Shown here: positions 1 through 39,135 of the stretch, one piece after another
Layout: each line of letters starts with the position of its first letter
How positions within the stretch are numbered: the first letter of the stretch is position 1
Virus record (IMG/VR): IMGVR_UViG_3300046718_000591
Span: 1 to 39,135 of that record
Origin: a virus
Reading direction: 5' to 3' (one strand)
DNA length: 39,135 bases
Made by a program: the position numbers and the translations under genes
Notes under the pieces: model-generated
What the model was told of the DNA's origin: nothing
The model's input: the letters and a program-made list of their open reading frames with translations, nothing else
Database searches by the model: none

Positions 1-248
1 GTGTCCGTGGTCCCGATGTCGGTCGCCGCGAAGATGTCCTCCGTGGTGCCGACCGTCGGGTTCGCCTGAAGCTTCACCGTGTTCGCCACCGTGATGACCG
101 TGGTCACGATCCCGCACAACGACGTGATCAGGTTCAGGCCCGTCACCGTGAACAGGACTTTCGTCTCGGTGACCAGCGCATACGACTTGAGAGCGTGGTT
201 GCCCAGGCGCAGCGTGCGAAGCTGGTTCGCCTGAATGAAGTTGGACAC
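1..248 (-). CDS. Phage structural protein, 3' end cut by window edge
   Basis: This is the first 82 codons of a minus-strand gene that runs off the left edge. It starts at a GTG at 248, three bases after the stop of the upstream gene, with a G-rich ribosome-binding stretch inside the end of that gene. The protein begins VSNFIQANQLRTLRLGNHAL and continues with a Thr/Val-rich segment containing GLNLITSLCGIVTTVITVAN. Its place directly after the capsid and the 151-aa structural gene, and its low-charge beta-rich composition, suggest a virion protein (head decoration, connector or tail). I do not recognise a named family. The C-terminus is unseen. Confidence 0.6.
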   Translation of the reverse strand, partial: MSNFIQANQLRTLRLGNHALKSYALVTETKVLFTVTGLNLITSLCGIVTTVITVANTVKLQANPTVGTTEDIFAATDIGTTD

Positions 249-251
249 GGC

Positions 252-707
252 TCAGGCCCCCAGGATCGCGAGGTTCGCCGGCGTGCGCTGCACCGTCAGA
301 TCATGCGTGACAGCGATCACCGTCGCGTTCAGGCAAGTGACCTTCAGGTACTTGTACCCGTCTGCCATCTGCGTGCCGAACACGTCGACCACAGACACGT
401 ACCCGCTGGTGGCACCCAGAGTCAGGGTCGCCGTGGACCACGACGCGACCTGCTTCGTCCACGTGGCCGTGCCGGTCTTCGACGTGTTCTGGTACCAGCG
501 CGCGGCCTGCCCGAACCCGTTGGCAGTGCTGAACGCGTCGTATGAGCCGGTGAACGTCTTCGCGGCGGAGAACGCTGCGTTCGTCGTCGACGTGGAACTG
601 CACGTGAAGATCAGTGACACGGCCGAGCATTCGGACATGCTGAAACCCACCGTGTCGGCCAGCGGGATGATGTTGTAGACCCGCCCCAAGCCTTCTATAC
701 CGGACAT
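252..707 (-). CDS. Phage structural protein, 151 aa
   Basis: A 151-aa protein, rich in Ser, Thr, Ala and Val and poor in charge, as is usual for beta-sandwich virion proteins. It begins MSGIEGLGRVYNIIPLADTV and ends TVQRTPANLAILGA. The ATG at 707 has a good Shine-Dalgarno site (AAGGAG, about 7 nt upstream). It follows the HNH gene on the same strand and is separated from the next structural gene by 3 nt, so it belongs to the late head-tail operon. It could be a head decoration or tail-completion protein, and the sequence alone does not decide. That it is a real gene is firm; the function is inferred from position. Confidence 0.7.
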   Translation of the reverse strand: MSGIEGLGRVYNIIPLADTVGFSMSECSAVSLIFTCSSTSTTNAAFSAAKTFTGSYDAFSTANGFGQAARWYQNTSKTGTATWTKQVASWSTATLTLGATSGYVSVVDVFGTQMADGYKYLKVTCLNATVIAVTHDLTVQRTPANLAILGA

Positions 708-771
708 GCTGTACTCCTTCTACTGCGGCACGGTCTTGGGCCGGGGGCGCCGATGCCCGGCTTGCTCACTC

Positions 772-790
772 GCGGCCGGGGAACGGCCGC
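772..790 (-). terminator. Small GC hairpin after HNH gene
   Basis: GCGGCC (772-777) pairs with GGCCGC (785-790) around a 7-nt loop. It lies just downstream of the HNH endonuclease stop on the minus strand and before the ribosome-binding site of the 151-aa gene. There is no T-run, so termination is only a guess. It may limit read-through from the inserted HNH gene or be incidental in GC-rich DNA. Confidence 0.25.
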
Positions 791-804
791 TACACGGTTG
801 CTAC

Positions 805-1383
805 TCACTCCTCCAGCGGAGAAGCCTCCTGCTCGGTGCGCACCCGGTGCGGATCGCGGACGCGGCGGTTCGCCATCTCCAGCCGGTCCGCCACCCGCCG
901 CATGCGCTCCGGACTGTCACCAAAGAAGCCAATGCCGGTGTTGCACTGGTGGCACGTCAACCCGCGCACGCACGTACCGCAGGACCGGGATCCCCGGCAG
1001 CAGTCGTGATCGTGGTCGACGTAGATGCCGCGCTGGCCATGGATTCCTAGGGGCTCGCCGCACAGGTAGCAGCCGCCGCCCTGCGCTTCGATGACCTCTG
1101 CCATGCGCGCAGGGGTGATGCCGTAGGTGCGCCGCAAGTGGTCTTTGCGCGTGCGCGCCTTGAACTTCTCGGGGTTCTCGGCGTACTTCTCCTTGGCCTT
1201 CTGGCGTGCGTACGCCTTCTTGGCCTCGGGGTCGTCCCAGTCGACGAGCCGGGTCCGGGTGTGCTTCTTGCAGGTGCAGTCGGGTTCGCACTTGGCTCGC
1301 ACGCCGCCTCGTCCACCGCTACGGGTGTGCTTGGCGCAGGTACAGCCGGGAAGGCACTTCGCTCTCTCAGTCATACTAAACAT
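805..1383 (-). CDS. HNH / endonuclease VII-type nuclease with Cys repeats
   Basis: A 192-aa putative DNA endonuclease. The C-terminal half has the endonuclease VII-type zinc/HNH core: CYLC at 105-108, DHDH at 123-126, then VRGLTCHQCNTG near 139-150 with a second Cys pair. The N-terminus carries two copies of a Cys-rich module, CLPGCTCAKHTRS (10-22) and CEPDCTCKKHTRT (32-44), probably small metal-binding DNA-contact units. A basic linker of about 60 residues joins the halves. The start is fixed by a near-perfect Shine-Dalgarno site five bases upstream. It sits between the capsid gene and the next structural gene, a typical homing-endonuclease position. It could be a free-standing mobile nuclease or an accessory packaging nuclease. 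Confidence 0.9.
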   Translation of the reverse strand: MFSMTERAKCLPGCTCAKHTRSGGRGGVRAKCEPDCTCKKHTRTRLVDWDDPEAKKAYARQKAKEKYAENPEKFKARTRKDHLRRTYGITPARMAEVIEAQGGGCYLCGEPLGIHGQRGIYVDHDHDCCRGSRSCGTCVRGLTCHQCNTGIGFFGDSPERMRRVADRLEMANRRVRDPHRVRTEQEASPLEE

Positions 1384-1388
1384 TTTAG

Positions 1389-1397
1389 CACCTCCTT
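1389..1397 (-). promoter_or_regulatory. Near-consensus ribosome-binding site for HNH gene
   Basis: On the minus strand this reads AAGGAGGTG, matching the anti-Shine-Dalgarno end of 16S rRNA, five bases before the ATG at 1383. It is stronger than the sites of the neighbouring structural genes and fixes the start. Confidence 0.8.
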
Positions 1398-1435
1398 AGA
1401 GTGGATTGCGAACCGCTGACGTCAGATAACTGATA

Positions 1436-2872
1436 TCAACGCGTTGCGAGCTGCACGAAAGAAGTGAGGGTTGACGTGCTGTTATTGTGAGGTGTCAAGG
1501 CGCTCTGGAGCCAGGGCTTCCCATCGACTCTACTGATTATACGGTAGGCCACCTGATTGTTTTGGAAAAGAAAGTGCTCGCTGGAGTCCACACGGACTTG
1601 CTGCCGGTCACCGATCAGGTAGTACGACAGGTCGACGAAGTTGATGTCGCCGGTGGTGGACAGCTTCGGCACCTTCTCGGTGAAGATGACCGGCCGCCCG
1701 AGGATCGTCATGGGGGGCAGTTCGGAGCCGGGCTGGGACCAGCCGCCGATCCAGACGGGGCCGCCGCCGGTGCCCACGGACAGTGCCATGGTGGCCAGCT
1801 GCGGGAACGTGTCGTGGGCACAGATCCACACCGCCGAGCTGAGCGACGTCGGCAGCATCCTGCTGTACATGTTGACGATGTTTTCCCACACGATCGTGCC
1901 GGTGTTCTGCCCGGATTCGGCGGTCACCGACACCGACGCCGGGCAGTTGATCCAGCCCAGGGGGGTGCCGTCGCCGGTCTCGGTCATAAACGCGACGTCC
2001 TCGGCCCACGCGAAACCCATGGGAACGCGCTCGTCGAACCAGGCACCGAACGCCGGGGCGTCATCCAGCAGCTCCGCGGGGACCTTGAAGAACCCGGTGA
2101 GTTTCTTCGCGTCGAGGACGACCTTCCCGAACGTCGCGGCGGACTCGGTCAGGGCCGCGGCCTCCTCGGTCCAGTAGAACTGCACCCCGCCGAACAGGCT
2201 GGAGACGTGGCTGGTGTCGTCGACGGTCGGGATCGGGACGCGCAGCGTCGACATGGGGATGACGGTGGCGCGCTGCCGGACGATCGACTTCTCCAGGGCG
2301 AGCTGGAGCAGCTCTGAACGCATGATCTCCGGGATGAGGAATCCGCCGGCGCCCGGCTCCTCGGAGCTGAACGAGTTCTGGAACGCCTTGACGTTCGACA
2401 GCTTCCGGATGATCTCGTCGCGGTCGGAACGGGTCGTCGGGTTCCGCAGCTCGTAGATGGCTTTGCAGTACTCGCCGATGGAGTTGAGCCGGTCGGAGGT
2501 CTTGTAGGCACGTTCGAGGCCGGCGCCGTCGGAGGTCTTGTTGTAGACGGCGCCCTTGCCCTTGGACACCATGGCGGTTCCGTCGACGGTGAGCTGCGGC
2601 TGCCCGTTGGCGGTGGTCACGCCGAGCTTCGGGCCGCGCTTGGACCCGTCGGAGCGGATCATGTCGAACAGTACCGACTGGACCTGGTCGCGGACCTCGT
2701 CGACGGTGTCGGGGTTGTTCTTCACGTAGCTCTTGGCGTACGCGTTCATGAAGTCTTTGGTGGTGCCGTCGGCGACGGCGTCCTTCGCGAAGTACTTCGT
2801 CAGCCGCTCGTGGTCGGACAGGATCTCCAGGAGCCCGGCGGAATCCGTCGGCACCATCATCTTTGTGCTCAC
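1436..2872 (-). CDS. Major capsid protein, HK97 fold
   Basis: A 478-aa protein that builds the icosahedral head shell. The first ~170 residues are charged and helical and would act as the delta/scaffold domain removed by the upstream protease. The HK97-type shell domain follows: SSEEPGAGGFLIPEIMRSEL, then VIPMSTLRVPIP, the FYWTEEAAALTES region, PAELLDDAPAFGAWFDERVP, and a C-terminal VDLSYYLIGDRQQVRVDSSE P-domain strand ending in ALTPHNNSTSTLTSFVQLAT. It starts at a GTG overlapping the protease stop (GTGA) with GGGAGG upstream. Protease-capsid order and translational coupling are standard for HK97-like head cassettes. Confidence 0.95.
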   Translation of the reverse strand: MSTKMMVPTDSAGLLEILSDHERLTKYFAKDAVADGTTKDFMNAYAKSYVKNNPDTVDEVRDQVQSVLFDMIRSDGSKRGPKLGVTTANGQPQLTVDGTAMVSKGKGAVYNKTSDGAGLERAYKTSDRLNSIGEYCKAIYELRNPTTRSDRDEIIRKLSNVKAFQNSFSSEEPGAGGFLIPEIMRSELLQLALEKSIVRQRATVIPMSTLRVPIPTVDDTSHVSSLFGGVQFYWTEEAAALTESAATFGKVVLDAKKLTGFFKVPAELLDDAPAFGAWFDERVPMGFAWAEDVAFMTETGDGTPLGWINCPASVSVTAESGQNTGTIVWENIVNMYSRMLPTSLSSAVWICAHDTFPQLATMALSVGTGGGPVWIGGWSQPGSELPPMTILGRPVIFTEKVPKLSTTGDINFVDLSYYLIGDRQQVRVDSSEHFLFQNNQVAYRIISRVDGKPWLQSALTPHNNSTSTLTSFVQLATR

Positions 2873-4125
2873 TTGCTACCTCCCAGGCAGTCGATCAGCA
2901 CTGCCGAGAGCAGGCTGGTGTCCATGTCGCCCGGCTTGTAATCCGGGTTGATCTTCTTCATTGCGGCTTCCAGCGTTGCTTCCGCCTCGGCTTTGTTGAT
3001 CAGGCCCTGGGTCTGGGACAGCCGGGCCAGGGCGGCTCGGACGCCGGCGGCGTTCGGCGGGTCGTCGGGGTGGTACTTGTATGGCAGCGCCCACGCGTTC
3101 TGCGTGTCCGGGTCGCCGTTCTTCTTCCCGGCGCAGATGCCCCGGTAGAACGCTTCGGGGTCGTCGGCGACGGTGCCGTTGTGCCAGGCCTTCGACGCGT
3201 CCCAGGCCGTGTTGTCGACCTCGGCGTCGGTCGCGGCGCGCAGCACCGGCCCGGCAGCTGCGGCGGTCTTCTCCGCGGGCGCGGACTTGGCCATGCCGGG
3301 CATCGGCGGGACCGGCTTGATCTGCTTGCCGTCCGCGTCGAAGTGCGAGTGGTCCGTGTCGCCCTCGGCGGTGGAATCGTCGTCGCCATCGCCGTCCGGG
3401 TCGTACCGCGGTTTCCCGTCGGCGCCCATCATCCAGCCGTCGCCCATCTGCTCGTCACCCTCGGAGCCGGGTCTGTCGGCGTTGAGGGTGTTGAACACGG
3501 ACATGTCCCAGGTGGCGCGGACGTCGCCGTCTTCGCCGCGGATCCGGTCGGCCAGGCCGTCAGCGACCGCCTCCTGGTCCTTGTACCAGGTGGTGGCCTG
3601 CATCTTCGCCCGCCAGTACGCGGCCGGTTTCCCGGTGCGCGCGGCGTAGATCCCGGCGATGTTGTCCGATGCGGCGTCGAGCTGGTCGGCGAGGCCGCGC
3701 ATGTCGGCGGCGTTGCCGATACCGGCCGCGAACCCGTCGTGGATCATCATCGTGGAGAACGGGGCCATCTCCAGCCGCCCCGGGGATGCGGCCTGGGCGA
3801 TGAACGAGGCCGCGGACGCCGCCAGACCGTCGACGGTGATGGCAACGGTGCCCTTGCGTGACTTCAGGCTGTTGTAGATCGCTATCGCATCGAAGACGTC
3901 GCCGCCGGGCGAGGAGATGTGAACGTCGAGGTCGCCGTTGATACCGGACAGCTCGGCAAGGAACTCCCCTGCCGACACCCCCCACATGCCGATCTCGTCG
4001 TAGATCGATACGAGTGTGGGTTCTCCGGTGTCGGCCTTGTTGGTGATGGTCCACCACCTGGGCAGTGTCGACTGCAGGTTCTGTAGCCGCCGTGTCGAGC
4101 GCATGGGCCTGGCTCCGTGCATCAT
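2869..4125 (-). CDS. ClpP-type (S14) head maturation protease
   Basis: A 418-aa prohead protease. Residues ~35-195 form a ClpP-like serine protease domain: HISSPGGDVFDA (69-80), the catalytic serine in GLAASAAS (S104), histidine in MMIHDG (H129), and an acidic candidate in WYKDQEA (D182). Residues ~240-418 are an Ala/Pro/Asp-rich extension ending in an AWALPYKYHP...NAAGVRAALARL segment, seen on actinophage head proteases and possibly a scaffold-like part. It overlaps portal by ATGA. Two adjacent ATGs (4125 and 4122) follow GGGAGGAA; the second has the better spacing. It would trim the capsid N-terminus during head assembly. Confidence 0.92.
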   Translation of the reverse strand: MMHGARPMRSTRRLQNLQSTLPRWWTITNKADTGEPTLVSIYDEIGMWGVSAGEFLAELSGINGDLDVHISSPGGDVFDAIAIYNSLKSRKGTVAITVDGLAASAASFIAQAASPGRLEMAPFSTMMIHDGFAAGIGNAADMRGLADQLDAASDNIAGIYAARTGKPAAYWRAKMQATTWYKDQEAVADGLADRIRGEDGDVRATWDMSVFNTLNADRPGSEGDEQMGDGWMMGADGKPRYDPDGDGDDDSTAEGDTDHSHFDADGKQIKPVPPMPGMAKSAPAEKTAAAAGPVLRAATDAEVDNTAWDASKAWHNGTVADDPEAFYRGICAGKKNGDPDTQNAWALPYKYHPDDPPNAAGVRAALARLSQTQGLINKAEAEATLEAAMKKINPDYKPGDMDTSLLSAVLIDCLGGSK

Positions 4126-6350
4126 TTCCTCCCTGCTAGCTGAATCGGTACGTAGCCGTCGGAGAGGACGCGGTGTACCAGGCCTGTGAGCGTGGCGGCG
4201 TCTGCACGGTCGTTCTGCGCGTGCATTCGGTCCTGCGTTCCGGTGGCGGCCCAGTCGGCGAAGACGGTGCCGCGGCAGCGGTCGCCGCCGGCGCAGTCGA
4301 TGTAGCCGCCGTTGGGGTAGAGGGCGGCGACGGCGGTGACGATGCCGGGGTCGGTGGTGTTGCCGATGTACTCGCCGTCGACGGCGCGGCAGTTAGAACA
4401 AGTGTTCTTGTCGTTCACCTCGCTGGCGTAGAGGTCCGCGGTCAGCCCGGAGTCGAGGATGGTGGCGATACGCGCGGCGTTCTGCGCCGACGACAGCGCC
4501 CCGCCCAGACGGCTGACGAGCGTGGCATCGGACAGATCGGCCAGGAACCCTTCGACGTCGTCGGCGACGGCGACCCCATCGATGTTGTCGCCCGCGCCGG
4601 CCCGCCGGAACGCCTCGGCGCCCGCTGCCAGCGCCAGCCCCATGGCCAGCAGTGCCGCGACGACGGCGGCGGCAGCGGCCAGGCCGTCACGGTCGGGGGT
4701 TTTCGGCTGGACGCCGGGCACGCCCTGGGCCCTGGCTTCCCGGGATGCCTGCGAGGCGGCTTTCGCGGCCATCGCGGCCATCGCGGCCAGGATCAGTGCG
4801 GCGCCGTCGGTGGAGTCGACGTCCAGGGATGTGAGGTCCTCGGTGTTCCCGGCGTCGACGAGTGCCTGGATCTGGTCCAGCAGCTGCTGCCGCTGCGCGG
4901 GGAGGATCTGCGCGAGGTAGGCGGCGACCAGGGCCGCGACTGCGGCCTTCCACTGGGCGTCGACCTGGTCGAGGTCATGGTCCGGGGCGGTCTTGGCCGC
5001 GGCGCGGGCCCGGGTCATGGTGATGGTTTCGCGGCGCCGGTTCTGGGCTTCGGCTTCGGCGTTGGGGACGCCGGGCAGCGCCGCGGGCCCGGTCGGCAGC
5101 GCCGGCGGCGGCGGGGTGGCGGGCTCGGCGAAATCCATGTCCGGCAGCCCGACGGTCTCCAGCACGTCGTGCGGGTCGTATCCGGCCGCGACGAGCGCGG
5201 CGGCGGACTGGGACTTGGACAGCAGCTCCGCAGCGGCGCCCTCGGCGTTGGTCTTGGACGGGTCGTCGTAGTCGAACTCCACCGTCTTGTCCGCGCCGCC
5301 GAACAGCGGCAGCAGCTTGGAGTTGAGGGTGTCGCGGCGCCGGTTGAGACGGGGCAGCATCTGCCAGTCGACGAAGGTTTCCTCGGCGGTCTGGGCGTTG
5401 GCGCGGTTGACGTCGTCGCTGCTGCCCATCATGGCCTTGTGGATGCGCCAGGCCTCGCGCAGCTCGTCGCGGTTGGCCAGCCGCAGCTGCCCGTACTCCA
5501 TGTCCTTGTTGGTGTGGGCGTTCGGCTCCCATGTCATGCCGTCTTCCAGGACGCCGACCTGGCCGGCGCGGGCGACGCCGCGGTGGGACTCGCGCCACCG
5601 GTTGATGAGCTCGTCGAACTGCGGCTCGGTGAGGCGGTTGGGGACGGTGATGACGCCGCCGGGGTCGGCGCCGTTGAGGAACAGGTTCCGCTGGTATTCG
5701 GTGGCGTATCGCTGCTGCTGGATGTTCGGCAGGATCGAGGCGACGGGTCCGGCGCCGCGGTAGGGGTCCAGGGGGCTGGGCCGTTTCTCCAGGATGACTT
5801 CGGAGTCTTTCAGCGGTACCTGTGTGCCGTCGGGGCCGGTGTAGATCCAGCCGACGAGGAACCGGTCTGGGTCGGGGACGGGTTCCATGCGGTCGGGGCG
5901 GACGTACCACATGGAGGTGGGGAATCCGGCTTCGGTGTCCAGGATCCAGAATGTTTCGCCGGTGAGTTCTTCGTGCTGGTTGGAGCCTTCTCTGAACTCG
6001 AAGCCGCTATGCCACGAATTGGGGTTGTTCCATAGTTGGATGGCTGCGTGTTGGACGACTTGGGTGCGCTGGTCGGATCCTTTGTCGCCGGTGGTGTAGC
6101 GGACGCGGCCGTCTTGTGGGGGTTTCTTGTACAGCTTCCAGGGGGGTGTGGCGGCGGATTCGGCGAGGAGGCTGACGATGCCGTAGATGGTGCCGGACAT
6201 GCCGTATTGGCGCATGGATGTTTCGGCGTCTTGGCGTCCGTTGCCGAGGTTGAAGGAGAGTCCGCGGCGTGCTGCGGATATGCCGTCGCCGAGGGGGATG
6301 GGGGGTTTGCCTGCGTTGCGGGGGCGGAGCGCTTTCCCGATGAGGCTCAC
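4122..6350 (-). CDS. Portal protein fused to MuF-like minor head domain
   Basis: A 742-aa protein from a GTG at 6350 (VSLIGKALRPRNAG) that overlaps the stop of the small membrane protein as GTGA. A longer upstream frame exists but is only the shadow of that gene. Residues ~1-430 are an HK97-type portal: MRQYGMSGTIYGIVSLLAES, GETFWILDTEAGFPTSMWYV, GVITVPNRLTEPQFDELINR, NRANAQTAEETFVDWQMLPR. This is the dodecameric gate for DNA packaging and ejection. After a Pro/Ala linker (~450-500) a long Ala-rich helical region leads to a MuF/SPP1 gp7-type ending with NTCSNCRAVDGEY (649-661) and DCAGGDRCRG (~686-693), the usual Cys-rich metal site. Portal and minor head protein are usually separate genes, so the fusion is notable. 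Confidence 0.93.
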   Translation of the reverse strand: MSLIGKALRPRNAGKPPIPLGDGISAARRGLSFNLGNGRQDAETSMRQYGMSGTIYGIVSLLAESAATPPWKLYKKPPQDGRVRYTTGDKGSDQRTQVVQHAAIQLWNNPNSWHSGFEFREGSNQHEELTGETFWILDTEAGFPTSMWYVRPDRMEPVPDPDRFLVGWIYTGPDGTQVPLKDSEVILEKRPSPLDPYRGAGPVASILPNIQQQRYATEYQRNLFLNGADPGGVITVPNRLTEPQFDELINRWRESHRGVARAGQVGVLEDGMTWEPNAHTNKDMEYGQLRLANRDELREAWRIHKAMMGSSDDVNRANAQTAEETFVDWQMLPRLNRRRDTLNSKLLPLFGGADKTVEFDYDDPSKTNAEGAAAELLSKSQSAAALVAAGYDPHDVLETVGLPDMDFAEPATPPPPALPTGPAALPGVPNAEAEAQNRRRETITMTRARAAAKTAPDHDLDQVDAQWKAAVAALVAAYLAQILPAQRQQLLDQIQALVDAGNTEDLTSLDVDSTDGAALILAAMAAMAAKAASQASREARAQGVPGVQPKTPDRDGLAAAAAVVAALLAMGLALAAGAEAFRRAGAGDNIDGVAVADDVEGFLADLSDATLVSRLGGALSSAQNAARIATILDSGLTADLYASEVNDKNTCSNCRAVDGEYIGNTTDPGIVTAVAALYPNGGYIDCAGGDRCRGTVFADWAATGTQDRMHAQNDRADAATLTGLVHRVLSDGYVPIQLAGRK

Positions 6351-6619
6351 TGGTCGCGCTGCCAGTCGAAGATGAGGATGCTGAGGCCGATGGCGGCGTA
6401 ACCGGCTCCGTGGCCGTAGGTGCTCCAGGCGGCGGTGTCGAGGAAGGCGAGTGCGCTGATGGTCAGCGCGGGGCTCCATTCGCGGTGCCGCGCCGCGCTG
6501 ACCATCGCTGTGCCCTTGCGTGCCGCCGCTGCGAGGGCCGCGCGCATCCGGTCCCGACGCCGCGTGCGGGTCCGGGTGTGCGCGTCTTGGGGGATGGTAC
6601 CGGCGGTGATGGCTGCCAT
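6347..6619 (-). CDS. Small membrane protein upstream of portal
   Basis: A 90-aa protein. Residues 1-45 are Arg/Ala-rich (DAHTRTRTRRRDRMRAALAA), followed by one or two hydrophobic segments (ALTISALAFLDTAAWSTYGH and GYAAIGLSILIFDW). The stop overlaps the portal GTG, so it is translated just before portal. The positively charged N-terminus and C-terminal membrane hairpin suggest an inner-membrane protein. No family is recognised and the role in the late operon is unknown. Confidence 0.6.
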   Translation of the reverse strand: MAAITAGTIPQDAHTRTRTRRRDRMRAALAAAARKGTAMVSAARHREWSPALTISALAFLDTAAWSTYGHGAGYAAIGLSILIFDWQRDQ

Positions 6620-6805
6620 GGGTCGCCTCCAGCCCGCCGGTGTCTCGCTACGTCAACAGTTCGGTGTCCGAAAGGTTGAGTAGGCGAATGACTTGGACAC
6701 CAAGGTACCGCAGGTAGGGGCTTTGTAGGTAGCGCCATGTTCACTAGTTGCGTTAGGCCATGATGTATGAACAAACGCACGGTACTGATATTGTTATTTG
6801 CACGT
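6620..6805. other. Divergent intergenic region with operator-like palindromes
   Basis: No gene is seen between the minus-strand head genes and the plus-strand insert. It holds CTTGGACACCAAG (6692-6704, perfect 5-bp arms around ACA) and a wider inverted pair GGTGTCC (6663-6669) / GGACACC (6695-6701). The stretch 6735-6800 is clearly more AT-rich than its surroundings (ATGATGTATGAACAAAC, GATATTGTTATTTG) and must hold the promoter for the plus-strand leader, but no clean -35/-10 pair can be assigned. The promoter for the 90-aa and portal genes could also lie here. Confidence 0.5.
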
Positions 6806-6966
6806 GGCTCGGCACGGCGTGGCTAGGCGTGGCGCGGCGTGGCTCGGCTCGGCGAGGCGAGGTCCCTGACGGGAGGTTCCCGCGCAGGCAACTGCGCGGG
6901 TTCCCCTCGGCAGGGCTCGGCAGGGCTCGGCCGGGCATGGCTGGGCATGGCAAGGCGAGGCAGGGG
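6806..6966 (+). promoter_or_regulatory. GGCNN pentamer double array: 11 + hairpin + 11, RNA leader
   Basis: GGC occurs at 6806, 6811, 6816, 6821, 6826, 6831, 6836, 6841, 6846, 6851 and 6856: eleven triplets, each followed by two variable bases. The next unit is broken (GGT at 6861). After 48 nt containing a strong hairpin, GGC resumes at 6909 and then every 5 nt to 6959: again exactly eleven, broken by GGG at 6964. The two spacer bases vary widely while GGC is invariant, so the period is selected rather than copied. The arrays end about 30 nt before the ATG at 6995 and would sit in its 5' leader RNA. Five-base spacing excludes coding. The pattern recalls the (G/U)AG triplets spaced by 2-3 nt that the 11-subunit TRAP ring binds, so an RNA-binding oligomer is the favoured reading (inference). 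Confidence 0.85.
6879..6900 (+). promoter_or_regulatory. 9-bp hairpin with GCAA tetraloop between the arrays
   Basis: CCCGCGCAG (6879-6887) pairs perfectly with CTGCGCGGG (6892-6900) around a GNRA-type GCAA loop. Shorter alternative pairings flank it: TCCC/GGGA at 6863-6874 and GAGG/CCTC at 6873-6876 / 6905-6908. It divides the two GGCNN arrays symmetrically and would be very stable in RNA. It could act as an attenuator, a spacer holding two bound rings apart, or a nuclease stop. Confidence 0.75.
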
Positions 6967-6994
6967 TTCCACCACCACAGAAACGGATCAACAC

Positions 6995-7579
6995 ATGGAC
7001 TTGCAACTCAACATCACCGGAACCGCACCACTCCTCATGCACAACGCACGCCTGTCCAACCCCCTCGACCCCATAGCCCGCGCCATGAAGAAAGTCAGCG
7101 CCAAACGCAGCAAAGCAGAAGACGACTACCAGGAAATCGCACACCTGGAGTTCCTCGGCGGCCTGTACTCCGACCCCGACGTCGGCCCCTACCTGCCGGG
7201 CGACAACATGTTCCGCGCACTCATAGACGCAGGCCGCAAACGCAAACTCGGCATCAAAGTCACATCCGGCGTCATCGTCACCTCAGACATCAACCCGATC
7301 GCCTACAAGGGATCGCGCGACCCAGAGGAACTGTGGAACGAAGGCGGCTTCATCTTCCAAGCGTCAGCGAAGGTCGGACAGCAGCGCATCATCCGCACAC
7401 GGCCCCGCTTCACAACATGGGCCACCTCGGCAACGCTCTACCTCGACACCGAAGTCCTCGACCTCGACGACCTCACCCAGCTCGTCGACATCGCCGGACG
7501 GCTCATCGGTCTGGGTGACTGGCGGCCGCGCTTCGGCCGGTTCGAGGCGACCCTGACCGTCACCAAGGCCGTGTCGTGA
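6995..7579 (+). CDS. RAMP/Cas7-like phage protein behind the GGCNN leader
   Basis: A 194-aa protein starting MDLQLNITGTAPLLMHN; the start follows an ACGGA motif about 8 nt upstream. The open frame extends 5' into the arrays, but that part is a repeat artefact. Three marks recall RAMP (Cas7/Csm3-type) RNA-binding proteins: an opening beta strand with PLLMHN (12-17), YLPGDNMFRAL (66-76) in the place of the RAMP 'PGSSLRGALR' segment, and a Gly/Arg-rich ending GLGDWRPRFGRF (172-183) like the RAMP glycine loop. No Cas neighbours or CRISPR array are visible, so it would be a stand-alone member. The fold is inferred from motifs only. It is coupled to the next gene by GTGA. The obvious hypothesis is that it binds its own GGCNN leader RNA or similar targets. 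Confidence 0.8.
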   Translation: MDLQLNITGTAPLLMHNARLSNPLDPIARAMKKVSAKRSKAEDDYQEIAHLEFLGGLYSDPDVGPYLPGDNMFRALIDAGRKRKLGIKVTSGVIVTSDINPIAYKGSRDPEELWNEGGFIFQASAKVGQQRIIRTRPRFTTWATSATLYLDTEVLDLDDLTQLVDIAGRLIGLGDWRPRFGRFEATLTVTKAVS

Positions 7580-8118
7580 GCCCGTTCAAACCGCTCGGCG
7601 ACGAGGCCCGCTGGCGCACCCTCTACGACCTGCTGCGCGCCACGCCCACCGGAACGGTCCTCACCTACCGACAGATGGCCAACGCGCTCGGCCTCGACCC
7701 GGTACGCCACCGCTCGGCGATGGCTAGTGCCATGCGCAAAGCCGCCGAGGAACACGAGGAGCAGGACAAGCGCGCCATTGAAGTCGTCCGCGATGAGGGG
7801 TACAGGGTGGTGGACGTTGACGGCCACCTGCGCCTTGCGCACGTTCACGGGCGTCGGGCCGGGGCGCAGTTGGAGATGGCGTATTCGAAGGTCACCAACG
7901 TGGACTTGTCCGACGTTGATCCGGAGGTCCGCAAGGGCTTCGAGGTGGTTGCGCGCGGATTCCTGGAGCAGATGGAGATCAACCGTCGGCTGTCGGCGAG
8001 GCAGCGGCGGACCGAGCGGGCACTGGATGCAGTGATGCAACGTGGCGAACGCACGGAAGAGGAAATCGCGGAGCTGCATGCACGGCTAGAGGCGCTGGAA
8101 TCACGCGCCAAGCAATAG
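7576..8118 (+). CDS. Winged-helix / coiled-coil partner of RAMP-like protein
   Basis: A 180-aa protein starting at a GTG that overlaps the previous stop (GTGA), so the two are made together. Residues ~10-75 look like a winged helix or MGMT-like DNA-binding unit: PTGTVLTYRQMANALGLDP, a basic recognition stretch RHRSAMASAMRKA, then VVRDEGYRVVDVDGHLRLAH as wing. Residues ~115-178 are a long charged coiled coil (FLEQMEINRRLSARQRRTER ... EIAELHARLEALES). Together this suggests a dimeric or oligomeric nucleic-acid-binding factor. No named family is recognised. A two-gene operon behind an unusual leader suggests a regulator or defence-type pair. Confidence 0.8.
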   Translation: MSPFKPLGDEARWRTLYDLLRATPTGTVLTYRQMANALGLDPVRHRSAMASAMRKAAEEHEEQDKRAIEVVRDEGYRVVDVDGHLRLAHVHGRRAGAQLEMAYSKVTNVDLSDVDPEVRKGFEVVARGFLEQMEINRRLSARQRRTERALDAVMQRGERTEEEIAELHARLEALESRAKQ

Positions 8119-8135
8119 CGGAAATACGCGCAATC

Positions 8136-8165
8136 GACTCCACATAATGCTTGTTATGCGGAGTC
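8136..8165. terminator. Bidirectional terminator-like hairpin between convergent genes
   Basis: GACTCC-A-CATAA (8136-8147) pairs with TTATG-C-GGAGTC (8154-8165), one A-C mismatch, loop TGCTTG. It lies 17 nt after the plus-strand stop at 8118 and 26 nt before the terminase stop on the other strand, an ideal spot for a shared terminator. There is no long T-run, as is common in actinobacteria. Confidence 0.6.
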
Positions 8166-8192
8166 CGGCGCGCCGGGGTGGCGCGCCACCCC
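8165..8192. repeat. Two fused perfect palindromes with GGCGCGCC cores
   Basis: CCGGCGCGCCGG (8165-8176) and GGGGTGGCGCGCCACCCC (8175-8192) are both perfectly self-complementary, overlap by two bases, and have identical 8-bp cores 13 bp apart. The second ends on the first base read by the terminase stop codon (TAG, complement of 8192-8194). They could reinforce termination or bind a dimeric protein. Confidence 0.65.
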
Positions 8193-9622
8193 TACCGGCT
8201 GAACGACCGGTACCGCGGCTGCGGGCCCACGAACAACTGGTGCAGCACCTGCGACATGGTGTCCACACGGTCGTCGTGCGCACCGTTCGGGAACGCCGAC
8301 ATCTCCTCGATGAAGTCCCCGATCCACGGGGCGATCGACGCCGCCGGGATCTCGATGTCGCCGGCCTCGATGAACGGGGTGACCGCGTGCACCCGGGCCT
8401 CCTTGGAGTCCTTCGGGGTGACCGCGGTTATCCCGCCGATCTCTCTGCGCAGCTGGGAGATGACCGCCGGGCCGTTGGCCTTGTCCTCGATGAGCTTGCG
8501 GCTGGCCTGAGGCCACTTGGCCGTGGTCTCACGGATCAGTTGGCAGGTGGCGGGGAAGTCGGCGCGGGCCCGTACCTCGTCCAGTAGCCACGCTTTCGAG
8601 CCGGAACGCGCCCACACCTGACCGACGACGTAGTCGCTGATCTTGGTGTCCTTGAATGCCAAATCCCAGCTCTGCACGACCTCGTCGGCGCCGAGGGCAC
8701 GCCAGGAGCCGTCGTCGTGCCGTACCGCACGGGGGGCGGTGTAGAACACCCACCAGCTCCGCTTGATGATGCCGCCCTCGCCCGGGGACGGCCGGCCCTG
8801 GAAAAGAGCTGCGAAGTCGCGGGCTCCGGCATCCTTCCGCCGCCGCTCCCAGCCGGCCGTGGTGCGTCCGCGCGCGGACACCATCCACTGGCCCGGGTCG
8901 CGGCCGAGCAGATCCGTCTCGCCGAGCTCCGGCTTGTGGTCGGCCTGCGCCGGGATGTTGATATGACGCCAGCCCTCAGGATCCTCAATGAGCTGCCAGC
9001 CGATGAAGTCGTCCTCATGCCAGCGAGTCTGTACGGCTACGCACGGAGCGTTCTCGGCAAGGCGAGGTGCGCCGGTGGATCGCCAGAAGTCCTTGACGGT
9101 CTCGCGTTCGATCTCCGATTCGGCTTCCCGCCGTCCCTTTAGCGGGTCGTCGATGACCATCGCGTCAAGGGGGCGGCCGGTGAGTGAGCCGCGGATACCG
9201 ACGGTGACGACGCCGCCGTCGTGGCCTTCCAGCTGCCATTCGTTCGCGGCTTTGCTGTCGGCGGCGAGGACCAGGCCGAGCTCCGGGTTGCCGATGATGT
9301 CGTTGCGGACGGTGCGGCCCCAGCGGCGGGCGAGCGCGTCGGAGTAGGACACGACGCCGATGCGCATGTCAGGGTTGCGTAGCAGCAGCCACAGGACAAA
9401 CCAGCGGGAGACGCGCAGCGACTTACCCTCCTGCGGCGCCATCGACAGCAACAGCCGCGGCCGGGTGCCGTCGGCGGCGTCGACGAGCGCGCCGTCGATG
9501 ATGTCAAGGGCCGGCGTCTGGACAGTGCGGGGTTCCAGAGCGCGGGCCAGGTCGCCAGGGGTCGAGTAGTTCGCGGCACCGCCGGACAGTCGTTGCTCCA
9601 GGAAGTCGAGCTCGTCGAGCAT
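8192..9622 (-). CDS. terL: Terminase large subunit
   Basis: A 476-aa packaging motor and nuclease. ATPase part: Walker A APQEGKS (62-68), Walker B AMVIDDP (154-160), coupling motif QTRWHEDD (198-205). RNase H-like nuclease part: SWDLAFKD (318-325) with the first metal-binding Asp, IEDKANG (378-384), and HDDRVD (449-454) with the last acidic pair. The length is ordinary for the family. It follows terminase small subunit with an 8-nt gap on the same strand. It would cut concatemers and drive DNA through the portal. Unusually, a plus-strand two-gene insert separates it from portal, so head genes probably need their own promoter or read through from here. Confidence 0.96.
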   Translation of the reverse strand: MLDELDFLEQRLSGGAANYSTPGDLARALEPRTVQTPALDIIDGALVDAADGTRPRLLLSMAPQEGKSLRVSRWFVLWLLLRNPDMRIGVVSYSDALARRWGRTVRNDIIGNPELGLVLAADSKAANEWQLEGHDGGVVTVGIRGSLTGRPLDAMVIDDPLKGRREAESEIERETVKDFWRSTGAPRLAENAPCVAVQTRWHEDDFIGWQLIEDPEGWRHINIPAQADHKPELGETDLLGRDPGQWMVSARGRTTAGWERRRKDAGARDFAALFQGRPSPGEGGIIKRSWWVFYTAPRAVRHDDGSWRALGADEVVQSWDLAFKDTKISDYVVGQVWARSGSKAWLLDEVRARADFPATCQLIRETTAKWPQASRKLIEDKANGPAVISQLRREIGGITAVTPKDSKEARVHAVTPFIEAGDIEIPAASIAPWIGDFIEEMSAFPNGAHDDRVDTMSQVLHQLFVGPQPRYRSFSR

Positions 9623-9630
9623 GGCTCACC

Positions 9631-10194
9631 TCACGCGGCTCGTACGACCTTGAGGTGTCGTCCGGTGGCCAGTTTCACGGCGGAGGCCTGCGGGCCGACG
9701 ATGCCGTTCTCGGCGAGGCCGGCTTCCAGTGCGCGCAACAGCATCTGGGCTTTCGCTTCAGACACGGCGACTTCGCGTTCGTCGAGACCGAGTTTGGCAA
9801 GGGTGGCCAGGAGGAGTGTCGCCCGGTCCATGGCGCGTTCGAACACGGGGACTTCGGAACGCAGCTGCTCGACGCCGGTGGCACCCTCGTAACGGAACGC
9901 CTTCAGGTGCTCGATGGTGTCCTGGCAGGCTTCCAGCCACGACAGAACGATGGCTCCGACACGGCGGAGCTCGGCGGTGGGGTCCTCGACCGGCGGCCGG
10001 TCGGGGACCAAAACGCCGAGAAGGTACCGGCCCTCGGCTGCTGCCGCCGCCTTGACGCCGTTGGGTGAGCTTCCCCCGTGCAGTTTGCACCGTCCGAAGC
10101 CGGGGTGCTCGGTGCCCCATCCTGCGGCTTGTGCGCAGGTGCCGGTGCCTTGCCGCTTGGCTGCTCCGCACCGCCCGCCCGTCGGGACCGTCAT
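9631..10194 (-). CDS. terS: Terminase small subunit (putative)
   Basis: 187 aa from the ATG at 10194, chosen because GGTGGA lies about 7 nt upstream; in-frame starts up to 10212 are possible. The N-terminus has GGRCGAAKRQGTGTCAQAAG followed by WGTEHPGFGRCKLHGGSSPN, a Cys/His knuckle typical of small terminase-like proteins in actinophages. The rest is helical with a mid-protein segment DTIEHLKAFRYEGATGVEQL and a C-terminal amphipathic region. It lies directly upstream of terL. It would recognise the packaging site and recruit TerL. The assignment rests on position and the N-terminal motif. Confidence 0.8.
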   Translation of the reverse strand: MTVPTGGRCGAAKRQGTGTCAQAAGWGTEHPGFGRCKLHGGSSPNGVKAAAAAEGRYLLGVLVPDRPPVEDPTAELRRVGAIVLSWLEACQDTIEHLKAFRYEGATGVEQLRSEVPVFERAMDRATLLLATLAKLGLDEREVAVSEAKAQMLLRALEAGLAENGIVGPQASAVKLATGRHLKVVRAA

Positions 10195-10234
10195 GGAGTG
10201 TTCCACCATCACGGCCTGTTGATGGGCCGGGCGT

Positions 10235-10498
10235 TCATGTCCAGATCCGGAAGCCGAAGTGGCCGATCAGCCACACGTCCAGGACGAGCAGGAAGCTGAT
10301 GAACAGGAAGTGGAAGGCGTTCCATGCGGTGATGCCCTGGCCGGGGGTGAACTGTTCGAGCCGCCAGATCTGCGCGGATAGCGTGTCCTGCGGCCGTCCG
10401 GCTATGAGCATCCAGATTTCGGGGATGAGGAAGCCGGTGGTGAGGGTGGCGGCGAACAGGGTCCAGTAGTGGGCCATGAAGCGGCTGTAGTCGCCCAC
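10235..10498 (-). CDS. Small two-segment membrane protein
   Basis: An 87-aa protein with two clear membrane spans, TLFAATLTTGFLIPEIWMLI (~13-32) and AFHFLFISFLLVLDVWLIGH (~61-80), joined by a polar loop (AGRPQDTLSAQIWRLEQFTP). It sits just upstream of the terminase genes on the same strand. A similar layout of small membrane proteins is common in actinophages. The function is unknown. Two spans and small size are holin-like, but it is far from the endolysin and I would not call it one. Confidence 0.7.
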   Translation of the reverse strand: MGDYSRFMAHYWTLFAATLTTGFLIPEIWMLIAGRPQDTLSAQIWRLEQFTPGQGITAWNAFHFLFISFLLVLDVWLIGHFGFRIWT

Positions 10499-10572
10499 TG
10501 TGTGCTCCTGTGGTGTGTGGGTGCGGCCGGCGCACAGGGGTACGTCGGCCGCAGCGGTATCAGGGTAGCGCG

Positions 10573-10869
10573 CTACGCGGTTCCGTCGTAGAACCCGTCG
10601 AGTCGTGCGTTCAGCTCGGCCAGGTCGGGGTGCGACTGAACCTCGATGCGGTCCGCCTCGGCGGGCATTCCGATGGCCCTGAAGATTCTTGCGGCGGTCT
10701 CGGGTGGGAGCGGGATCGTGGCCGTGAAGTCCTGGAGCAGCTCAAGTCGCGCGCCTTCCGGGAGGGTGCGTGGTTTGGGTGTCGTCCAAGTGCAGCTGGT
10801 GATGGGGACTTGGGGTCCGTTGCCGAACTGGATGAATCCGCCGGTCGCGGGCGGTCGCCCGTCAGTCAT
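10573..10869 (-). CDS. Hypothetical phage protein, 98 aa
   Basis: MTDGRPPATGGFIQFGNGPQ starts the protein. A Pro/Thr-rich first half with SCTWTTPKPRTLPEGARLEL leads to a helical acidic second half (PPETAARIFRAIGMPAEADR, PDLAELNARL). It overlaps the upstream 111-aa gene by 8 nt, so it belongs to the small-gene chain before the terminases. No family is recognised. Confidence 0.6.
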   Translation of the reverse strand: MTDGRPPATGGFIQFGNGPQVPITSCTWTTPKPRTLPEGARLELLQDFTATIPLPPETAARIFRAIGMPAEADRIEVQSHPDLAELNARLDGFYDGTA

Positions 10870-11197
10870 CGTCGCGCCATAGGTCGCTCACCCACGTGGG
10901 GATCCCGTCGGTGTGCTGTTGGCCGTCTTCGAACGGGTCGCGTCCTGAGGTGATGTAGTCCTGCGTGGCTGTGCCGTGCCAGGCGAAGCCGCCGCCGTAG
11001 ACGGTTGCCACGTCGACCGGGACGCCGGGGTCTTCGGGGGTGTAGTCCCAGCGGTGCCGGTTGGCGTAGTACTCGGGTTGCTGGGTGGCTTCGAAGGTGT
11101 CGACGAGGTCGGCGAACGCCATGTCGGCGGTGGATTGGTAGAGGCCGTGGCGGATGGTTCCGTCGGGGAAGCGGACGTACAGCGGGTGATCGCCCAT
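10862..11197 (-). CDS. Hypothetical protein, 111 aa
   Basis: The start is the ATG at 11197, sharing bases with the stop of the upstream gene (TAATG) and served by a strong AAGGAGG about 7 nt upstream; the longer open frame is a shadow. The protein is acidic and aromatic (MGDHPLYVRFPDGTIRHGLY, YYANRHRWDYTPEDPG, ITSGRDPFEDGQQH, SDLWRDDD). It is probably a soluble globular protein. Function unknown. Confidence 0.65.
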   Translation of the reverse strand: MGDHPLYVRFPDGTIRHGLYQSTADMAFADLVDTFEATQQPEYYANRHRWDYTPEDPGVPVDVATVYGGGFAWHGTATQDYITSGRDPFEDGQQHTDGIPTWVSDLWRDDD

Positions 11198-11466
11198 TAC
11201 CTGCCTCCTTCGCGTCGCATCAGTGTGATCGGGCCGTCGAGGACGGGCGCGACGACGTAGTCGGGCTGGAGGAAGGGTTCTGGGTCCTGCATCGTGAGTA
11301 GTGCTTTGGCGATCTGCGCGCGTGTCTCGGCGTCCATGGTGGGGTCCATCGTGGTGAGGTCGTGCATGGCGCGTTGGAAGCGTTGGGCGGCTTCCTCGCA
11401 GGCCATTGCGACACGCCATGCGGCAGGGGTTTGCGGCCAGCCGGGATTGTTCGTGGGCTCGGTCAT
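11197..11466 (-). CDS. Hypothetical helical protein, 89 aa
   Basis: MTEPTNNPGWPQTPAAWRVA begins a mostly helical protein (MACEEAAQRFQRAMHDLTTM, AETRAQIAKALLTM) ending in LDGPITLMRREGGR. It overlaps the gene before it (ATGA at 11463) and the one after it (TAATG), showing translational coupling in a run of small genes. No homologous family is recognised. Confidence 0.6.
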   Translation of the reverse strand: MTEPTNNPGWPQTPAAWRVAMACEEAAQRFQRAMHDLTTMDPTMDAETRAQIAKALLTMQDPEPFLQPDYVVAPVLDGPITLMRREGGR

Positions 11467-11714
11467 GGTGTGGGGTCCTGTTCGGATGCGGCCTTGATGA
11501 TGATCTGGCGGATGTGCTCGGTGGAGTAGCCGGTCAGTTTCGCCAGGTCAACGGGCCTGACTCCGGCCTTTCTGGCTGCGGCGATCTCGGTGAATAGCTT
11601 GGCGCGTGCGGTGTCGGTCTTGGTTTCGGCCGCCTGGAGGGCGTGGACGGCTTTGGCGACGCTTTCGGCGTGCCGGTGGGCGGCGAGTAGGGTTGCGCTC
11701 TGTTCGGATGTCAC
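11463..11714 (-). CDS. Small helix-turn-helix protein
   Basis: 83 aa from a GTG at 11714 (VTSEQSATLLAAHRHAESVA); an ATG at 11732 gives 89 aa. Neither has a Shine-Dalgarno site. A TTGCTT-N16-CACAAT promoter-like pair ends 6 nt before the GTG, so a leaderless start there is plausible. The C-terminal part has a helix-turn-helix, KAGVRPVDLAKLTGYSTEHIRQIIIKA (about 52-78, shown for its pattern: alpha-turn-STEHIRQII recognition helix). The first 45 residues form an Ala/Glu-rich helix, possibly for dimerisation. It is divergent from the 199-aa gene and may control that promoter region. Confidence 0.6.
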   Translation of the reverse strand: MTSEQSATLLAAHRHAESVAKAVHALQAAETKTDTARAKLFTEIAAARKAGVRPVDLAKLTGYSTEHIRQIIIKAASEQDPTP

Positions 11715-11754
11715 TTGGCCATTGTGCCACATTCAGATTGCCAAGCAAGGTTGT

Positions 11755-11782
11755 TTGTACTAGCAACTCGACTTGGTATATG
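11755..11782 (+). promoter_or_regulatory. Promoter for a probably leaderless plus-strand gene
   Basis: TTGTAC (11755-11760) and TATATG (11777-11782) are separated by 16 nt. The ATG at 11791 begins 8 nt after the -10 box, which would make the transcript nearly leaderless. The region is AT-richer than its surroundings and divergent. CTTGGC (11714-11719) / GCCAAG (11740-11745) is a nearby inverted pair. Confidence 0.5.
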
Positions 11783-11790
11783 ATGGAGCT

Positions 11791-12390
11791 ATGACGGAGA
11801 CCACAGACACCGCGACCGACGTCCGCCAGGCCCTCGCCGACATGCGCGCCGCACTGGAAGCGGCGCGCGCCACCAGCCGGCAGCTGCGGGACACTCTGGC
11901 CGAGCTGGACCGGATCGACGCCGCCTTCGCCATCCAGGCCGACTGCGAGCCGCCCGTGGCCGCCCGGCACCCGGCCGACCGTCCCCGCAAGGGCGAGAAC
12001 GCCCGCGTCCTGACCGGCCGCGCCGGACGCCGCCAGACCGCCCGGGCCGAGGCCCGCGCGGCCGCCCGCGAGCTGCGCACCCGCGAGGACAAGCCCAAGC
12101 CGCACGCCCGCGTCATCGGCCACGTGCAGCGCGCCCTGTGCACGGCGTCGTGGGGCCTCACGGCCCGTGAATACCTGATCGGCCTCGGCTTCGAGGAGTG
12201 GGAGCGGTACGAGTCGGCGTTCGGCCGCCAGGTCGCCAAGACGTACCGGCTCAACCACGGCTGCGAACCGGACCGCGGTGCGCGGGTCGTGCTGCGCGGC
12301 CGGGTGTGGCGGGCGATGCGGTACGCGAACGCGGCGGACCTGAAAGCGGGCGCGGCAGCGTACAAGCGGACCGCGCACCTGGTCGGGTAG
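11791..12390 (+). CDS. Lone plus-strand protein, coiled coil, 199 aa
   Basis: MTETTDTATDVRQALADMRA starts an Ala/Arg-rich helical region (~5-50, coiled-coil-like). A very basic middle follows (RKGENARVLTGRAGRRQTAR, ~70-105), then a globular end with GLTAREYLIGLGFEEWERYE, SAFGRQVAKTYRLNHGCEPD and RGRVWRAMRYANAADLKAGA. It is the only plus-strand gene between 8118 and 22320 and faces the FtsK gene. A basic, probably DNA-binding protein with its own promoter fits a regulator or a replication/transfer accessory factor, but I do not recognise a family. Confidence 0.7.
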   Translation: MTETTDTATDVRQALADMRAALEAARATSRQLRDTLAELDRIDAAFAIQADCEPPVAARHPADRPRKGENARVLTGRAGRRQTARAEARAAARELRTREDKPKPHARVIGHVQRALCTASWGLTAREYLIGLGFEEWERYESAFGRQVAKTYRLNHGCEPDRGARVVLRGRVWRAMRYANAADLKAGAAAYKRTAHLVG

Positions 12391-12431
12391 CCGGGGCGCA
12401 GCGGGGCATCCGACGACCTTTCCGCGACCTG

Positions 12432-12538
12432 CTCCCTGCCCTCCCTGTAAGGGTCACGACGGATACGCTGCTGACCAGCGCAAGGGAGAGGTTCAGGGAG
12501 CCGGTCAGGGAAACTCCCTATCCCCTCGCCGTCTCCCT
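12432..12538. repeat. Cluster of CTCCCT/AGGGAG hexamers between convergent genes
   Basis: CTCCCT occurs on the plus strand at 12432, 12441, 12514 and 12533. Its complement AGGGAG occurs at 12483 and 12495, with a related CAGGGA at 12506. AGGGA-AAC-TCCCT at 12507-12519 is a small hairpin. It lies between the 199-aa gene and the FtsK gene, which converge. It may be a terminator zone or a protein-binding cluster; DNA translocases of the FtsK/TraB type recognise short repeated motifs. Confidence 0.45.
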
Positions 12539-14861
12539 ACGGTTCGGGAGTCTCGCCGGCCACCGATTCGCGGGCATCCAGAGCCGCCCGAACCTCGGCA
12601 TGGTCGACGTGCATCGTGCCGTCCTTCGTCTTGTACGGCACGACCGCATGCGGCGCGAGCTCCGTCCCGAGCTTGTTCACGGTCCAGCCCGCGTAGGCAT
12701 CCGGGTCGGTCGCGGCCAGGCGCCGGACGACCTCCGAGGACTTCACCAACGTCTCGTCCGGGCCGAGGACGCCGGCGACGTCGCCCAGGACGTCGCGGTC
12801 CTCGACGTCGACCGCCGGGTCCCTGGTCGCCACCGGCCTGCGCATCGCCTTGGCGCGGTCGGCGATGACGATCGCCGCCTTGCCGTCGACGAAGTGCGTC
12901 CGGATCGTCAGCGAGGCCTGTCCGGGCGGAAGCTCCACCCCATCGCCCGCGACGACGAGCGTGCCCTTGTCGAGGCCCTGGCGGAGCTTGTGCGGCGCCG
13001 CCCCGCCGTCGATCGCCTTGTCTCCGAGCGCCATCCGGGCCTGCGCCTCGGTACCGACGACCAGCGAGGCGCGGATGTGCGCGCCCTCGCGGACCAGCTT
13101 GGGCAAGTTCTGGTCGGTCGGGTCCTGCGTGCCCTGCCACAGCAGGACGTTGACCGCGCGGCCCTGGTTGTGGATCTTCCGCGCGGCCATGAAGTAGCGG
13201 CTCGTGGCCTTGGTGCCGCCGTAGGGCCGGCGATCGGGGCCGATCGCCGGGCACATGAACGCCTGCTGCGCCTCGTCGACGACCAGGATCAGCGGGTGGA
13301 ACCCGGATCCGGCCTTGCGCGCCATGTCGCGGGTCACGCCGTCGGTGGCGCCGGACTTCTCCAGCGCCACCGTGCGGCGCTCCATCTCGGTGACGCCGTC
13401 TTCGAGCATCTCCGTCGCGGCGATGCAGTGCTCGTCGGTCGGGCCCTGGATGAGCACCGTGGCCAGGCCGTTCAGCATCCGCCAGTCCCCGACGCCCTTC
13501 AAGTCGGCAAGGCGGACCTCGACGAACCGGTCGAGCAGGGCCCACAGGACCAGCGCCCTCAAGGCCGCGGTCTTGCCCTGGTTACTCAGGCCCGTGATGA
13601 GCAGGTGACGCTGAAGCAGGCTGATCAGCGCCGCGCCGCCGCGCAGGTCCTGACCCCACGGCGCGCGGCCGGCGTACAGGTCGGCGACGAGGTCGGGTTC
13701 GATGACCAGCGGAGACGGGCCGATCGGCTCGTCAAGGGCGCCGCTGTCGGCGATCCACAGCCGGACGGTGCGAGGGGCCGGCGGAATCGTGATGAACACC
13801 TCGTGCTCGTGGCGGTGCAGGTTCTCCGCGAGCTTGCGGCGGCTGTTCTGGATCTCCAGCGTTGACGTGCCTTCCGGGAGTGTGACGTCGACCTCGACGC
13901 CGCACCCGGCGATCCTGATGAGGCTGAGCATGGTGGCGCCGTTGTCGCCCATGGCCTTGATCTTCGTCCGCAGGTTGGCGATGCCGAGCTCGCGCAGGGC
14001 GACGACGACGAGCGACGGGGTGATCGGGGCACTGTCGGTGTCCGTCTGGCCTTCCGGTGCGAGCCAGGCGGGCATCTCGGCGCGCTTGCGGCCGACCGAC
14101 CACAGCGTCATCAGGCCCGCGAACACGGCCGTGAGCACCGCGGGCGCCCACAGGATGGACGCGAGGGTGATGGTGAAGCGGACGACGTCCACGGCCGTCA
14201 GCAGCGGTACCGCGGCCTCGTGGGGGTCCCTGTTCGCCGCGGCCAGGCACACCCCGATCAGCAGCAGCACGCCCACCGCCGTGGCGGTGCCGTAGGTGAC
14301 GGCCTTAGCGGCGTGGACGGGGGCGTGGAGCAGCTGCATGCGGCGGGCGTGGCGGGCGGCACGGTGCTGAGATGCCCGCTCCTCCCAGATCAAGGCGACC
14401 TGGTGGTCGCCCTTCGCCTCGGCCGCCCTCATGAATCGGTGGTGCCTGGCGGTCGTGCGCTCGTCGCGCAGGTGCCGGCGGGTCAGGACGGCGCCCGCAC
14501 CGACGAAGACGACCTGGCGGGCGGCGGCGCGGGTGACGCGGTGCTCGGCGACGACCCTGACCTTGTGGAACGGCCGTCGCGGCTCGTCGGCGGCATCCTC
14601 CTCGACCTCGACCGAGGCGGCGGCGCTGGCTTGGTCGACCACCGGAGCGGCGTCGGCCACGGGCGCGTCCTGCTGCTCGGTGCTGTTCTCCTGCGCCTCC
14701 AGGTGCTCGGCGAGGTCGGTGTACCCGGGGCCTGCCTGGCGCCCGTCGTCGCGCAGGAACTCCGGGACGTCGAGGTCTTCGGCGTCGGCGGGCCCGCGGT
14801 TGACGTCGTCGGCCTGCGCCGGGACCAGCCGCTGGTAGCCGTTGAGCTGCTGCTCGGTCAT
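12537..14861 (-). CDS. FtsK/SpoIIIE-type DNA translocase
   Basis: 774 aa from the ATG at 14861, overlapping the previous stop (ATGA). An acidic N-terminus (~1-100) and a basic helical region (~140-185) precede two membrane spans (~190-209 and ~227-254). A linker domain and the motor follow: Walker A GLSNQGKT (424-431), LADLKGVGDW, Walker B LILVVDEAQ (524-532), and the VLLWQGTQDP sensor region. The C-terminus (~690-770) resembles a small winged-helix unit. The sequence type matches FtsK-like proteins of Streptomyces integrative and conjugative elements, which pump double-stranded DNA between hyphae. In a phage it could aid DNA transfer or segregation. Its upstream partner is the DUF2637 protein. 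Confidence 0.9.
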   Translation of the reverse strand: MTEQQLNGYQRLVPAQADDVNRGPADAEDLDVPEFLRDDGRQAGPGYTDLAEHLEAQENSTEQQDAPVADAAPVVDQASAAASVEVEEDAADEPRRPFHKVRVVAEHRVTRAAARQVVFVGAGAVLTRRHLRDERTTARHHRFMRAAEAKGDHQVALIWEERASQHRAARHARRMQLLHAPVHAAKAVTYGTATAVGVLLLIGVCLAAANRDPHEAAVPLLTAVDVVRFTITLASILWAPAVLTAVFAGLMTLWSVGRKRAEMPAWLAPEGQTDTDSAPITPSLVVVALRELGIANLRTKIKAMGDNGATMLSLIRIAGCGVEVDVTLPEGTSTLEIQNSRRKLAENLHRHEHEVFITIPPAPRTVRLWIADSGALDEPIGPSPLVIEPDLVADLYAGRAPWGQDLRGGAALISLLQRHLLITGLSNQGKTAALRALVLWALLDRFVEVRLADLKGVGDWRMLNGLATVLIQGPTDEHCIAATEMLEDGVTEMERRTVALEKSGATDGVTRDMARKAGSGFHPLILVVDEAQQAFMCPAIGPDRRPYGGTKATSRYFMAARKIHNQGRAVNVLLWQGTQDPTDQNLPKLVREGAHIRASLVVGTEAQARMALGDKAIDGGAAPHKLRQGLDKGTLVVAGDGVELPPGQASLTIRTHFVDGKAAIVIADRAKAMRRPVATRDPAVDVEDRDVLGDVAGVLGPDETLVKSSEVVRRLAATDPDAYAGWTVNKLGTELAPHAVVPYKTKDGTMHVDHAEVRAALDARESVAGETPEP

Positions 14862-15034
14862 CGCTGCCACCACCGGAGGTTCGCCTCGGCGCGGATGACG
14901 GCGATGTTCGCGTCAAGCCAGGCGTCCGTCTCCTCGTAGATGCCTGCCTTGCACATCTCGCGGTAGACGCGATCGAGTTCGGCGCGCGCGGCCTTGTGCG
15001 TGGCGCGTGCCGACTTGCGGACAGAGGAGGTCAT
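14858..15034 (-). CDS. Small basic helical protein, 58 aa
   Basis: MTSSVRKSARATHKAARAEL starts a helical protein continuing DRVYREMCKAGIYEETDAWL and ending NLRWWQR. ATGA overlaps join it to the genes on both sides, so it is made with FtsK. The basic N-terminus and hydrophobic C-terminal helix suggest a small partner of the translocase. No family recognised. Confidence 0.6.
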   Translation of the reverse strand: MTSSVRKSARATHKAARAELDRVYREMCKAGIYEETDAWLDANIAVIRAEANLRWWQR

Positions 15035-15240
15035 GACGTGGTCTCCAGATGCGTGATCAGGGTGGCGAGGGTGGGGAAGCGGGCGCAGATCGCTGCCCAG
15101 CTGGAATCGTCGATGGACGCGAAGCATCCGACGGCGCGGACCTGGTTGCCGTCGCGCAGCGCAGCCAAGCCCAGCTCCAGGTAGGCCGCAGCGGCCAGGC
15201 CGATGGAGTGTCGGCCGGACCGGACCGGGAACGCGGACAT
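15031..15240 (-). CDS. Hypothetical protein, 69 aa
   Basis: The start is the ATG at 15240, one base into the stop of the upstream gene (TGATG). It reads MSAFPVRSGRHSIGLAAAAY then LELGLAALRDGNQVRAVGCF, ASIDDSSWAAICARFPTLAT. The first half resembles a tetratricopeptide-type helical pair. It is tightly packed into the translocase operon. Function unknown. Confidence 0.6.
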   Translation of the reverse strand: MSAFPVRSGRHSIGLAAAAYLELGLAALRDGNQVRAVGCFASIDDSSWAAICARFPTLATLITHLETTS

Positions 15241-15575
15241 CAGGCGGCCCTCTCGCCCTGGACGACGACGCCCTCGAAGTCGGACCACGAGGCGGCCCAC
15301 CCGGGTGCAGACATGGGCACCTCGGGGGCGTTGTCGCGGCGGCGGCGGGCCACGGTGACGAACGCGACCGCGGCCGGCGCGGCGGCCAGGCCGAGGATGG
15401 ACCAGCCGGCGCGGCCGAAGGTCACACAGCAGACCAGCGGCGCCGGCACGGACAGCGGGGCGGCGGCGAAAACGGCCCGCTCCCACAGGTGGAACCCGTA
15501 GCGGCGCGCGGCCGGGGGCGGCGCGTTCAGTTCGGTGATGACGATGGGCGACGGCTGCGGGTTGTGGTGGAACAT
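15240..15575 (-). CDS. Membrane protein, 111 aa, in translocase operon
   Basis: The ATG at 15575 has GGAGG 6 nt upstream. After a polar N-terminus (MFHHNPQPSPIVITELNAPP) there are two hydrophobic spans, AVFAAAPLSVPAPLVCCVTF (~34-53) and GWSILGLAAAPAAVAFVTVA (~57-76), then RRRR and a polar tail. The positive-inside rule puts the RRRR side in the cytoplasm. It resembles the small membrane 'spread' proteins that accompany TraB-type translocases in Streptomyces plasmids; this is inference from context. Confidence 0.65.
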   Translation of the reverse strand: MFHHNPQPSPIVITELNAPPPAARRYGFHLWERAVFAAAPLSVPAPLVCCVTFGRAGWSILGLAAAPAAVAFVTVARRRRDNAPEVPMSAPGWAASWSDFEGVVVQGERAA

Positions 15576-15644
15576 GGGTGTCCTCCTACTGGGAGAGCCG
15601 GCCGCGGCGGACTTCGAGGTGAGCCGCGGCCGGCACGGAATGGA

Positions 15645-15827
15645 TCAGCGGTTGCGCTGCTGCTCGCGAATGACGTCGACGATGCTTCTGTTCCAGGTGG
15701 ACGGGTCGTTCGGGTCCTGGCCGGTGCGAGCGATCCACTCCTCGCGGCTGGCAGCTCCGACACCCGCATCGTTCAGTGCCTGTCGGGCGTCGTTGTAGTC
15801 CTGCACGTCGTCGCGCTTGCGTGCCAT
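15645..15827 (-). CDS. Hypothetical acidic protein, 60 aa
   Basis: MARKRDDVQDYNDARQALND begins a small soluble protein ending TWNRSIVDVIREQQRNR. The ATG at 15827 has GAGGAG about 9 nt upstream. It stands alone between the DUF2637 gene and the translocase operon, same strand. No family recognised. Confidence 0.6.
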   Translation of the reverse strand: MARKRDDVQDYNDARQALNDAGVGAASREEWIARTGQDPNDPSTWNRSIVDVIREQQRNR

Positions 15828-15880
15828 GACGGGTTCTCCTCGTTCGCTGTGTCGGTCGCCCGGTCGGGCGGCTTCGACGA

Positions 15881-15906
15881 CCGGCAGGCTCCTGAGGGTC
15901 TGCCGG
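15881..15906 (-). terminator. Hairpin after DUF2637 gene
   Basis: CCGGCAG (15881-15887) pairs with CTGCCGG (15900-15906) around 12 nt, 23 nt beyond the DUF2637 stop on the minus strand. There is no T-run. It may be a weak terminator or processing site. Confidence 0.4.
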
Positions 15907-15928
15907 CCATCGGGACGGACCGCCGGGG

Positions 15929-16945
15929 TCAGTGCTGCGCGGTGCCGTTGACGGCGTCGACGGACGGAACCTCGCCGGTGTCATCCGGGCCGGGCCGGGG
16001 CCCGTGCCGCTCGGTGAGGGTCTTGAATTCGCGGTAGACGAGTGACGTGGAGCGTCCCGATTTCGCGGCTGTCACTGCTGCGGGTTCGCCGTTCAGCCAT
16101 CCGGTGGTGATGTAGGCGCGGGCGGTGTCGGTGTCCACGCGGGTGCCGGGTGTGATGTCGACGTCGTCGTGAACCTCGGCAGGGGTGGGCGGCGGGGTTT
16201 CTACCGGCGCTGGCTGCGGCGCGACGGCGGGGTCGGGGGTGTGGGTGTGAACCTGCGCGGCCACCGGCGGGGCGGCGACGGCGGATGCGGGGTTCGCTGT
16301 GTCGGCCGGGTCGGCGTCGCGGGCAGGCCGGGTTTTGTGGCCGGGGAACAGCTCGGCCAGCCGGTCACGAGACTCCCAGCGGCGCGCACCCCACACCGCG
16401 AACGGGTGGTGCAGCCACAAGTCCGCATCGACCTTCGCGGACATGCGCGACCGGCGGCGCTGCTCGCGCTTGGCACGCTCGTTGACGCGCAGCTCCAGCA
16501 TGAGGATTTCGAACGCGAATGCGGAGGCGACTGCCGGGGCGGAGACCAGCACGTGCAGGCCTGTTGACCAGTGCTGTGACGATGCGTGTTCCCAGTTCAC
16601 GTATACGCTCGCGGCGATCATCAGGTAGGTGACCAGGCGTGGGAAGCGGGCGGACTGGCCGCGGTTGGTGAATCTGGCGGCGAAGTAGGCGGCGAATAGG
16701 CCGATGCCGTCGATGGCTGCGGATGCCGAGGCGGCGAGGAGCATTGGTGCTAGGGCTTCGCGGGCGTAGCCGTAGAAGCTCCATGCGGAGATCCCGAGGC
16801 CTGGCAGTAGTACCAGCATTGATAGTGGGATCAGGTATTTCCGTTCCCGCTTGGCCAGCGGCGGCGGCGGTGCGGCGGGGCGGGCGGGTTCGGTGTGCTG
16901 GTCTTCCGGCGTGCCGGTGGCGGCTCTATCGTCTTGGGCAGGCAC
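15929..16945 (-). CDS. DUF2637 membrane protein (spread-type)
   Basis: 338 aa from a GTG at 16945 with AAGGAG about 9 nt upstream. After a Pro-rich cytoplasmic start (~1-35) come four membrane spans: ~37-58 (LIPLSMLVLLPGLGISAWSF), ~66-92, ~103-120 and ~128-150. A basic helix (RVNERAKREQRRRSRM) and a long Pro/Ala/Val tail with HTHTPDPAVAPQPAP follow. The last ~70 residues look like a small DNA-binding unit (DTDTARAYITTGWLNGEPAA, GRSTSLVYREFKTLTERHG). This arrangement is the DUF2637 family of actinobacterial plasmids, integrative elements and prophages, usually next to an FtsK-like gene, as here. Confidence 0.85.
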   Translation of the reverse strand: MPAQDDRAATGTPEDQHTEPARPAAPPPPLAKRERKYLIPLSMLVLLPGLGISAWSFYGYAREALAPMLLAASASAAIDGIGLFAAYFAARFTNRGQSARFPRLVTYLMIAASVYVNWEHASSQHWSTGLHVLVSAPAVASAFAFEILMLELRVNERAKREQRRRSRMSAKVDADLWLHHPFAVWGARRWESRDRLAELFPGHKTRPARDADPADTANPASAVAAPPVAAQVHTHTPDPAVAPQPAPVETPPPTPAEVHDDVDITPGTRVDTDTARAYITTGWLNGEPAAVTAAKSGRSTSLVYREFKTLTERHGPRPGPDDTGEVPSVDAVNGTAQH

Positions 16946-16976
16946 TTCAGGCTCCTTGTTAGCCGGGTGCTTAGCG

Positions 16977-17030
16977 GCCCCGGCTGGTGCTTGAACACTG
17001 CCGGGGCTGCGCTATTTAGTTCGAGTGTTC
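16977..17030. promoter_or_regulatory. Nested inverted repeats upstream of DUF2637 gene
   Basis: GCCCCGGC (16977-16984) / GCCGGGGC (17000-17007) and GAACACT (16993-16999) / AGTGTTC (17024-17030) interlock, the second pair using the loop of the first. They sit between the 336-aa gene and the DUF2637 gene, with an AT-rich patch (CTATTTAGTT) between. Mutually exclusive pairing or an operator for the transfer module is plausible. Confidence 0.45.
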
Positions 17031-17060
17031 CAGTGTATTGCGGTGCGTGTGGATGTTCTG

Positions 17061-18071
17061 CTAAAGCGGCGGTTTGCTGTGTTTGGTGGTGCCGAGCTCG
17101 TGCATCAACCGGGTGGCGACGTCGGACTCTTGGGCAACGAGAACTCCGTGGGCGGCGGCGCGAGTCTCGGGGGTGTCGACGGCGTTCCAGTCGTTCGCCC
17201 GCTTCCCCGGCTCATGGTCGCGGGCGGCTTCCTCGGCGGCCTCGGGGGTGGCGTAGAGCAGGGTGACGCCGCCGCCGCATGAGCACATGGCCTGCCAGTA
17301 GTTGCCCACCACCGGATGTGACTTCATGACGGTGATGTTGTGCTCGGGCTCGATGATCGTGGCGAGTTTCTCCATCGCGTCCGGGTCCAGCGTGACCGGC
17401 GCGTACGGGGAGCCCATGGGCTCGACGCGGTCGCGTGCCAAAACCTTTCTTGGACGATCCAAGGCTGAGCCGATGATGGCTTTGCGGAGGCTCTCCGGAA
17501 CCATGAAGTCGGCGATGGTGTCGTAATCATCAAGCAGTCCCCTGATGCCGGCGTCCTGCTCCGCGCTGAAATCACAGTCTTCATAAGGGATGGTGCGGCC
17601 GTCGGAAAACGTCACGGTGATGCCGTCAGTGGTGAACGCAGGCTGCTTGCGCACCAGGAGCGGGGGCCGGGCGGCCCGGCCGTAGGCGTCGGTCGCCGGC
17701 GGCCCGGCGTGTGCTTCGGCGTGGTGTGCGCGGATCGCGGCCAGGAGCTCGGTCACGGGCTGGTCGTCGAACGACTTGCACCAGCCGCAGCCGAACACGG
17801 TGTGCTCAACCCTGGCGTCGACGGTGTCGGAGCCGTAGAGGGCGTACTCGTCGAGGTCCGGTGGGGTCGTGAGGCCGCCGGCGGCTTCGACGGTGGCCTG
17901 GATGAAGGTGATGGTTGCGGTGGGTGGCCGGGAGCCGGCTTGCGCGGTCCACGTGACGGCGACGACGTCGTTGGTGACCTCGGTGTCGTCGATGTAGATA
18001 CGGGTGCCTCGGTGTTCGCCGTTGGATTCGATGCGGACGCGCGGGGGTCGTGTGAGGTGGGTGGTGTCCAT
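17061..18071 (-). CDS. Hypothetical protein with Cys pairs, 336 aa
   Basis: The start is the ATG at 18071 (MDTTHLTRPPRVRIESNGEH); the longer open frame upstream is Ser/Pro/Arg junk from another frame. Residues ~15-70 form a beta-rich unit (GTRIYIDDTEVTNDVVAVTW). FGCGWCKSF (~90-98) is a Cys pair followed by HH; CSCGGGVTLLYATPEAAEEA (~276-295) is a second Cys cluster. The middle has FSDGRTIPYEDCDFSAEQDA and a helical stretch. It is likely a soluble metal-binding protein. No family is recognised; it is the last gene of the early chain before the transfer module. Confidence 0.65.
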   Translation of the reverse strand: MDTTHLTRPPRVRIESNGEHRGTRIYIDDTEVTNDVVAVTWTAQAGSRPPTATITFIQATVEAAGGLTTPPDLDEYALYGSDTVDARVEHTVFGCGWCKSFDDQPVTELLAAIRAHHAEAHAGPPATDAYGRAARPPLLVRKQPAFTTDGITVTFSDGRTIPYEDCDFSAEQDAGIRGLLDDYDTIADFMVPESLRKAIIGSALDRPRKVLARDRVEPMGSPYAPVTLDPDAMEKLATIIEPEHNITVMKSHPVVGNYWQAMCSCGGGVTLLYATPEAAEEAARDHEPGKRANDWNAVDTPETRAAAHGVLVAQESDVATRLMHELGTTKHSKPPL

Positions 18072-18144
18072 GGTTATCCGTTCTGGATGTGGTCGGCAGG
18101 TTGCTTGGCGAGGTTGATGATGGCGTCGCCGTAGTTGGTGTCGT

Positions 18145-18429
18145 TCACGCGCCGGACCCGGGGAGTAGCAGCCCGCTGGGGAGTTGCCCGGGTGCGAAAG
18201 GCCAATCAACAAACTGGACGTGGGCCCAGCACTGGCCGCAGCCGTTGACGATGACGTCAACGAAGTTGATCGGCGGGGGTTCCTGGCCGCTGGCGGTGGC
18301 TTTGTGGACTTCGGCTGTGCAGCCGAGGCAGGCGATGCGGGTGGCGAGCAGCTGGTCGAGGCGGTCGGCGAGGCGGTCGGCGAGGTCGGCGAGGCTGGTG
18401 GCGAGGGACTCGGATGCGGGTTCAATCAT
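18145..18429 (-). CDS. Small protein with two Cys pairs, 94 aa
   Basis: MIEPASESLATSLADLADRL starts an acidic helical N-terminus with the repeat DLADRLADRLDQ. CLGC (~34-37) and CGQC (~64-67) could bind one zinc. The rest is beta-like (PPINFVDVIVNG, AHVQFVDWPFAPGQ). The ATG has GAAAGG about 9 nt upstream. Possibly a small zinc-ribbon protein; function unknown. Confidence 0.6.
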   Translation of the reverse strand: MIEPASESLATSLADLADRLADRLDQLLATRIACLGCTAEVHKATASGQEPPPINFVDVIVNGCGQCWAHVQFVDWPFAPGQLPSGLLLPGSGA

Positions 18430-18499
18430 GGTGTGGGTGCCTTTCGTTGTCGGCCGGGTGTCGCGGTGGCGGGGGTTCGGGTTGTGGGGTGGGTGGCCG

Positions 18500-18739
18500 T
18501 CAGCCTGCTGTCCATCCGCAGATGGGGCAGCGGCCGTTTTGGAGTGCGGTGCCGGTGTGGACGCCGCAGCGTTGGCCGGGGGCCTGTCGTTCGCGCAGCT
18601 CGTACCGGCCGGTGTAGGCGGCCCATATCTCCAGCTTCTGTACGGCGGGGTCGCCGCCGCGTCGGAGGATGGCTTCGATGGCGCGGTCGAGGTCGTGGCG
18701 TGTGGCTGCTGCTGCGCGGTGCTGTTCGCGGGTGGTCAC
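18500..18739 (-). CDS. Small Cys-containing protein, 79 aa
   Basis: It starts at a GTG at 18739 overlapping the previous stop (GTGA): VTTREQHRAAAATRHDLDRA. A helical first half is followed by WAAYTGRYELRERQAP and a C-terminal zinc-knuckle-like segment with RCGVHTG ... RCPICGW. Only the last part of a longer open frame is real. Function unknown. Confidence 0.6.
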   Translation of the reverse strand: MTTREQHRAAAATRHDLDRAIEAILRRGGDPAVQKLEIWAAYTGRYELRERQAPGQRCGVHTGTALQNGRCPICGWTAG

Positions 18740-19398
18740 GTTGGCCACCTGTCGTCGCAGTAGGTTTCTCGGCAGCTGAGGCGAGGCTCTGCCTCTGTGT
18801 GTCCCGCTGCGGGCTTTGCGGGCTCCAGTTCGACGCGGGACCCCTCGGCGGGTTGCGAGGCCGGGAGCGTGGCGCTCAGCGCCGTTGCGGCGGCATCGGC
18901 GGACACACGGCCGCCCGCGGCGAGCCAGGGCCCGCGATACGCGGTGCGCTCGATGTACTGGCCGCCCTGGTCGGCAGCCACGGCCATGATCGACAGTGTG
19001 GAGTGCCCGCACCACTGCTCGTCGGTGCCGTTGGGCCAGCGGATGCCCTGCTCGGTCTTCGCGTCGCCGAGCCGTGCGCGCAGCTGCTCGTTCTCGGTGG
19101 CGAGGTCGCGGACGTTGCCGACCTGCGTGGCGAGCCGCGCCTCGGCCATCTCGGCGCGGAGCCGGTACCGCCCAGCGTGCTGGCGGAGTCGGTCAGCGGT
19201 ACGGGCGGCAAACGCGGTCAGCCTGTTCGCGGCGGCCAGCTGCTCGCGGAGCTGCTGCGTCTCGGCCGCCAGCTCTTGCGCCTGCTGGGCCGTCAGGGCG
19301 CTCATGTAGTTCTGGCAGTCGGCGTTGTCGCAGCTACATGGCAGTTCGGCAAGGGCGGTCAGGCGTTCCAGCCGCTTGTCGCTCATCGGCTCAGCCAT
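18736..19398 (-). CDS. Coiled-coil protein, 220 aa
   Basis: The ATG at 19398 was chosen (MAEPMSDKRLERLTALAELP); it overlaps the upstream gene by 8 nt. A CSCDNADCQNY Cys cluster (~22-32) precedes a long coiled coil (~40-130: AQELAAETQQLREQLAAANR, RDLATENEQLRARL). The C-terminal third is globular with WPNGTDEQWCGHST and YIERTAYRGPWLAAGG. Length and layout suggest a rod with terminal domains. Function unknown. Confidence 0.65.
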   Translation of the reverse strand: MAEPMSDKRLERLTALAELPCSCDNADCQNYMSALTAQQAQELAAETQQLREQLAAANRLTAFAARTADRLRQHAGRYRLRAEMAEARLATQVGNVRDLATENEQLRARLGDAKTEQGIRWPNGTDEQWCGHSTLSIMAVAADQGGQYIERTAYRGPWLAAGGRVSADAAATALSATLPASQPAEGSRVELEPAKPAAGHTEAEPRLSCRETYCDDRWPT

Positions 19399-19735
19399 GG
19401 GTCGCCTCCGGTTCGGTCTTGTGCCAGTCGGCGATGCGCGCGGCCGTGTATGCCTGCCCTGCGGTCTCGCGGGCGTCGCCGACGGACCGGTTGCGTTCGG
19501 CGATGAATTCGGCGTGGTCGAGCCATCCGGCGGCGTGTGCGGCGCGGACTTCGCGGACGCGGCTGTCACGGATGGCGCGCAGCTCGACCGCCTCAGCGGC
19601 CAGCTGCTCGCGCTCGTCCAGGACCGCGCGGAGGTCGGACTCGCTGTAGTACGGCGCCGCGAGGCGTCCGGCCGCGACGTGTTCGTCGATGAGGGCTCGC
19701 AGGCGTCCGGCGGCGGCGTCAGTCGGGTCGGTCAC
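19391..19735 (-). CDS. Helical hypothetical protein, 114 aa
   Basis: GTG start at 19735 in a GTGA overlap. The protein is nearly all helix: AGRLRALIDEHVAAGRLAAP, SDLRAVLDEREQLAAEAVEL, AAHAAGWLDHAEFIAERNRS, ARETAGQAYTAARIADW. Coiled-coil dimerisation is likely. No family recognised; part of the overlapped early chain. Confidence 0.6.
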   Translation of the reverse strand: MTDPTDAAAGRLRALIDEHVAAGRLAAPYYSESDLRAVLDEREQLAAEAVELRAIRDSRVREVRAAHAAGWLDHAEFIAERNRSVGDARETAGQAYTAARIADWHKTEPEATHG

Positions 19736-20100
19736 GACGCGCTCCGGTCTGCATCGCGGTCGTCCTGCGCAGCTTCCTCGGCATCAACGGCGGCCAGGAA
19801 CGCTGTGGTGGCAGCCTGGTACAGCTCCATGCCCGCGACGCCGACCACGTTGACCGTGACGGTGGCGATGGATTCCCAGTCCAGTAGCGGATCGGCCTCG
19901 TGGATCTTGTCGGTCAGGGCGTTGACGATCGGCACGAGGTGCATGAGGGCTTCGCCGAGCTGCGCCTGAGTGAAGCCCGGCAGCGAGCTGGCCGCGAGGC
20001 GGCGGGTGGCGTCGACGAGGTCGCGTTCGATCGCGCCGGGCGGCAGTTCGGGGGTCTTGGCGAACACGGCAAGCAAATCGGGGGTCGTGGGATTGGCCAT
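19732..20100 (-). CDS. Hypothetical protein, 122 aa
   Basis: The start is the ATG at 20100 (MANPTTPDLLAVFAKTPELP). Contains AQLGEALMHLVPIVNALTDK and VTVNVVGVAGMELYQAATTA, then an acidic tail (EEAAQDDRDADRSAS). The hydrophobic helices look like a helical bundle rather than membrane spans. It lies two bases after the RpoA-CTD-like gene. Function unknown. Confidence 0.6.
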   Translation of the reverse strand: MANPTTPDLLAVFAKTPELPPGAIERDLVDATRRLAASSLPGFTQAQLGEALMHLVPIVNALTDKIHEADPLLDWESIATVTVNVVGVAGMELYQAATTAFLAAVDAEEAAQDDRDADRSAS

Positions 20101-20102
20101 GG

Positions 20103-20516
20103 TCAGACCCCTGCCAGTTCGGCCGCACGGTCGGCGACGAGCGCGCGGTGGTGGACGTTGCAGTTCGCACACGGCGGGGTGGGCTGGAACCCGCCGTGAC
20201 GCGCCTGCCCGGTGACGGAGTCGGTGACCACGTTCACCGCCGAGGTGGCACGCAGGCTCCCGCACACCGGGCAGGCCGGGCACGTCTTGCACACGTTGAT
20301 GGCGCCGCCGGAGGGCGCGAACCGCAGCCCCGCCGAGGCGAGGGCCTTGTCGATCGCGGCCATCTCGGTCGGCCCCGTGAACCACAGGCCGGTGACAGCC
20401 TCGCGGCTCGTCCTGACGAGCTGGGCGACGGTGGCGTACCCGGTGCCGGCGAGGTTCTTCGTGAGCACGGCCGACAGTTTCAGGTCGGCGATGGGGCTGT
20501 TCGCGGTGACGGTCAT
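20103..20516 (-). CDS. RpoA-CTD-like helix-hairpin-helix plus zinc motifs
   Basis: 137 aa from the ATG at 20516 (ATGA overlap). Residues ~11-64 follow the spacing of the RNA polymerase alpha C-terminal domain: LKLSAVLTKNLAGTGYATVA, QLVRTSREAVTGLWFTGPTE, MAAIDKALASAGL. The alpha-CTD pattern is L..L...GI.TV..L...S...L....G.....I...L...G. The C-terminal half has CKTCPACPVCG (~76-86) and CANCNVHHRAL (~116-126), likely zinc sites. It may bind DNA or touch host transcription machinery. The resemblance is by pattern only. Confidence 0.65.
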   Translation of the reverse strand: MTVTANSPIADLKLSAVLTKNLAGTGYATVAQLVRTSREAVTGLWFTGPTEMAAIDKALASAGLRFAPSGGAINVCKTCPACPVCGSLRATSAVNVVTDSVTGQARHGGFQPTPPCANCNVHHRALVADRAAELAGV

Positions 20517-20713
20517 GCGCTGGTCTCCTTCGTGGTGGTGGCGGTGTCCGCGTCCATGAGGCAGGCCGGGCACATGTCGCTGCCGTTGACGTGCAGCCAG
20601 CCGTGGGCCTGCATCCATGGGGTGATCGCGGTGTCGAAGGCCGCGTCGAAGCGGGCGGGGGCTTCGGACTTGCACTTGTCGCAGGTGAGGATCGTTCGGT
20701 TTCGGGTGGTCAT
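20513..20713 (-). CDS. Small zinc-ribbon protein, 66 aa
   Basis: MTTRNRTILTCDKCKSEAPA opens with CxxC, and MCPACLMDAD near residues 47-56 supplies the second CxxC, so one zinc is probably bound. Joined to its neighbours by ATGA overlaps on both sides. Small zinc ribbons like this are common in phage early regions; partner unknown. Confidence 0.65.
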   Translation of the reverse strand: MTTRNRTILTCDKCKSEAPARFDAAFDTAITPWMQAHGWLHVNGSDMCPACLMDADTATTTKETSA

Positions 20714-21057
20714 GTCAGGCTCCTGAGCTGGTCGTGGGGTGTCAGCGGCATGTCTGTTTCAGTTTTCGGCCCCTGTTTGAGGGCCTCGTCGGGCGCGTCG
20801 CCGGCCGGAACTGCGCCCTCGGCGAGGACGCGCCGAGCGACGTCCAGGGCCTGGAGCGCGCCCTCGACGTGGCGGCCGAACGCGAAGGCAACGTCGCGGG
20901 CCTGCCCGGTCTCGTTGCTGTAGCCGGACGCGCGGTGCGCGGTGTAGGCCTCGTCGCGCAGGAACCGGGTGTGGTTCCACAGGGCGTCCATGGCGCCGAT
21001 GGCTTTGCCGAGGTAGATGGCGGTGTGTTGTTCGGACGGCGGGTTCTTGGCGGTCAT
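20710..21057 (-). CDS. Helical hypothetical protein, 115 aa
   Basis: MTAKNPPSEQHTAIYLGKAI starts a helical protein with GAMDALWNHTRFLRDEAYTA, DVAFAFGRHVEGALQALDVA and a polar tail (KTETDMPLTPHDQLRSLT). It is linked by ATGA to both neighbours, downstream of the origin-bearing initiator in the same operon. No family recognised. Confidence 0.6.
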   Translation of the reverse strand: MTAKNPPSEQHTAIYLGKAIGAMDALWNHTRFLRDEAYTAHRASGYSNETGQARDVAFAFGRHVEGALQALDVARRVLAEGAVPAGDAPDEALKQGPKTETDMPLTPHDQLRSLT

Positions 21058-21365
21058 GTGTCCTCGTCTTGGGTGGCTTTGCGGTCGGCTGCGCAGCCTC
21101 GGCAGGGCTGCTGCTGCATGTGCGTCGGGCAGACGCCGTGGCGGGTGCGCATCGTCGGCGCCGCGCCGCGCTGCTGCCCGGGTCCCCAGCCGCGCAGGTC
21201 CAGGCGCGTCAGCAGGCGGTTGGCCAGCCGCTCGGCGGTGAGCGCGCCCTGCGCGTCGCGGATCTCGTGAACGAACGTGAGCAGCAGGTTGCGGCGTTCG
21301 TCGGAGGCGGGGTTGTCGGGCGGCTGCCAGTACGGGACGAGGCTGCGCTTGCGGGCGTCGGTCAT
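21054..21365 (-). CDS. Hypothetical protein with Cys ending, 103 aa
   Basis: MTDARKRSLVPYWQPPDNPA, then SDERRNLLLTFVHEIRDAQG, AERLANRLLTRLDLRGWGPG and a C-terminal cluster HGVCPTHMQQQPCRGCAADR with three Cys and two His, possibly a small zinc site. ATGA-coupled directly after the initiator gene, which makes a replication accessory role (for example helicase loading) conceivable; this is context only. Confidence 0.6.
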   Translation of the reverse strand: MTDARKRSLVPYWQPPDNPASDERRNLLLTFVHEIRDAQGALTAERLANRLLTRLDLRGWGPGQQRGAAPTMRTRHGVCPTHMQQQPCRGCAADRKATQDEDT

Positions 21366-22225
21366 GAGGCTTTCGTTTCGGGTCGTTGGGCGATCTCGGC
21401 AGCGAGGACGGCGATGAGCGTCGCTGACGGGTCGGGGATGCCTTCGTCGCGGAGCTGCTTAACGGCGGCGGCTTGGAAGAACTCGCCGCTGTTCGGGAGC
21501 GCCATCAGGATCTTGAACGCGGCGGCGTACTCGTCGGCGGTCGGTGCCGCTCGGGCGTTGATCGAATCCATCCGCGACAGCTCGGGGTTGATCTTGTCCG
21601 GATCCGACTCAGGTGAGGTACCCGGCTGAGGCAACCCAGACGGGTTTTGTGGTTGGTCTTGGTTGGTCTTACTTGGTGGCCGGAACCCCGGTTCCGGTAG
21701 CGCGACGTGGTGGTTCCGGTAGCGATGCGTGGGGGTTCCGGTAGCGGAGTTATCCACAGGGGTCTCTACCGGATCCTGGGTTCCGGTAGCGGTGGCCGTT
21801 TCGGGGTTATCCACAGGCCCGGCTACCGGAACCACGGTGCCGGTAGCGGCGGGCTTCGGGGCCCGCTTCTTCGGCTCCTTCCGGGGTGTCAAACGCTCCC
21901 AATTCGGATCCAGGCGCATCACCAACGGATCCGCGTCCGCCCCCGGAACCGTCAGCTGATACACGTCCGCTCGGCCGCGCGTCTTGCCGTGCTGGACGCG
22001 CTCGATCAGCCCAAGATCCCGCATCTTCGCCAGGTGCTCCCGGACGGCGCGCACGGTCATGTCGGTGATGTCCGCGAGCAGCTCCTCGCCCGGGCGTACT
22101 TCGCTACCGTCCCGGCTCGCGAACGACGCGAGAATCCCGGCCAGCGCCTTCGTGGTGAGGGACAGCTCGCAGCGCGCGACGATGCGCTGCCAGTCGAAAC
22201 TGTCCATTGGCTGGTGCTTCACCAC
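21362..22225 (-). CDS. Replication initiator with winged helix; carries the origin
   Basis: 287 aa from GTG 22225 (GTG 22222 and ATG 22207 are alternatives). Residues ~20-95 are a winged helix: LSLTTKALAGILASFASRDG, LADITDMTVRAVREHLAKMR, DLGLIERVQHGKTRGRADVY. Residues ~125-215 are a disordered Pro/Thr/Asn linker with repeats ATGTVVPVAGPVDN and ATGTQDPVETPVDN, encoded by the iterons and DnaA boxes. Residues ~225-287 form a helical C-terminal domain. This matches the plan of phage initiators such as lambda O, whose origin also lies inside the gene. No helicase or polymerase is visible nearby, so host replication proteins would be recruited. It is divergent from an antitoxin gene behind a sigma-70-like promoter. 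Confidence 0.8.
   Translation of the reverse strand: MVKHQPMDSFDWQRIVARCELSLTTKALAGILASFASRDGSEVRPGEELLADITDMTVRAVREHLAKMRDLGLIERVQHGKTRGRADVYQLTVPGADADPLVMRLDPNWERLTPRKEPKKRAPKPAATGTVVPVAGPVDNPETATATGTQDPVETPVDNSATGTPTHRYRNHHVALPEPGFRPPSKTNQDQPQNPSGLPQPGTSPESDPDKINPELSRMDSINARAAPTADEYAAAFKILMALPNSGEFFQAAAVKQLRDEGIPDPSATLIAVLAAEIAQRPETKAS
21750..21758 (+). promoter_or_regulatory. DnaA box 1
   Basis: TTATCCACA, a perfect match to the TTATNCACA consensus. It is 16 bp after the start of the third iteron and 14 bp before the start of an inverted iteron. In the protein it encodes Val-Asp-Asn on the minus strand. Confidence 0.8.
21807..21815 (+). promoter_or_regulatory. DnaA box 2
   Basis: A second perfect TTATCCACA in the same orientation, 57 bp from the first, again 14 bp before the start of an inverted iteron and 29 bp before a direct iteron. 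The 57-bp module is duplicated. Confidence 0.8.
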
Positions 22226-22263
22226 GCTCGCTTTCTGTGCTGTTCGTCGTGATCAGTGGCTAT

Positions 22264-22291
22264 ATCTTACAAGACTTGCTAACCTTTGCAA
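22264..22291 (-). promoter_or_regulatory. Promoter of initiator operon
   Basis: On the minus strand TTGCAA (22286-22291) and TAAGAT (22264-22269) are 16 nt apart, a good sigma-70-type pair about 40 nt upstream of the initiator start. Two GCTAAC words (22278-22283 and 22297-22302) flank the -35 box 19 bp apart and could be an operator. Confidence 0.65.
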
Positions 22292-22308
22292 CAGTGGCTA
22301 ACTGTCAC

Positions 22309-22331
22309 CATGGCCTACCATGTTGGCCATG
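22309..22331. promoter_or_regulatory. Operator-like inverted repeat before antitoxin
   Basis: CATGGCC (22309-22315) and GGCCATG (22325-22331) are perfect 7-bp arms around 9 nt. It lies 24 bp upstream of the preferred antitoxin start, as expected for Phd/YefM-type autoregulation, and between the two divergent promoters. Confidence 0.55.
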
Positions 22332-22355
22332 TCCGTAAAGGTTGGAAGGTCCGAC

Positions 22356-22619
22356 GTGAACGCCCTGCCGATGACCAAGGCCCGCCCGCGCCTGACGGAG
22401 ATCGTCGACAGGGCTCGGGACCGCGACGCCGCGATCGCGCTAACCGAGTACGGACGGCCGCGGGCGATCGTCGTGTCGGTGCCCTTCTTCGAGCGCGCGG
22501 CCATGACCAACGACCTGGCGTATCTGCTGCAAGAACGGCATCCGCAGCTGCTCGCGGAACTGTTGCAAGACCTGCCGACCGCGCCGGCCGTACCGTCGAA
22601 GATGGACGAAGACTTCTGA
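22356..22619 (+). CDS. Phd/YefM-type antitoxin, no visible toxin
   Basis: 87 aa from a GTG at 22356, chosen because GGAAGG lies 6 nt upstream; ATGs at 22320 and 22329 have no ribosome site and fall in the operator. The N-terminus MTKARPRLTEIVDRARDRDA then AIALTEYGRPRAIVVSVPFF is the Phd/YefM fold (dimer, DNA binding), and the C-terminal helix (AYLLQERHPQLLAELLQDLP) would be the toxin-binding tail. No toxin follows: the next gene converges two bases after the stop. It may neutralise a host toxin, regulate only, or be a stability relic from a plasmid. Confidence 0.8.
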   Translation: MNALPMTKARPRLTEIVDRARDRDAAIALTEYGRPRAIVVSVPFFERAAMTNDLAYLLQERHPQLLAELLQDLPTAPAVPSKMDEDF

Positions 22620-22621
22620 CC

Positions 22622-22915
22622 TCACCCTCGCCGCCTGCGCTTCTCGTCCCGCTGGGCTTTGCAGTACTCGCGCCACGCCTTGCGGCAAGGCTCGCACGTG
22701 GCCTCACCGGCGTGCACGTGCCGGCCGTAGGCCGCCGCCGTACCACACGGCTGGAGCTCGTCCGGGCGCGGCTTCGCGTCCGGGTGGCGCTTCCGGTAGC
22801 GGGCGACCTGCCGGGCATTCTCCGCAGCACGGCAGGCCTCACAGGGCGTCTCGCCGTTGCGGAAGTGCCGCCTGTATGCAGCGACCGTGCCGCACGGCTT
22901 CAGCCACCCGCTCAC
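22622..22915 (-). CDS. Tandem PCGT Cys-motif protein
   Basis: 97 aa from a GTG at 22915 (GTGA overlap). It contains two copies of one module: PCGTVAAYRRHFRNGETPCE (~7-26) and PCGTAAAYGRHVHAGEATCE (~56-75), each continuing to a second Cys (CEACRAA, CEPCRKA) and a basic helix. Each module has one Cys from PCG and two from CxxC plus a His, a likely zinc knuckle. Modules of this kind are scattered through actinobacterial and actinophage proteins. Nucleic-acid binding is likely given the Arg-rich ending. Confidence 0.7.
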   Translation of the reverse strand: MSGWLKPCGTVAAYRRHFRNGETPCEACRAAENARQVARYRKRHPDAKPRPDELQPCGTAAAYGRHVHAGEATCEPCRKAWREYCKAQRDEKRRRRG

Positions 22916-23394
22916 GCCCGTTCCCCGCTCGTCCGCCGCGCTGTCCACGCCGCCGGACGCGCGTCTCGCAGCGCAGCCCTGTCACGTGCCTCGTCGGCTG
23001 CCCGGGCCTCGTCGGCCGCGCGCTGCATCCGGTGCAGCGTCACCCGCAGCCCGGCAGCATCCGCCGCGTGGACGCAGCCCTCGGCGCACTCACGCTGCGC
23101 AGCAGCGAGCATTTTCGCCCCGGACGCGACCTGGTCCTTCAGGCGGCGGTTGTCACGGTGGACGTCACGCAGCTCGGATGCCTGCGCGGCTTTCTCGTTG
23201 CGGAGCTTCTGGTTCTTGGCGCGTTCGGCGGCGAGCAGCAGCTCTACGCCTTCGGCCGCCTGCTGCTGCTTGCGTGCGGGCTCGGCCCGGTCAAGCTCAA
23301 CCAGCAGCAGCGCGGCCACGCTGGTCGGCTCGAACCCGGCGCGCGGGACCGGGACCGGTGTACGTATGGACCGCAGCCACGACAGGCCGGTCAC
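22912..23394 (-). CDS. Coiled-coil hypothetical protein, 160 aa
   Basis: GTG start at 23394, overlapping the upstream stop. After a hydrophobic-basic N-terminus (SWLRSIRTPVPVPRAGFEPT) the protein is a long helix: LLLAAERAKNQKLRNEKAAQ, ELRDVHRDNRRLKDQVASGA, ADEARAADEARDRAALRDAR. Two Cys lie near residues 104 and 108 (ECAEGCVH). It is probably an oligomeric rod. Function unknown. Confidence 0.6.
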   Translation of the reverse strand: MTGLSWLRSIRTPVPVPRAGFEPTSVAALLLVELDRAEPARKQQQAAEGVELLLAAERAKNQKLRNEKAAQASELRDVHRDNRRLKDQVASGAKMLAAAQRECAEGCVHAADAAGLRVTLHRMQRAADEARAADEARDRAALRDARPAAWTARRTSGERA

Positions 23395-23699
23395 GACCCG
23401 ACCTCCGCTGCCCGCTGCTGCTCGTCGGCCGCGTTGAGACGCACCACCGACTCGTGCGTACGCGCCTTGTGCGTCGGCGGCGTCCGGTACGGCGGCGCGA
23501 ACAACACCGCCATCACCTCGTCGCGGTCCAGGCCCTCCGGCACGTAGCGCCGGACCAGCGCGGCGGCAGCCTGCACCTGCTCGTCCGAGACGGCCACGTT
23601 GCCGAGCTGCTCGGTGCCGTACTGCGCCGGCCTGGTGTCGCCGTTCTCGCGGATGGGGTCGCCGTTGCGCGGCGTCAGGTTCTCGCTGAGCTTCGTCAT
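23391..23699 (-). CDS. Hypothetical protein, 102 aa
   Basis: MTKLSENLTPRNGDPIRENG starts a polar protein; the middle is helical (SDEQVQAAAALVRRYVPEGL, DRDEVMAVLFAPPYRTPP) and the tail polar. Coupled by ATGA to both neighbours. No family recognised. Confidence 0.6.
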   Translation of the reverse strand: MTKLSENLTPRNGDPIRENGDTRPAQYGTEQLGNVAVSDEQVQAAAALVRRYVPEGLDRDEVMAVLFAPPYRTPPTHKARTHESVVRLNAADEQQRAAEVGS

Positions 23700-23935
23700 G
23701 GCGTGCTCTCAGCGGTCCGCGCCTGCTCGACCGCCGCGCGCACGAAGCAGTCCTTCGCCTCCAGCAGCTTCCGCAGACCGGAAGTCAGCTCGGGGCCGTC
23801 CGGCAGCATCGTCGTCATGTCCTGCGCGAGCAGGAAGCTGCCCGCGCTGATGTCCTGAAGGTGCTGCGGCAGGTGGTCGTAGGCGAAGAACTGGAGCAGG
23901 TGTTCCGTGGCGGGGTGACGCGGGGTGTTGGTCAT
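23696..23935 (-). CDS. Conserved actinophage protein (HLPxHLQ type)
   Basis: 79 aa from the ATG at 23935. It has the pattern FFAYDHLPQHLQDISAGSFL then LAQDMTTMLPDGPELTSGLR and KLLEAKDCFVRAAVEQA, a motif set I know from many actinobacteriophage genomes, where it is a small all-helical protein of unknown role often near the early or lysis genes. The HLPxHLQ and LLEAKDCxVRA segments are the most conserved parts of that group. Confidence 0.75.
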   Translation of the reverse strand: MTNTPRHPATEHLLQFFAYDHLPQHLQDISAGSFLLAQDMTTMLPDGPELTSGLRKLLEAKDCFVRAAVEQARTAESTP

Positions 23936-23975
23936 CGTCGTGTCCTGTCTCGTCGTGTGTGCGGTCTGTTGGGTT

Positions 23976-24016
23976 GGCCGCCGTCTGTTGTCCACTCCTG
24001 TCAACAGACGGCGGCC
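23976..24016. terminator. Perfect 15-bp inverted repeat
   Basis: GGCCGCCGTCTGTTG (23976-23990) pairs perfectly with CAACAGACGGCGGCC (24002-24016) around an 11-nt loop. It lies in the only sizeable gap of the early chain, between the methyltransferase stop and the 79-aa gene. No T-run follows on either strand. It could end transcription, protect an upstream mRNA end, or bind a dimeric regulator. Confidence 0.6.
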
Positions 24017-24238
24017 GTGCAGTCCCCGGCGCGGTGCCCTCACGCCGTGCCGGTCCTGCTCACCTCGCCGCGCCTTCCCCGCGCGGCTCCGGTGGATCGT
24101 GGGCCCCGGCGCCGTCCGTGGGGAACAGCGCCGGGGCGGGTGCCGCGCCCTGGGCGGTCGGGGGGACACAGGCCCAAGGCGCGGCGGCCAGCGACGGTCG
24201 GGGGTCCGGGCAGGACTCCGCCACTGGCAGCTCAGGGG
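24017..24238. other. GC-rich gap without a convincing gene
   Basis: Together with 23936-24016 this is a 303-bp gap downstream of the methyltransferase. Frames crossing it are short or Arg/Pro-rich shadows. Several GC-rich imperfect inverted words occur (GCGCCGG / CCGGCGC type). A promoter for the downstream genes may be hidden here but is not visible. It may be a remnant of a deleted gene. Confidence 0.4.
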
Positions 24239-24886
24239 TCAGGGCACAGCGGTCAGCTGCGCGAGCAAGTGCGCGCCGATGTACTCCGTGTACGCCGGCG
24301 GAATCGCCTGCGGCAGACCGTCCACGTCCATCCAGTCGATCCCGAGCGCCGTGCTCGCGATATCCAGCGTGACGTTGCCGGTTACGGTCGTATGCATGCC
24401 CGCGTTCCAGCCGGTACGACGCTTGTGGTCGTCGGTCCGGATGCGGTGCCGGGGGTGTGCGAGCGTCGGCGGGAACATCGGGTCGGAGAACTCGAACCAG
24501 CGGTGCCGGTACGTCCGAAGTCCGAACTGGCCGCCGCACAGCATCAGGTCCACGCGCATCTCGGCTCCCGGAACGTTCTCGATGACCCACGGCCGGCCGA
24601 CCTGGATGAGCGCCTGGCGGGTCGCATCGAGCAGCCATCCAGTACCGTTGCCGCCGGTGAACGCGGCCAGGGGCGTCCAGTCCTGGCAAGGCGGGCCGCC
24701 GCAGATGAGGTCGTACTCGTGGCCGTGCGCGAGGATGTATTCGATGGCGTCGGTCTGGATGAACTCGAACGGGTAGCGGGGCTGCGGGTTGATGTCGACT
24801 CCGGTGACGTCGAATCCGGCGCGGTGGTAGCCCATGCTGTCTCCGCCCTGGCCGCAGAACGGTGCCAGCAGTCGTGGCCGGCTCAT
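24239..24886 (-). CDS. Short DNA (cytosine-5) methyltransferase
   Basis: A 215-aa putative DNA cytosine C5-methyltransferase using S-adenosylmethionine. Motif I: LLAPFCGQGGDSMGYHRAGF (6-25); motif IV: GGPPCQDW with catalytic Cys 67; motif VI: VIENVPG (101-107); motif VIII-like RTYRHRW (124-130); ending AIPPAYTEYIGAHLLAQL as motif X. The target-recognition region between VIII and X is only about 60 residues, so the enzyme is small compared with usual C5 methylases (over 300 aa), as in several actinophages. No restriction partner is seen. Likely protects phage DNA from host restriction. ATGA overlap with the upstream gene. Confidence 0.9.
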   Translation of the reverse strand: MSRPRLLAPFCGQGGDSMGYHRAGFDVTGVDINPQPRYPFEFIQTDAIEYILAHGHEYDLICGGPPCQDWTPLAAFTGGNGTGWLLDATRQALIQVGRPWVIENVPGAEMRVDLMLCGGQFGLRTYRHRWFEFSDPMFPPTLAHPRHRIRTDDHKRRTGWNAGMHTTVTGNVTLDIASTALGIDWMDVDGLPQAIPPAYTEYIGAHLLAQLTAVP

Positions 24887-25140
24887 CTCGCTGCCCGTTT
24901 CCGTGCGCGGTCGACGCGGCGCAGCACCGACAGCATGTCGACGCCCAGCGCCTCACTCACCCACGCGGCCTGGTCCCAGCTGCCGGTGAGTTGATCGGAC
25001 AGGTGCGTGTCGTCGGCGCGGGTGAGCGGGGCGTAGTGGCCGCCCAGGACCCGTTCGACCGCCACCAGGTCGACGGGTCCGCGCGGGGTGTCGAGGGTCA
25101 TGCCGCTGGAGGTGACGGCGCGGTCGTAGATGCGCGTCAC
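24883..25140 (-). CDS. Hypothetical protein, 85 aa
   Basis: GTG start at 25140 (GTGA): VTRIYDRAVTSSGMTLDTPR, then GPVDLVAVERVLGGHYAPLT, DQLTGSWDQAAWVSEALGVD, ending RRVDRARKRAAR. It looks like a small helical protein, possibly with a degenerate helix-turn-helix. The much longer open frame in this register is a shadow. Coupled to the methyltransferase. Confidence 0.6.
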   Translation of the reverse strand: MTRIYDRAVTSSGMTLDTPRGPVDLVAVERVLGGHYAPLTRADDTHLSDQLTGSWDQAAWVSEALGVDMLSVLRRVDRARKRAAR

Positions 25141-25394
25141 GACGCACGCTCCAGCTCGGCCGCCGCCGCGCGCTCGGTCTTGCTGCCGATCGCTCCGATG
25201 TCGACGAGCGCGCGCACGGCCTTCCCGGCGCGCAGCCAGCAGTACTCGCACGCGCCGTACTGCTTCTTCTCTACGCCGAGGTTGTGCATGTGGAGCGACT
25301 CGTTGTAGTGGAGGCGTGCGGCGACGGCGTCGACGAGCTTTTCGTTGCCGTCGCCTGCCCAGTCGTAGGCCTGCTTGCGGTAGTCGTGGCTCAT
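25137..25394 (-). CDS. Hypothetical protein with CxxC, 85 aa
   Basis: MSHDYRKQAYDWAGDGNEKL starts a helical protein, with AVAARLHYNESLHMHNLGVE and CEYCWLRAGKAVRALVDIGA. The single CxxC plus several His could hold a metal. ATGA overlap with its upstream neighbour. Function unknown. Confidence 0.6.
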   Translation of the reverse strand: MSHDYRKQAYDWAGDGNEKLVDAVAARLHYNESLHMHNLGVEKKQYGACEYCWLRAGKAVRALVDIGAIGSKTERAAAAELERAS

Positions 25395-25864
25395 GCGGCC
25401 ATCTCGCTTGCGATCCGTGCCTCGGTGACGTGCTCGTCCGGCAGGTACGGCGAGGCGTACCCACCATCCCGCACCTCCAGCCGCAGCGTTGCGGCGTGCC
25501 GTGCGGGCTGCGTGGGCGGGTTGACGGTCGGCATCTGCGCCGGGGTGTAACCCTCGTACACGCTGTTCGGATCCGGCTCGACCACATACCCGCGCCGGCC
25601 CGCAGGCCCGAGCGGACGCTCCTCCCGCAGCGCGGCCTCGTACCGGGCCCACCGGTTGATACGCACCGTGTGCCAGCCGGACGACAGCGCGGCCGACAGC
25701 AGCAGCGAGAACGCCGCCAGGAAGGTGCACGCGCTGATTCCGGCGGCGATGATGCGGGTGGTGTCCGGGTTCTCATACGCCAGGCGGACCGCGACTACTG
25801 CGGCGCAGCAGGCGACGTCGACAGCGGCGAAACGCACCGCCAGGGCGCGGTAAGGGCGGCTCAT
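25391..25864 (-). CDS. Two-span membrane protein, 157 aa
   Basis: From the ATG at 25864. Membrane spans at ~8-27 (AVRFAAVDVACCAAVVAVRL) and ~38-60 (IAAGISACTFLAAFSLLLSA), then a cytoplasmic domain of about 95 residues (RINRWARYEAALREERPLGP, RGYVVEPDPNSVYEGYTPAQ, DGGYASPYLPDEHVTEARIA). Coupled by ATGA overlap to the upstream Lsr2-tailed protein. Function unknown. Confidence 0.6.
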   Translation of the reverse strand: MSRPYRALAVRFAAVDVACCAAVVAVRLAYENPDTTRIIAAGISACTFLAAFSLLLSAALSSGWHTVRINRWARYEAALREERPLGPAGRRGYVVEPDPNSVYEGYTPAQMPTVNPPTQPARHAATLRLEVRDGGYASPYLPDEHVTEARIASEMAA

Positions 25865-26805
25865 GATGCTCCTTCGTGGGCTGCGTTGTAGGCGGCGACG
25901 ACCTCGGCGCGCAGGATGCCTCGGACCGGGACTTCCCAGCCGTTCGCGATGGCCCAGGCGCGCATGGTCGATGTGGATGCGGACACGGCTCCCGAAGGCG
26001 ACGGGTCCCGGCATGGCTCGGGCTCGGGCGCCGGTTCGCGCGGAGCGGCATCGTTGCCGAGCAGCGCGGCAAGCTCCGCCTCCGTCGTTGCGAGCTGGCG
26101 GCGCAGCACCTCCGCGGCGATGGTCAGCGTTCTGACCTTCTCGTCGCTGTCGAGCAGCCGCGTCAGCTCGGTCAGCTGCTCGCGGACTGTGGCGGCGAGC
26201 TGGCGGACGCGGGGCTGCACTGAGGCCTCGGCGCGGGACAGCAGCCCGTCCGTGCCTGCCGTGGGCGCAGGCGGCGGTGTCAGCTCGTCCGGATGGCTGC
26301 CGTCCTCGTCGGCCAGGGCCGCGTCCCAGCCGACGGGCTCCGGCTCGGCCGGGAACTCGGCCTCGGTCTCGCGGCCGACGACGTGCACGACGATCGGGGC
26401 CGCGGACTCGGCGATGGCATCGGCGAGGATCCCGTCGAAGTCGGCCGTCTCTGGCTCGTCAACGGGCCCGGAGTTGGCCGGCGCGGGAAGCACGTCGGGC
26501 GCCGCCACATCCGCGGTGGCCCCGTTCTCGGCTTGCTCGGCGAGAGTCCACAGCGAACGTGTATCAGGCTCCCCAGGTGTTGGAATCTTGTTCCATGCCG
26601 CCTGCCGTGCCGTGGTCCGTGCGGCCTGCGCGCGGAGCTTCTCCCACTCGGCGTGCCATCCGATGGCTGTTTCGATCTGCTTCTCGGACAGGCCGGTCTG
26701 GATGATGATGCTGCGCATGGCGTTGCCGAGGCCGTGGAGTTCTACGGCTCGTTTCTCGGCGGGGTTGAGTGCCCGCAGCCCGTTGGCGGTGGCGGTCTTG
26801 CTCAC
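25861..26805 (-). CDS. Lsr2-tailed DNA-binding protein, 314 aa
   Basis: GTG start at 26805 (GTGA). N-terminal ~1-70 has a helix-turn-helix-like region (KRAVELHGLGNAMRSIIIQT, GLSEKQIETAIGWHAEWEKL). The middle is acidic and Pro-rich. Residues ~200-245 are a coiled coil (VRQLAATVREQLTELTRLLD, AAEVLRRQLATTEAELAALL). The last ~37 residues, STSTMRAWAIANGWEVPVRG then ILRAEVVAAYNAAHEGAS, match the C-terminal AT-hook-like domain of Lsr2, the actinobacterial H-NS analogue. It could bind AT-rich DNA, compete with host Lsr2, or counter silencing. The fusion layout is unusual. Confidence 0.75.
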   Translation of the reverse strand: MSKTATANGLRALNPAEKRAVELHGLGNAMRSIIIQTGLSEKQIETAIGWHAEWEKLRAQAARTTARQAAWNKIPTPGEPDTRSLWTLAEQAENGATADVAAPDVLPAPANSGPVDEPETADFDGILADAIAESAAPIVVHVVGRETEAEFPAEPEPVGWDAALADEDGSHPDELTPPPAPTAGTDGLLSRAEASVQPRVRQLAATVREQLTELTRLLDSDEKVRTLTIAAEVLRRQLATTEAELAALLGNDAAPREPAPEPEPCRDPSPSGAVSASTSTMRAWAIANGWEVPVRGILRAEVVAAYNAAHEGAS

Positions 26806-27245
26806 GTCGTGGCTCCGATCTCAGCGAGCGTTGGGGTGGTGGCGACGTACACGGGCGCGGATCCGCCGAACTGGCGGTCCTCATCGGGCAGCCAGCCGGG
26901 CTCGTTGTCCTCCGGGGACTGCAGGATCCGGCCGTCACCCAGGTGGACGTCGTGGTCGCGAGTCCAGTCGATGCGCGAGTACTGCTCGAACAGCAGCCGC
27001 AGCAGCGCCAGCCGGATCGCGTTGTCCGCACGGGCGTCGGTGTAGTCGAACTCGATGCGGTCGAACCCGGCGGTGTAGGCGCGAAGCTCGTGCCAGCGGA
27101 TCCCGCGCGCGTTGAAACCGGTGCGGATCCGGAACACGACCACGCCGCGGCGGTCGAGTACCTGTTCGACGGTGGGCCCGGAGGCCGTCCCCGAAGGGAC
27201 GGCGACCGGGAACTTCGGCGCGAAGCGGGAGCGGGTCGTGCTCAT
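26802..27245 (-). CDS. Hypothetical protein, 147 aa
   Basis: ATG at 27245, overlapping the ERF stop. MSTTRSRFAPKFPVAVPSGT leads into a mixed alpha/beta protein: VEQVLDRRGVVVFRIRTGFN, RAYTAGFDRIEFDYTDARAD, AIRLALLRLLFEQYSRIDWT, DDRQFGGSAPVYVATTPT-like ending. Directly after the annealing protein in the operon, so perhaps a recombination or replication accessory factor. No family recognised. Confidence 0.6.
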   Translation of the reverse strand: MSTTRSRFAPKFPVAVPSGTASGPTVEQVLDRRGVVVFRIRTGFNARGIRWHELRAYTAGFDRIEFDYTDARADNAIRLALLRLLFEQYSRIDWTRDHDVHLGDGRILQSPEDNEPGWLPDEDRQFGGSAPVYVATTPTLAEIGATT

Positions 27246-28351
27246 GCGGCACCGGCCATCTGTGCGTGCTCGGCCTGGAGCTGGCCCTTGCGAGCTCTCC
27301 ACTGGCCGCGCAGGTGCTCGGCCTCGCCGGGGGTGATGGAGCCGCGCGTCAACTCGTTCGTGACGTCGCGTCCGGCCTCGTCCAGCGTGGCGGGCGAGGT
27401 TGCGGCGTCGATTCCGCCGGCGAGGATGTCTCGCACCGGGTTGTCGGGCAGCGGCACGTGGTCGGGCTCGGCGGTCAGCGTCTCGATGACGCTGGACGCC
27501 TCGGACTTCGTCAGCTCCGTGCGGGACGGTACGGGGCGGTGCACCATCGCCGCGAGCGCGGTGCGGGACTGGTCGTCGTCGGTGATGCCGCGCTTTTCCT
27601 TCAGCAGGATCGCCATGCGGGCGTGCTGCTTCTGGTCGGCTTTCGGCATCAGCGGAGACGGCGGCTTGGACTGCGGGGTCTCGGCGGGCAGTGTCCACTC
27701 GTCGTCGGCAGGGGCCTGACGCGCTTCGGCCTGCAACTGCGCCCAGCGGGCATCGAACAGCCCGCGCAGGATGGTGCCGTCCTCCGCCGTCAGGTTCCCG
27801 GCGTCAGACTGCGTACCGATCTCTGCACCGATCCTGTTCAGCACCGCCGTGTCCACGGCCGTGTCGATGCGCTGCTTGACGGCCATAAACCATGTCTGGT
27901 CGGTCACGGTGTGCGGGGCGCGCTCGTAGCTCACGACGTCGGGGTCAGGCTCGTCGGTGGGCAGCGCGAGCAGCTGGAGTAGCGCTGTCCGGTAGGCCAC
28001 CGACATAGCCTTCGCAGTGCCCTTGTCGCCGGAGTCGAACGCCTCGCCGGGGACAACGACATCCAGGTGGTCGCCGGCCGGTCCCCAGAACTGGTAGCGC
28101 ACCTGGACGGTGCACTGCTGCATCGGGGTGCGGTTCCCGCCGGTGAGGATGTCGCGGTAGGTCACGGTCTCCAGGACGGGCGTGGGCACGACTCCGGCCT
28201 TGCGCAGCGCGGGCCCGACGGCGTTGACGACGGCGTCGATTCCTCGGAACTTGAACTTCTGTCCGGGGTTCCAGCCGTCTTTGCCGACGTGGGTGACGTC
28301 GGTCATGACGGAGGCGACGAGTTGGATGATGTTCGGTGCGGTGGCGGTCAT
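27242..28351 (-). CDS. erf: ERF-type single-strand annealing protein
   Basis: A 369-aa phage recombinase that anneals complementary single strands for recombination and genome repair or circularisation. The ERF core is in residues ~1-150: FKFRGIDAVVNAVGPALRKA (~33-52), VQVRYQFWGPAGDHLDVVVP, GEAFDSGDKGTAKAMSVAYR then TALLQLLALPTDEPDPD. The C-terminal half is charged and low in complexity, with helical TKSEASSVIETLTAEPDHVP and a final ARKGQLQAEHAQ segment, probably for partner binding. ATGA overlap with both neighbours. No exonuclease is recognisable next to it. Confidence 0.9.
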   Translation of the reverse strand: MTATAPNIIQLVASVMTDVTHVGKDGWNPGQKFKFRGIDAVVNAVGPALRKAGVVPTPVLETVTYRDILTGGNRTPMQQCTVQVRYQFWGPAGDHLDVVVPGEAFDSGDKGTAKAMSVAYRTALLQLLALPTDEPDPDVVSYERAPHTVTDQTWFMAVKQRIDTAVDTAVLNRIGAEIGTQSDAGNLTAEDGTILRGLFDARWAQLQAEARQAPADDEWTLPAETPQSKPPSPLMPKADQKQHARMAILLKEKRGITDDDQSRTALAAMVHRPVPSRTELTKSEASSVIETLTAEPDHVPLPDNPVRDILAGGIDAATSPATLDEAGRDVTNELTRGSITPGEAEHLRGQWRARKGQLQAEHAQMAGAA

Positions 28352-28671
28352 GAGGGTGCTCCCGGAGTGGTCACGGTGTTGCGGCGGGTGTCGGCGGCGC
28401 GCTTGGTCTCGGCCATGACGTCACGCTCGATCGACTCACGCAGGTAGGCGGTGGCCATGGCCTGGTCGCGGTCGGGGTTCCGGCCGGATTCGACAAGCAA
28501 GCCGAGCTTCAGCCAGAACCCGGCGGCACGGTCGAACAGGGGCGCGTACGCGGCCTTGTTCTCGTCGGCGCGCAGCCGTTTGGCGGTAGCGCGCTCGTGC
28601 CATTCGCGGCTGGCGATGACGGACAGCAGGCGGACGGTGATGGCGCGGTCCAGGTCGGCCATGGCGCTCAC
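28348..28671 (-). CDS. Helical hypothetical protein, 107 aa
   Basis: GTG start at 28671, preferred over the ATG at 28662 because it makes the usual GTGA overlap. VSAMADLDRAITVRLLSVIA, SREWHERATAKRLRADENKA, PLFDRAAGFWLKLGLLVESG, AYLRESIERDVMAETKRAAD: almost entirely helix. Immediately upstream of erf in the operon. Function unknown. Confidence 0.6.
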   Translation of the reverse strand: MSAMADLDRAITVRLLSVIASREWHERATAKRLRADENKAAYAPLFDRAAGFWLKLGLLVESGRNPDRDQAMATAYLRESIERDVMAETKRAADTRRNTVTTPGAPS

Positions 28672-28889
28672 GACGTCGCACCGCCCTTCGGTGTGCGGGT
28701 CCAGCGCCGTTCGGCGTCGGCGAAGCGGCGGTAGCGGGCGGCTGAGGCGTCCATGGCGTCGGCGGTGCGCTGGAGCCGCCGGGTGCAGGGGCGCGTGCGG
28801 ATCTTGGCCGCGCCCTCCGTGTAGGCGTCGGCGAGCAGCCGCCACGTCTCCGACAGATAGGCGGTTCCGTTCTTGGGCTCGGGCATCAC
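28668..28889 (-). CDS. Small basic helical protein, 73 aa
   Basis: The start is GTG 28889 or ATG 28886, both in the sequence GTGATG that also contains the upstream stop. PEPKNGTAYLSETWRLLADA, AAKIRTRPCTRRLQRTADAM, DASAARYRRFADAERRW: helical, Arg-rich. Nucleic-acid binding is possible. No family recognised. Confidence 0.6.
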   Translation of the reverse strand: MMPEPKNGTAYLSETWRLLADAYTEGAAKIRTRPCTRRLQRTADAMDASAARYRRFADAERRWTRTPKGGATS

Positions 28890-29284
28890 GCCTCCGTTCC
28901 GAGCAGCCGTCCGGCACGCAGGACGCAGCGGTTGAAGCGGGCAGCAGCAGCACCGGCGACGTGCTCGGCAATCTCCGCACCCACCTCGCCAGCACAGCGG
29001 GTCATGTCGCAGTGCACTGCGGCCAGGGACCGGGCGATGACGGCGATCGCGCCGTCATCGTCCAGGCCGTCGGGCTCCAGGCCGGAGTGGTGCAGCAGCT
29101 GCGCGACGGCTCCGACGGTGAGCTCATTCGCGGGGCCGTCGACCTGCTCGCGGGTGGCCCAGTGGAACGGGCCGTCGGGCAGGGCCGGGGTGTACCGCAG
29201 CAGCGTGAGGTCGTCGGCGTCGGTGCGCATGAAATACGCGGGCACGTCGGTGTTCGCGGACACGACGAGCGGCAGGGTGCTCAT
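28886..29284 (-). CDS. Hypothetical protein, 132 aa
   Basis: ATG at 29284. MSTLPLVVSANTDVPAYFMR, then DDLTLLRYTPALPDGPFHWA, a helical part VGAVAQLLHHSGLEPDGLDD, and CDMTRCAGEVGAEIAEHVAG, AAAARFNRCVLRAGRLLG. The middle resembles the wing of a winged helix. Coupled to neighbours by overlaps on both sides. Function unknown. Confidence 0.6.
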   Translation of the reverse strand: MSTLPLVVSANTDVPAYFMRTDADDLTLLRYTPALPDGPFHWATREQVDGPANELTVGAVAQLLHHSGLEPDGLDDDGAIAVIARSLAAVHCDMTRCAGEVGAEIAEHVAGAAAARFNRCVLRAGRLLGTEA

Positions 29285-29661
29285 GACGTCGCTCCCGCCG
29301 CGTGGCAGCCGCAGGTGCACGGCGCGACGAAGTCCCAGAACTTGACGGCCACCCCGTCGACGACACCGGACGCCGAGACCTCGGCATGCCCGTCGCCGGC
29401 CTTGGCTGCGGTTTCGCGGTAGGCCAGGTCGAACAGGTCGGCGAGGTTCCGCAGGTTGAGGCGGGACTGGTGGTCGTCCGTGGGCCACACCTGCATCTGC
29501 CCGCGCAGACCCTCGGAGGTGATGGTCCACGACACGATGCGGATGTTGGTGGGGATGGCGGGCATGAGGTCGCCTTGGACGCGGTGCGCGGCCAGCTGCT
29601 TGTCGAGGCGGGTCGCCGGCGCGGTGGCGGTGGCGGCCTGAGTGTCGGTCGTGGTGGTCAC
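29281..29661 (-). CDS. Hypothetical protein, 126 aa
   Basis: GTG start at 29661 (GTGA). A Thr/Ala-rich N-terminus (TTTTDTQAATATAPATRLDK) precedes a beta-rich globular domain: PTNIRIVSWTITSEGLRGQM, NLRNLADLFDLAYRETAAKA, SASGVVDGVAVKFWDFVAPC, ending CTCGCHAAG, a Cys/His cluster. Function unknown. Confidence 0.6.
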   Translation of the reverse strand: MTTTTDTQAATATAPATRLDKQLAAHRVQGDLMPAIPTNIRIVSWTITSEGLRGQMQVWPTDDHQSRLNLRNLADLFDLAYRETAAKAGDGHAEVSASGVVDGVAVKFWDFVAPCTCGCHAAGATS

Positions 29662-30080
29662 TGCGCGTTCACCTCGGCCAGCTGCTCGTTGAGCGCGACG
29701 TGAGCCTGGTGGGAGGTGAACGCCAACTCGTTCGCGGCCGCGTCCAGGACGCGGGTGTAGTCGGTGGTCAGCCGGGACCAGGCGGCCAGCTCGGCGGACT
29801 CGACCGCGCCGAGCAGATACAGCCAGTCGGTGACCGGCACGGGCTCGTTCAACAGCGCGGCCAGCGGCGCGAGAGCCATCGTCCGGGCGTGACGCACCTG
29901 CTCGGCGGGCGACGGCCCGGCAGCGGCGGCCCGCAGCTCGTCGATGACGGTACGGCTGACGCCGGGGTACACGGGGCGGAACGGCGCAGGGCGGCGGACG
30001 GGCGTCGCCTCGATGGCGGCACGCAGGTCCGGAAACTCGTCCCGGTGGGGGTGGTGCAGTAGAGTTTTGATGTCGATCAC
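29658..30080 (-). CDS. Hypothetical helical protein, 140 aa
   Basis: GTG start at 30080 with GAGAG directly in front and no better ATG. MIDIKTLLHHPHRDEFPDLR, then RTVIDELRAAAAGPSPAEQV, ALAPLAALLNEPVPVTDWLY, LLGAVESAELAAWSRLTTDY, RVLDAAANELAFTSHQAHVA. Helical bundle. First gene of the long overlapped early chain after the excisionase-like gene. Confidence 0.6.
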   Translation of the reverse strand: MIDIKTLLHHPHRDEFPDLRAAIEATPVRRPAPFRPVYPGVSRTVIDELRAAAAGPSPAEQVRHARTMALAPLAALLNEPVPVTDWLYLLGAVESAELAAWSRLTTDYTRVLDAAANELAFTSHQAHVALNEQLAEVNAQ

Positions 30081-30150
30081 CTCTCGTTGAGCTGGTAGGT
30101 GGTTGATCTCGCGCTCGTCCCGTCACAGGGGGCGGGCGCTCTCTCGTTCG

Positions 30151-30360
30151 TCAGCTCGCGTACTTCGGGTTACGAGCGGGCCCCGCCGCGCGGGGGACGC
30201 TGTCGGCGAGCTTCGCGTCGATGTGCTCCTGACTGAACCGGACGGTCAGGCCGTTCGGCTTGTAGCAGCCGATCTCTTCGTTGCGGGCCCACCGAAGTAC
30301 CGTGTATTTGCTGACACGGAAGATCGCGGCGGTCTCGTCGGGCGTGTAGAGCTTGGTCAT
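30151..30360 (-). CDS. xis: Excisionase-like helix-turn-helix protein
   Basis: 69 aa from the ATG at 30360. MTKLYTPDETAAIFRVSKYT then VLRWARNEEIGCYKPNGLTV and RFSQEHIDAKLAD is the winged-helix MerR/excisionase plan (TPDEAA...VS..TV.RW....I...K.G...R). It would bend DNA at attP and steer the integrase towards excision. It follows the Cro-like gene with a one-base stop/start overlap (TGATG), so it would be expressed on induction, which fits an excisionase. It could instead be a second regulator. Confidence 0.75.
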   Translation of the reverse strand: MTKLYTPDETAAIFRVSKYTVLRWARNEEIGCYKPNGLTVRFSQEHIDAKLADSVPRAAGPARNPKYAS

Positions 30361-30638
30361 CACTTCTCCTTTCCGGGCTGGTCGGGCGCGGGGACAGACT
30401 TGAACACGCGGCGAAAACCAACCAGGGGCGCGGCCTCCAGAACGCCAGCGATGAACTCGATGCTGATCGGGCTGCTGCCCTTGACGATCCGATCCACGGT
30501 CCGCTCCGGCATGCCGACGGCGCGGGCTATCGCAGCGTTGGATTTCCAGCCGTGTGTCGAGGCGAGGACAGCGAACGCGTCCCCATCGAGGATGATCGTC
30601 TTCCGGGGGACTCGGGTAGCGCTGTTCTGCTCTGCCAT
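30360..30638 (-). CDS. Cro-like regulator
   Basis: 92 aa from ATG 30638 (MAEQNSATRVPRKTIILDGD). The helix-turn-helix is KSNAAIARAVGMPERTVDRI (~32-51) followed by VKGSSPISIEFIAGVLEAAP, the usual Xre/Cro layout. No ribosome site precedes the ATG, and the -10 box of a good promoter ends 7 nt before it, so translation is probably leaderless. Divergent from the repressor gene and first gene of the early operon, which is the Cro position. The longer frame upstream of 30638 would run through operators and is unlikely. Confidence 0.75.
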   Translation of the reverse strand: MAEQNSATRVPRKTIILDGDAFAVLASTHGWKSNAAIARAVGMPERTVDRIVKGSSPISIEFIAGVLEAAPLVGFRRVFKSVPAPDQPGKEK

Positions 30639-30699
30639 GCAAGCAACACTAAGCCAGGTCGCTCGTTCATGCAAGCACTTGGAATCGATTGGTTGCATG
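30636..30699 (-). promoter_or_regulatory. Early (lytic) promoter with three CATGCAA operators
   Basis: On the minus strand TTGCAT (30669-30674) and TAGTGT (30646-30651) are exactly 17 nt apart, ending 7 nt before the Cro-like ATG. CATGCAAGCA occurs at 30636-30645 (over the start codon) and 30668-30677 (over the -35), 32 bp apart. An inverted CATGCAA lies at 30693-30699. Repressor bound to these would block the early operon. Confidence 0.65.
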
Positions 30700-30706
30700 C
30701 GTGGCT

Positions 30707-30736
30707 GTCAGTCGCGGCCGACCGGTGCCGACTGAC
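30707..30736. promoter_or_regulatory. Operator-like inverted repeat in the switch region
   Basis: GTCAGTCG (30707-30714) and CGACTGAC (30729-30736), perfect 8-bp arms around 14 nt. It is midway between the Cro-like and repressor genes. The 14-nt spacer equals that of the repeat at the repressor start, though arm sequences differ. Confidence 0.5.
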
Positions 30737-30836
30737 CCGCAGGTCGCATGCTTCCGCCATATTCGCCGGTCGCTCGATATGGCTCACCCCATATGACCTG
30801 CGTTGGACTCACGTCAACGGGCTGTGCGTCCGCCAC

Positions 30837-30870
30837 GCGTGACGGTATGGTGTCCGCATGACCGTCACGC
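30837..30870 (+). promoter_or_regulatory. Inverted repeat flanking repressor start; -10 box
   Basis: GCGTGACGGT (30837-30846) and ACCGTCACGC (30861-30870) are perfect 10-bp arms around 14 nt. The -10-like TATGGT (30846-30851) and the ATG (30858) lie inside. With the start codon 6 nt after the -10 box, the mRNA should be leaderless. A repressor dimer here would shut off its own gene. Confidence 0.65.
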
Positions 30871-31262
30871 AAGATTTTCCGACGTTCCTCAGGCATGCGA
30901 TGAACTCGGCCGGCTACCGGAACGTGGCCGAGCTGTCGCGCGCCTCAGGCATCGGCGAGCCCGTGCTCAACCGGTGGCTGAGCAGTCGGACACAGCCCAC
31001 GATCGAACTCCTGCGCCCACTCGTCGACGCGATCCACGTGCCGCTGCTGCAGCTGCTCGTCGTGGCCGGGCGCATGACCGCCATCGAGGCGGGGCTGGCC
31101 CAGGACCCGAGCCCTCCCGGTCCTCCGCCGACCGTCGAGGACGAGATCCGTTCGGACCCGTATCTATCAGATGACAAGAAGGATGCAATGATCGCAATGC
31201 TCAGGGTCCTGCGATCCGAATATGACGACCGAGATTCCACAAGGAAGCGCAAAGAAGCCTGA
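30858..31262 (+). CDS. Immunity repressor (Xre family)
   Basis: A 134-aa candidate lysogeny repressor. The Xre helix-turn-helix is at ~20-60: NVAELSRASGIGEPVLNRWL then SSRTQPTIELLRPLVDAIHV. A leucine-rich helix PLLQLLVVAGRMTAIEAGLA, a Pro linker (PSPPGPPPT) and a charged helical C-terminus (EDEIRSDPYLSDDKKDAMIA, MLRVLRSEYDDRDSTRKRKE) follow, probably for dimerisation. No LexA-like protease motif is present, so RecA-type self-cleavage is not expected. It is divergent from the Cro-like gene, followed by a membrane protein and the integrase on the same strand. Confidence 0.82.
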   Translation: MTVTQDFPTFLRHAMNSAGYRNVAELSRASGIGEPVLNRWLSSRTQPTIELLRPLVDAIHVPLLQLLVVAGRMTAIEAGLAQDPSPPGPPPTVEDEIRSDPYLSDDKKDAMIAMLRVLRSEYDDRDSTRKRKEA

Positions 31263-31366
31263 TTAACAACCCCCGAAGAGGTTGACACCCATGTCAAAGG
31301 CAGATTCAGTGGAGGTCCGGGCATCCCCGGCCGCCACTAATGAAGGCTTCACAAGGGGTTGTACAA

Positions 31367-31738
31367 ATGTTCGCACTGCAAAACAGGGCTTCGGAGAAAA
31401 AGCTCAACGGAAGCATTCACGGCACGTTCGTGATCGCATCATGGGGTATCACCGCGTGCTGGATGGCATTCGAGATCGCTCTCCCGCCCCACCACGCCGA
31501 AGCCTTGTGGCGCTCCTCCATCGCCCTCGGACTCACCGCCGCATCCTCCAGCCTGCTCATCATCTGGTCGCTCACCCGAGCCGTCATCGAGCCCGCCAAC
31601 AACGCGCTGTACTACCTGCGGATTGGCTACCACGCGGGCTACCGCGACGCCGCCGAGAGCAAGCAGGCACGCATGTACGCGCTGCCCTCCCCACGACACG
31701 AAAACGCCACGACACGAGGCACCGGCACCATGCCCTAG
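31367..31738 (+). CDS. Membrane protein between repressor and integrase
   Basis: 123 aa from the ATG at 31367, chosen for AAGGGG 8 nt upstream; ATG 31340 has none. Two spans: ~18-37 (GTFVIASWGITACWMAFEIA) and ~50-72 (LGLTAASSSLLIIWSLTRAV), then a cytoplasmic tail (GYHAGYRDAAESKQARMYAL). Expressed with the repressor it would be made in the lysogen, which fits superinfection exclusion; that is inference from position. Confidence 0.65.
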   Translation: MFALQNRASEKKLNGSIHGTFVIASWGITACWMAFEIALPPHHAEALWRSSIALGLTAASSSLLIIWSLTRAVIEPANNALYYLRIGYHAGYRDAAESKQARMYALPSPRHENATTRGTGTMP

Positions 31739-31801
31739 CCCCCAGGACCACGGCCGTGGCAGCCCAGACCCCGCCGCCACGCCACCCCGGGAGGTACACC
31801 C

Positions 31802-32971
31802 ATGGCCTACGCCGAGAAACGCGGTAAGGGCGAGTTCCCCTGGCGCGTCAAGTTCAAGCTGCCCGGCGGCAAGGAAGACAGCGCGTCAGGGTTCCGCACC
31901 AGACAGGATGCGCTCAACCACGGCCGCGACCAGGAGGCCGACATCAGACACGGCCGCTACCACGACCCCAGACGCGGCGAGATCACCCTCGGCGAGCTGT
32001 TCGCCAAATGGCTACCCGCACAAGACATTTCCGAGCGGGCCGCACGCACCCGCACCACCCAGTACAACGCGCAGCTCAAACCCCGCTGGGGAGATACGCC
32101 GATCCGCGAACTGGATGCCTTCGACGTCGCCCAGTTCGACAAGCAGCTGCACGCCGGACGCTCCAAATCCCACGCCGACGCCGTCATGGAGCTGCTGCGG
32201 ATGATGCTCGGCGACGCCATGGCGGCCGGCTACATCCAGATGTCCCCGGTCGCGCCGAAGAAGCGCCGCGGGACGCGCGAGCCGTCCAAGGCCCGCGTCG
32301 GCGTCGTCGTGCCCCTGGAGACGGTTCTGGCCATCGGGGAGCGGATGCCTGAGGCGTATGCCCTCCTGGTGCTGCTGATCGCGTTCACGGGCATGCGGTG
32401 GGGCGAGGCGGCCGGCCTGCGCCGTAGCTTCCTGACGCTGCTTCCCGCAGCGAACGGGAAGCCCGCGTCCGGCCGGTACGTCATCGACAAGGACGTCGGC
32501 GCGGTGCACCAGGCCGCGAACGGTGACAGGTTCTTCGCGTGGCCCAAGGGCCGCAAGGGGCGCGTCATCGAGCTGCCCGCCTTCCTGGTCGAGCAGCTGC
32601 TCGACTACCTGGCGACGATCCCCGCCGAACGGGATCTGCTGTTCGTGAACACCCTCGGGGACGCGTTGAACTACCAGCGGTTCTCCGACTCCCACTGGCG
32701 GAAGGCCTGCGACGGGTGGGTGGGCCGGAAGCGGATCCGCGGAGAGTTCGTCGCCGATGCCGGGCCGGTGGCGCTTGGCCTGGTGCCGCACGACCTCCGG
32801 CATACGCACAAGACGTGGCTTGCCGAGGACGGGGTCGAGCCGGTGGCGCGGGACGAGCGGCTGGGGCATGCGACGCCGGGCATGGACGGGGTGTACATCC
32901 ACGCCACCGACGCGATGCGGGTGCGGGTGTTGGAGCGGTTGCAGGCGCGATGGGAGAACCACCGGAGTTGA
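31802..32971 (+). CDS. int: Tyrosine site-specific integrase
   Basis: 389 aa; start after GGGAGG. An arm-binding N-terminus (~1-60, WRVKFKLPGGKEDSASGFRT) and SAM-like core-binding domain (~62-150: LGELFAKWLPAQDISERAAR, DVAQFDKQLHAGRSKSHADA) precede the catalytic domain (~165-385). Active-site residues: Arg 199 in FTGMRWGEAAGL, the HxxR pair at 330-333 in PHDLRHTHKTW, His 356 in DERLGHATPGMDG, and the nucleophile Tyr 365 in GVYIHAT. It would integrate and excise the prophage between attP and a host attB. attP is expected just downstream or upstream but is not identifiable by eye. Confidence 0.95.
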   Translation: MAYAEKRGKGEFPWRVKFKLPGGKEDSASGFRTRQDALNHGRDQEADIRHGRYHDPRRGEITLGELFAKWLPAQDISERAARTRTTQYNAQLKPRWGDTPIRELDAFDVAQFDKQLHAGRSKSHADAVMELLRMMLGDAMAAGYIQMSPVAPKKRRGTREPSKARVGVVVPLETVLAIGERMPEAYALLVLLIAFTGMRWGEAAGLRRSFLTLLPAANGKPASGRYVIDKDVGAVHQAANGDRFFAWPKGRKGRVIELPAFLVEQLLDYLATIPAERDLLFVNTLGDALNYQRFSDSHWRKACDGWVGRKRIRGEFVADAGPVALGLVPHDLRHTHKTWLAEDGVEPVARDERLGHATPGMDGVYIHATDAMRVRVLERLQARWENHRS

Positions 32972-33259
32972 TCTCCCGCCCGGCTCCCATTCGATCACTT
33001 GCGGCGCTGCTCATGTGGGGTGTTTGTTTTTGTGAAGAACCGTCCCCTCCACGGTTCGTGGTCCAGCTGGGGCCGTGGGCGTGTTCTGGCGGGTGGGGGG
33101 CGGACGGGCTACCGCAGGCCAGAGCCATCGACCGAAGTAGATCAGCGGCGTTCGATGACGTAAAGTTGCATTCGGAATCAGTCTGTGGCGTAGATCGCCT
33201 CCCAATTCCTCCCAACCCCTTCCGCGACGTCAGCCCCCTGCCGTTGTACGCTCCCCACC
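32972..33259. other. Intergenic region after int; hairpin and possible attP
   Basis: A 288-bp region with no gene. It contains a T-rich run (33020-33034), directly followed by a perfect 7-bp hairpin GAACCGT (33037-33043) / ACGGTTC (33051-33057), and a relatively AT-rich stretch at 33130-33220 with TAGATC twice (33138, 33191) and paired CTCCCAA words (33201-33215). Such AT-rich DNA beside int is where attP and arm sites usually lie. No tRNA 3'-end sequence was recognised. Confidence 0.45.
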
Positions 33260-33466
33260 ATGAAGAGCAGCCAGCTGATCCAGGGCACCCGCGCGCAGAT
33301 CGAGGCCGAGCTGACCGCCCTCGGCAAGGAAGCGGCCGGCAAGGGCAAGCCGGACAAGGCCCGCGAGTTCGCCGCCGCGCTGGCGCTGCTCGCCGACGAC
33401 GCCCCGCACGTGCGTGTCCGCTCCGCCGTGTACCGGGTCGTCCGCGACGGCGACGACTGGATGTAG
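33260..33466 (+). CDS. Hypothetical helical protein, 68 aa
   Basis: MKSSQLIQGTRAQIEAELTA, then LGKEAAGKGKPDKAREFAAA, LALLADDAPHVRVRSAVYRV, ending DGDDWM. An Ala/Lys-rich helical protein. No ribosome site; a TACGCT box ends 7 nt before the ATG, so it may be leaderless. First gene of the accessory block right of int. Function unknown. Confidence 0.6.
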   Translation: MKSSQLIQGTRAQIEAELTALGKEAAGKGKPDKAREFAAALALLADDAPHVRVRSAVYRVVRDGDDWM

Positions 33467-33605
33467 CGCGCCGCCTTCCCGTGCGACCGGGAGTTGCGCG
33501 ACACGGGCACGGGCATCCTTCACAGCAGCCCGACACGGGTCTACGGTGAGATGGCACCCAACCACTCAGGGTGATCAACTGTATAGACCCGAGAGGACCA
33601 CGACG

Positions 33606-33899
33606 GTGAACACCACCTCGTGGGGAAGGTCTCTCGCCGACGCCGAGGTTCCACCTCCGTGTGCGGGCGACGCCATCCCCGAAACCAGCCATGCCGCCCC
33701 ACCGCCCCGCTGCCGGGGCACCCGCACCATCACCGCCATCATCCCCCTGCGAGATGCCGTACTCCTGGACGGCCGGCTGTGCCCCGGCTGCGGCGACTGC
33801 GCCGACCTCGCCGAGCAGCAGCTCGCCGAGGCCGTCGCCCGGGCCCGCCAGGTCCTCGCCGGCGACGTCTGGCACGCGCCTGAGGGAGTCGAGCCGTGA
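33606..33899 (+). CDS. Small Cys-rich protein, 97 aa
   Basis: GTG start at 33606 with GAGAGG about 9 nt upstream. VNTTSWGRSLADAEVPPPCA, TRTITAIIPLRDAVLLDGRL, then CPGCGDCADLAEQQLAEAVA. Five Cys, three of them in CPGCGDC, suggest a zinc site on a helical end. A TATAGA box lies at 33582-33587. Overlaps the next gene by GTGA. Function unknown. Confidence 0.6.
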   Translation: MNTTSWGRSLADAEVPPPCAGDAIPETSHAAPPPRCRGTRTITAIIPLRDAVLLDGRLCPGCGDCADLAEQQLAEAVARARQVLAGDVWHAPEGVEP

Positions 33900-34120
33900 C
33901 GCCCCGCCCCGCCGCAGACATCGCCGACGGCTGGATCCACGTCCCCCACCCCGCAGCAGCACCCGGCTGGTACCGGGTCCAAGGCGCGAGGCACGCCGCG
34001 GGCTGGTCGGAGTTCCGGTGCGGACGCGGCATCCCCTACGTCATCCGCAGCCACGTCGAACTCCACTGGTCCGCGACAGGACCCGCGGCAGCAGCACGCA
34101 GGCCTGCCTCGGCCGCCTGA
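33896..34120 (+). CDS. Hypothetical protein, 74 aa
   Basis: GTG start at 33896 in a GTGA overlap. MTPRPAADIADGWIHVPHPA, then GWYRVQGARHAAGWSEFRCG and RGIPYVIRSHVELHWSATGP. A small beta-rich protein with several Trp. Co-translated with the preceding Cys-rich protein. No family recognised. Confidence 0.55.
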   Translation: MTPRPAADIADGWIHVPHPAAAPGWYRVQGARHAAGWSEFRCGRGIPYVIRSHVELHWSATGPAAAARRPASAA

Positions 34121-34212
34121 CGTACCCGGTCTACGCTCTCCCGCGCATGGCGGACACGCCAGTCCGGGAGTAGCGTCACCACCCCGCGACCATGCCAACG
34201 CCAGGGGGAACC

Positions 34213-34431
34213 ATGGGCCCGATCCTCGCCATACTCGGCGTCTGCACATTCATCGGCTGGGTCATCGGCTCCGTCAAAGGCCAAGGTGCCGCCGGCCTGA
34301 TTCTGGGACTGCTCCTCGGCCCGCTCGGCATCCTCGCCGCGCTCATCATCAAACCGGCCGTCGCCGTCCAGGCGCGGCGCGACGTCGCGCTGGAAGCCGA
34401 ACGCGACCGGCTTCGCAACCAGGCCGAATAG
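34213..34431 (+). CDS. Two-span membrane protein, 72 aa
   Basis: ATG at 34213, behind AGGGGGAA; the upstream ATG 34192 has no such site. MGPILAILGVCTFIGWVIGS is the first span, then GQGAAGLILGLLLGPLGILA ALII the second, with a basic-acidic tail (RRDVALEAERDRLRNQAE). It converges on the holin-like gene. Hydrophobic hairpins of this kind occur in phage immunity and exclusion proteins and in many bacteria; the role here is open. Confidence 0.65.
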   Translation: MGPILAILGVCTFIGWVIGSVKGQGAAGLILGLLLGPLGILAALIIKPAVAVQARRDVALEAERDRLRNQAE

Positions 34432-34487
34432 TCGATCCCAGGCGAACTGCTCAGAGCCCGGTGAGCAGCCCCGGCGACGATGGCTGC

Positions 34488-34736
34488 TCACACACCACGG
34501 CGTTGTTGCCGTTGACCCTCTGCGCCCGGCGGGGGCGGGTCGGCCAGGACCGACGCCACCGTCGGGATCGCCTTCGTCGGGAACATCTCCCGGATACCCA
34601 CCTCCGCCGCACCCGCAACCAGAGCGAGCAGGTTCTCCCAGCTCACCGTCTGCCCGGCCGCGAAGAACTGCGCCACGAACGCCAGCGCCGCGATCCGGAC
34701 GAACCGCAGCGCCTGCGCCTTCACATGCGCGTTCAC
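34488..34736 (-). CDS. Holin-like protein, 82 aa
   Basis: GTG start at 34736 overlapping the endolysin stop (GTGA). VNAHVKAQALRFVRIAALAF, VAQFFAAGQTVSWENLLALV, AGAAEVGIREMFPTKAIPTV: two weakly hydrophobic spans with a basic N-terminus, then a Pro-rich polar tail. Position directly after endolysin makes a membrane role in lysis the best guess, but the spans are shorter and less hydrophobic than in typical holins. Confidence 0.55.
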   Translation of the reverse strand: MNAHVKAQALRFVRIAALAFVAQFFAAGQTVSWENLLALVAGAAEVGIREMFPTKAIPTVASVLADPPPPGAEGQRQQRRGV

Positions 34737-35770
34737 GACGCCAGCCTCGCGGCGAGCGCGTGCGACACGGTGTCGGCGAGGACCTGGTAATCCACAGCCT
34801 GCCCGGACACGTGGCTCGTGACCGCAGTGGCGACCGCGTCCGCGAACGCCACCGCGTCGACAGCGGCCGGCAGGTGCGGCAGCACGCCCGCGACCACGGA
34901 GGCCGCCAGAGCCTGCGCGTCCACGACCGGGGCCGTGGCGATAGCGGCCGCCAGATTGATGAACTGCTGATCGAACCAGGACGTCGTAGCGGCGAGGCTG
35001 GTGCTGCCGGTCATACCGCCGCCGCCACGCGGGATTTGGCGGTTGAGTATCTCGGTCGCAGTGGCGGCGGCCACCGCGGTGATGTCCTGCTGTGTGAGTG
35101 CCACGTCTGTTCCTCCTGTGGGTGGTGCCGGTGTGGGTGCCGCCGCGCCGAGGAACGCCGCGAACGTGAGCGCAGTCCCCTTGTAGGCGTTCATGTCGAT
35201 GCGCTGCCCGCCGTCGGCGGCCTGGTCGGTGAACTGGTACAGCAGCGGCGTGACGGAGCCGTAGGGCTGCCATCCGGCAGCGCCGTCCCCCGGATACAGC
35301 TGCGCGGCCGTGCCCGCCCCGCCGGGATACGCCGAGGACACCATGCCGATGCGGCGGTTGGACAGGCCGGACAGGTCCGGTCCGCCGAGCTGCGACCAGT
35401 ACCAGCGCGGAACGTAGGCCAGGCGAACGCGCAGCCCGCGCCGGCCCATGGCGTCGGCGACGGCGTACAGCTGCGCGAGGGTCGGCCGGTAGCCGCCGGT
35501 CGGCTCCCAGTCCAGCATCACCGGCAGCGACGGGTCGCCGATGTGCGCTGCCAGCGCGGCGGCCTGAGCGTCCGGGTCCTCGCCGGAGATGAAGTGGTAG
35601 GCGATGAATAGTTTGCTCGCGGCCTTCGCCTGGGCACGCCATCCGGCGTAGTCCGCGTCGATGTAGTACGTGCCCTCGGTGGCCTTCGCGAGGATCCCGG
35701 CGCAGTCCGCCAGGGCGGCGACCGCCAGGCCGTGTTCGTAGCTGGAGATGTCCGCGAGGAAGACGCTCAC
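34733..35770 (-). CDS. Endolysin, GH25-type lysozyme
   Basis: 345 aa from a GTG. Residues ~3-215 resemble glycosyl hydrolase family 25 (N-acetylmuramidase): FLADISSYEHG with Asp 7, AGILAKATEGTYYIDADYAG, and VMLDWEPTGG (84-93) with the catalytic Asp 87/Glu 89 pair, then a YQFTDQAADGGQRIDMNAYK strand. It cleaves the glycan backbone of peptidoglycan. After a Pro/Thr linker (~215-235) the last ~110 residues are an Ala/Val-rich helical region (AAVAAATATEILNRQIPRGG, VVDAQALAASVVAGVLPHLP) with no known wall-binding repeat, which is unusual. Flanked by two small membrane proteins in the lysis cassette. Confidence 0.9.
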   Translation of the reverse strand: MSVFLADISSYEHGLAVAALADCAGILAKATEGTYYIDADYAGWRAQAKAASKLFIAYHFISGEDPDAQAAALAAHIGDPSLPVMLDWEPTGGYRPTLAQLYAVADAMGRRGLRVRLAYVPRWYWSQLGGPDLSGLSNRRIGMVSSAYPGGAGTAAQLYPGDGAAGWQPYGSVTPLLYQFTDQAADGGQRIDMNAYKGTALTFAAFLGAAAPTPAPPTGGTDVALTQQDITAVAAATATEILNRQIPRGGGGMTGSTSLAATTSWFDQQFINLAAAIATAPVVDAQALAASVVAGVLPHLPAAVDAVAFADAVATAVTSHVSGQAVDYQVLADTVSHALAARLAS

Positions 35771-35809
35771 GAGATCAGCCCCGTAGGCGGCCGCGCCTGA
35801 TCGTGTGCG

Positions 35810-35998
35810 TCAGTCACCGGACGGCTCCTCTCCCTCGAACCCATGTCCGATCATGGCCTGATGCACTCGCTCGACCTCCGCTGTCACATGCCTCCGCAGG
35901 CGGCTGTGATGCCACCACAGGACGCCAGGGGCCCATACCGCCGACGCGGCCAGGTTCGGCCAGATCGGCGACCACACATCCCGGAACAGAAGACCCAT
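35810..35998 (-). CDS. Small membrane protein of the lysis cassette
   Basis: 62 aa: MGLLFRDVWSPIWPNLAASA, VWAPGVLWWHHSRLRRHVTA, EVERVHQAMIGHGFEGEEPS. One hydrophobic stretch (~12-30) then a His/Arg-rich helix and acidic tail. Small proteins with this opening commonly lie next to endolysins in actinophages and are holin candidates. It is 39 nt upstream of the endolysin on the same strand. Confidence 0.65.
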   Translation of the reverse strand: MGLLFRDVWSPIWPNLAASAVWAPGVLWWHHSRLRRHVTAEVERVHQAMIGHGFEGEEPSGD

Positions 35999-36002
35999 GC
36001 TC

Positions 36003-36017
36003 GAAACCGCCGGTTTC
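36003..36017. promoter_or_regulatory. Intercistronic palindrome
   Basis: GAAACCG-C-CGGTTTC, perfect 7-bp arms around one base, filling the gap between the stop of the 146-aa structural gene and the start of the 62-aa membrane protein. It could bind a regulator or mark a processing site between tail and lysis genes. Confidence 0.45.
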
Positions 36018-36457
36018 TAGAAGTCGAACACCGTGACGGTGATCCCGGTGTGTGAGGCATTGAAGGTGCAGACGCCCGCCGACGACGTCAGGTTCCCCTG
36101 CAACTTGATCGTGTGAGAACCCGCCGCCGCCAACGTCACCAGCCACACCTGAGTGCCCGTCCCCCGATAGTTGGTGGTGTCGTTCTCCAGCACACACTCC
36201 GCACCCAACGCCGCACCCCCGTCGACTACGCACGTACCCAACGCGAAGTTGGCCGCCGGAGTGGTGGTCGCCATGTCGAACACGCCCTGAATCAGCGCCT
36301 GCACATTCGTGCCCACGGTATTGAATGTCACCGTCGCGCCAACGATGTCCGCCGCCGTATTCGTGGACTGCGTCAGGCTGGACGAGCAGTACGCCTGCAC
36401 CACGAACGGCTGCGACAGGTTCACGGTCGTAAGGCGTTGACCTGCGGTAAGTGTCAT
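36017..36457 (-). CDS. Virion-associated protein, 146 aa
   Basis: MTLTAGQRLTTVNLSQPFVV then a Thr/Ala/Asn-rich beta-type sequence (AATTTPAANF-like, TNYRGTGTQVWLVTLAAAGS, HTIKLQGNLTSSAGVCTFNA). Several Cys could form disulfides. It follows the large minor tail gene by 9 nt with AGGAGAG upstream. Composition and place suggest a tail-tip or fibre-associated protein, perhaps a receptor-binding part. Not assigned to a named family. Confidence 0.65.
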   Translation of the reverse strand: MTLTAGQRLTTVNLSQPFVVQAYCSSSLTQSTNTAADIVGATVTFNTVGTNVQALIQGVFDMATTTPAANFALGTCVVDGGAALGAECVLENDTTNYRGTGTQVWLVTLAAAGSHTIKLQGNLTSSAGVCTFNASHTGITVTVFDF

Positions 36458-36466
36458 CCTGCTCTC

Positions 36467-38812
36467 CTAAAGACTGAGGATCGCGGGCTGGAACAGCCGC
36501 ACATCGGTACCGGAGGTCTGTGCCTTCACCACCCCGTTGACACTGCGCGTGACGGTGAACGTCTGCGGGCTGGAGCCGCCGGTGATGTTCGTGACCGTCA
36601 TCCGCTCCCCACCGACGTTGATATCGAACGGGAAGTCACCGGCCGCAGTGGTCCACAGCGGCGACGTGGAAGTAGTCGTGGCCACTTTGATCGTGGTCTC
36701 CGTACCCAGCGGGTACGTCTGCGACAGAGTTGAACCGTCAGTGTCTACCTGAGACAGCAGCGTGTCCCCCAGGACAGCCACCCGATACGGCGACTCCGGG
36801 GAGCAGTTGAACGTGATGTCGTGCTCGAACCTTCCGATGGTCTCGGAGTAGCCCTGCACAATCTGGCTGATCGGATCAGGCGGCAGCCACGCCGGAGGAT
36901 TGTTCACCACCAGCCGGTCACCGATGTCGATAGTGAGCGCGGCGTTCATCAAGTCCAGGTTCCCGGTGAACGTGGAATGCCGCAGGTTGATACTGATCTG
37001 CGGATACCGAGGCTCGTCCACCGTGCCCAGATGCAGACGCCAACCAGCCGCATCCGCCACCAGGGAGTCCGCGCCCAGGCTGAGGTCGTAGTTGGTGGGG
37101 TAGTCGCCTACGCCATTCGGCGGGGCCTGAATAGACAACGCTCCCGAAGTCAACGCCTGGATGGAAGAAGAACCACCGATCCTGGTGACGGTGACGTTGT
37201 TACGAGTGAACGCGTCATCATCTACGGGCACGGGCTGCGCCGAAAGCTGATGCTGCGCATAGTCCAACGTTATTTGTGCGGACTGGTTGTACAAGGAACC
37301 GCGTTCCCGTAGCACCAAGGCAGCCTGATCCCGCGCCTCGAACAGCAGGCCGCCGGAAGAGGTGGCGGGCCCCTGGACCAAGTTAATAAAAGTGTCATCG
37401 AGCTGGTAGCCCATGGTGGTGGCGTCGCCTGCGTAGATGCCGGTGGCGGAGATGACGGCACCCTGGACGTTCTGCTCCTGGCACAGGCGTAGGAACCGGC
37501 CCGAGGAAACTCCGATACCGAACGCGAGCGTTGGCGTTGTTGGCAGTTCGGTTATCCATGCGTTCAGGGATGCGAAAAGGTTGTCTATGAGGTCGATATT
37601 CGGCTGATAAAAGACCTGCCCGACGGCCGTGTCGTTGATGTTCCCGTCCGGGTTGATGATGATACTTGTGGCCACACCGATGCTGCCGGATAGGGTGCCG
37701 CTGGACAGGACAAAGTTCGTGCCGATGGGCGTGAGCGGATACAGAGACGAAAACTGGACCCCATAGGAGACCACGCCAGGGGAGCCGGCAGCCGGGCCCA
37801 GGAACAGGGTAACGAAGACAGGCAGCCCGTTGAAGCCGATGAAGCGAGGGAAGATCGAAGGCGAGACGTATCCCGAATCGAACAGCTGCACACTGCTGCG
37901 GTCATACCCGATCAGCCGCAGCGAACCGCTGCCAGTCGTGCCGTACAGCAGGTCCAGGCGCGCTATAGTCCCCGCCGTGTACAGCCGCAGCAGCACAGCC
38001 CCGTTAACGGCCCCTGCCGGTGGGATTGAGAGTAAGAATCCCACGCTGTTGGAATCGCCGGTACTGGACGTTGGGATCGTGCCGGTCCAGGTGCTCGCCG
38101 AAAGCAGTGGCAGCGGCAGGGACGACAGGAAGGAGGTATTCGAGGAGAACGTCGGCAGTGCCTGACCGGACAGGGTCATCGGCGTTCCGCCAGCCAGGCC
38201 CGAGGCGATCGCTGTCGAGTTTGGCCCGTCCTCGCACGGCCAGTACGCAGTGGGCTGATGGCCGAGGCCGAGGCCGAGGCCGAGCGATCTGTACATTGTG
38301 GAACGTAACGGCTGGTTGCCCTGCGCCAGCCGCCGCAGCTGACCGAAAGCCGCGATATCCGTGTACACATCCGCGCCGGAGACGTCAGCGTTGGTGGGCC
38401 ACTCCGGGACCTCGCCGTAGAAGCGGTACCGGCGCACCCCGTTCTGGAGCCGCGACACCCGGATCGGAGTGTTCCGGCCGATCTGCCCGTAGTACGCGCC
38501 CAGCGGGTTACGCGGAGAGAACCTGCCGTCCCGGTTGTTGATCGTCATGGTGCAGGTCTGCGGCTGCACCTGAGACGTCTCGTTCGGCTTACCCCGGGTG
38601 ATGTGCACCAGGTTCCGGTAGTACACGTACGGGGTGATGTCCGTCCACGCCGAGTTCACGAAGATCTCGACCGTGAGACCGGTCTCGTTGCCGGGACCGT
38701 TGTCGAAGACGTTCCCGGAGGCAGGCGTGGCAAGACCCAGGCCGCGCTTCCACTTCTTCCGGCCCCAGGAGGCGGCCGCCACCGACGTGCCTGCCGTTGC
38801 CGCACGTGCCAT
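36467..38812 (-). CDS. Minor tail protein with lectin-like region, 781 aa
   Basis: N-terminal ~45-165 carries the actinophage minor-tail plan: VEIFVNSAWTDITPYVYYRN, CTMTINNRDGRFSPRNPLGA, YYGQIGRNTPIRVSRLQNGV. From ~186 AYWPCEDG begins a laminin-G/concanavalin-like beta-sandwich (~186-400), a carbohydrate-binding type often used at the tail tip. The C-terminal part is beta-rich, with FEARDQAALVLRERGSLYNQ, QPVPVDDDAFTRNNVTVTRI, and TLSQTYPLGTETTIKVATTT. A GLGLGLG run (178-184) from a hexamer repeat joins the domains. Strong GGAGGTGGGG ribosome site. Likely baseplate or receptor-contact protein. Confidence 0.85.
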   Translation of the reverse strand: MARAATAGTSVAAASWGRKKWKRGLGLATPASGNVFDNGPGNETGLTVEIFVNSAWTDITPYVYYRNLVHITRGKPNETSQVQPQTCTMTINNRDGRFSPRNPLGAYYGQIGRNTPIRVSRLQNGVRRYRFYGEVPEWPTNADVSGADVYTDIAAFGQLRRLAQGNQPLRSTMYRSLGLGLGLGHQPTAYWPCEDGPNSTAIASGLAGGTPMTLSGQALPTFSSNTSFLSSLPLPLLSASTWTGTIPTSSTGDSNSVGFLLSIPPAGAVNGAVLLRLYTAGTIARLDLLYGTTGSGSLRLIGYDRSSVQLFDSGYVSPSIFPRFIGFNGLPVFVTLFLGPAAGSPGVVSYGVQFSSLYPLTPIGTNFVLSSGTLSGSIGVATSIIINPDGNINDTAVGQVFYQPNIDLIDNLFASLNAWITELPTTPTLAFGIGVSSGRFLRLCQEQNVQGAVISATGIYAGDATTMGYQLDDTFINLVQGPATSSGGLLFEARDQAALVLRERGSLYNQSAQITLDYAQHQLSAQPVPVDDDAFTRNNVTVTRIGGSSSIQALTSGALSIQAPPNGVGDYPTNYDLSLGADSLVADAAGWRLHLGTVDEPRYPQISINLRHSTFTGNLDLMNAALTIDIGDRLVVNNPPAWLPPDPISQIVQGYSETIGRFEHDITFNCSPESPYRVAVLGDTLLSQVDTDGSTLSQTYPLGTETTIKVATTTSTSPLWTTAAGDFPFDINVGGERMTVTNITGGSSPQTFTVTRSVNGVVKAQTSGTDVRLFQPAILSL
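38261..38286 (+). repeat. GGCCGA hexamer microsatellite
   Basis: Four tandem GGCCGA units inside the minor tail gene, giving the Leu-Gly run at the start of the lectin-like domain. Copy change would alter linker length by two residues per unit without a frameshift. Confidence 0.6.
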
Positions 38813-38851
38813 CTACCCCACCTCCCTACTCGGATTGGTAACGAATTTTGA

Positions 38852-39135
38852 CTATTCGAGCCACGTGACCCACGTAAGCATGTTCGCCGCCGCTGAGAAG
38901 GTGACCCGGACGCGCAGGAACTTCGACACCGCCACGATCGGCCGCTCGTCTGGCATGAAGTCCCGGAAGTAGTAGTTCGACTGTGCGCCGTTGGACACGC
39001 CGAGGATCTCCTGGGCATCGAACAGCCGGGACGCGGTGGTGGTGCCCTCCGCCGATGCCGTGAAGCCCGTGGCGGCGGTGCCCAGGGTCATCAGCGATGC
39101 CGGTGCGTTCGGGTCCAGCGGCTGCACGCCGGCGG
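38852..39135 (-). CDS. Tail protein, 5' end cut by window edge
   Basis: The last 94 codons of a minus-strand gene entering from the right edge. The frame stays open to the edge (Ala-Gly before GVQPLDPNAPASLMTLGTAA), so the GTG at 39127 is probably internal. It ends FLRVRVTFSAAANMLTWVTW followed by LE. The part DAQEILGVSNGAQSNYYFRD and FMPDERPIVAVSKF looks beta-rich. Position just before the minor tail protein suggests a distal tail or tail-tip component. Confidence 0.6.
   Translation of the reverse strand, partial: AGVQPLDPNAPASLMTLGTAATGFTASAEGTTTASRLFDAQEILGVSNGAQSNYYFRDFMPDERPIVAVSKFLRVRVTFSAAANMLTWVTWLE

Follow-up and report, generated by a model that had tools for sequence, protein, structure and literature searches.

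The window analysed here is a stretch of 39,135 nucleotides of viral DNA (IMG/VR record IMGVR_UViG_3300046718_000591) with a GC content of 68%. It contains portal, terminase, protease, capsid, Erf and integrase genes. Because an integrase is encoded, the phage is probably temperate. Between the portal and terminase genes, both on the minus strand, lies a cassette on the plus strand. The original prediction covered positions 6806–6966, a pair of GGCNN runs around a hairpin; the cassette extends past 6966 to 8118 and takes in two genes. Its parts are as follows, with the RNA and gene names anticipating the assignment made below.

6806–6860, plus strand: repeat tract of vrRNA1, 11 GGCNN units, NN = TC AC GT TA GT GC GT TC TC GA GA
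6861–6908, plus strand: vrRNA1 tail or spacer, with a 9-bp stem and a possible small hairpin, in place of the minihelix of relatives
6909–6963, plus strand: repeat tract of vrRNA2, 11 GGCNN units, NN = AG TC AG TC CG AT TG AT AA GA AG
6964–6994, plus strand: start of the vrRNA2 tail, GTTCCACC (6966–6973), the same as an L001 array tail, followed by the 5' leader of vipr
6995–7579, plus strand: vipr, a 194-aa RAMP protein of phrog_4652 with a conserved G-loop-like motif, GLGDWRPRFGRF
7576–8118, plus strand: vap, a 180-aa accessory gene of phrog_5926, homologous to the accessory gene of SUSP1

An orientation opposite to that of the flanking late genes is as expected for cargo. The vap and terminase genes converge, and the DNA between them (8120–8195) contains a pair of strong inverted repeats, GACTCC...GGAGTC and GGGGTGGCGCGCCACCCC, possibly a shared terminator. 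Elsewhere in the window, positions 12537–14873 encode a 778-aa FtsK/SpoIIIE-like protein (phrog_1358).

Direct reading of the letters confirms that each run contains exactly 11 GGCNN units, both on the plus strand, and that they lie on either side of a 9-bp stem closed by a GCAA loop (6879–6900, CCCGCGCAG-GCAA-CTGCGCGGG). Counted in the register YNNGG, each array also has 11 repeats. Directly 3' of the first run, GGTCC (6861–6865) forms a twelfth GGY unit. Nothing comparable occurs by simulation: GGYNN runs reached at most 6 units on either strand across 300 windows simulated from a dinucleotide-Markov model, and a scan of the whole window with all trinucleotides at periods 4–12 picked out the two runs and nothing else, at period 5 and again at its multiple, 10. 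Segment 6861–6910 folds with an energy of -30.4 kcal/mol (z -3.8). A small hairpin, TCCC-TGAC-GGGA, can also be drawn by eye at 6863–6874, where the minimum free energy fold pairs the GGG otherwise. The two arrays differ in what follows them. Downstream of array 1 comes the stable stem; after array 2 there is just GTTCCACC and then the vipr leader. Array 2 ends 31 nt from the vipr ATG and has no structured tail of the kind seen in a typical vrRNA. The GTTCCACC sequence is identical to the tail of one array in the closest relative, locus L001. No promoter consensus was found by a scan, and an Rfam search at the arrays gave no credible family match. A coding role for the arrays was rejected, as they lie outside the conserved vipr frame, whose start at 6995 is set by family alignment.

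The 194-aa protein matches phrog_4652, a family annotated as function unknown, at 1.6e-57, and has no match in a Pfam search. Among its relatives the motif G-x-GDWRPRxG is strictly conserved near the C-terminus. A search against PDB sequences returned a sole match, chain 36pp_D, described as 'SUSP1 Vipr protein', with E=3.4e-34 for a single sequence in phmmer and E=1.3e-71 for a profile. The AlphaFold2 model has a pLDDT of 93.5, and its best structural matches in the PDB are Csm3/Cas7-type CRISPR subunits (best E=4e-6). By sequence homology and predicted structure, the protein is a Vipr, that is, a RAMP protein with a Cas7-like fold. The product of 7576–8118 matches phrog_5926 (E 8.6e-6), as does the gene after vipr in SUSP1 (locus L033; E 1e-75). 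It is 79% identical to its L001 homologue and 19% identical to that of SUSP1, and it has a weak match to an MGMT-type DNA-binding domain.

VIPR systems have been described as consisting of a small RAMP protein, a vap gene and vrRNAs, each vrRNA made of 9–16 YNNGG repeats and a 3' tail (PMC13142463; bioRxiv 2026.04.26.720920, a preprint). In that account the NN positions are hypervariable and pair with double-stranded DNA, one base being skipped per step (PMC13142463). The evidence comprises small-RNA sequencing, co-purification, competitive binding, GFP repression and plaque assays, in which the plating of lambda was cut five-log (PMC13142463). VIPR has been proposed to precede CRISPR.

The window is assigned to VIPR because its proteins, arrays and setting agree with this description. 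It has a homologue of Vipr, an adjoining vap gene, tracts of 11 units (within 9–16) with constant GGY and variable NN, same-strand intergenic arrays flanking vipr, and a viral carrier. We estimate a probability of about 0.92 that this is a phage-borne VIPR cassette in which the GGCNN tracts are two vrRNAs that guide Vipr to silence matching DNA. It shares with SUSP1 a homologous Vipr (E=3e-34), a phrog_5926 accessory gene, sense-strand GGY/NN arrays and carriage by a phage. SUSP1 differs in that its units are a GGT-rich GGY mix, whereas those of the window are all GGC; both window arrays lie upstream of vipr; and the SUSP1 tail is described as a pseudoknot, in contrast to the GCAA stem of the window spacer. 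The accessory gene suggests a SUSP1-like type II assignment, made from that gene rather than from a phylogeny. Closer still are the actinophage VIPRs (loci L001–L016, among them LittleE genes 34/33, prophiBWHA-1 43/42 and MakoManhole 78/77), which have the same gene pair, GGYNN arrays in most cases and, in L001, the same GTTCCACC tail start; many of them have minihelices between arrays, unlike the window. The window thus adds an actinophage member to a kind of system already known. A form of RNA-guided DNA recognition described in 2026, with a non-contiguous code, is now placed in a new actinophage genome from raw sequence.

By analogy with the published system, many copies of Vipr would line each GGCNN tract, about one per 5-nt unit (PMC13142463). 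Vipr would grip the GGY of each unit and leave the NN pair exposed, and the exposed pairs would recognise double-stranded DNA in the pattern NNxNNxNN, skipping one base each time (PMC13142463). Binding to a target would block transcription, a step extrapolated from the reported silencing (PMC13142463), and the vap product would assist. The genes targeted would probably be those of rival phages or prophages. This arrangement resembles Class 1 CRISPR-Cas (Cas7/Csm3) in its RAMP fold, a protein filament on an RNA guide and regularly interrupted pairing. The window differs in having a single small RAMP, a 5-nt period, a non-contiguous code and guides encoded between phage genes. Membership in class 1 CRISPR-Cas was considered and rejected: there are no CRISPR repeats at the locus, which has one RAMP gene and the phrog_5926 gene.

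We compared the window with 64 viral and bacterial-genome loci encoding the protein (L001–L049 and L051–L065), some of them near-duplicates, such as L003 and L051. Arrays were detected with a period-5 GGY finder, and 274 kb of unrelated viral contigs served as the control. The 64 loci contain 133 GGYNN arrays on the sense strand and none on the antisense strand (135 versus 0 with the window); the control contigs contain none on either strand. Arrays lie upstream of the gene pair, downstream of it or on both sides, many loci having downstream arrays. Unit numbers range from 6 to 31, mostly 8–17. In some clades the units are GGT-rich or degenerate, and in a minority of loci the finder accepted no array. 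Even in L001, where the protein is 80% identical, the NN content of the arrays is unrelated to that of the window. The expectation that GGC is constrained and NN free was borne out. A functionless slippage repeat could account for a short period in a 68% GC phage, but not for GGC remaining perfect while NN varies, for the 133-to-0 strand bias in the other loci, for the absence of arrays from control contigs, or for their tie to one protein family across phages of very different hosts; simulated windows, too, show no runs above 6. The association, the strand bias and the controls refute such a neutral microsatellite, and we give it next to no weight.

Two further observations concern the arrays and surroundings of particular clades. 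In L001 (2480–3000) and L004 (2690–2990), GGC alternates in register, in some arrays, with near-misses such as CGC, GTC, GAC or AGC; this clade may tolerate variation at a single position of the constant triplet. In the alphaproteobacterial-type loci L017, L019, L020, L023 and L024, the frame just upstream of vipr is HNH endonuclease-like by eye, and in several of them GGYNN arrays lie 3' of vipr.

The same tabulation bears on the number eleven. TRAP is an 11-subunit ring that binds 11 (G/U)AG triplets. The original prediction had likened the two runs to such a site, counted by a ring, and had proposed that one or two ring- or filament-forming proteins, perhaps the product of the next gene, bind them. 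Eleven regular triplets with 2-nt spacers, twice over, do resemble a TRAP leader. The likeness ends there: the triplet is GGY and not (G/U)AG, the partner has a Cas7-like fold and is a RAMP filament protein rather than TRAP-like, the assigned role is that of a guide and not attenuation, and the 6–31 units found across loci carrying homologues are the free variation that had been named in advance as evidence against a counted site. A counted ring is refuted by this variation, and we regard it as extremely improbable. What stands of the proposal is the partner, since the next gene encodes Vipr/RAMP by PDB match and fold, and the filament, which is probable from the same homology and fold; the ring does not stand.

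The prediction also held that the leader RNA controls expression of the gene behind it: Vipr, or Vipr together with the vap product, would bind the GGCNN tracts of its own mRNA and repress its own translation. The position of the second array, 31 nt from the vipr ATG and without a structured tail, is consistent with this, and several actinophage relatives likewise have a final upstream array that is free of a minihelix and abuts the vipr start codon. However, NN and unit counts are freely variable, many loci have arrays downstream of the genes, and LittleE has a minihelix on its last upstream array. In SUSP1, moreover, the vrRNAs are separate RNAs of ~100 nt, which are recovered together with purified Vipr and direct its binding to DNA (PMC13142463). 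We consider a cis-regulatory leader unlikely as the main function, for which a guide RNA for DNA recognition is the best explanation; autoregulation through the leader-proximal array is possible as a secondary role. It is equally doubtful that this array serves as a sensor of free Vipr, instead of or besides acting as a guide.

If the arrays are guides, the one-base-skip rule predicts the target TCxACxGTxTAxGTxGCxGTxTCxTCxGAxGA for vrRNA1 and AGxTCxAGxTCxCGxATxTGxATxAAxGAxAG for vrRNA2. Among IMG/VR viral contigs, there was no exact 11-unit match to either and no 9-unit match (units 3–11) for either array; matches to units 1–8 extended no better than chance. Within the phage itself no site agrees at more than 16 of 22 letters. 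In genomes from the class of Mycobacterium (samples of 395 and 297), vrRNA2 had 2 matches with 3 mismatches and vrRNA1 had 8 matches with 2–3 mismatches. As the collections searched contain one genome per species, these negative results do not amount to a refutation of the guide reading. By a rough count these actinobacterial matches at 2–3 mismatches are near chance, and the two best lie outside clear phage genes. One match with 2 mismatches, in L115, falls within or beside a gene that resembles Cas6 on visual inspection; it was judged to be chance. Arrays of relatives gave no convincing target either, for L013 or for L003, the latter searched against 118 genomes of its host's genus. Because a target was found for neither guide in the searched collections, the proposed guide function of the window arrays rests on homology.

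Successive vrRNA arrays in the actinophage loci have a 42-nt element between them. It consists of a 5–6-bp stem, an 11-nt linker, a 6-bp T-arm-like stem and a closing strand, the 3' side being gapless. The linker contains GG in nearly every copy, and the T-arm-like loop reads TTCGANT or TCCGANT. Across 15 distinct copies, pairing is kept in 98.8% of cells and, for 10 of the 11 pairs, both partners vary; no shuffle or slide comparison comes near. The copies were located as follows.

Minihelices in L001, 2547–2588 and 2824–2865; in L004, 2845–2888; in L008, 2850–2891
Minihelices in L009, 4156–4197 and 4268–4309; in L010, 4208–4249, 4343–4385 and 4497–4538
Minihelices in L012, 2741–2782, 2876–2917, 4197–4238 and 4341–4381; in L013–L016, two each

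A covariance model finds the element only in actinophage VIPR loci, always on the sense strand, and recovers copies outside its training set (L010 4208 and 4343, L012 4341); it reports none in other VIPRs, the window or control contigs. The minihelix typically starts ~8 nt past the last repeat, after tails such as GTTCCACC, GATCCACC and GTTACACAAAC, and the next GGY typically follows 1–12 nt past its end. Its geometry is that of the acceptor/T-arm half of a tRNA, with 11–12 stacked pairs, a T-loop end and a D-loop-like GG opposite. The Rfam tRNA model does not report the minihelices, which fits a tRNA without an anticodon arm.

RNase P recognises acceptor/T-arm-type helices. The minihelix is probably a processing signal, although cutting by RNase P is our inference from its shape. 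One tentative scheme, to which we give clearly less than even odds, is that host RNase P and RNase Z excise the minihelices, so that each excision would release the 3' end of one vrRNA and the 5' end of the next. On this scheme the window would be derived, a GNRA stem having replaced the tRNA-elbow mimic, and its uncut leader-proximal array would also regulate vipr. The covarying tRNA-like spacer raises a question about vrRNA maturation, namely how precursors are cut where no dedicated enzyme is encoded. The main text of the VIPR preprint never mentions tRNA (PMC13142463), and the actinophage minihelix, found outside the window, is an addition to that main-text account.

Separately, L001 carries a full tRNA-like gene directly 3' of vap (4239–4310); its anticodon is not assignable by ARAGORN, and the Rfam tRNA model scores it at 44.7 bits.

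Follow-up and report, generated by a model that had tools for sequence, protein, structure and literature searches.

A plus-strand insertion between the portal and terminase genes

The window (the whole stretch of DNA analyzed, 39,135 bases from a viral record of IMG/VR) carries a plus-strand insertion of approximately 1.3-1.4 kb, consisting of a leader and two genes, between two minus-strand genes encoding the portal and the terminase (Table 1). A first-pass annotation had placed this gene pair on the strand opposite to its neighbours and had described a GTGA coupling of its 194-aa and 180-aa products; both points are borne out, the first by the minus-strand orientation of the two flanking genes and the second by the ORF coordinates, in which vipr opens with ATG at 6995 and stops at 7577-7579, vap opens with GTG at 7576, and the overlap reads GTGA. 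The pair had also been called bounded by palindromes, which holds downstream, where two inverted repeats (8136-8165 and 8175-8192) lie at the convergent vap and terminase ends, and not upstream, where the repeat at 6458-6506 falls inside the portal-side ORFs and not at the edge of the insertion. The downstream repeats are a possible bidirectional stop; no U-run terminator was found at the vap/terminase junction (0 terminator-like sites), and a search for a sigma-70-like promoter found none. The further claim that no cas genes or CRISPR array are visible was checked in part: no CRISPR-like repeat occurs in 6300-8700, and PADLOC was applied to these two proteins only.

Table 1. Features of the insertion and of the genes that flank it, numbered from the first base of the window
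Feature	Position	Strand	Basis
Portal	4122-6479	-	Pfam Phage_portal, E 2.3e-51
vrRNA guide tract 1, 12 perfect YNNGG units	6803-6862	+	Run search and shuffle control; decoded from sequence
Linker/tail after tract 1, two hairpins	6863-6905	+	Folding
vrRNA guide tract 2, 12 perfect YNNGG units	6906-6965	+	Run search and shuffle control
Tail-like GTTCCACCACC sequence forming the vipr 5' UTR, no tRNA-like element	6966-6994	+	Sequence; comparison with relatives
vipr, RAMP/Cas7-fold protein (modelled), 194 aa	6995-7579	+	phrog_4652, E 1.6e-57; 36pp_D, E 3.4e-34; model
vap (Vap1 homologue by profile), winged helix (modelled) and long coiled coil, 180 aa	7576-8118	+	Profile homology; model
Two inverted repeats, convergent vap/terminase ends	8136-8192		Fold of 8119-8191, -36.2 kcal/mol
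Terminase	8192-9622	-	Terminase_6C, E 1.8e-18

On the portal side, a minus-strand ORF of 90 aa without a Pfam match (6347-6619) lies between the portal and the leader; it overlaps the portal start and contains the 17-bp inverted repeat at 6458-6506. The portal ORF itself is 785 aa long, with a Pfam portal match over residues 97-410 only, so that a second head protein may be fused to it as the C-terminal half. The closest annotated terminases, at about 50% identity, belong to phages of Arthrobacter, Brevibacterium and others, and because of these relatives an actinobacterial host is likely for the virus of the window.

The vipr product is a predicted RAMP related to SUSP1 Vipr

The motifs PLLMHN, YLPGDNMFRAL and GLGDWRPRFGRF, from which an RNA-binding protein of the RAMP type had been proposed, are all present in the 194-aa protein. 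It matched PHROG 4652, a family annotated as of unknown function, and when solved sequences were searched with phmmer the sole match was 36pp_D, 'SUSP1 Vipr protein', over residues 3-186. In an alignment of 36 rows the most conserved part of the family is the GxGDWRPRFG block, and R136, P137, F139, W142, G168, G172, G174, D175, W176, R177, P178, R179 and G181 are invariant.

A structural model built from this alignment (pLDDT 93.6, pTM 0.86) produced 77 Foldseek matches in the PDB at E 0.001 or better, of which the best 50 were all CRISPR effector chains, mostly of the Csm3/Cas7 type; 36pp was absent among the matches listed from this fold library, which extends to April 2026. Superposition on the Csm chain 6xn3_F gave a VIA Z of 11.3 over 157 residues at 3.6 A. 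The structural comparison with Cas7/Csm3 that had been proposed as a check therefore returned a RAMP fold, and on the strength of the model the 194-aa protein is a RAMP. A Csm3-like fold could also be that of a solitary Cas7/Csm3 which the phage took over from a CRISPR-Cas system and which serves as an anti-CRISPR decoy or is a CRISPR remnant, an origin that we consider very improbable: the nearest solved relative by sequence is SUSP1 Vipr, no Cas protein was matched among solved sequences at E up to 10, Pfam, NCBIfam and PADLOC gave no match, and the protein is accompanied by guide-like arrays of its own within a vipr-vap operon that is conserved.

Relatives of Vipr were found by tblastn in 129 of 50,697 phage records. 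Homologues occur in 4 of 396 Actinomycetota genomes, and in the family of Mycobacterium sp. E1747 they are confined to one genome of 201, E1747 itself. The nearest relative, locus L002, encodes a Vipr 80% identical to that of the window and pairs with it in a tree (support 100/99); the two fall among the vap1-bearing rows, and the deep forks of the tree are left open.

The partner is Vap1-like by profile homology

In each of the 16 closest loci from IMG/VR (L002-L017), tblastn placed the partner gene directly 3' of vipr, at E 1.5e-15 or better. In its model a winged-helix N-terminus is followed by a long coiled coil, in agreement with the description first given of it; the winged-helix assignment rests on the secondary structure of the model, on weak matches to MGMT DNA-binding domains and on weak Foldseek matches, and no PDB match reached E 0.001 or better.

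A profile was built from 16 actinobacterial-type partners, that of the window included. Among 4001 ORFs it found the gene after vipr (146 aa) in the SUSP1-like locus L034, which we take to be SUSP1, at E 4e-9, with an hhalign probability of 95.4%; it likewise found the gene after vipr in the Pseudomonas phages Medea1 and LESphi2, with E values of 2e-7 and 6e-6 for the two phages. Direct BLASTP of the partner against SUSP1 Vap1 was not significant, the profile alone being so. Because the profile recovers the gene after vipr in these three loci, the 180-aa partner is classed by homology as Vap1-like. At E 0.01, 4 of the 50,697 phage records contained a member of its family.

Two tracts of YNNGG units precede vipr

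Viral Interference Programmable Repeat (VIPR) is presented in the main text of a 2026 preprint as CRISPR-related, RNA-guided DNA recognition with a gapped code (PMC13142463). As described there, the RAMP Vipr and a vap gene are accompanied by vrRNAs built of 9-16 YNNGG units, in which the NN dinucleotides pair with DNA and one base is skipped between them.

The repetitive leader that the first-pass annotation had invoked is real; it occupies 6803-6965, outside the segment which that annotation covered, and consists of two runs of 12 YNNGG units. No other run of at least five units exists on either strand of the window, and none of 200 order-2 Markov shuffles went beyond 5 units, their longest runs being of 3 units in 105, 4 units in 87 and 5 units in 8, which excludes chance as the source of two 12-unit tracts. 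The NN dinucleotides read GT TC AC GT TA GT GC GT TC TC GA GA in tract 1 and TC AG TC AG TC CG AT TG AT AA GA AG in tract 2. If the skipped base is set at the codon wobble, both tracts yield open peptides, V-S-T-V-Y-V-A-V-S-S-[DE]-[DE] for tract 1 and, on its reverse strand, L-S-[FL]-[IM]-[HQ]-[IM]-R-[DE]-L-[DE]-L-[DE] for tract 2; both are decodings that imply no target. Tracts often have GA, AG or AA as their final two NN, and these are the only positions at which one tract 1 match in the target searches described below disagrees; the final two units may therefore belong to a tail and not to the guide.

Between the tracts lie a small hairpin (6863-6874) and a strong 9-bp hairpin with a GCAA loop (6879-6900); the region 6860-6910 folds with a z of -3.47. 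The strong hairpin after tract 1 is a possible structured 3' tail; tract 2 enters the vipr start codon without one, an arrangement of the last tract that recurs in several relatives. Because tract 2 runs directly into the start codon, leader-based control of vipr is possible.

To place the tracts in context, 67 vipr loci were surveyed, of which 54 remained after removal of near-identical vipr. Runs of at least 6 YNNGG units occur near vipr and on its strand in 37 of these 54 loci, 39%-GC phages included, as against 0 of 54 on the opposite strand and a single run in 281,642 bases elsewhere; together with the constant position of the partner in the 16 closest loci, this answers the question, raised with the original description, of whether partner and leader accompany the protein. 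Among the 17 run-less loci, at least 10 (L002, L005, L007-L011, L014, L015 and L077) carry tracts with changes in individual GGY units. Between close relatives the NN positions are hypervariable and GGY is kept. The arrays of L003, L005, L009 and L010 keep the 5-base period in many units and show single changes in GGC (such as GTC, CGC and GAC), which may reflect decay or a wider consensus. The place of the array varies, being downstream of vap in L010, L011, L013 and L075 and between vipr and vap in L076; the strand is constant.

These comparisons bear on two other accounts of the leader. Tract 2 has a short internal repeat, as might a functionless GC-rich microsatellite or replication-slippage product that happens to lie beside an unrelated RNA-binding pair, but the strand-specific presence of the motif near vipr, in phages of 39% GC as well, renders this account extremely improbable. 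Alternatively, Vipr could be an RNA-binding autoregulator: by attaching to the leader in the 5' UTR of its gene it would control vipr translation, with the tracts as a platform and not as guides. The meeting of the last tract with the vipr start codon, without tail structure, in the window and several relatives speaks for such a role; a mere platform, however, would not need NN to be hypervariable while GGY is kept, and in some loci the array follows vap or separates it from vipr, so that we regard autoregulation in place of guidance as unlikely. The autoregulator and guide roles may coexist.

A VIPR locus and its proposed mode of action

Protein family, fold, partner homology and guide tracts with their conservation were all observed in this analysis. 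The RAMP is of the Vipr family, the tracts of 12 units lie within the 9-16 range, and vap adjoins vipr. Because a Vipr match, a Vap1 homologue and two YNNGG tracts, the vrRNA signature, coincide, we assign the locus to VIPR, and consider it highly probable that it is a type II-like system (by its Vap1), present as a moron in an actinophage-like virus, whose guides are loaded by Vipr to repress rivals. The original proposal of a phage RNA-binding system with a repetitive leader is thereby supported and made specific: the leader would supply the guide RNAs of a VIPR, which are expected to target DNA. The locus is a previously undescribed one. VIPR is named in no family library used here, the PHROG being of unknown function and Pfam, NCBIfam and PADLOC being without a match; the window adds a compact, two-guide, two-gene, GC-rich example and ties VIPR to phages of Mycobacterium and Gordonia for which laboratory strains serve as hosts.

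For Escherichia phage SUSP1, the main text of the preprint describes as demonstrated the binding of RNA, the one-base skip rule, repression and a boost by Vap1, co-expression of vap1 having raised protection (PMC13142463). Presumably, VIPR lets phages switch off rival phages. For the window locus we infer expression, guide length, target and effect on rivals as follows. The leader would be transcribed into one or two vrRNAs, each with a 12-unit guide tract, and Vipr subunits, judging by fold and homology, would line the tract in the way that Cas7-type RAMPs line crRNA, so that every GGY is withheld from pairing and every NN is presented. This complex would then bind double-stranded DNA in which bases matching successive NN dinucleotides are set apart by single skipped bases, and would block transcription of a rival element, and Vap1 would strengthen repression, probably through DNA binding.

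Searches for targets of the guides

No convincing target was found for the guides of the window. The exact pattern of NN2-10 had 0 matches in IMG/VR for tract 1 and 1 for tract 2, the latter in a 49%-GC stretch (L066) and failing at NN1, NN11 and NN12. The shorter NN1-8 gave 62 matches for tract 1 and 44 for tract 2, in which the remaining 8 guide bases agreed at 0-4 and 0-5 positions, respectively, a chance level. In 396 Actinomycetota genomes tract 2 had 0 matches and tract 1 had 2 at no more than 3 mismatches, in genes of chromosomal type, neither of which was accepted as a target; from base composition, and with 1.2e9 positions assumed for each strand, about 0.25 matches are expected for tract 1, and the control patterns gave 0 (backward), 0 (NN order reversed) and 1 (reversed order, backward). 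One of the two tract 1 matches is perfect over NN1-10, its 3 mismatches being confined to NN11-12, and the translation of its gene, read by eye, is subtilisin-type protease-like; the gene of the other is, by the same reading, sugar-phosphatase-like.

Two guides of Mycobacterium phage LittleE (L013) gave 0 and 1 match in IMG/VR, where we estimate that about 1 chance match is expected for 18 fixed bases; the single match agrees at NN1-10 and not at NN11-12, and lies on a viral contig without a shown link to LittleE. When 76 unique tracts were compared with the fetched loci at skip lengths 0-3, the mean best fractions were 0.771, 0.779, 0.776 and 0.768, which is no excess for skip 1 in what is too little target DNA.

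tRNA-like separators in related loci

In relatives of the window, the tracts are separated by elements of about 40 nt, each with an outer stem of 5-7 bp, a linker of 9-11 nt in which a GG is nearly invariant, and a 5-7-bp stem closed by a TTCGANT-type loop. The two stems together come to 11-12 bp; the acceptor and T-arm of tRNA have 7 and 5 bp. Elements were located by a finder that demands motif and pairing and lets acceptor and T-stem trade lengths, an earlier and stricter version with the T-stem fixed at 5 bp having missed most of them. In 20 actinobacterial-type loci, window included (181,062 bases), it found 26 matches on the plus strand: 22 directly after a YNNGG tract, 2 in arrays outside the distance rule (L075, L076) and 2 stray (L007, L017). 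The minus strand of the same loci gave 0, Markov shuffles 0.6, and both strands of a further 47 vipr loci (373,591 bases) 1; in the whole genome of Gordonia phage Trine exactly 3 were found, all in the array.

Among 20 aligned elements, 96.9% of cells pair as against 67.1% when shuffled, both sides change in 7 of 8 pairs, and covariation is 0.781 as against 0.184. Because the elements of this alignment (A3) were chosen by a finder that demands pairing, these counts are biased in that direction; a test free of the demand showed all five T-stem pairs in 26 of 37 array T-loop motifs, as opposed to 0-2 of 37 when slid. Singly folded separators had z values of -1.83, -0.43, -0.96 and -0.76, not clearly better than shuffles, and for this reason the case for the separators rests on covariation and placement. 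Elements are present in 14 of the 20 actinobacterial-type loci; the independent lineages are fewer, since several of these (L014-L017 and L077) are close M. abscessus prophages.

That the separators are true tRNAs was rejected: ARAGORN called none of them a tRNA, and Rfam tRNA gave no match at the separators of 8 loci even at E up to 10. Their likeness to tRNA suggests that they may be cut by host RNase P and RNase Z. The main text of the preprint has no mention of tRNA, mycobacteria, actinobacteria, Gordonia or RNase (PMC13142463), and a literature search found no other paper on tRNA-like separators in VIPR arrays. The guide arrays so separated are a new array variant.

The finder detected no tRNA-like element in the window, in which a plain hairpin occupies the place that these elements hold in relatives; L002 has both kinds of spacer. 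At 3302-3977 of L002, hairpins and tRNA-like separators alternate between tracts, as if the guides came in hairpin-linked pairs, and a degenerate full-length tRNA follows just after vap (5239-5310; Rfam tRNA 44.7 bits, no anticodon assigned by ARAGORN). In Trine (L076, MH271318.1), gp40 (locus 3591-4394) covers the vrRNA array at 3577-3900 with its three tRNA-like separators; the array lies between vipr (gp41) and a likely real vap homologue, and the gp40 gene call is probably too long.

Taken jointly, we lean towards a model in which the VIPRs of actinobacterial phages form a variant whose minimal tRNA mimics (acceptor stem, D-loop GG and T-arm, no anticodon arm) recruit host RNase P and RNase Z to excise each guide, and in which the window is a derived form, where a plain hairpin joins two guides into one bipartite vrRNA doubling as the vipr 5' UTR, coupling guide supply to vipr expression. 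If this is true, the separators would account for guide release in a system that has no nuclease of its own for the task.

Comparison with known systems

The locus shares with the type II VIPR of SUSP1 a Vipr homologue, a Vap1 homologue (by profile) directly downstream, YNNGG tracts on the same strand and carriage by a phage. According to the main text of the preprint (PMC13142463), the vrRNAs of SUSP1 are divided, one lying upstream and three downstream, whereas in the window both guides are upstream, joined by a hairpin, with the second abutting the vipr start; the units carry GGC where those of SUSP1 carry mostly GGT, and the carrier is an actinophage-like virus. Relatives of the window differ from SUSP1 additionally in their tRNA-like separators. 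VIPR arrays interspersed with hammerheads are also on record there (PMC13142463), and resemble those of the relatives in that tracts are separated by structured RNA able to release guides, although the separators of the relatives are tRNA-like and not ribozymes; Rfam at gathering gave no match in 17 loci, the region of the window included.

With the RAMPs of class 1 CRISPR-Cas systems (Cas7/Csm3) the vipr product has in common the modelled fold, with its VIA Z of 11.3 to Csm3, but no sequence match to Cas proteins; the guides are 5-base periodic, and no CRISPR-like repeat was found around the genes (6300-8700). In engineered polycistronic tRNA-gRNA arrays, guides are placed between tRNA units that are cut by tRNA-processing enzymes. 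The arrays of the relatives, with their putative cutting, would be a natural counterpart of these, phage-borne and built on minimal elements of about 40 nt that dispense with the anticodon arm.

Follow-up and report, generated by a model that had tools for sequence, protein, structure and literature searches.

The DNA analysed here, referred to as the window, is the whole virus record of 39,135 bases, with a GC content of approximately 0.61-0.73 per kb. Its genes include those for capsid, protease, portal, terminase, ERF recombinase and integrase, and the window therefore represents a temperate tailed phage. GC skew gave no information, as one strand holds most of the genes. Among the window ORFs submitted to Pfam, none was recognised as a helicase loader or DnaB, no P-like helicase loader was recognised by PHROGs among eight other window ORFs, and no partition gene was found among the ORFs tested. 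The phage genome additionally encodes an FtsK/SpoIIIE-like ATPase (12537-14873, minus strand; PHROG 1358, 2.5e-18) and a DUF2637 protein (15929-16945, minus strand), both being familiar from actinomycete conjugative elements, as well as a 314-aa protein with a C-terminal Lsr2 DNA-binding domain (25861-26805, minus strand).

The gene under study encodes a 287-aa protein and carries a compact array of repeats, listed below in the sense of the gene.

21362-22225, minus strand: gene for the 287-aa O-like initiator (PHROG profiles, AlphaFold2 model)
21836-21848, minus strand: iteron D1, one mismatch, CGCTACCGGCACC in gene sense
21821-21833, plus strand: inverted partner of D1, one mismatch
21807-21815, plus strand: DnaA box, perfect TTATCCACA, exact match
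21779-21791, minus strand: iteron D2, exact, frame 2, read TATGTQ
21764-21776, plus strand: inverted partner of D2, two mismatches
21750-21758, plus strand: DnaA box, perfect TTATCCACA, exact match
21734-21746, minus strand: iteron D3, exact, frame 2, read ATGT
21712-21724, minus strand: iteron D4, exact, frame 0, read RYRN
21690-21702, minus strand: iteron D5, exact, frame 1, read ALPE, with a palindromic extension to 21680
21637-21676, no strand assigned: candidate DNA unwinding element (nearest-neighbour energies)
21651-21670, minus strand: two tandem AAGACCAACC copies with a 10-bp period, inside the low-stability stretch 21637-21676

Divergent from this gene lies a Phd/YefM-type antitoxin gene (22320-22619, plus strand). 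The intergenic stretch between them (22226-22319) is AT-richer; GTGGCTA / GCTAAC motifs recur in it and may serve a phage repressor as operators.

The protein comprises a winged helix (residues ~9-92), a linker (~93-213) and C-terminal helices (214-280). Its identity as an initiator, proposed in an earlier note on this DNA, is supported by matches to O-like PHROG profiles, with hits to 26991 (1.5e-17, no function named), 270 'replication initiation protein' (3.2e-11), 391 'replication initiation O-like' (6.4e-10) and 678 (6.8e-07). Pfam returned only weak helix-turn-helix matches below the cut-off, and no match to the RepA_N domain at E <= 1. The AlphaFold2 model, built from a 15-row alignment, displayed a confident winged helix, a linker of low pLDDT (~100-213, mostly 43-60) and a C-terminal helical domain of moderate confidence, in agreement with the disordered linker that had been proposed. 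Foldseek against the PDB placed 4pql ('DNA binding protein') and 4pt7 ('initiator') as the first two folds, ahead of MarR-type regulators. The top folds, including 4pql, 4pt7 and 5kbj, matched weakly at E 0.015-0.05, none reaching E <= 0.001; we take these three entries to belong to the RepA_N plasmid initiator family. Against the viral library, 40 matches reached E <= 0.001, one of them named replication protein O, and a PDB sequence search with the protein returned generic regulators only.

The array had originally been described as three copies of the 13-bp word GGTTCCGGTAGCG exactly 22 bp apart, translated on the minus strand as ALPE, RYRN and ATGT. These copies are present at 21690-21702, 21712-21724 and 21734-21746, with spacings of 22 and 22, and are read in frames 1, 0 and 2 of the 287-aa ORF. 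The description was right in this respect and missed the rest of the array, namely a fourth exact copy, a one-mismatch copy, two near-inverted partners and two perfect DnaA boxes, together with the low-stability stretch. In gene sense, D1, its inverted partner and a DnaA box are followed by D2, its inverted partner and the other DnaA box, then by D3, D4, D5 and the low-stability stretch, with direct-iteron spacings from D1 to D5 of 57, 45, 22 and 22. D1-D3 share a common frame, with D4 and D5 occupying the other two. The five direct copies lie at gene offsets of 377-535, in the linker between the domains, and 21637-21676 falls within the lowest 1.1% of the window's 40-bp stretches for stability by nearest-neighbour energies.

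Comparison with chance expectation set the array apart. GGTTCCGGTAGCG is the only 13-mer with at least four copies in the 39-kb window, its exact copies all falling within 102 bp. None of 2000 synonymous-codon shuffles of the gene, preserving both protein and codon set, gave three copies of any 13-mer; this result and the uniqueness of the word in the window rule out a chance repeat. A looser statistic (10-mers, one mismatch, linker only) found five copies in the gene, a number reached by ~2 of 100 shuffles (p = 0.03), and with up to three mismatches 33 iteron matches occur window-wide, which is only mildly high, with 1 of 100 shuffles reaching 33. The earlier note had called the array direct evidence of selection on DNA; selection gains comparative support from the relatives described below, but at the looser p of 0.03 the single gene is weaker evidence than "direct" implies.

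A single-protein scan of viral contigs revealed no close relatives of the window. In a phage collection, tblastn identified 17 mycobacteriophage records, all below 60% identity, and each of the seven mycobacteriophage loci read exhibits the same plan inside the homologous gene, which is annotated only as encoding a helix-turn-helix protein. The plan consists mostly of units of 33 bp, each combining an iteron, an inverted iteron and a DnaA-box-like 9-mer, and ends with final copies ~34 and 22-23 bp apart, and the iteron word is CACCGGAAC in one group and ACGACCGGACAC in the other. By eye, the C-terminal domain is Cys-rich in the mycobacteriophages, whereas it is helical in the window. A second gene annotated as helix-turn-helix occurs two genes downstream of the initiator in 7 of 7 mycobacteriophage loci (L005 3579-4454, with equivalents across L002-L008).

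Since a scan of genome contigs gave just two loci, genomes were sampled with a winged-helix profile, initially as 6 records and then as partly overlapping sets of 397 and 394 genomes, with matches at E <= 1e-8 in 23 and 18 genomes, respectively. Profile and pattern searches together produced 82 genes with usable reading frames, grouped into 41 clusters at 55% identity over 85 residues, with the window alone in its own cluster. Nine of ten homologues tested matched PHROG replication-initiation families, and the remaining one (L114) matched none. Eight distant loci were extended to 13-18 kb, where selected neighbours comprised integrases (L129, L130, L136), a capsid protein (L130) and a phage polynucleotide kinase (L132), with those of L133-L135 giving no clear phage call.

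Phasing was measured by scoring, per cluster representative and for every lag between 12 and 60, whether any 10-base linker stretch recurs (9/10 identical) at that distance. Lag 22 occurred in 21 of 41 clusters, compared with a mean of 4.2 and a maximum of 8 over 30 synonymous shuffles, and in 3 of 85 neighbouring ORFs of the same loci. With the window left out, lag 22 was present in 20/40 clusters (shuffle mean 3.58, maximum 11; 0/500 reaching 20) and lag 23 in 11 (shuffle mean 1.82; 0/500 reaching 11); lags 21 and 24 were not clearly above the null, with 43/500 and 14/500 shuffles reaching the observed values. As neither 22 nor 23 is a multiple of three, the pattern reflects phasing of the DNA and not a peptide repeat. 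Lag 22 is absent in 20/41 clusters, with neither 22 nor 23 in 13/41, and some of the distant clusters without lag 22 may not be initiators. Eighteen of 41 clusters contain chains of at least three copies at 21-24 bp, and in 16 of these the frame changes; six shuffles gave 0-2 such chains and 0-1 frame-changing ones. A best-seed test applied gene by gene left many single genes non-significant; being underpowered, it was replaced by the pooled lag test. Both tests cut genes at 350 codons and excluded those with undetermined bases or fewer than 330 bases. Related genes keep the 22-bp phasing with differing iteron words and linker peptides.

Particularly striking arrays, with 4-5 copies at exactly 22 bp, are found in the initiator-gene linkers of L117, L114, L110 and L112. 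The L117 array, near CTCAACCGGAAG, is read LNQK, AQPE, VSTG, LNRK and SQPE.

The stability comparison and one of the correlations with the recognition helix described below used a hand-chosen set of 24 clusters, consisting of 16 with at least three copies and 8 two-copy clusters judged convincing; L098 was dropped because it is an in-frame 24-bp repeat, and L105 because it was poor. Among these 24 clusters with arrays, one without a value, the DNA after the last iteron was less stable than that before the first in 21 of 23 (Wilcoxon p 6e-5). When stability was compared across the gene and as much as 600 bp of flanking DNA in either direction, the stretch following the array was, at the median, the least stable one.

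On the plus strand, 0.015 exact copies of TTATCCACA would be expected per window (0.018 for the complement), and the gene holds two; 2 of 5000 synonymous shuffles of the gene reach two DnaA boxes. With one mismatch allowed, TTRTCCACA was found 7 times in the window against 6.2 expected, indicating no excess, so only the two exact boxes in the array carry weight. The patterns used were TTWTNCACA, TTGTCCACA and TTGTTCACA. Consensus boxes occur in 35/35 genes of the window's cluster and two mycobacterial clusters, with every listed box on the other strand from the gene. Across all clusters, a linker DnaA box was found in 5 of 41 representatives (without TTGTTCACA; shuffle mean 0.49, maximum 3), and the boxes are thus a branch feature and not a general one. 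The predicted origin of the window contains the consensus boxes of a putative DnaA-assisted origin.

Iteron words differ between clusters. Four-fold silent-site divergence was lower in iterons than in the winged helix in two relative clusters (0.093 vs 0.328 in 17 genes; 0.0 vs 0.231 in 15 genes), with the silent-site mask drawn from the consensus word and therefore favouring low divergence in iterons. The outcome that the earlier note had named as refuting, a linker peptide retained with the DNA word lost, was not seen in these clusters. Silent sites in the DnaA boxes had a low divergence of 0.02 in the first of the two clusters, whereas the second gave 0.23. Iteron similarity correlated with recognition-helix identity across 31 clusters (rho 0.19, p 0.002), with the peak among sliding windows at that helix, and in the hand-chosen set of 24 clusters rho was 0.27 (p 0.0005), against 0.02 for the remainder of the winged helix; the correlation was not significant when confined to the 16-18 clusters whose arrays are longest (p 0.09-0.16). 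These values are no more than suggestive of an iteron word that weakly follows the recognition helix of the same protein.

Several known systems share parts of this organisation. Iterons, DnaA boxes and a low-stability stretch are combined in iteron plasmid origins such as RK2 and P1, whose arrays lie outside the initiator gene, whereas the window array is intragenic. Lambda O with its intragenic origin, put forward as the precedent, stands as such: the available portion of PMC7466680 describes an initiator of the O-like type whose gene carries the iterons at its centre, with an adjoining AT-rich stretch, and this AT-rich part next to the iterons matches the low-stability DNA after the arrays here. 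Shared with the lambda O type are the O-like family, several iterons in the linker and a low-stability stretch 3' of the array. The three-frame reading, which had been emphasised in the window, is not special to it; the annotated lambda iterons at 39034, 39054, 39078 and 39101 (spacing 20, 24 and 23) occupy frames 0, 2, 2 and 1, already covering all three, and frame change is therefore a property of the class. Conversely, lambda has four iterons without the module of iteron, inverted iteron and DnaA box, and its P gene follows O, whereas no loader was recognised in the window. By the patterns used, neither lambda O nor TP901-1 rep contains a DnaA box, whereas the window gene has two.

RepA_N initiators, exemplified by pSK41, resemble the window protein in their winged-helix N-terminus, their origin-encoded linker and the top folds 4pql, 4pt7 and 5kbj; they differ in belonging to Firmicute plasmids, with a fold match not significant at E 0.001 and no RepA_N sequence match. 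In pSK41, according to excerpts of PMC5703833, the winged-helix N-terminal domain binds four Rep boxes central in rep, the linker is encoded by ori, and the C-terminal domain is thought to be host-specific. SPP1 likewise has direct repeats within its initiator gene 38 (gp38, oriL) and an AT-rich unwinding element, as given in the accessible part of PMC6316719, but differs in possessing a second origin, oriR, a dedicated loader, gp39, and a helicase, gp40.

Taken together, the region ~21637-21848 is most likely the lytic replication origin of the phage, located where its own initiator gene encodes the linker, and the array, its relatives and the protein family argue well for an intragenic origin. 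The complete reading, in which a lambda-O-type intragenic origin has DnaA boxes added and operates by the steps below, is one we hold with high confidence. The winged-helix N-terminus of the 287-aa protein would bind the iteron CGCTACCGGAACC, and the correlation with iteron words hints that its recognition helix may make the contact. The two outer modules of direct iteron, inverted iteron and DnaA box, along with the inner direct repeats spaced by two helical turns, would gather the initiator and host DnaA on one DNA face, the use of DnaA perhaps being signalled by the two perfect boxes. The adjoining low-stability DNA would open. More speculatively, the C-terminal domain might assist recruitment of the host helicase.

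Other functions for the array were considered. The protein could mainly repress its own gene, by autoregulation or handcuffing, with the repeats acting as an operator or copy-control array and the origin lying elsewhere. Inverted iteron pairs, which are typical of repressor sites, are present in the array, and the divergent Phd/YefM-like gene and AT-richer intergenic stretch upstream would suit such regulation; the iterons, however, lie ~375-535 bp inside the gene with no exact copy at the promoter, they are interleaved with DnaA boxes, the low-stability DNA falls on the same side of the array in 21/23 clusters, and the protein is of the O-like family, making this explanation unlikely. Recognition of the array by a partition or packaging protein, as a centromere-like site or a site for packaging, is very unlikely: although partition systems also use iteron-like arrays, and an array of this kind accompanies an FtsK/SpoIIIE-like ATPase in the window, no partition gene was present among the ORFs tested, and the array sits inside an O-like gene with iteron words that weakly follow the recognition helix of that very protein.

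The least probable of these alternatives is a repeat at the peptide level, in which the linker (ATGT..PVDN) expanded and DNA identity is a by-product of recent duplication. The outer modules, at 57 and 45 bp, do stay in one frame and code for peptides that resemble each other, and the mycobacteriophage relatives have 33-bp in-frame units, but the inner copies shift frame here and in 16 of the 18 clusters with chains, and lags 22 and 23 stand clearly above the null with 21 and 24 not doing so. These frame changes and lags, together with the failure of all 2000 protein-preserving shuffles to give three copies of a 13-mer, led to its rejection.

An origin inside the initiator gene is already known, with precedents in lambda, SPP1 oriL and pSK41 ori. 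New here are the broad actinobacterial family, the 22-bp rule and the DnaA boxes inside the initiator gene; searches of open-access journal papers showed no previous account of iteron origins lying inside a gene in actinophages, of their 22-bp phasing or of DnaA boxes within the initiator gene. Mycobacteriophage replication systems were described in 2020 as not well characterised for lytic growth (available portion of PMC7157519). Extended to the whole class, the interpretation describes a large, previously unrecognised group of actinobacterial phage and prophage initiators with the origin in the gene's linker, 22-bp iterons in shifting frames, a 3' unwinding stretch and a word changing with the recognition helix as a private replication code, one branch having DnaA boxes that tie replication to the host initiator; for this extension we see the chances as evenly balanced. 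If right, origin and initiator would be findable by sequence alone in many actinophages and prophages, yielding testable mini-replicons. Within a single stretch, the frame-shifting 22-bp rule would set the function of the DNA apart from that of the protein, and the variation in iteron words would offer a natural series for studying joint change of initiator and site.

Two minor observations concern DNA outside the array. A lone one-mismatch iteron copy is located at 22789-22801 (plus strand), in the neighbouring ORF 22622-22948. Additionally, a GTSP motif follows the array in the window (21612-21623) and in the mycobacteriophage equivalents; its DNA hardly varies, being GGGTACxTCACC in most of the cases read, and the motif is possibly also constrained at the DNA level.
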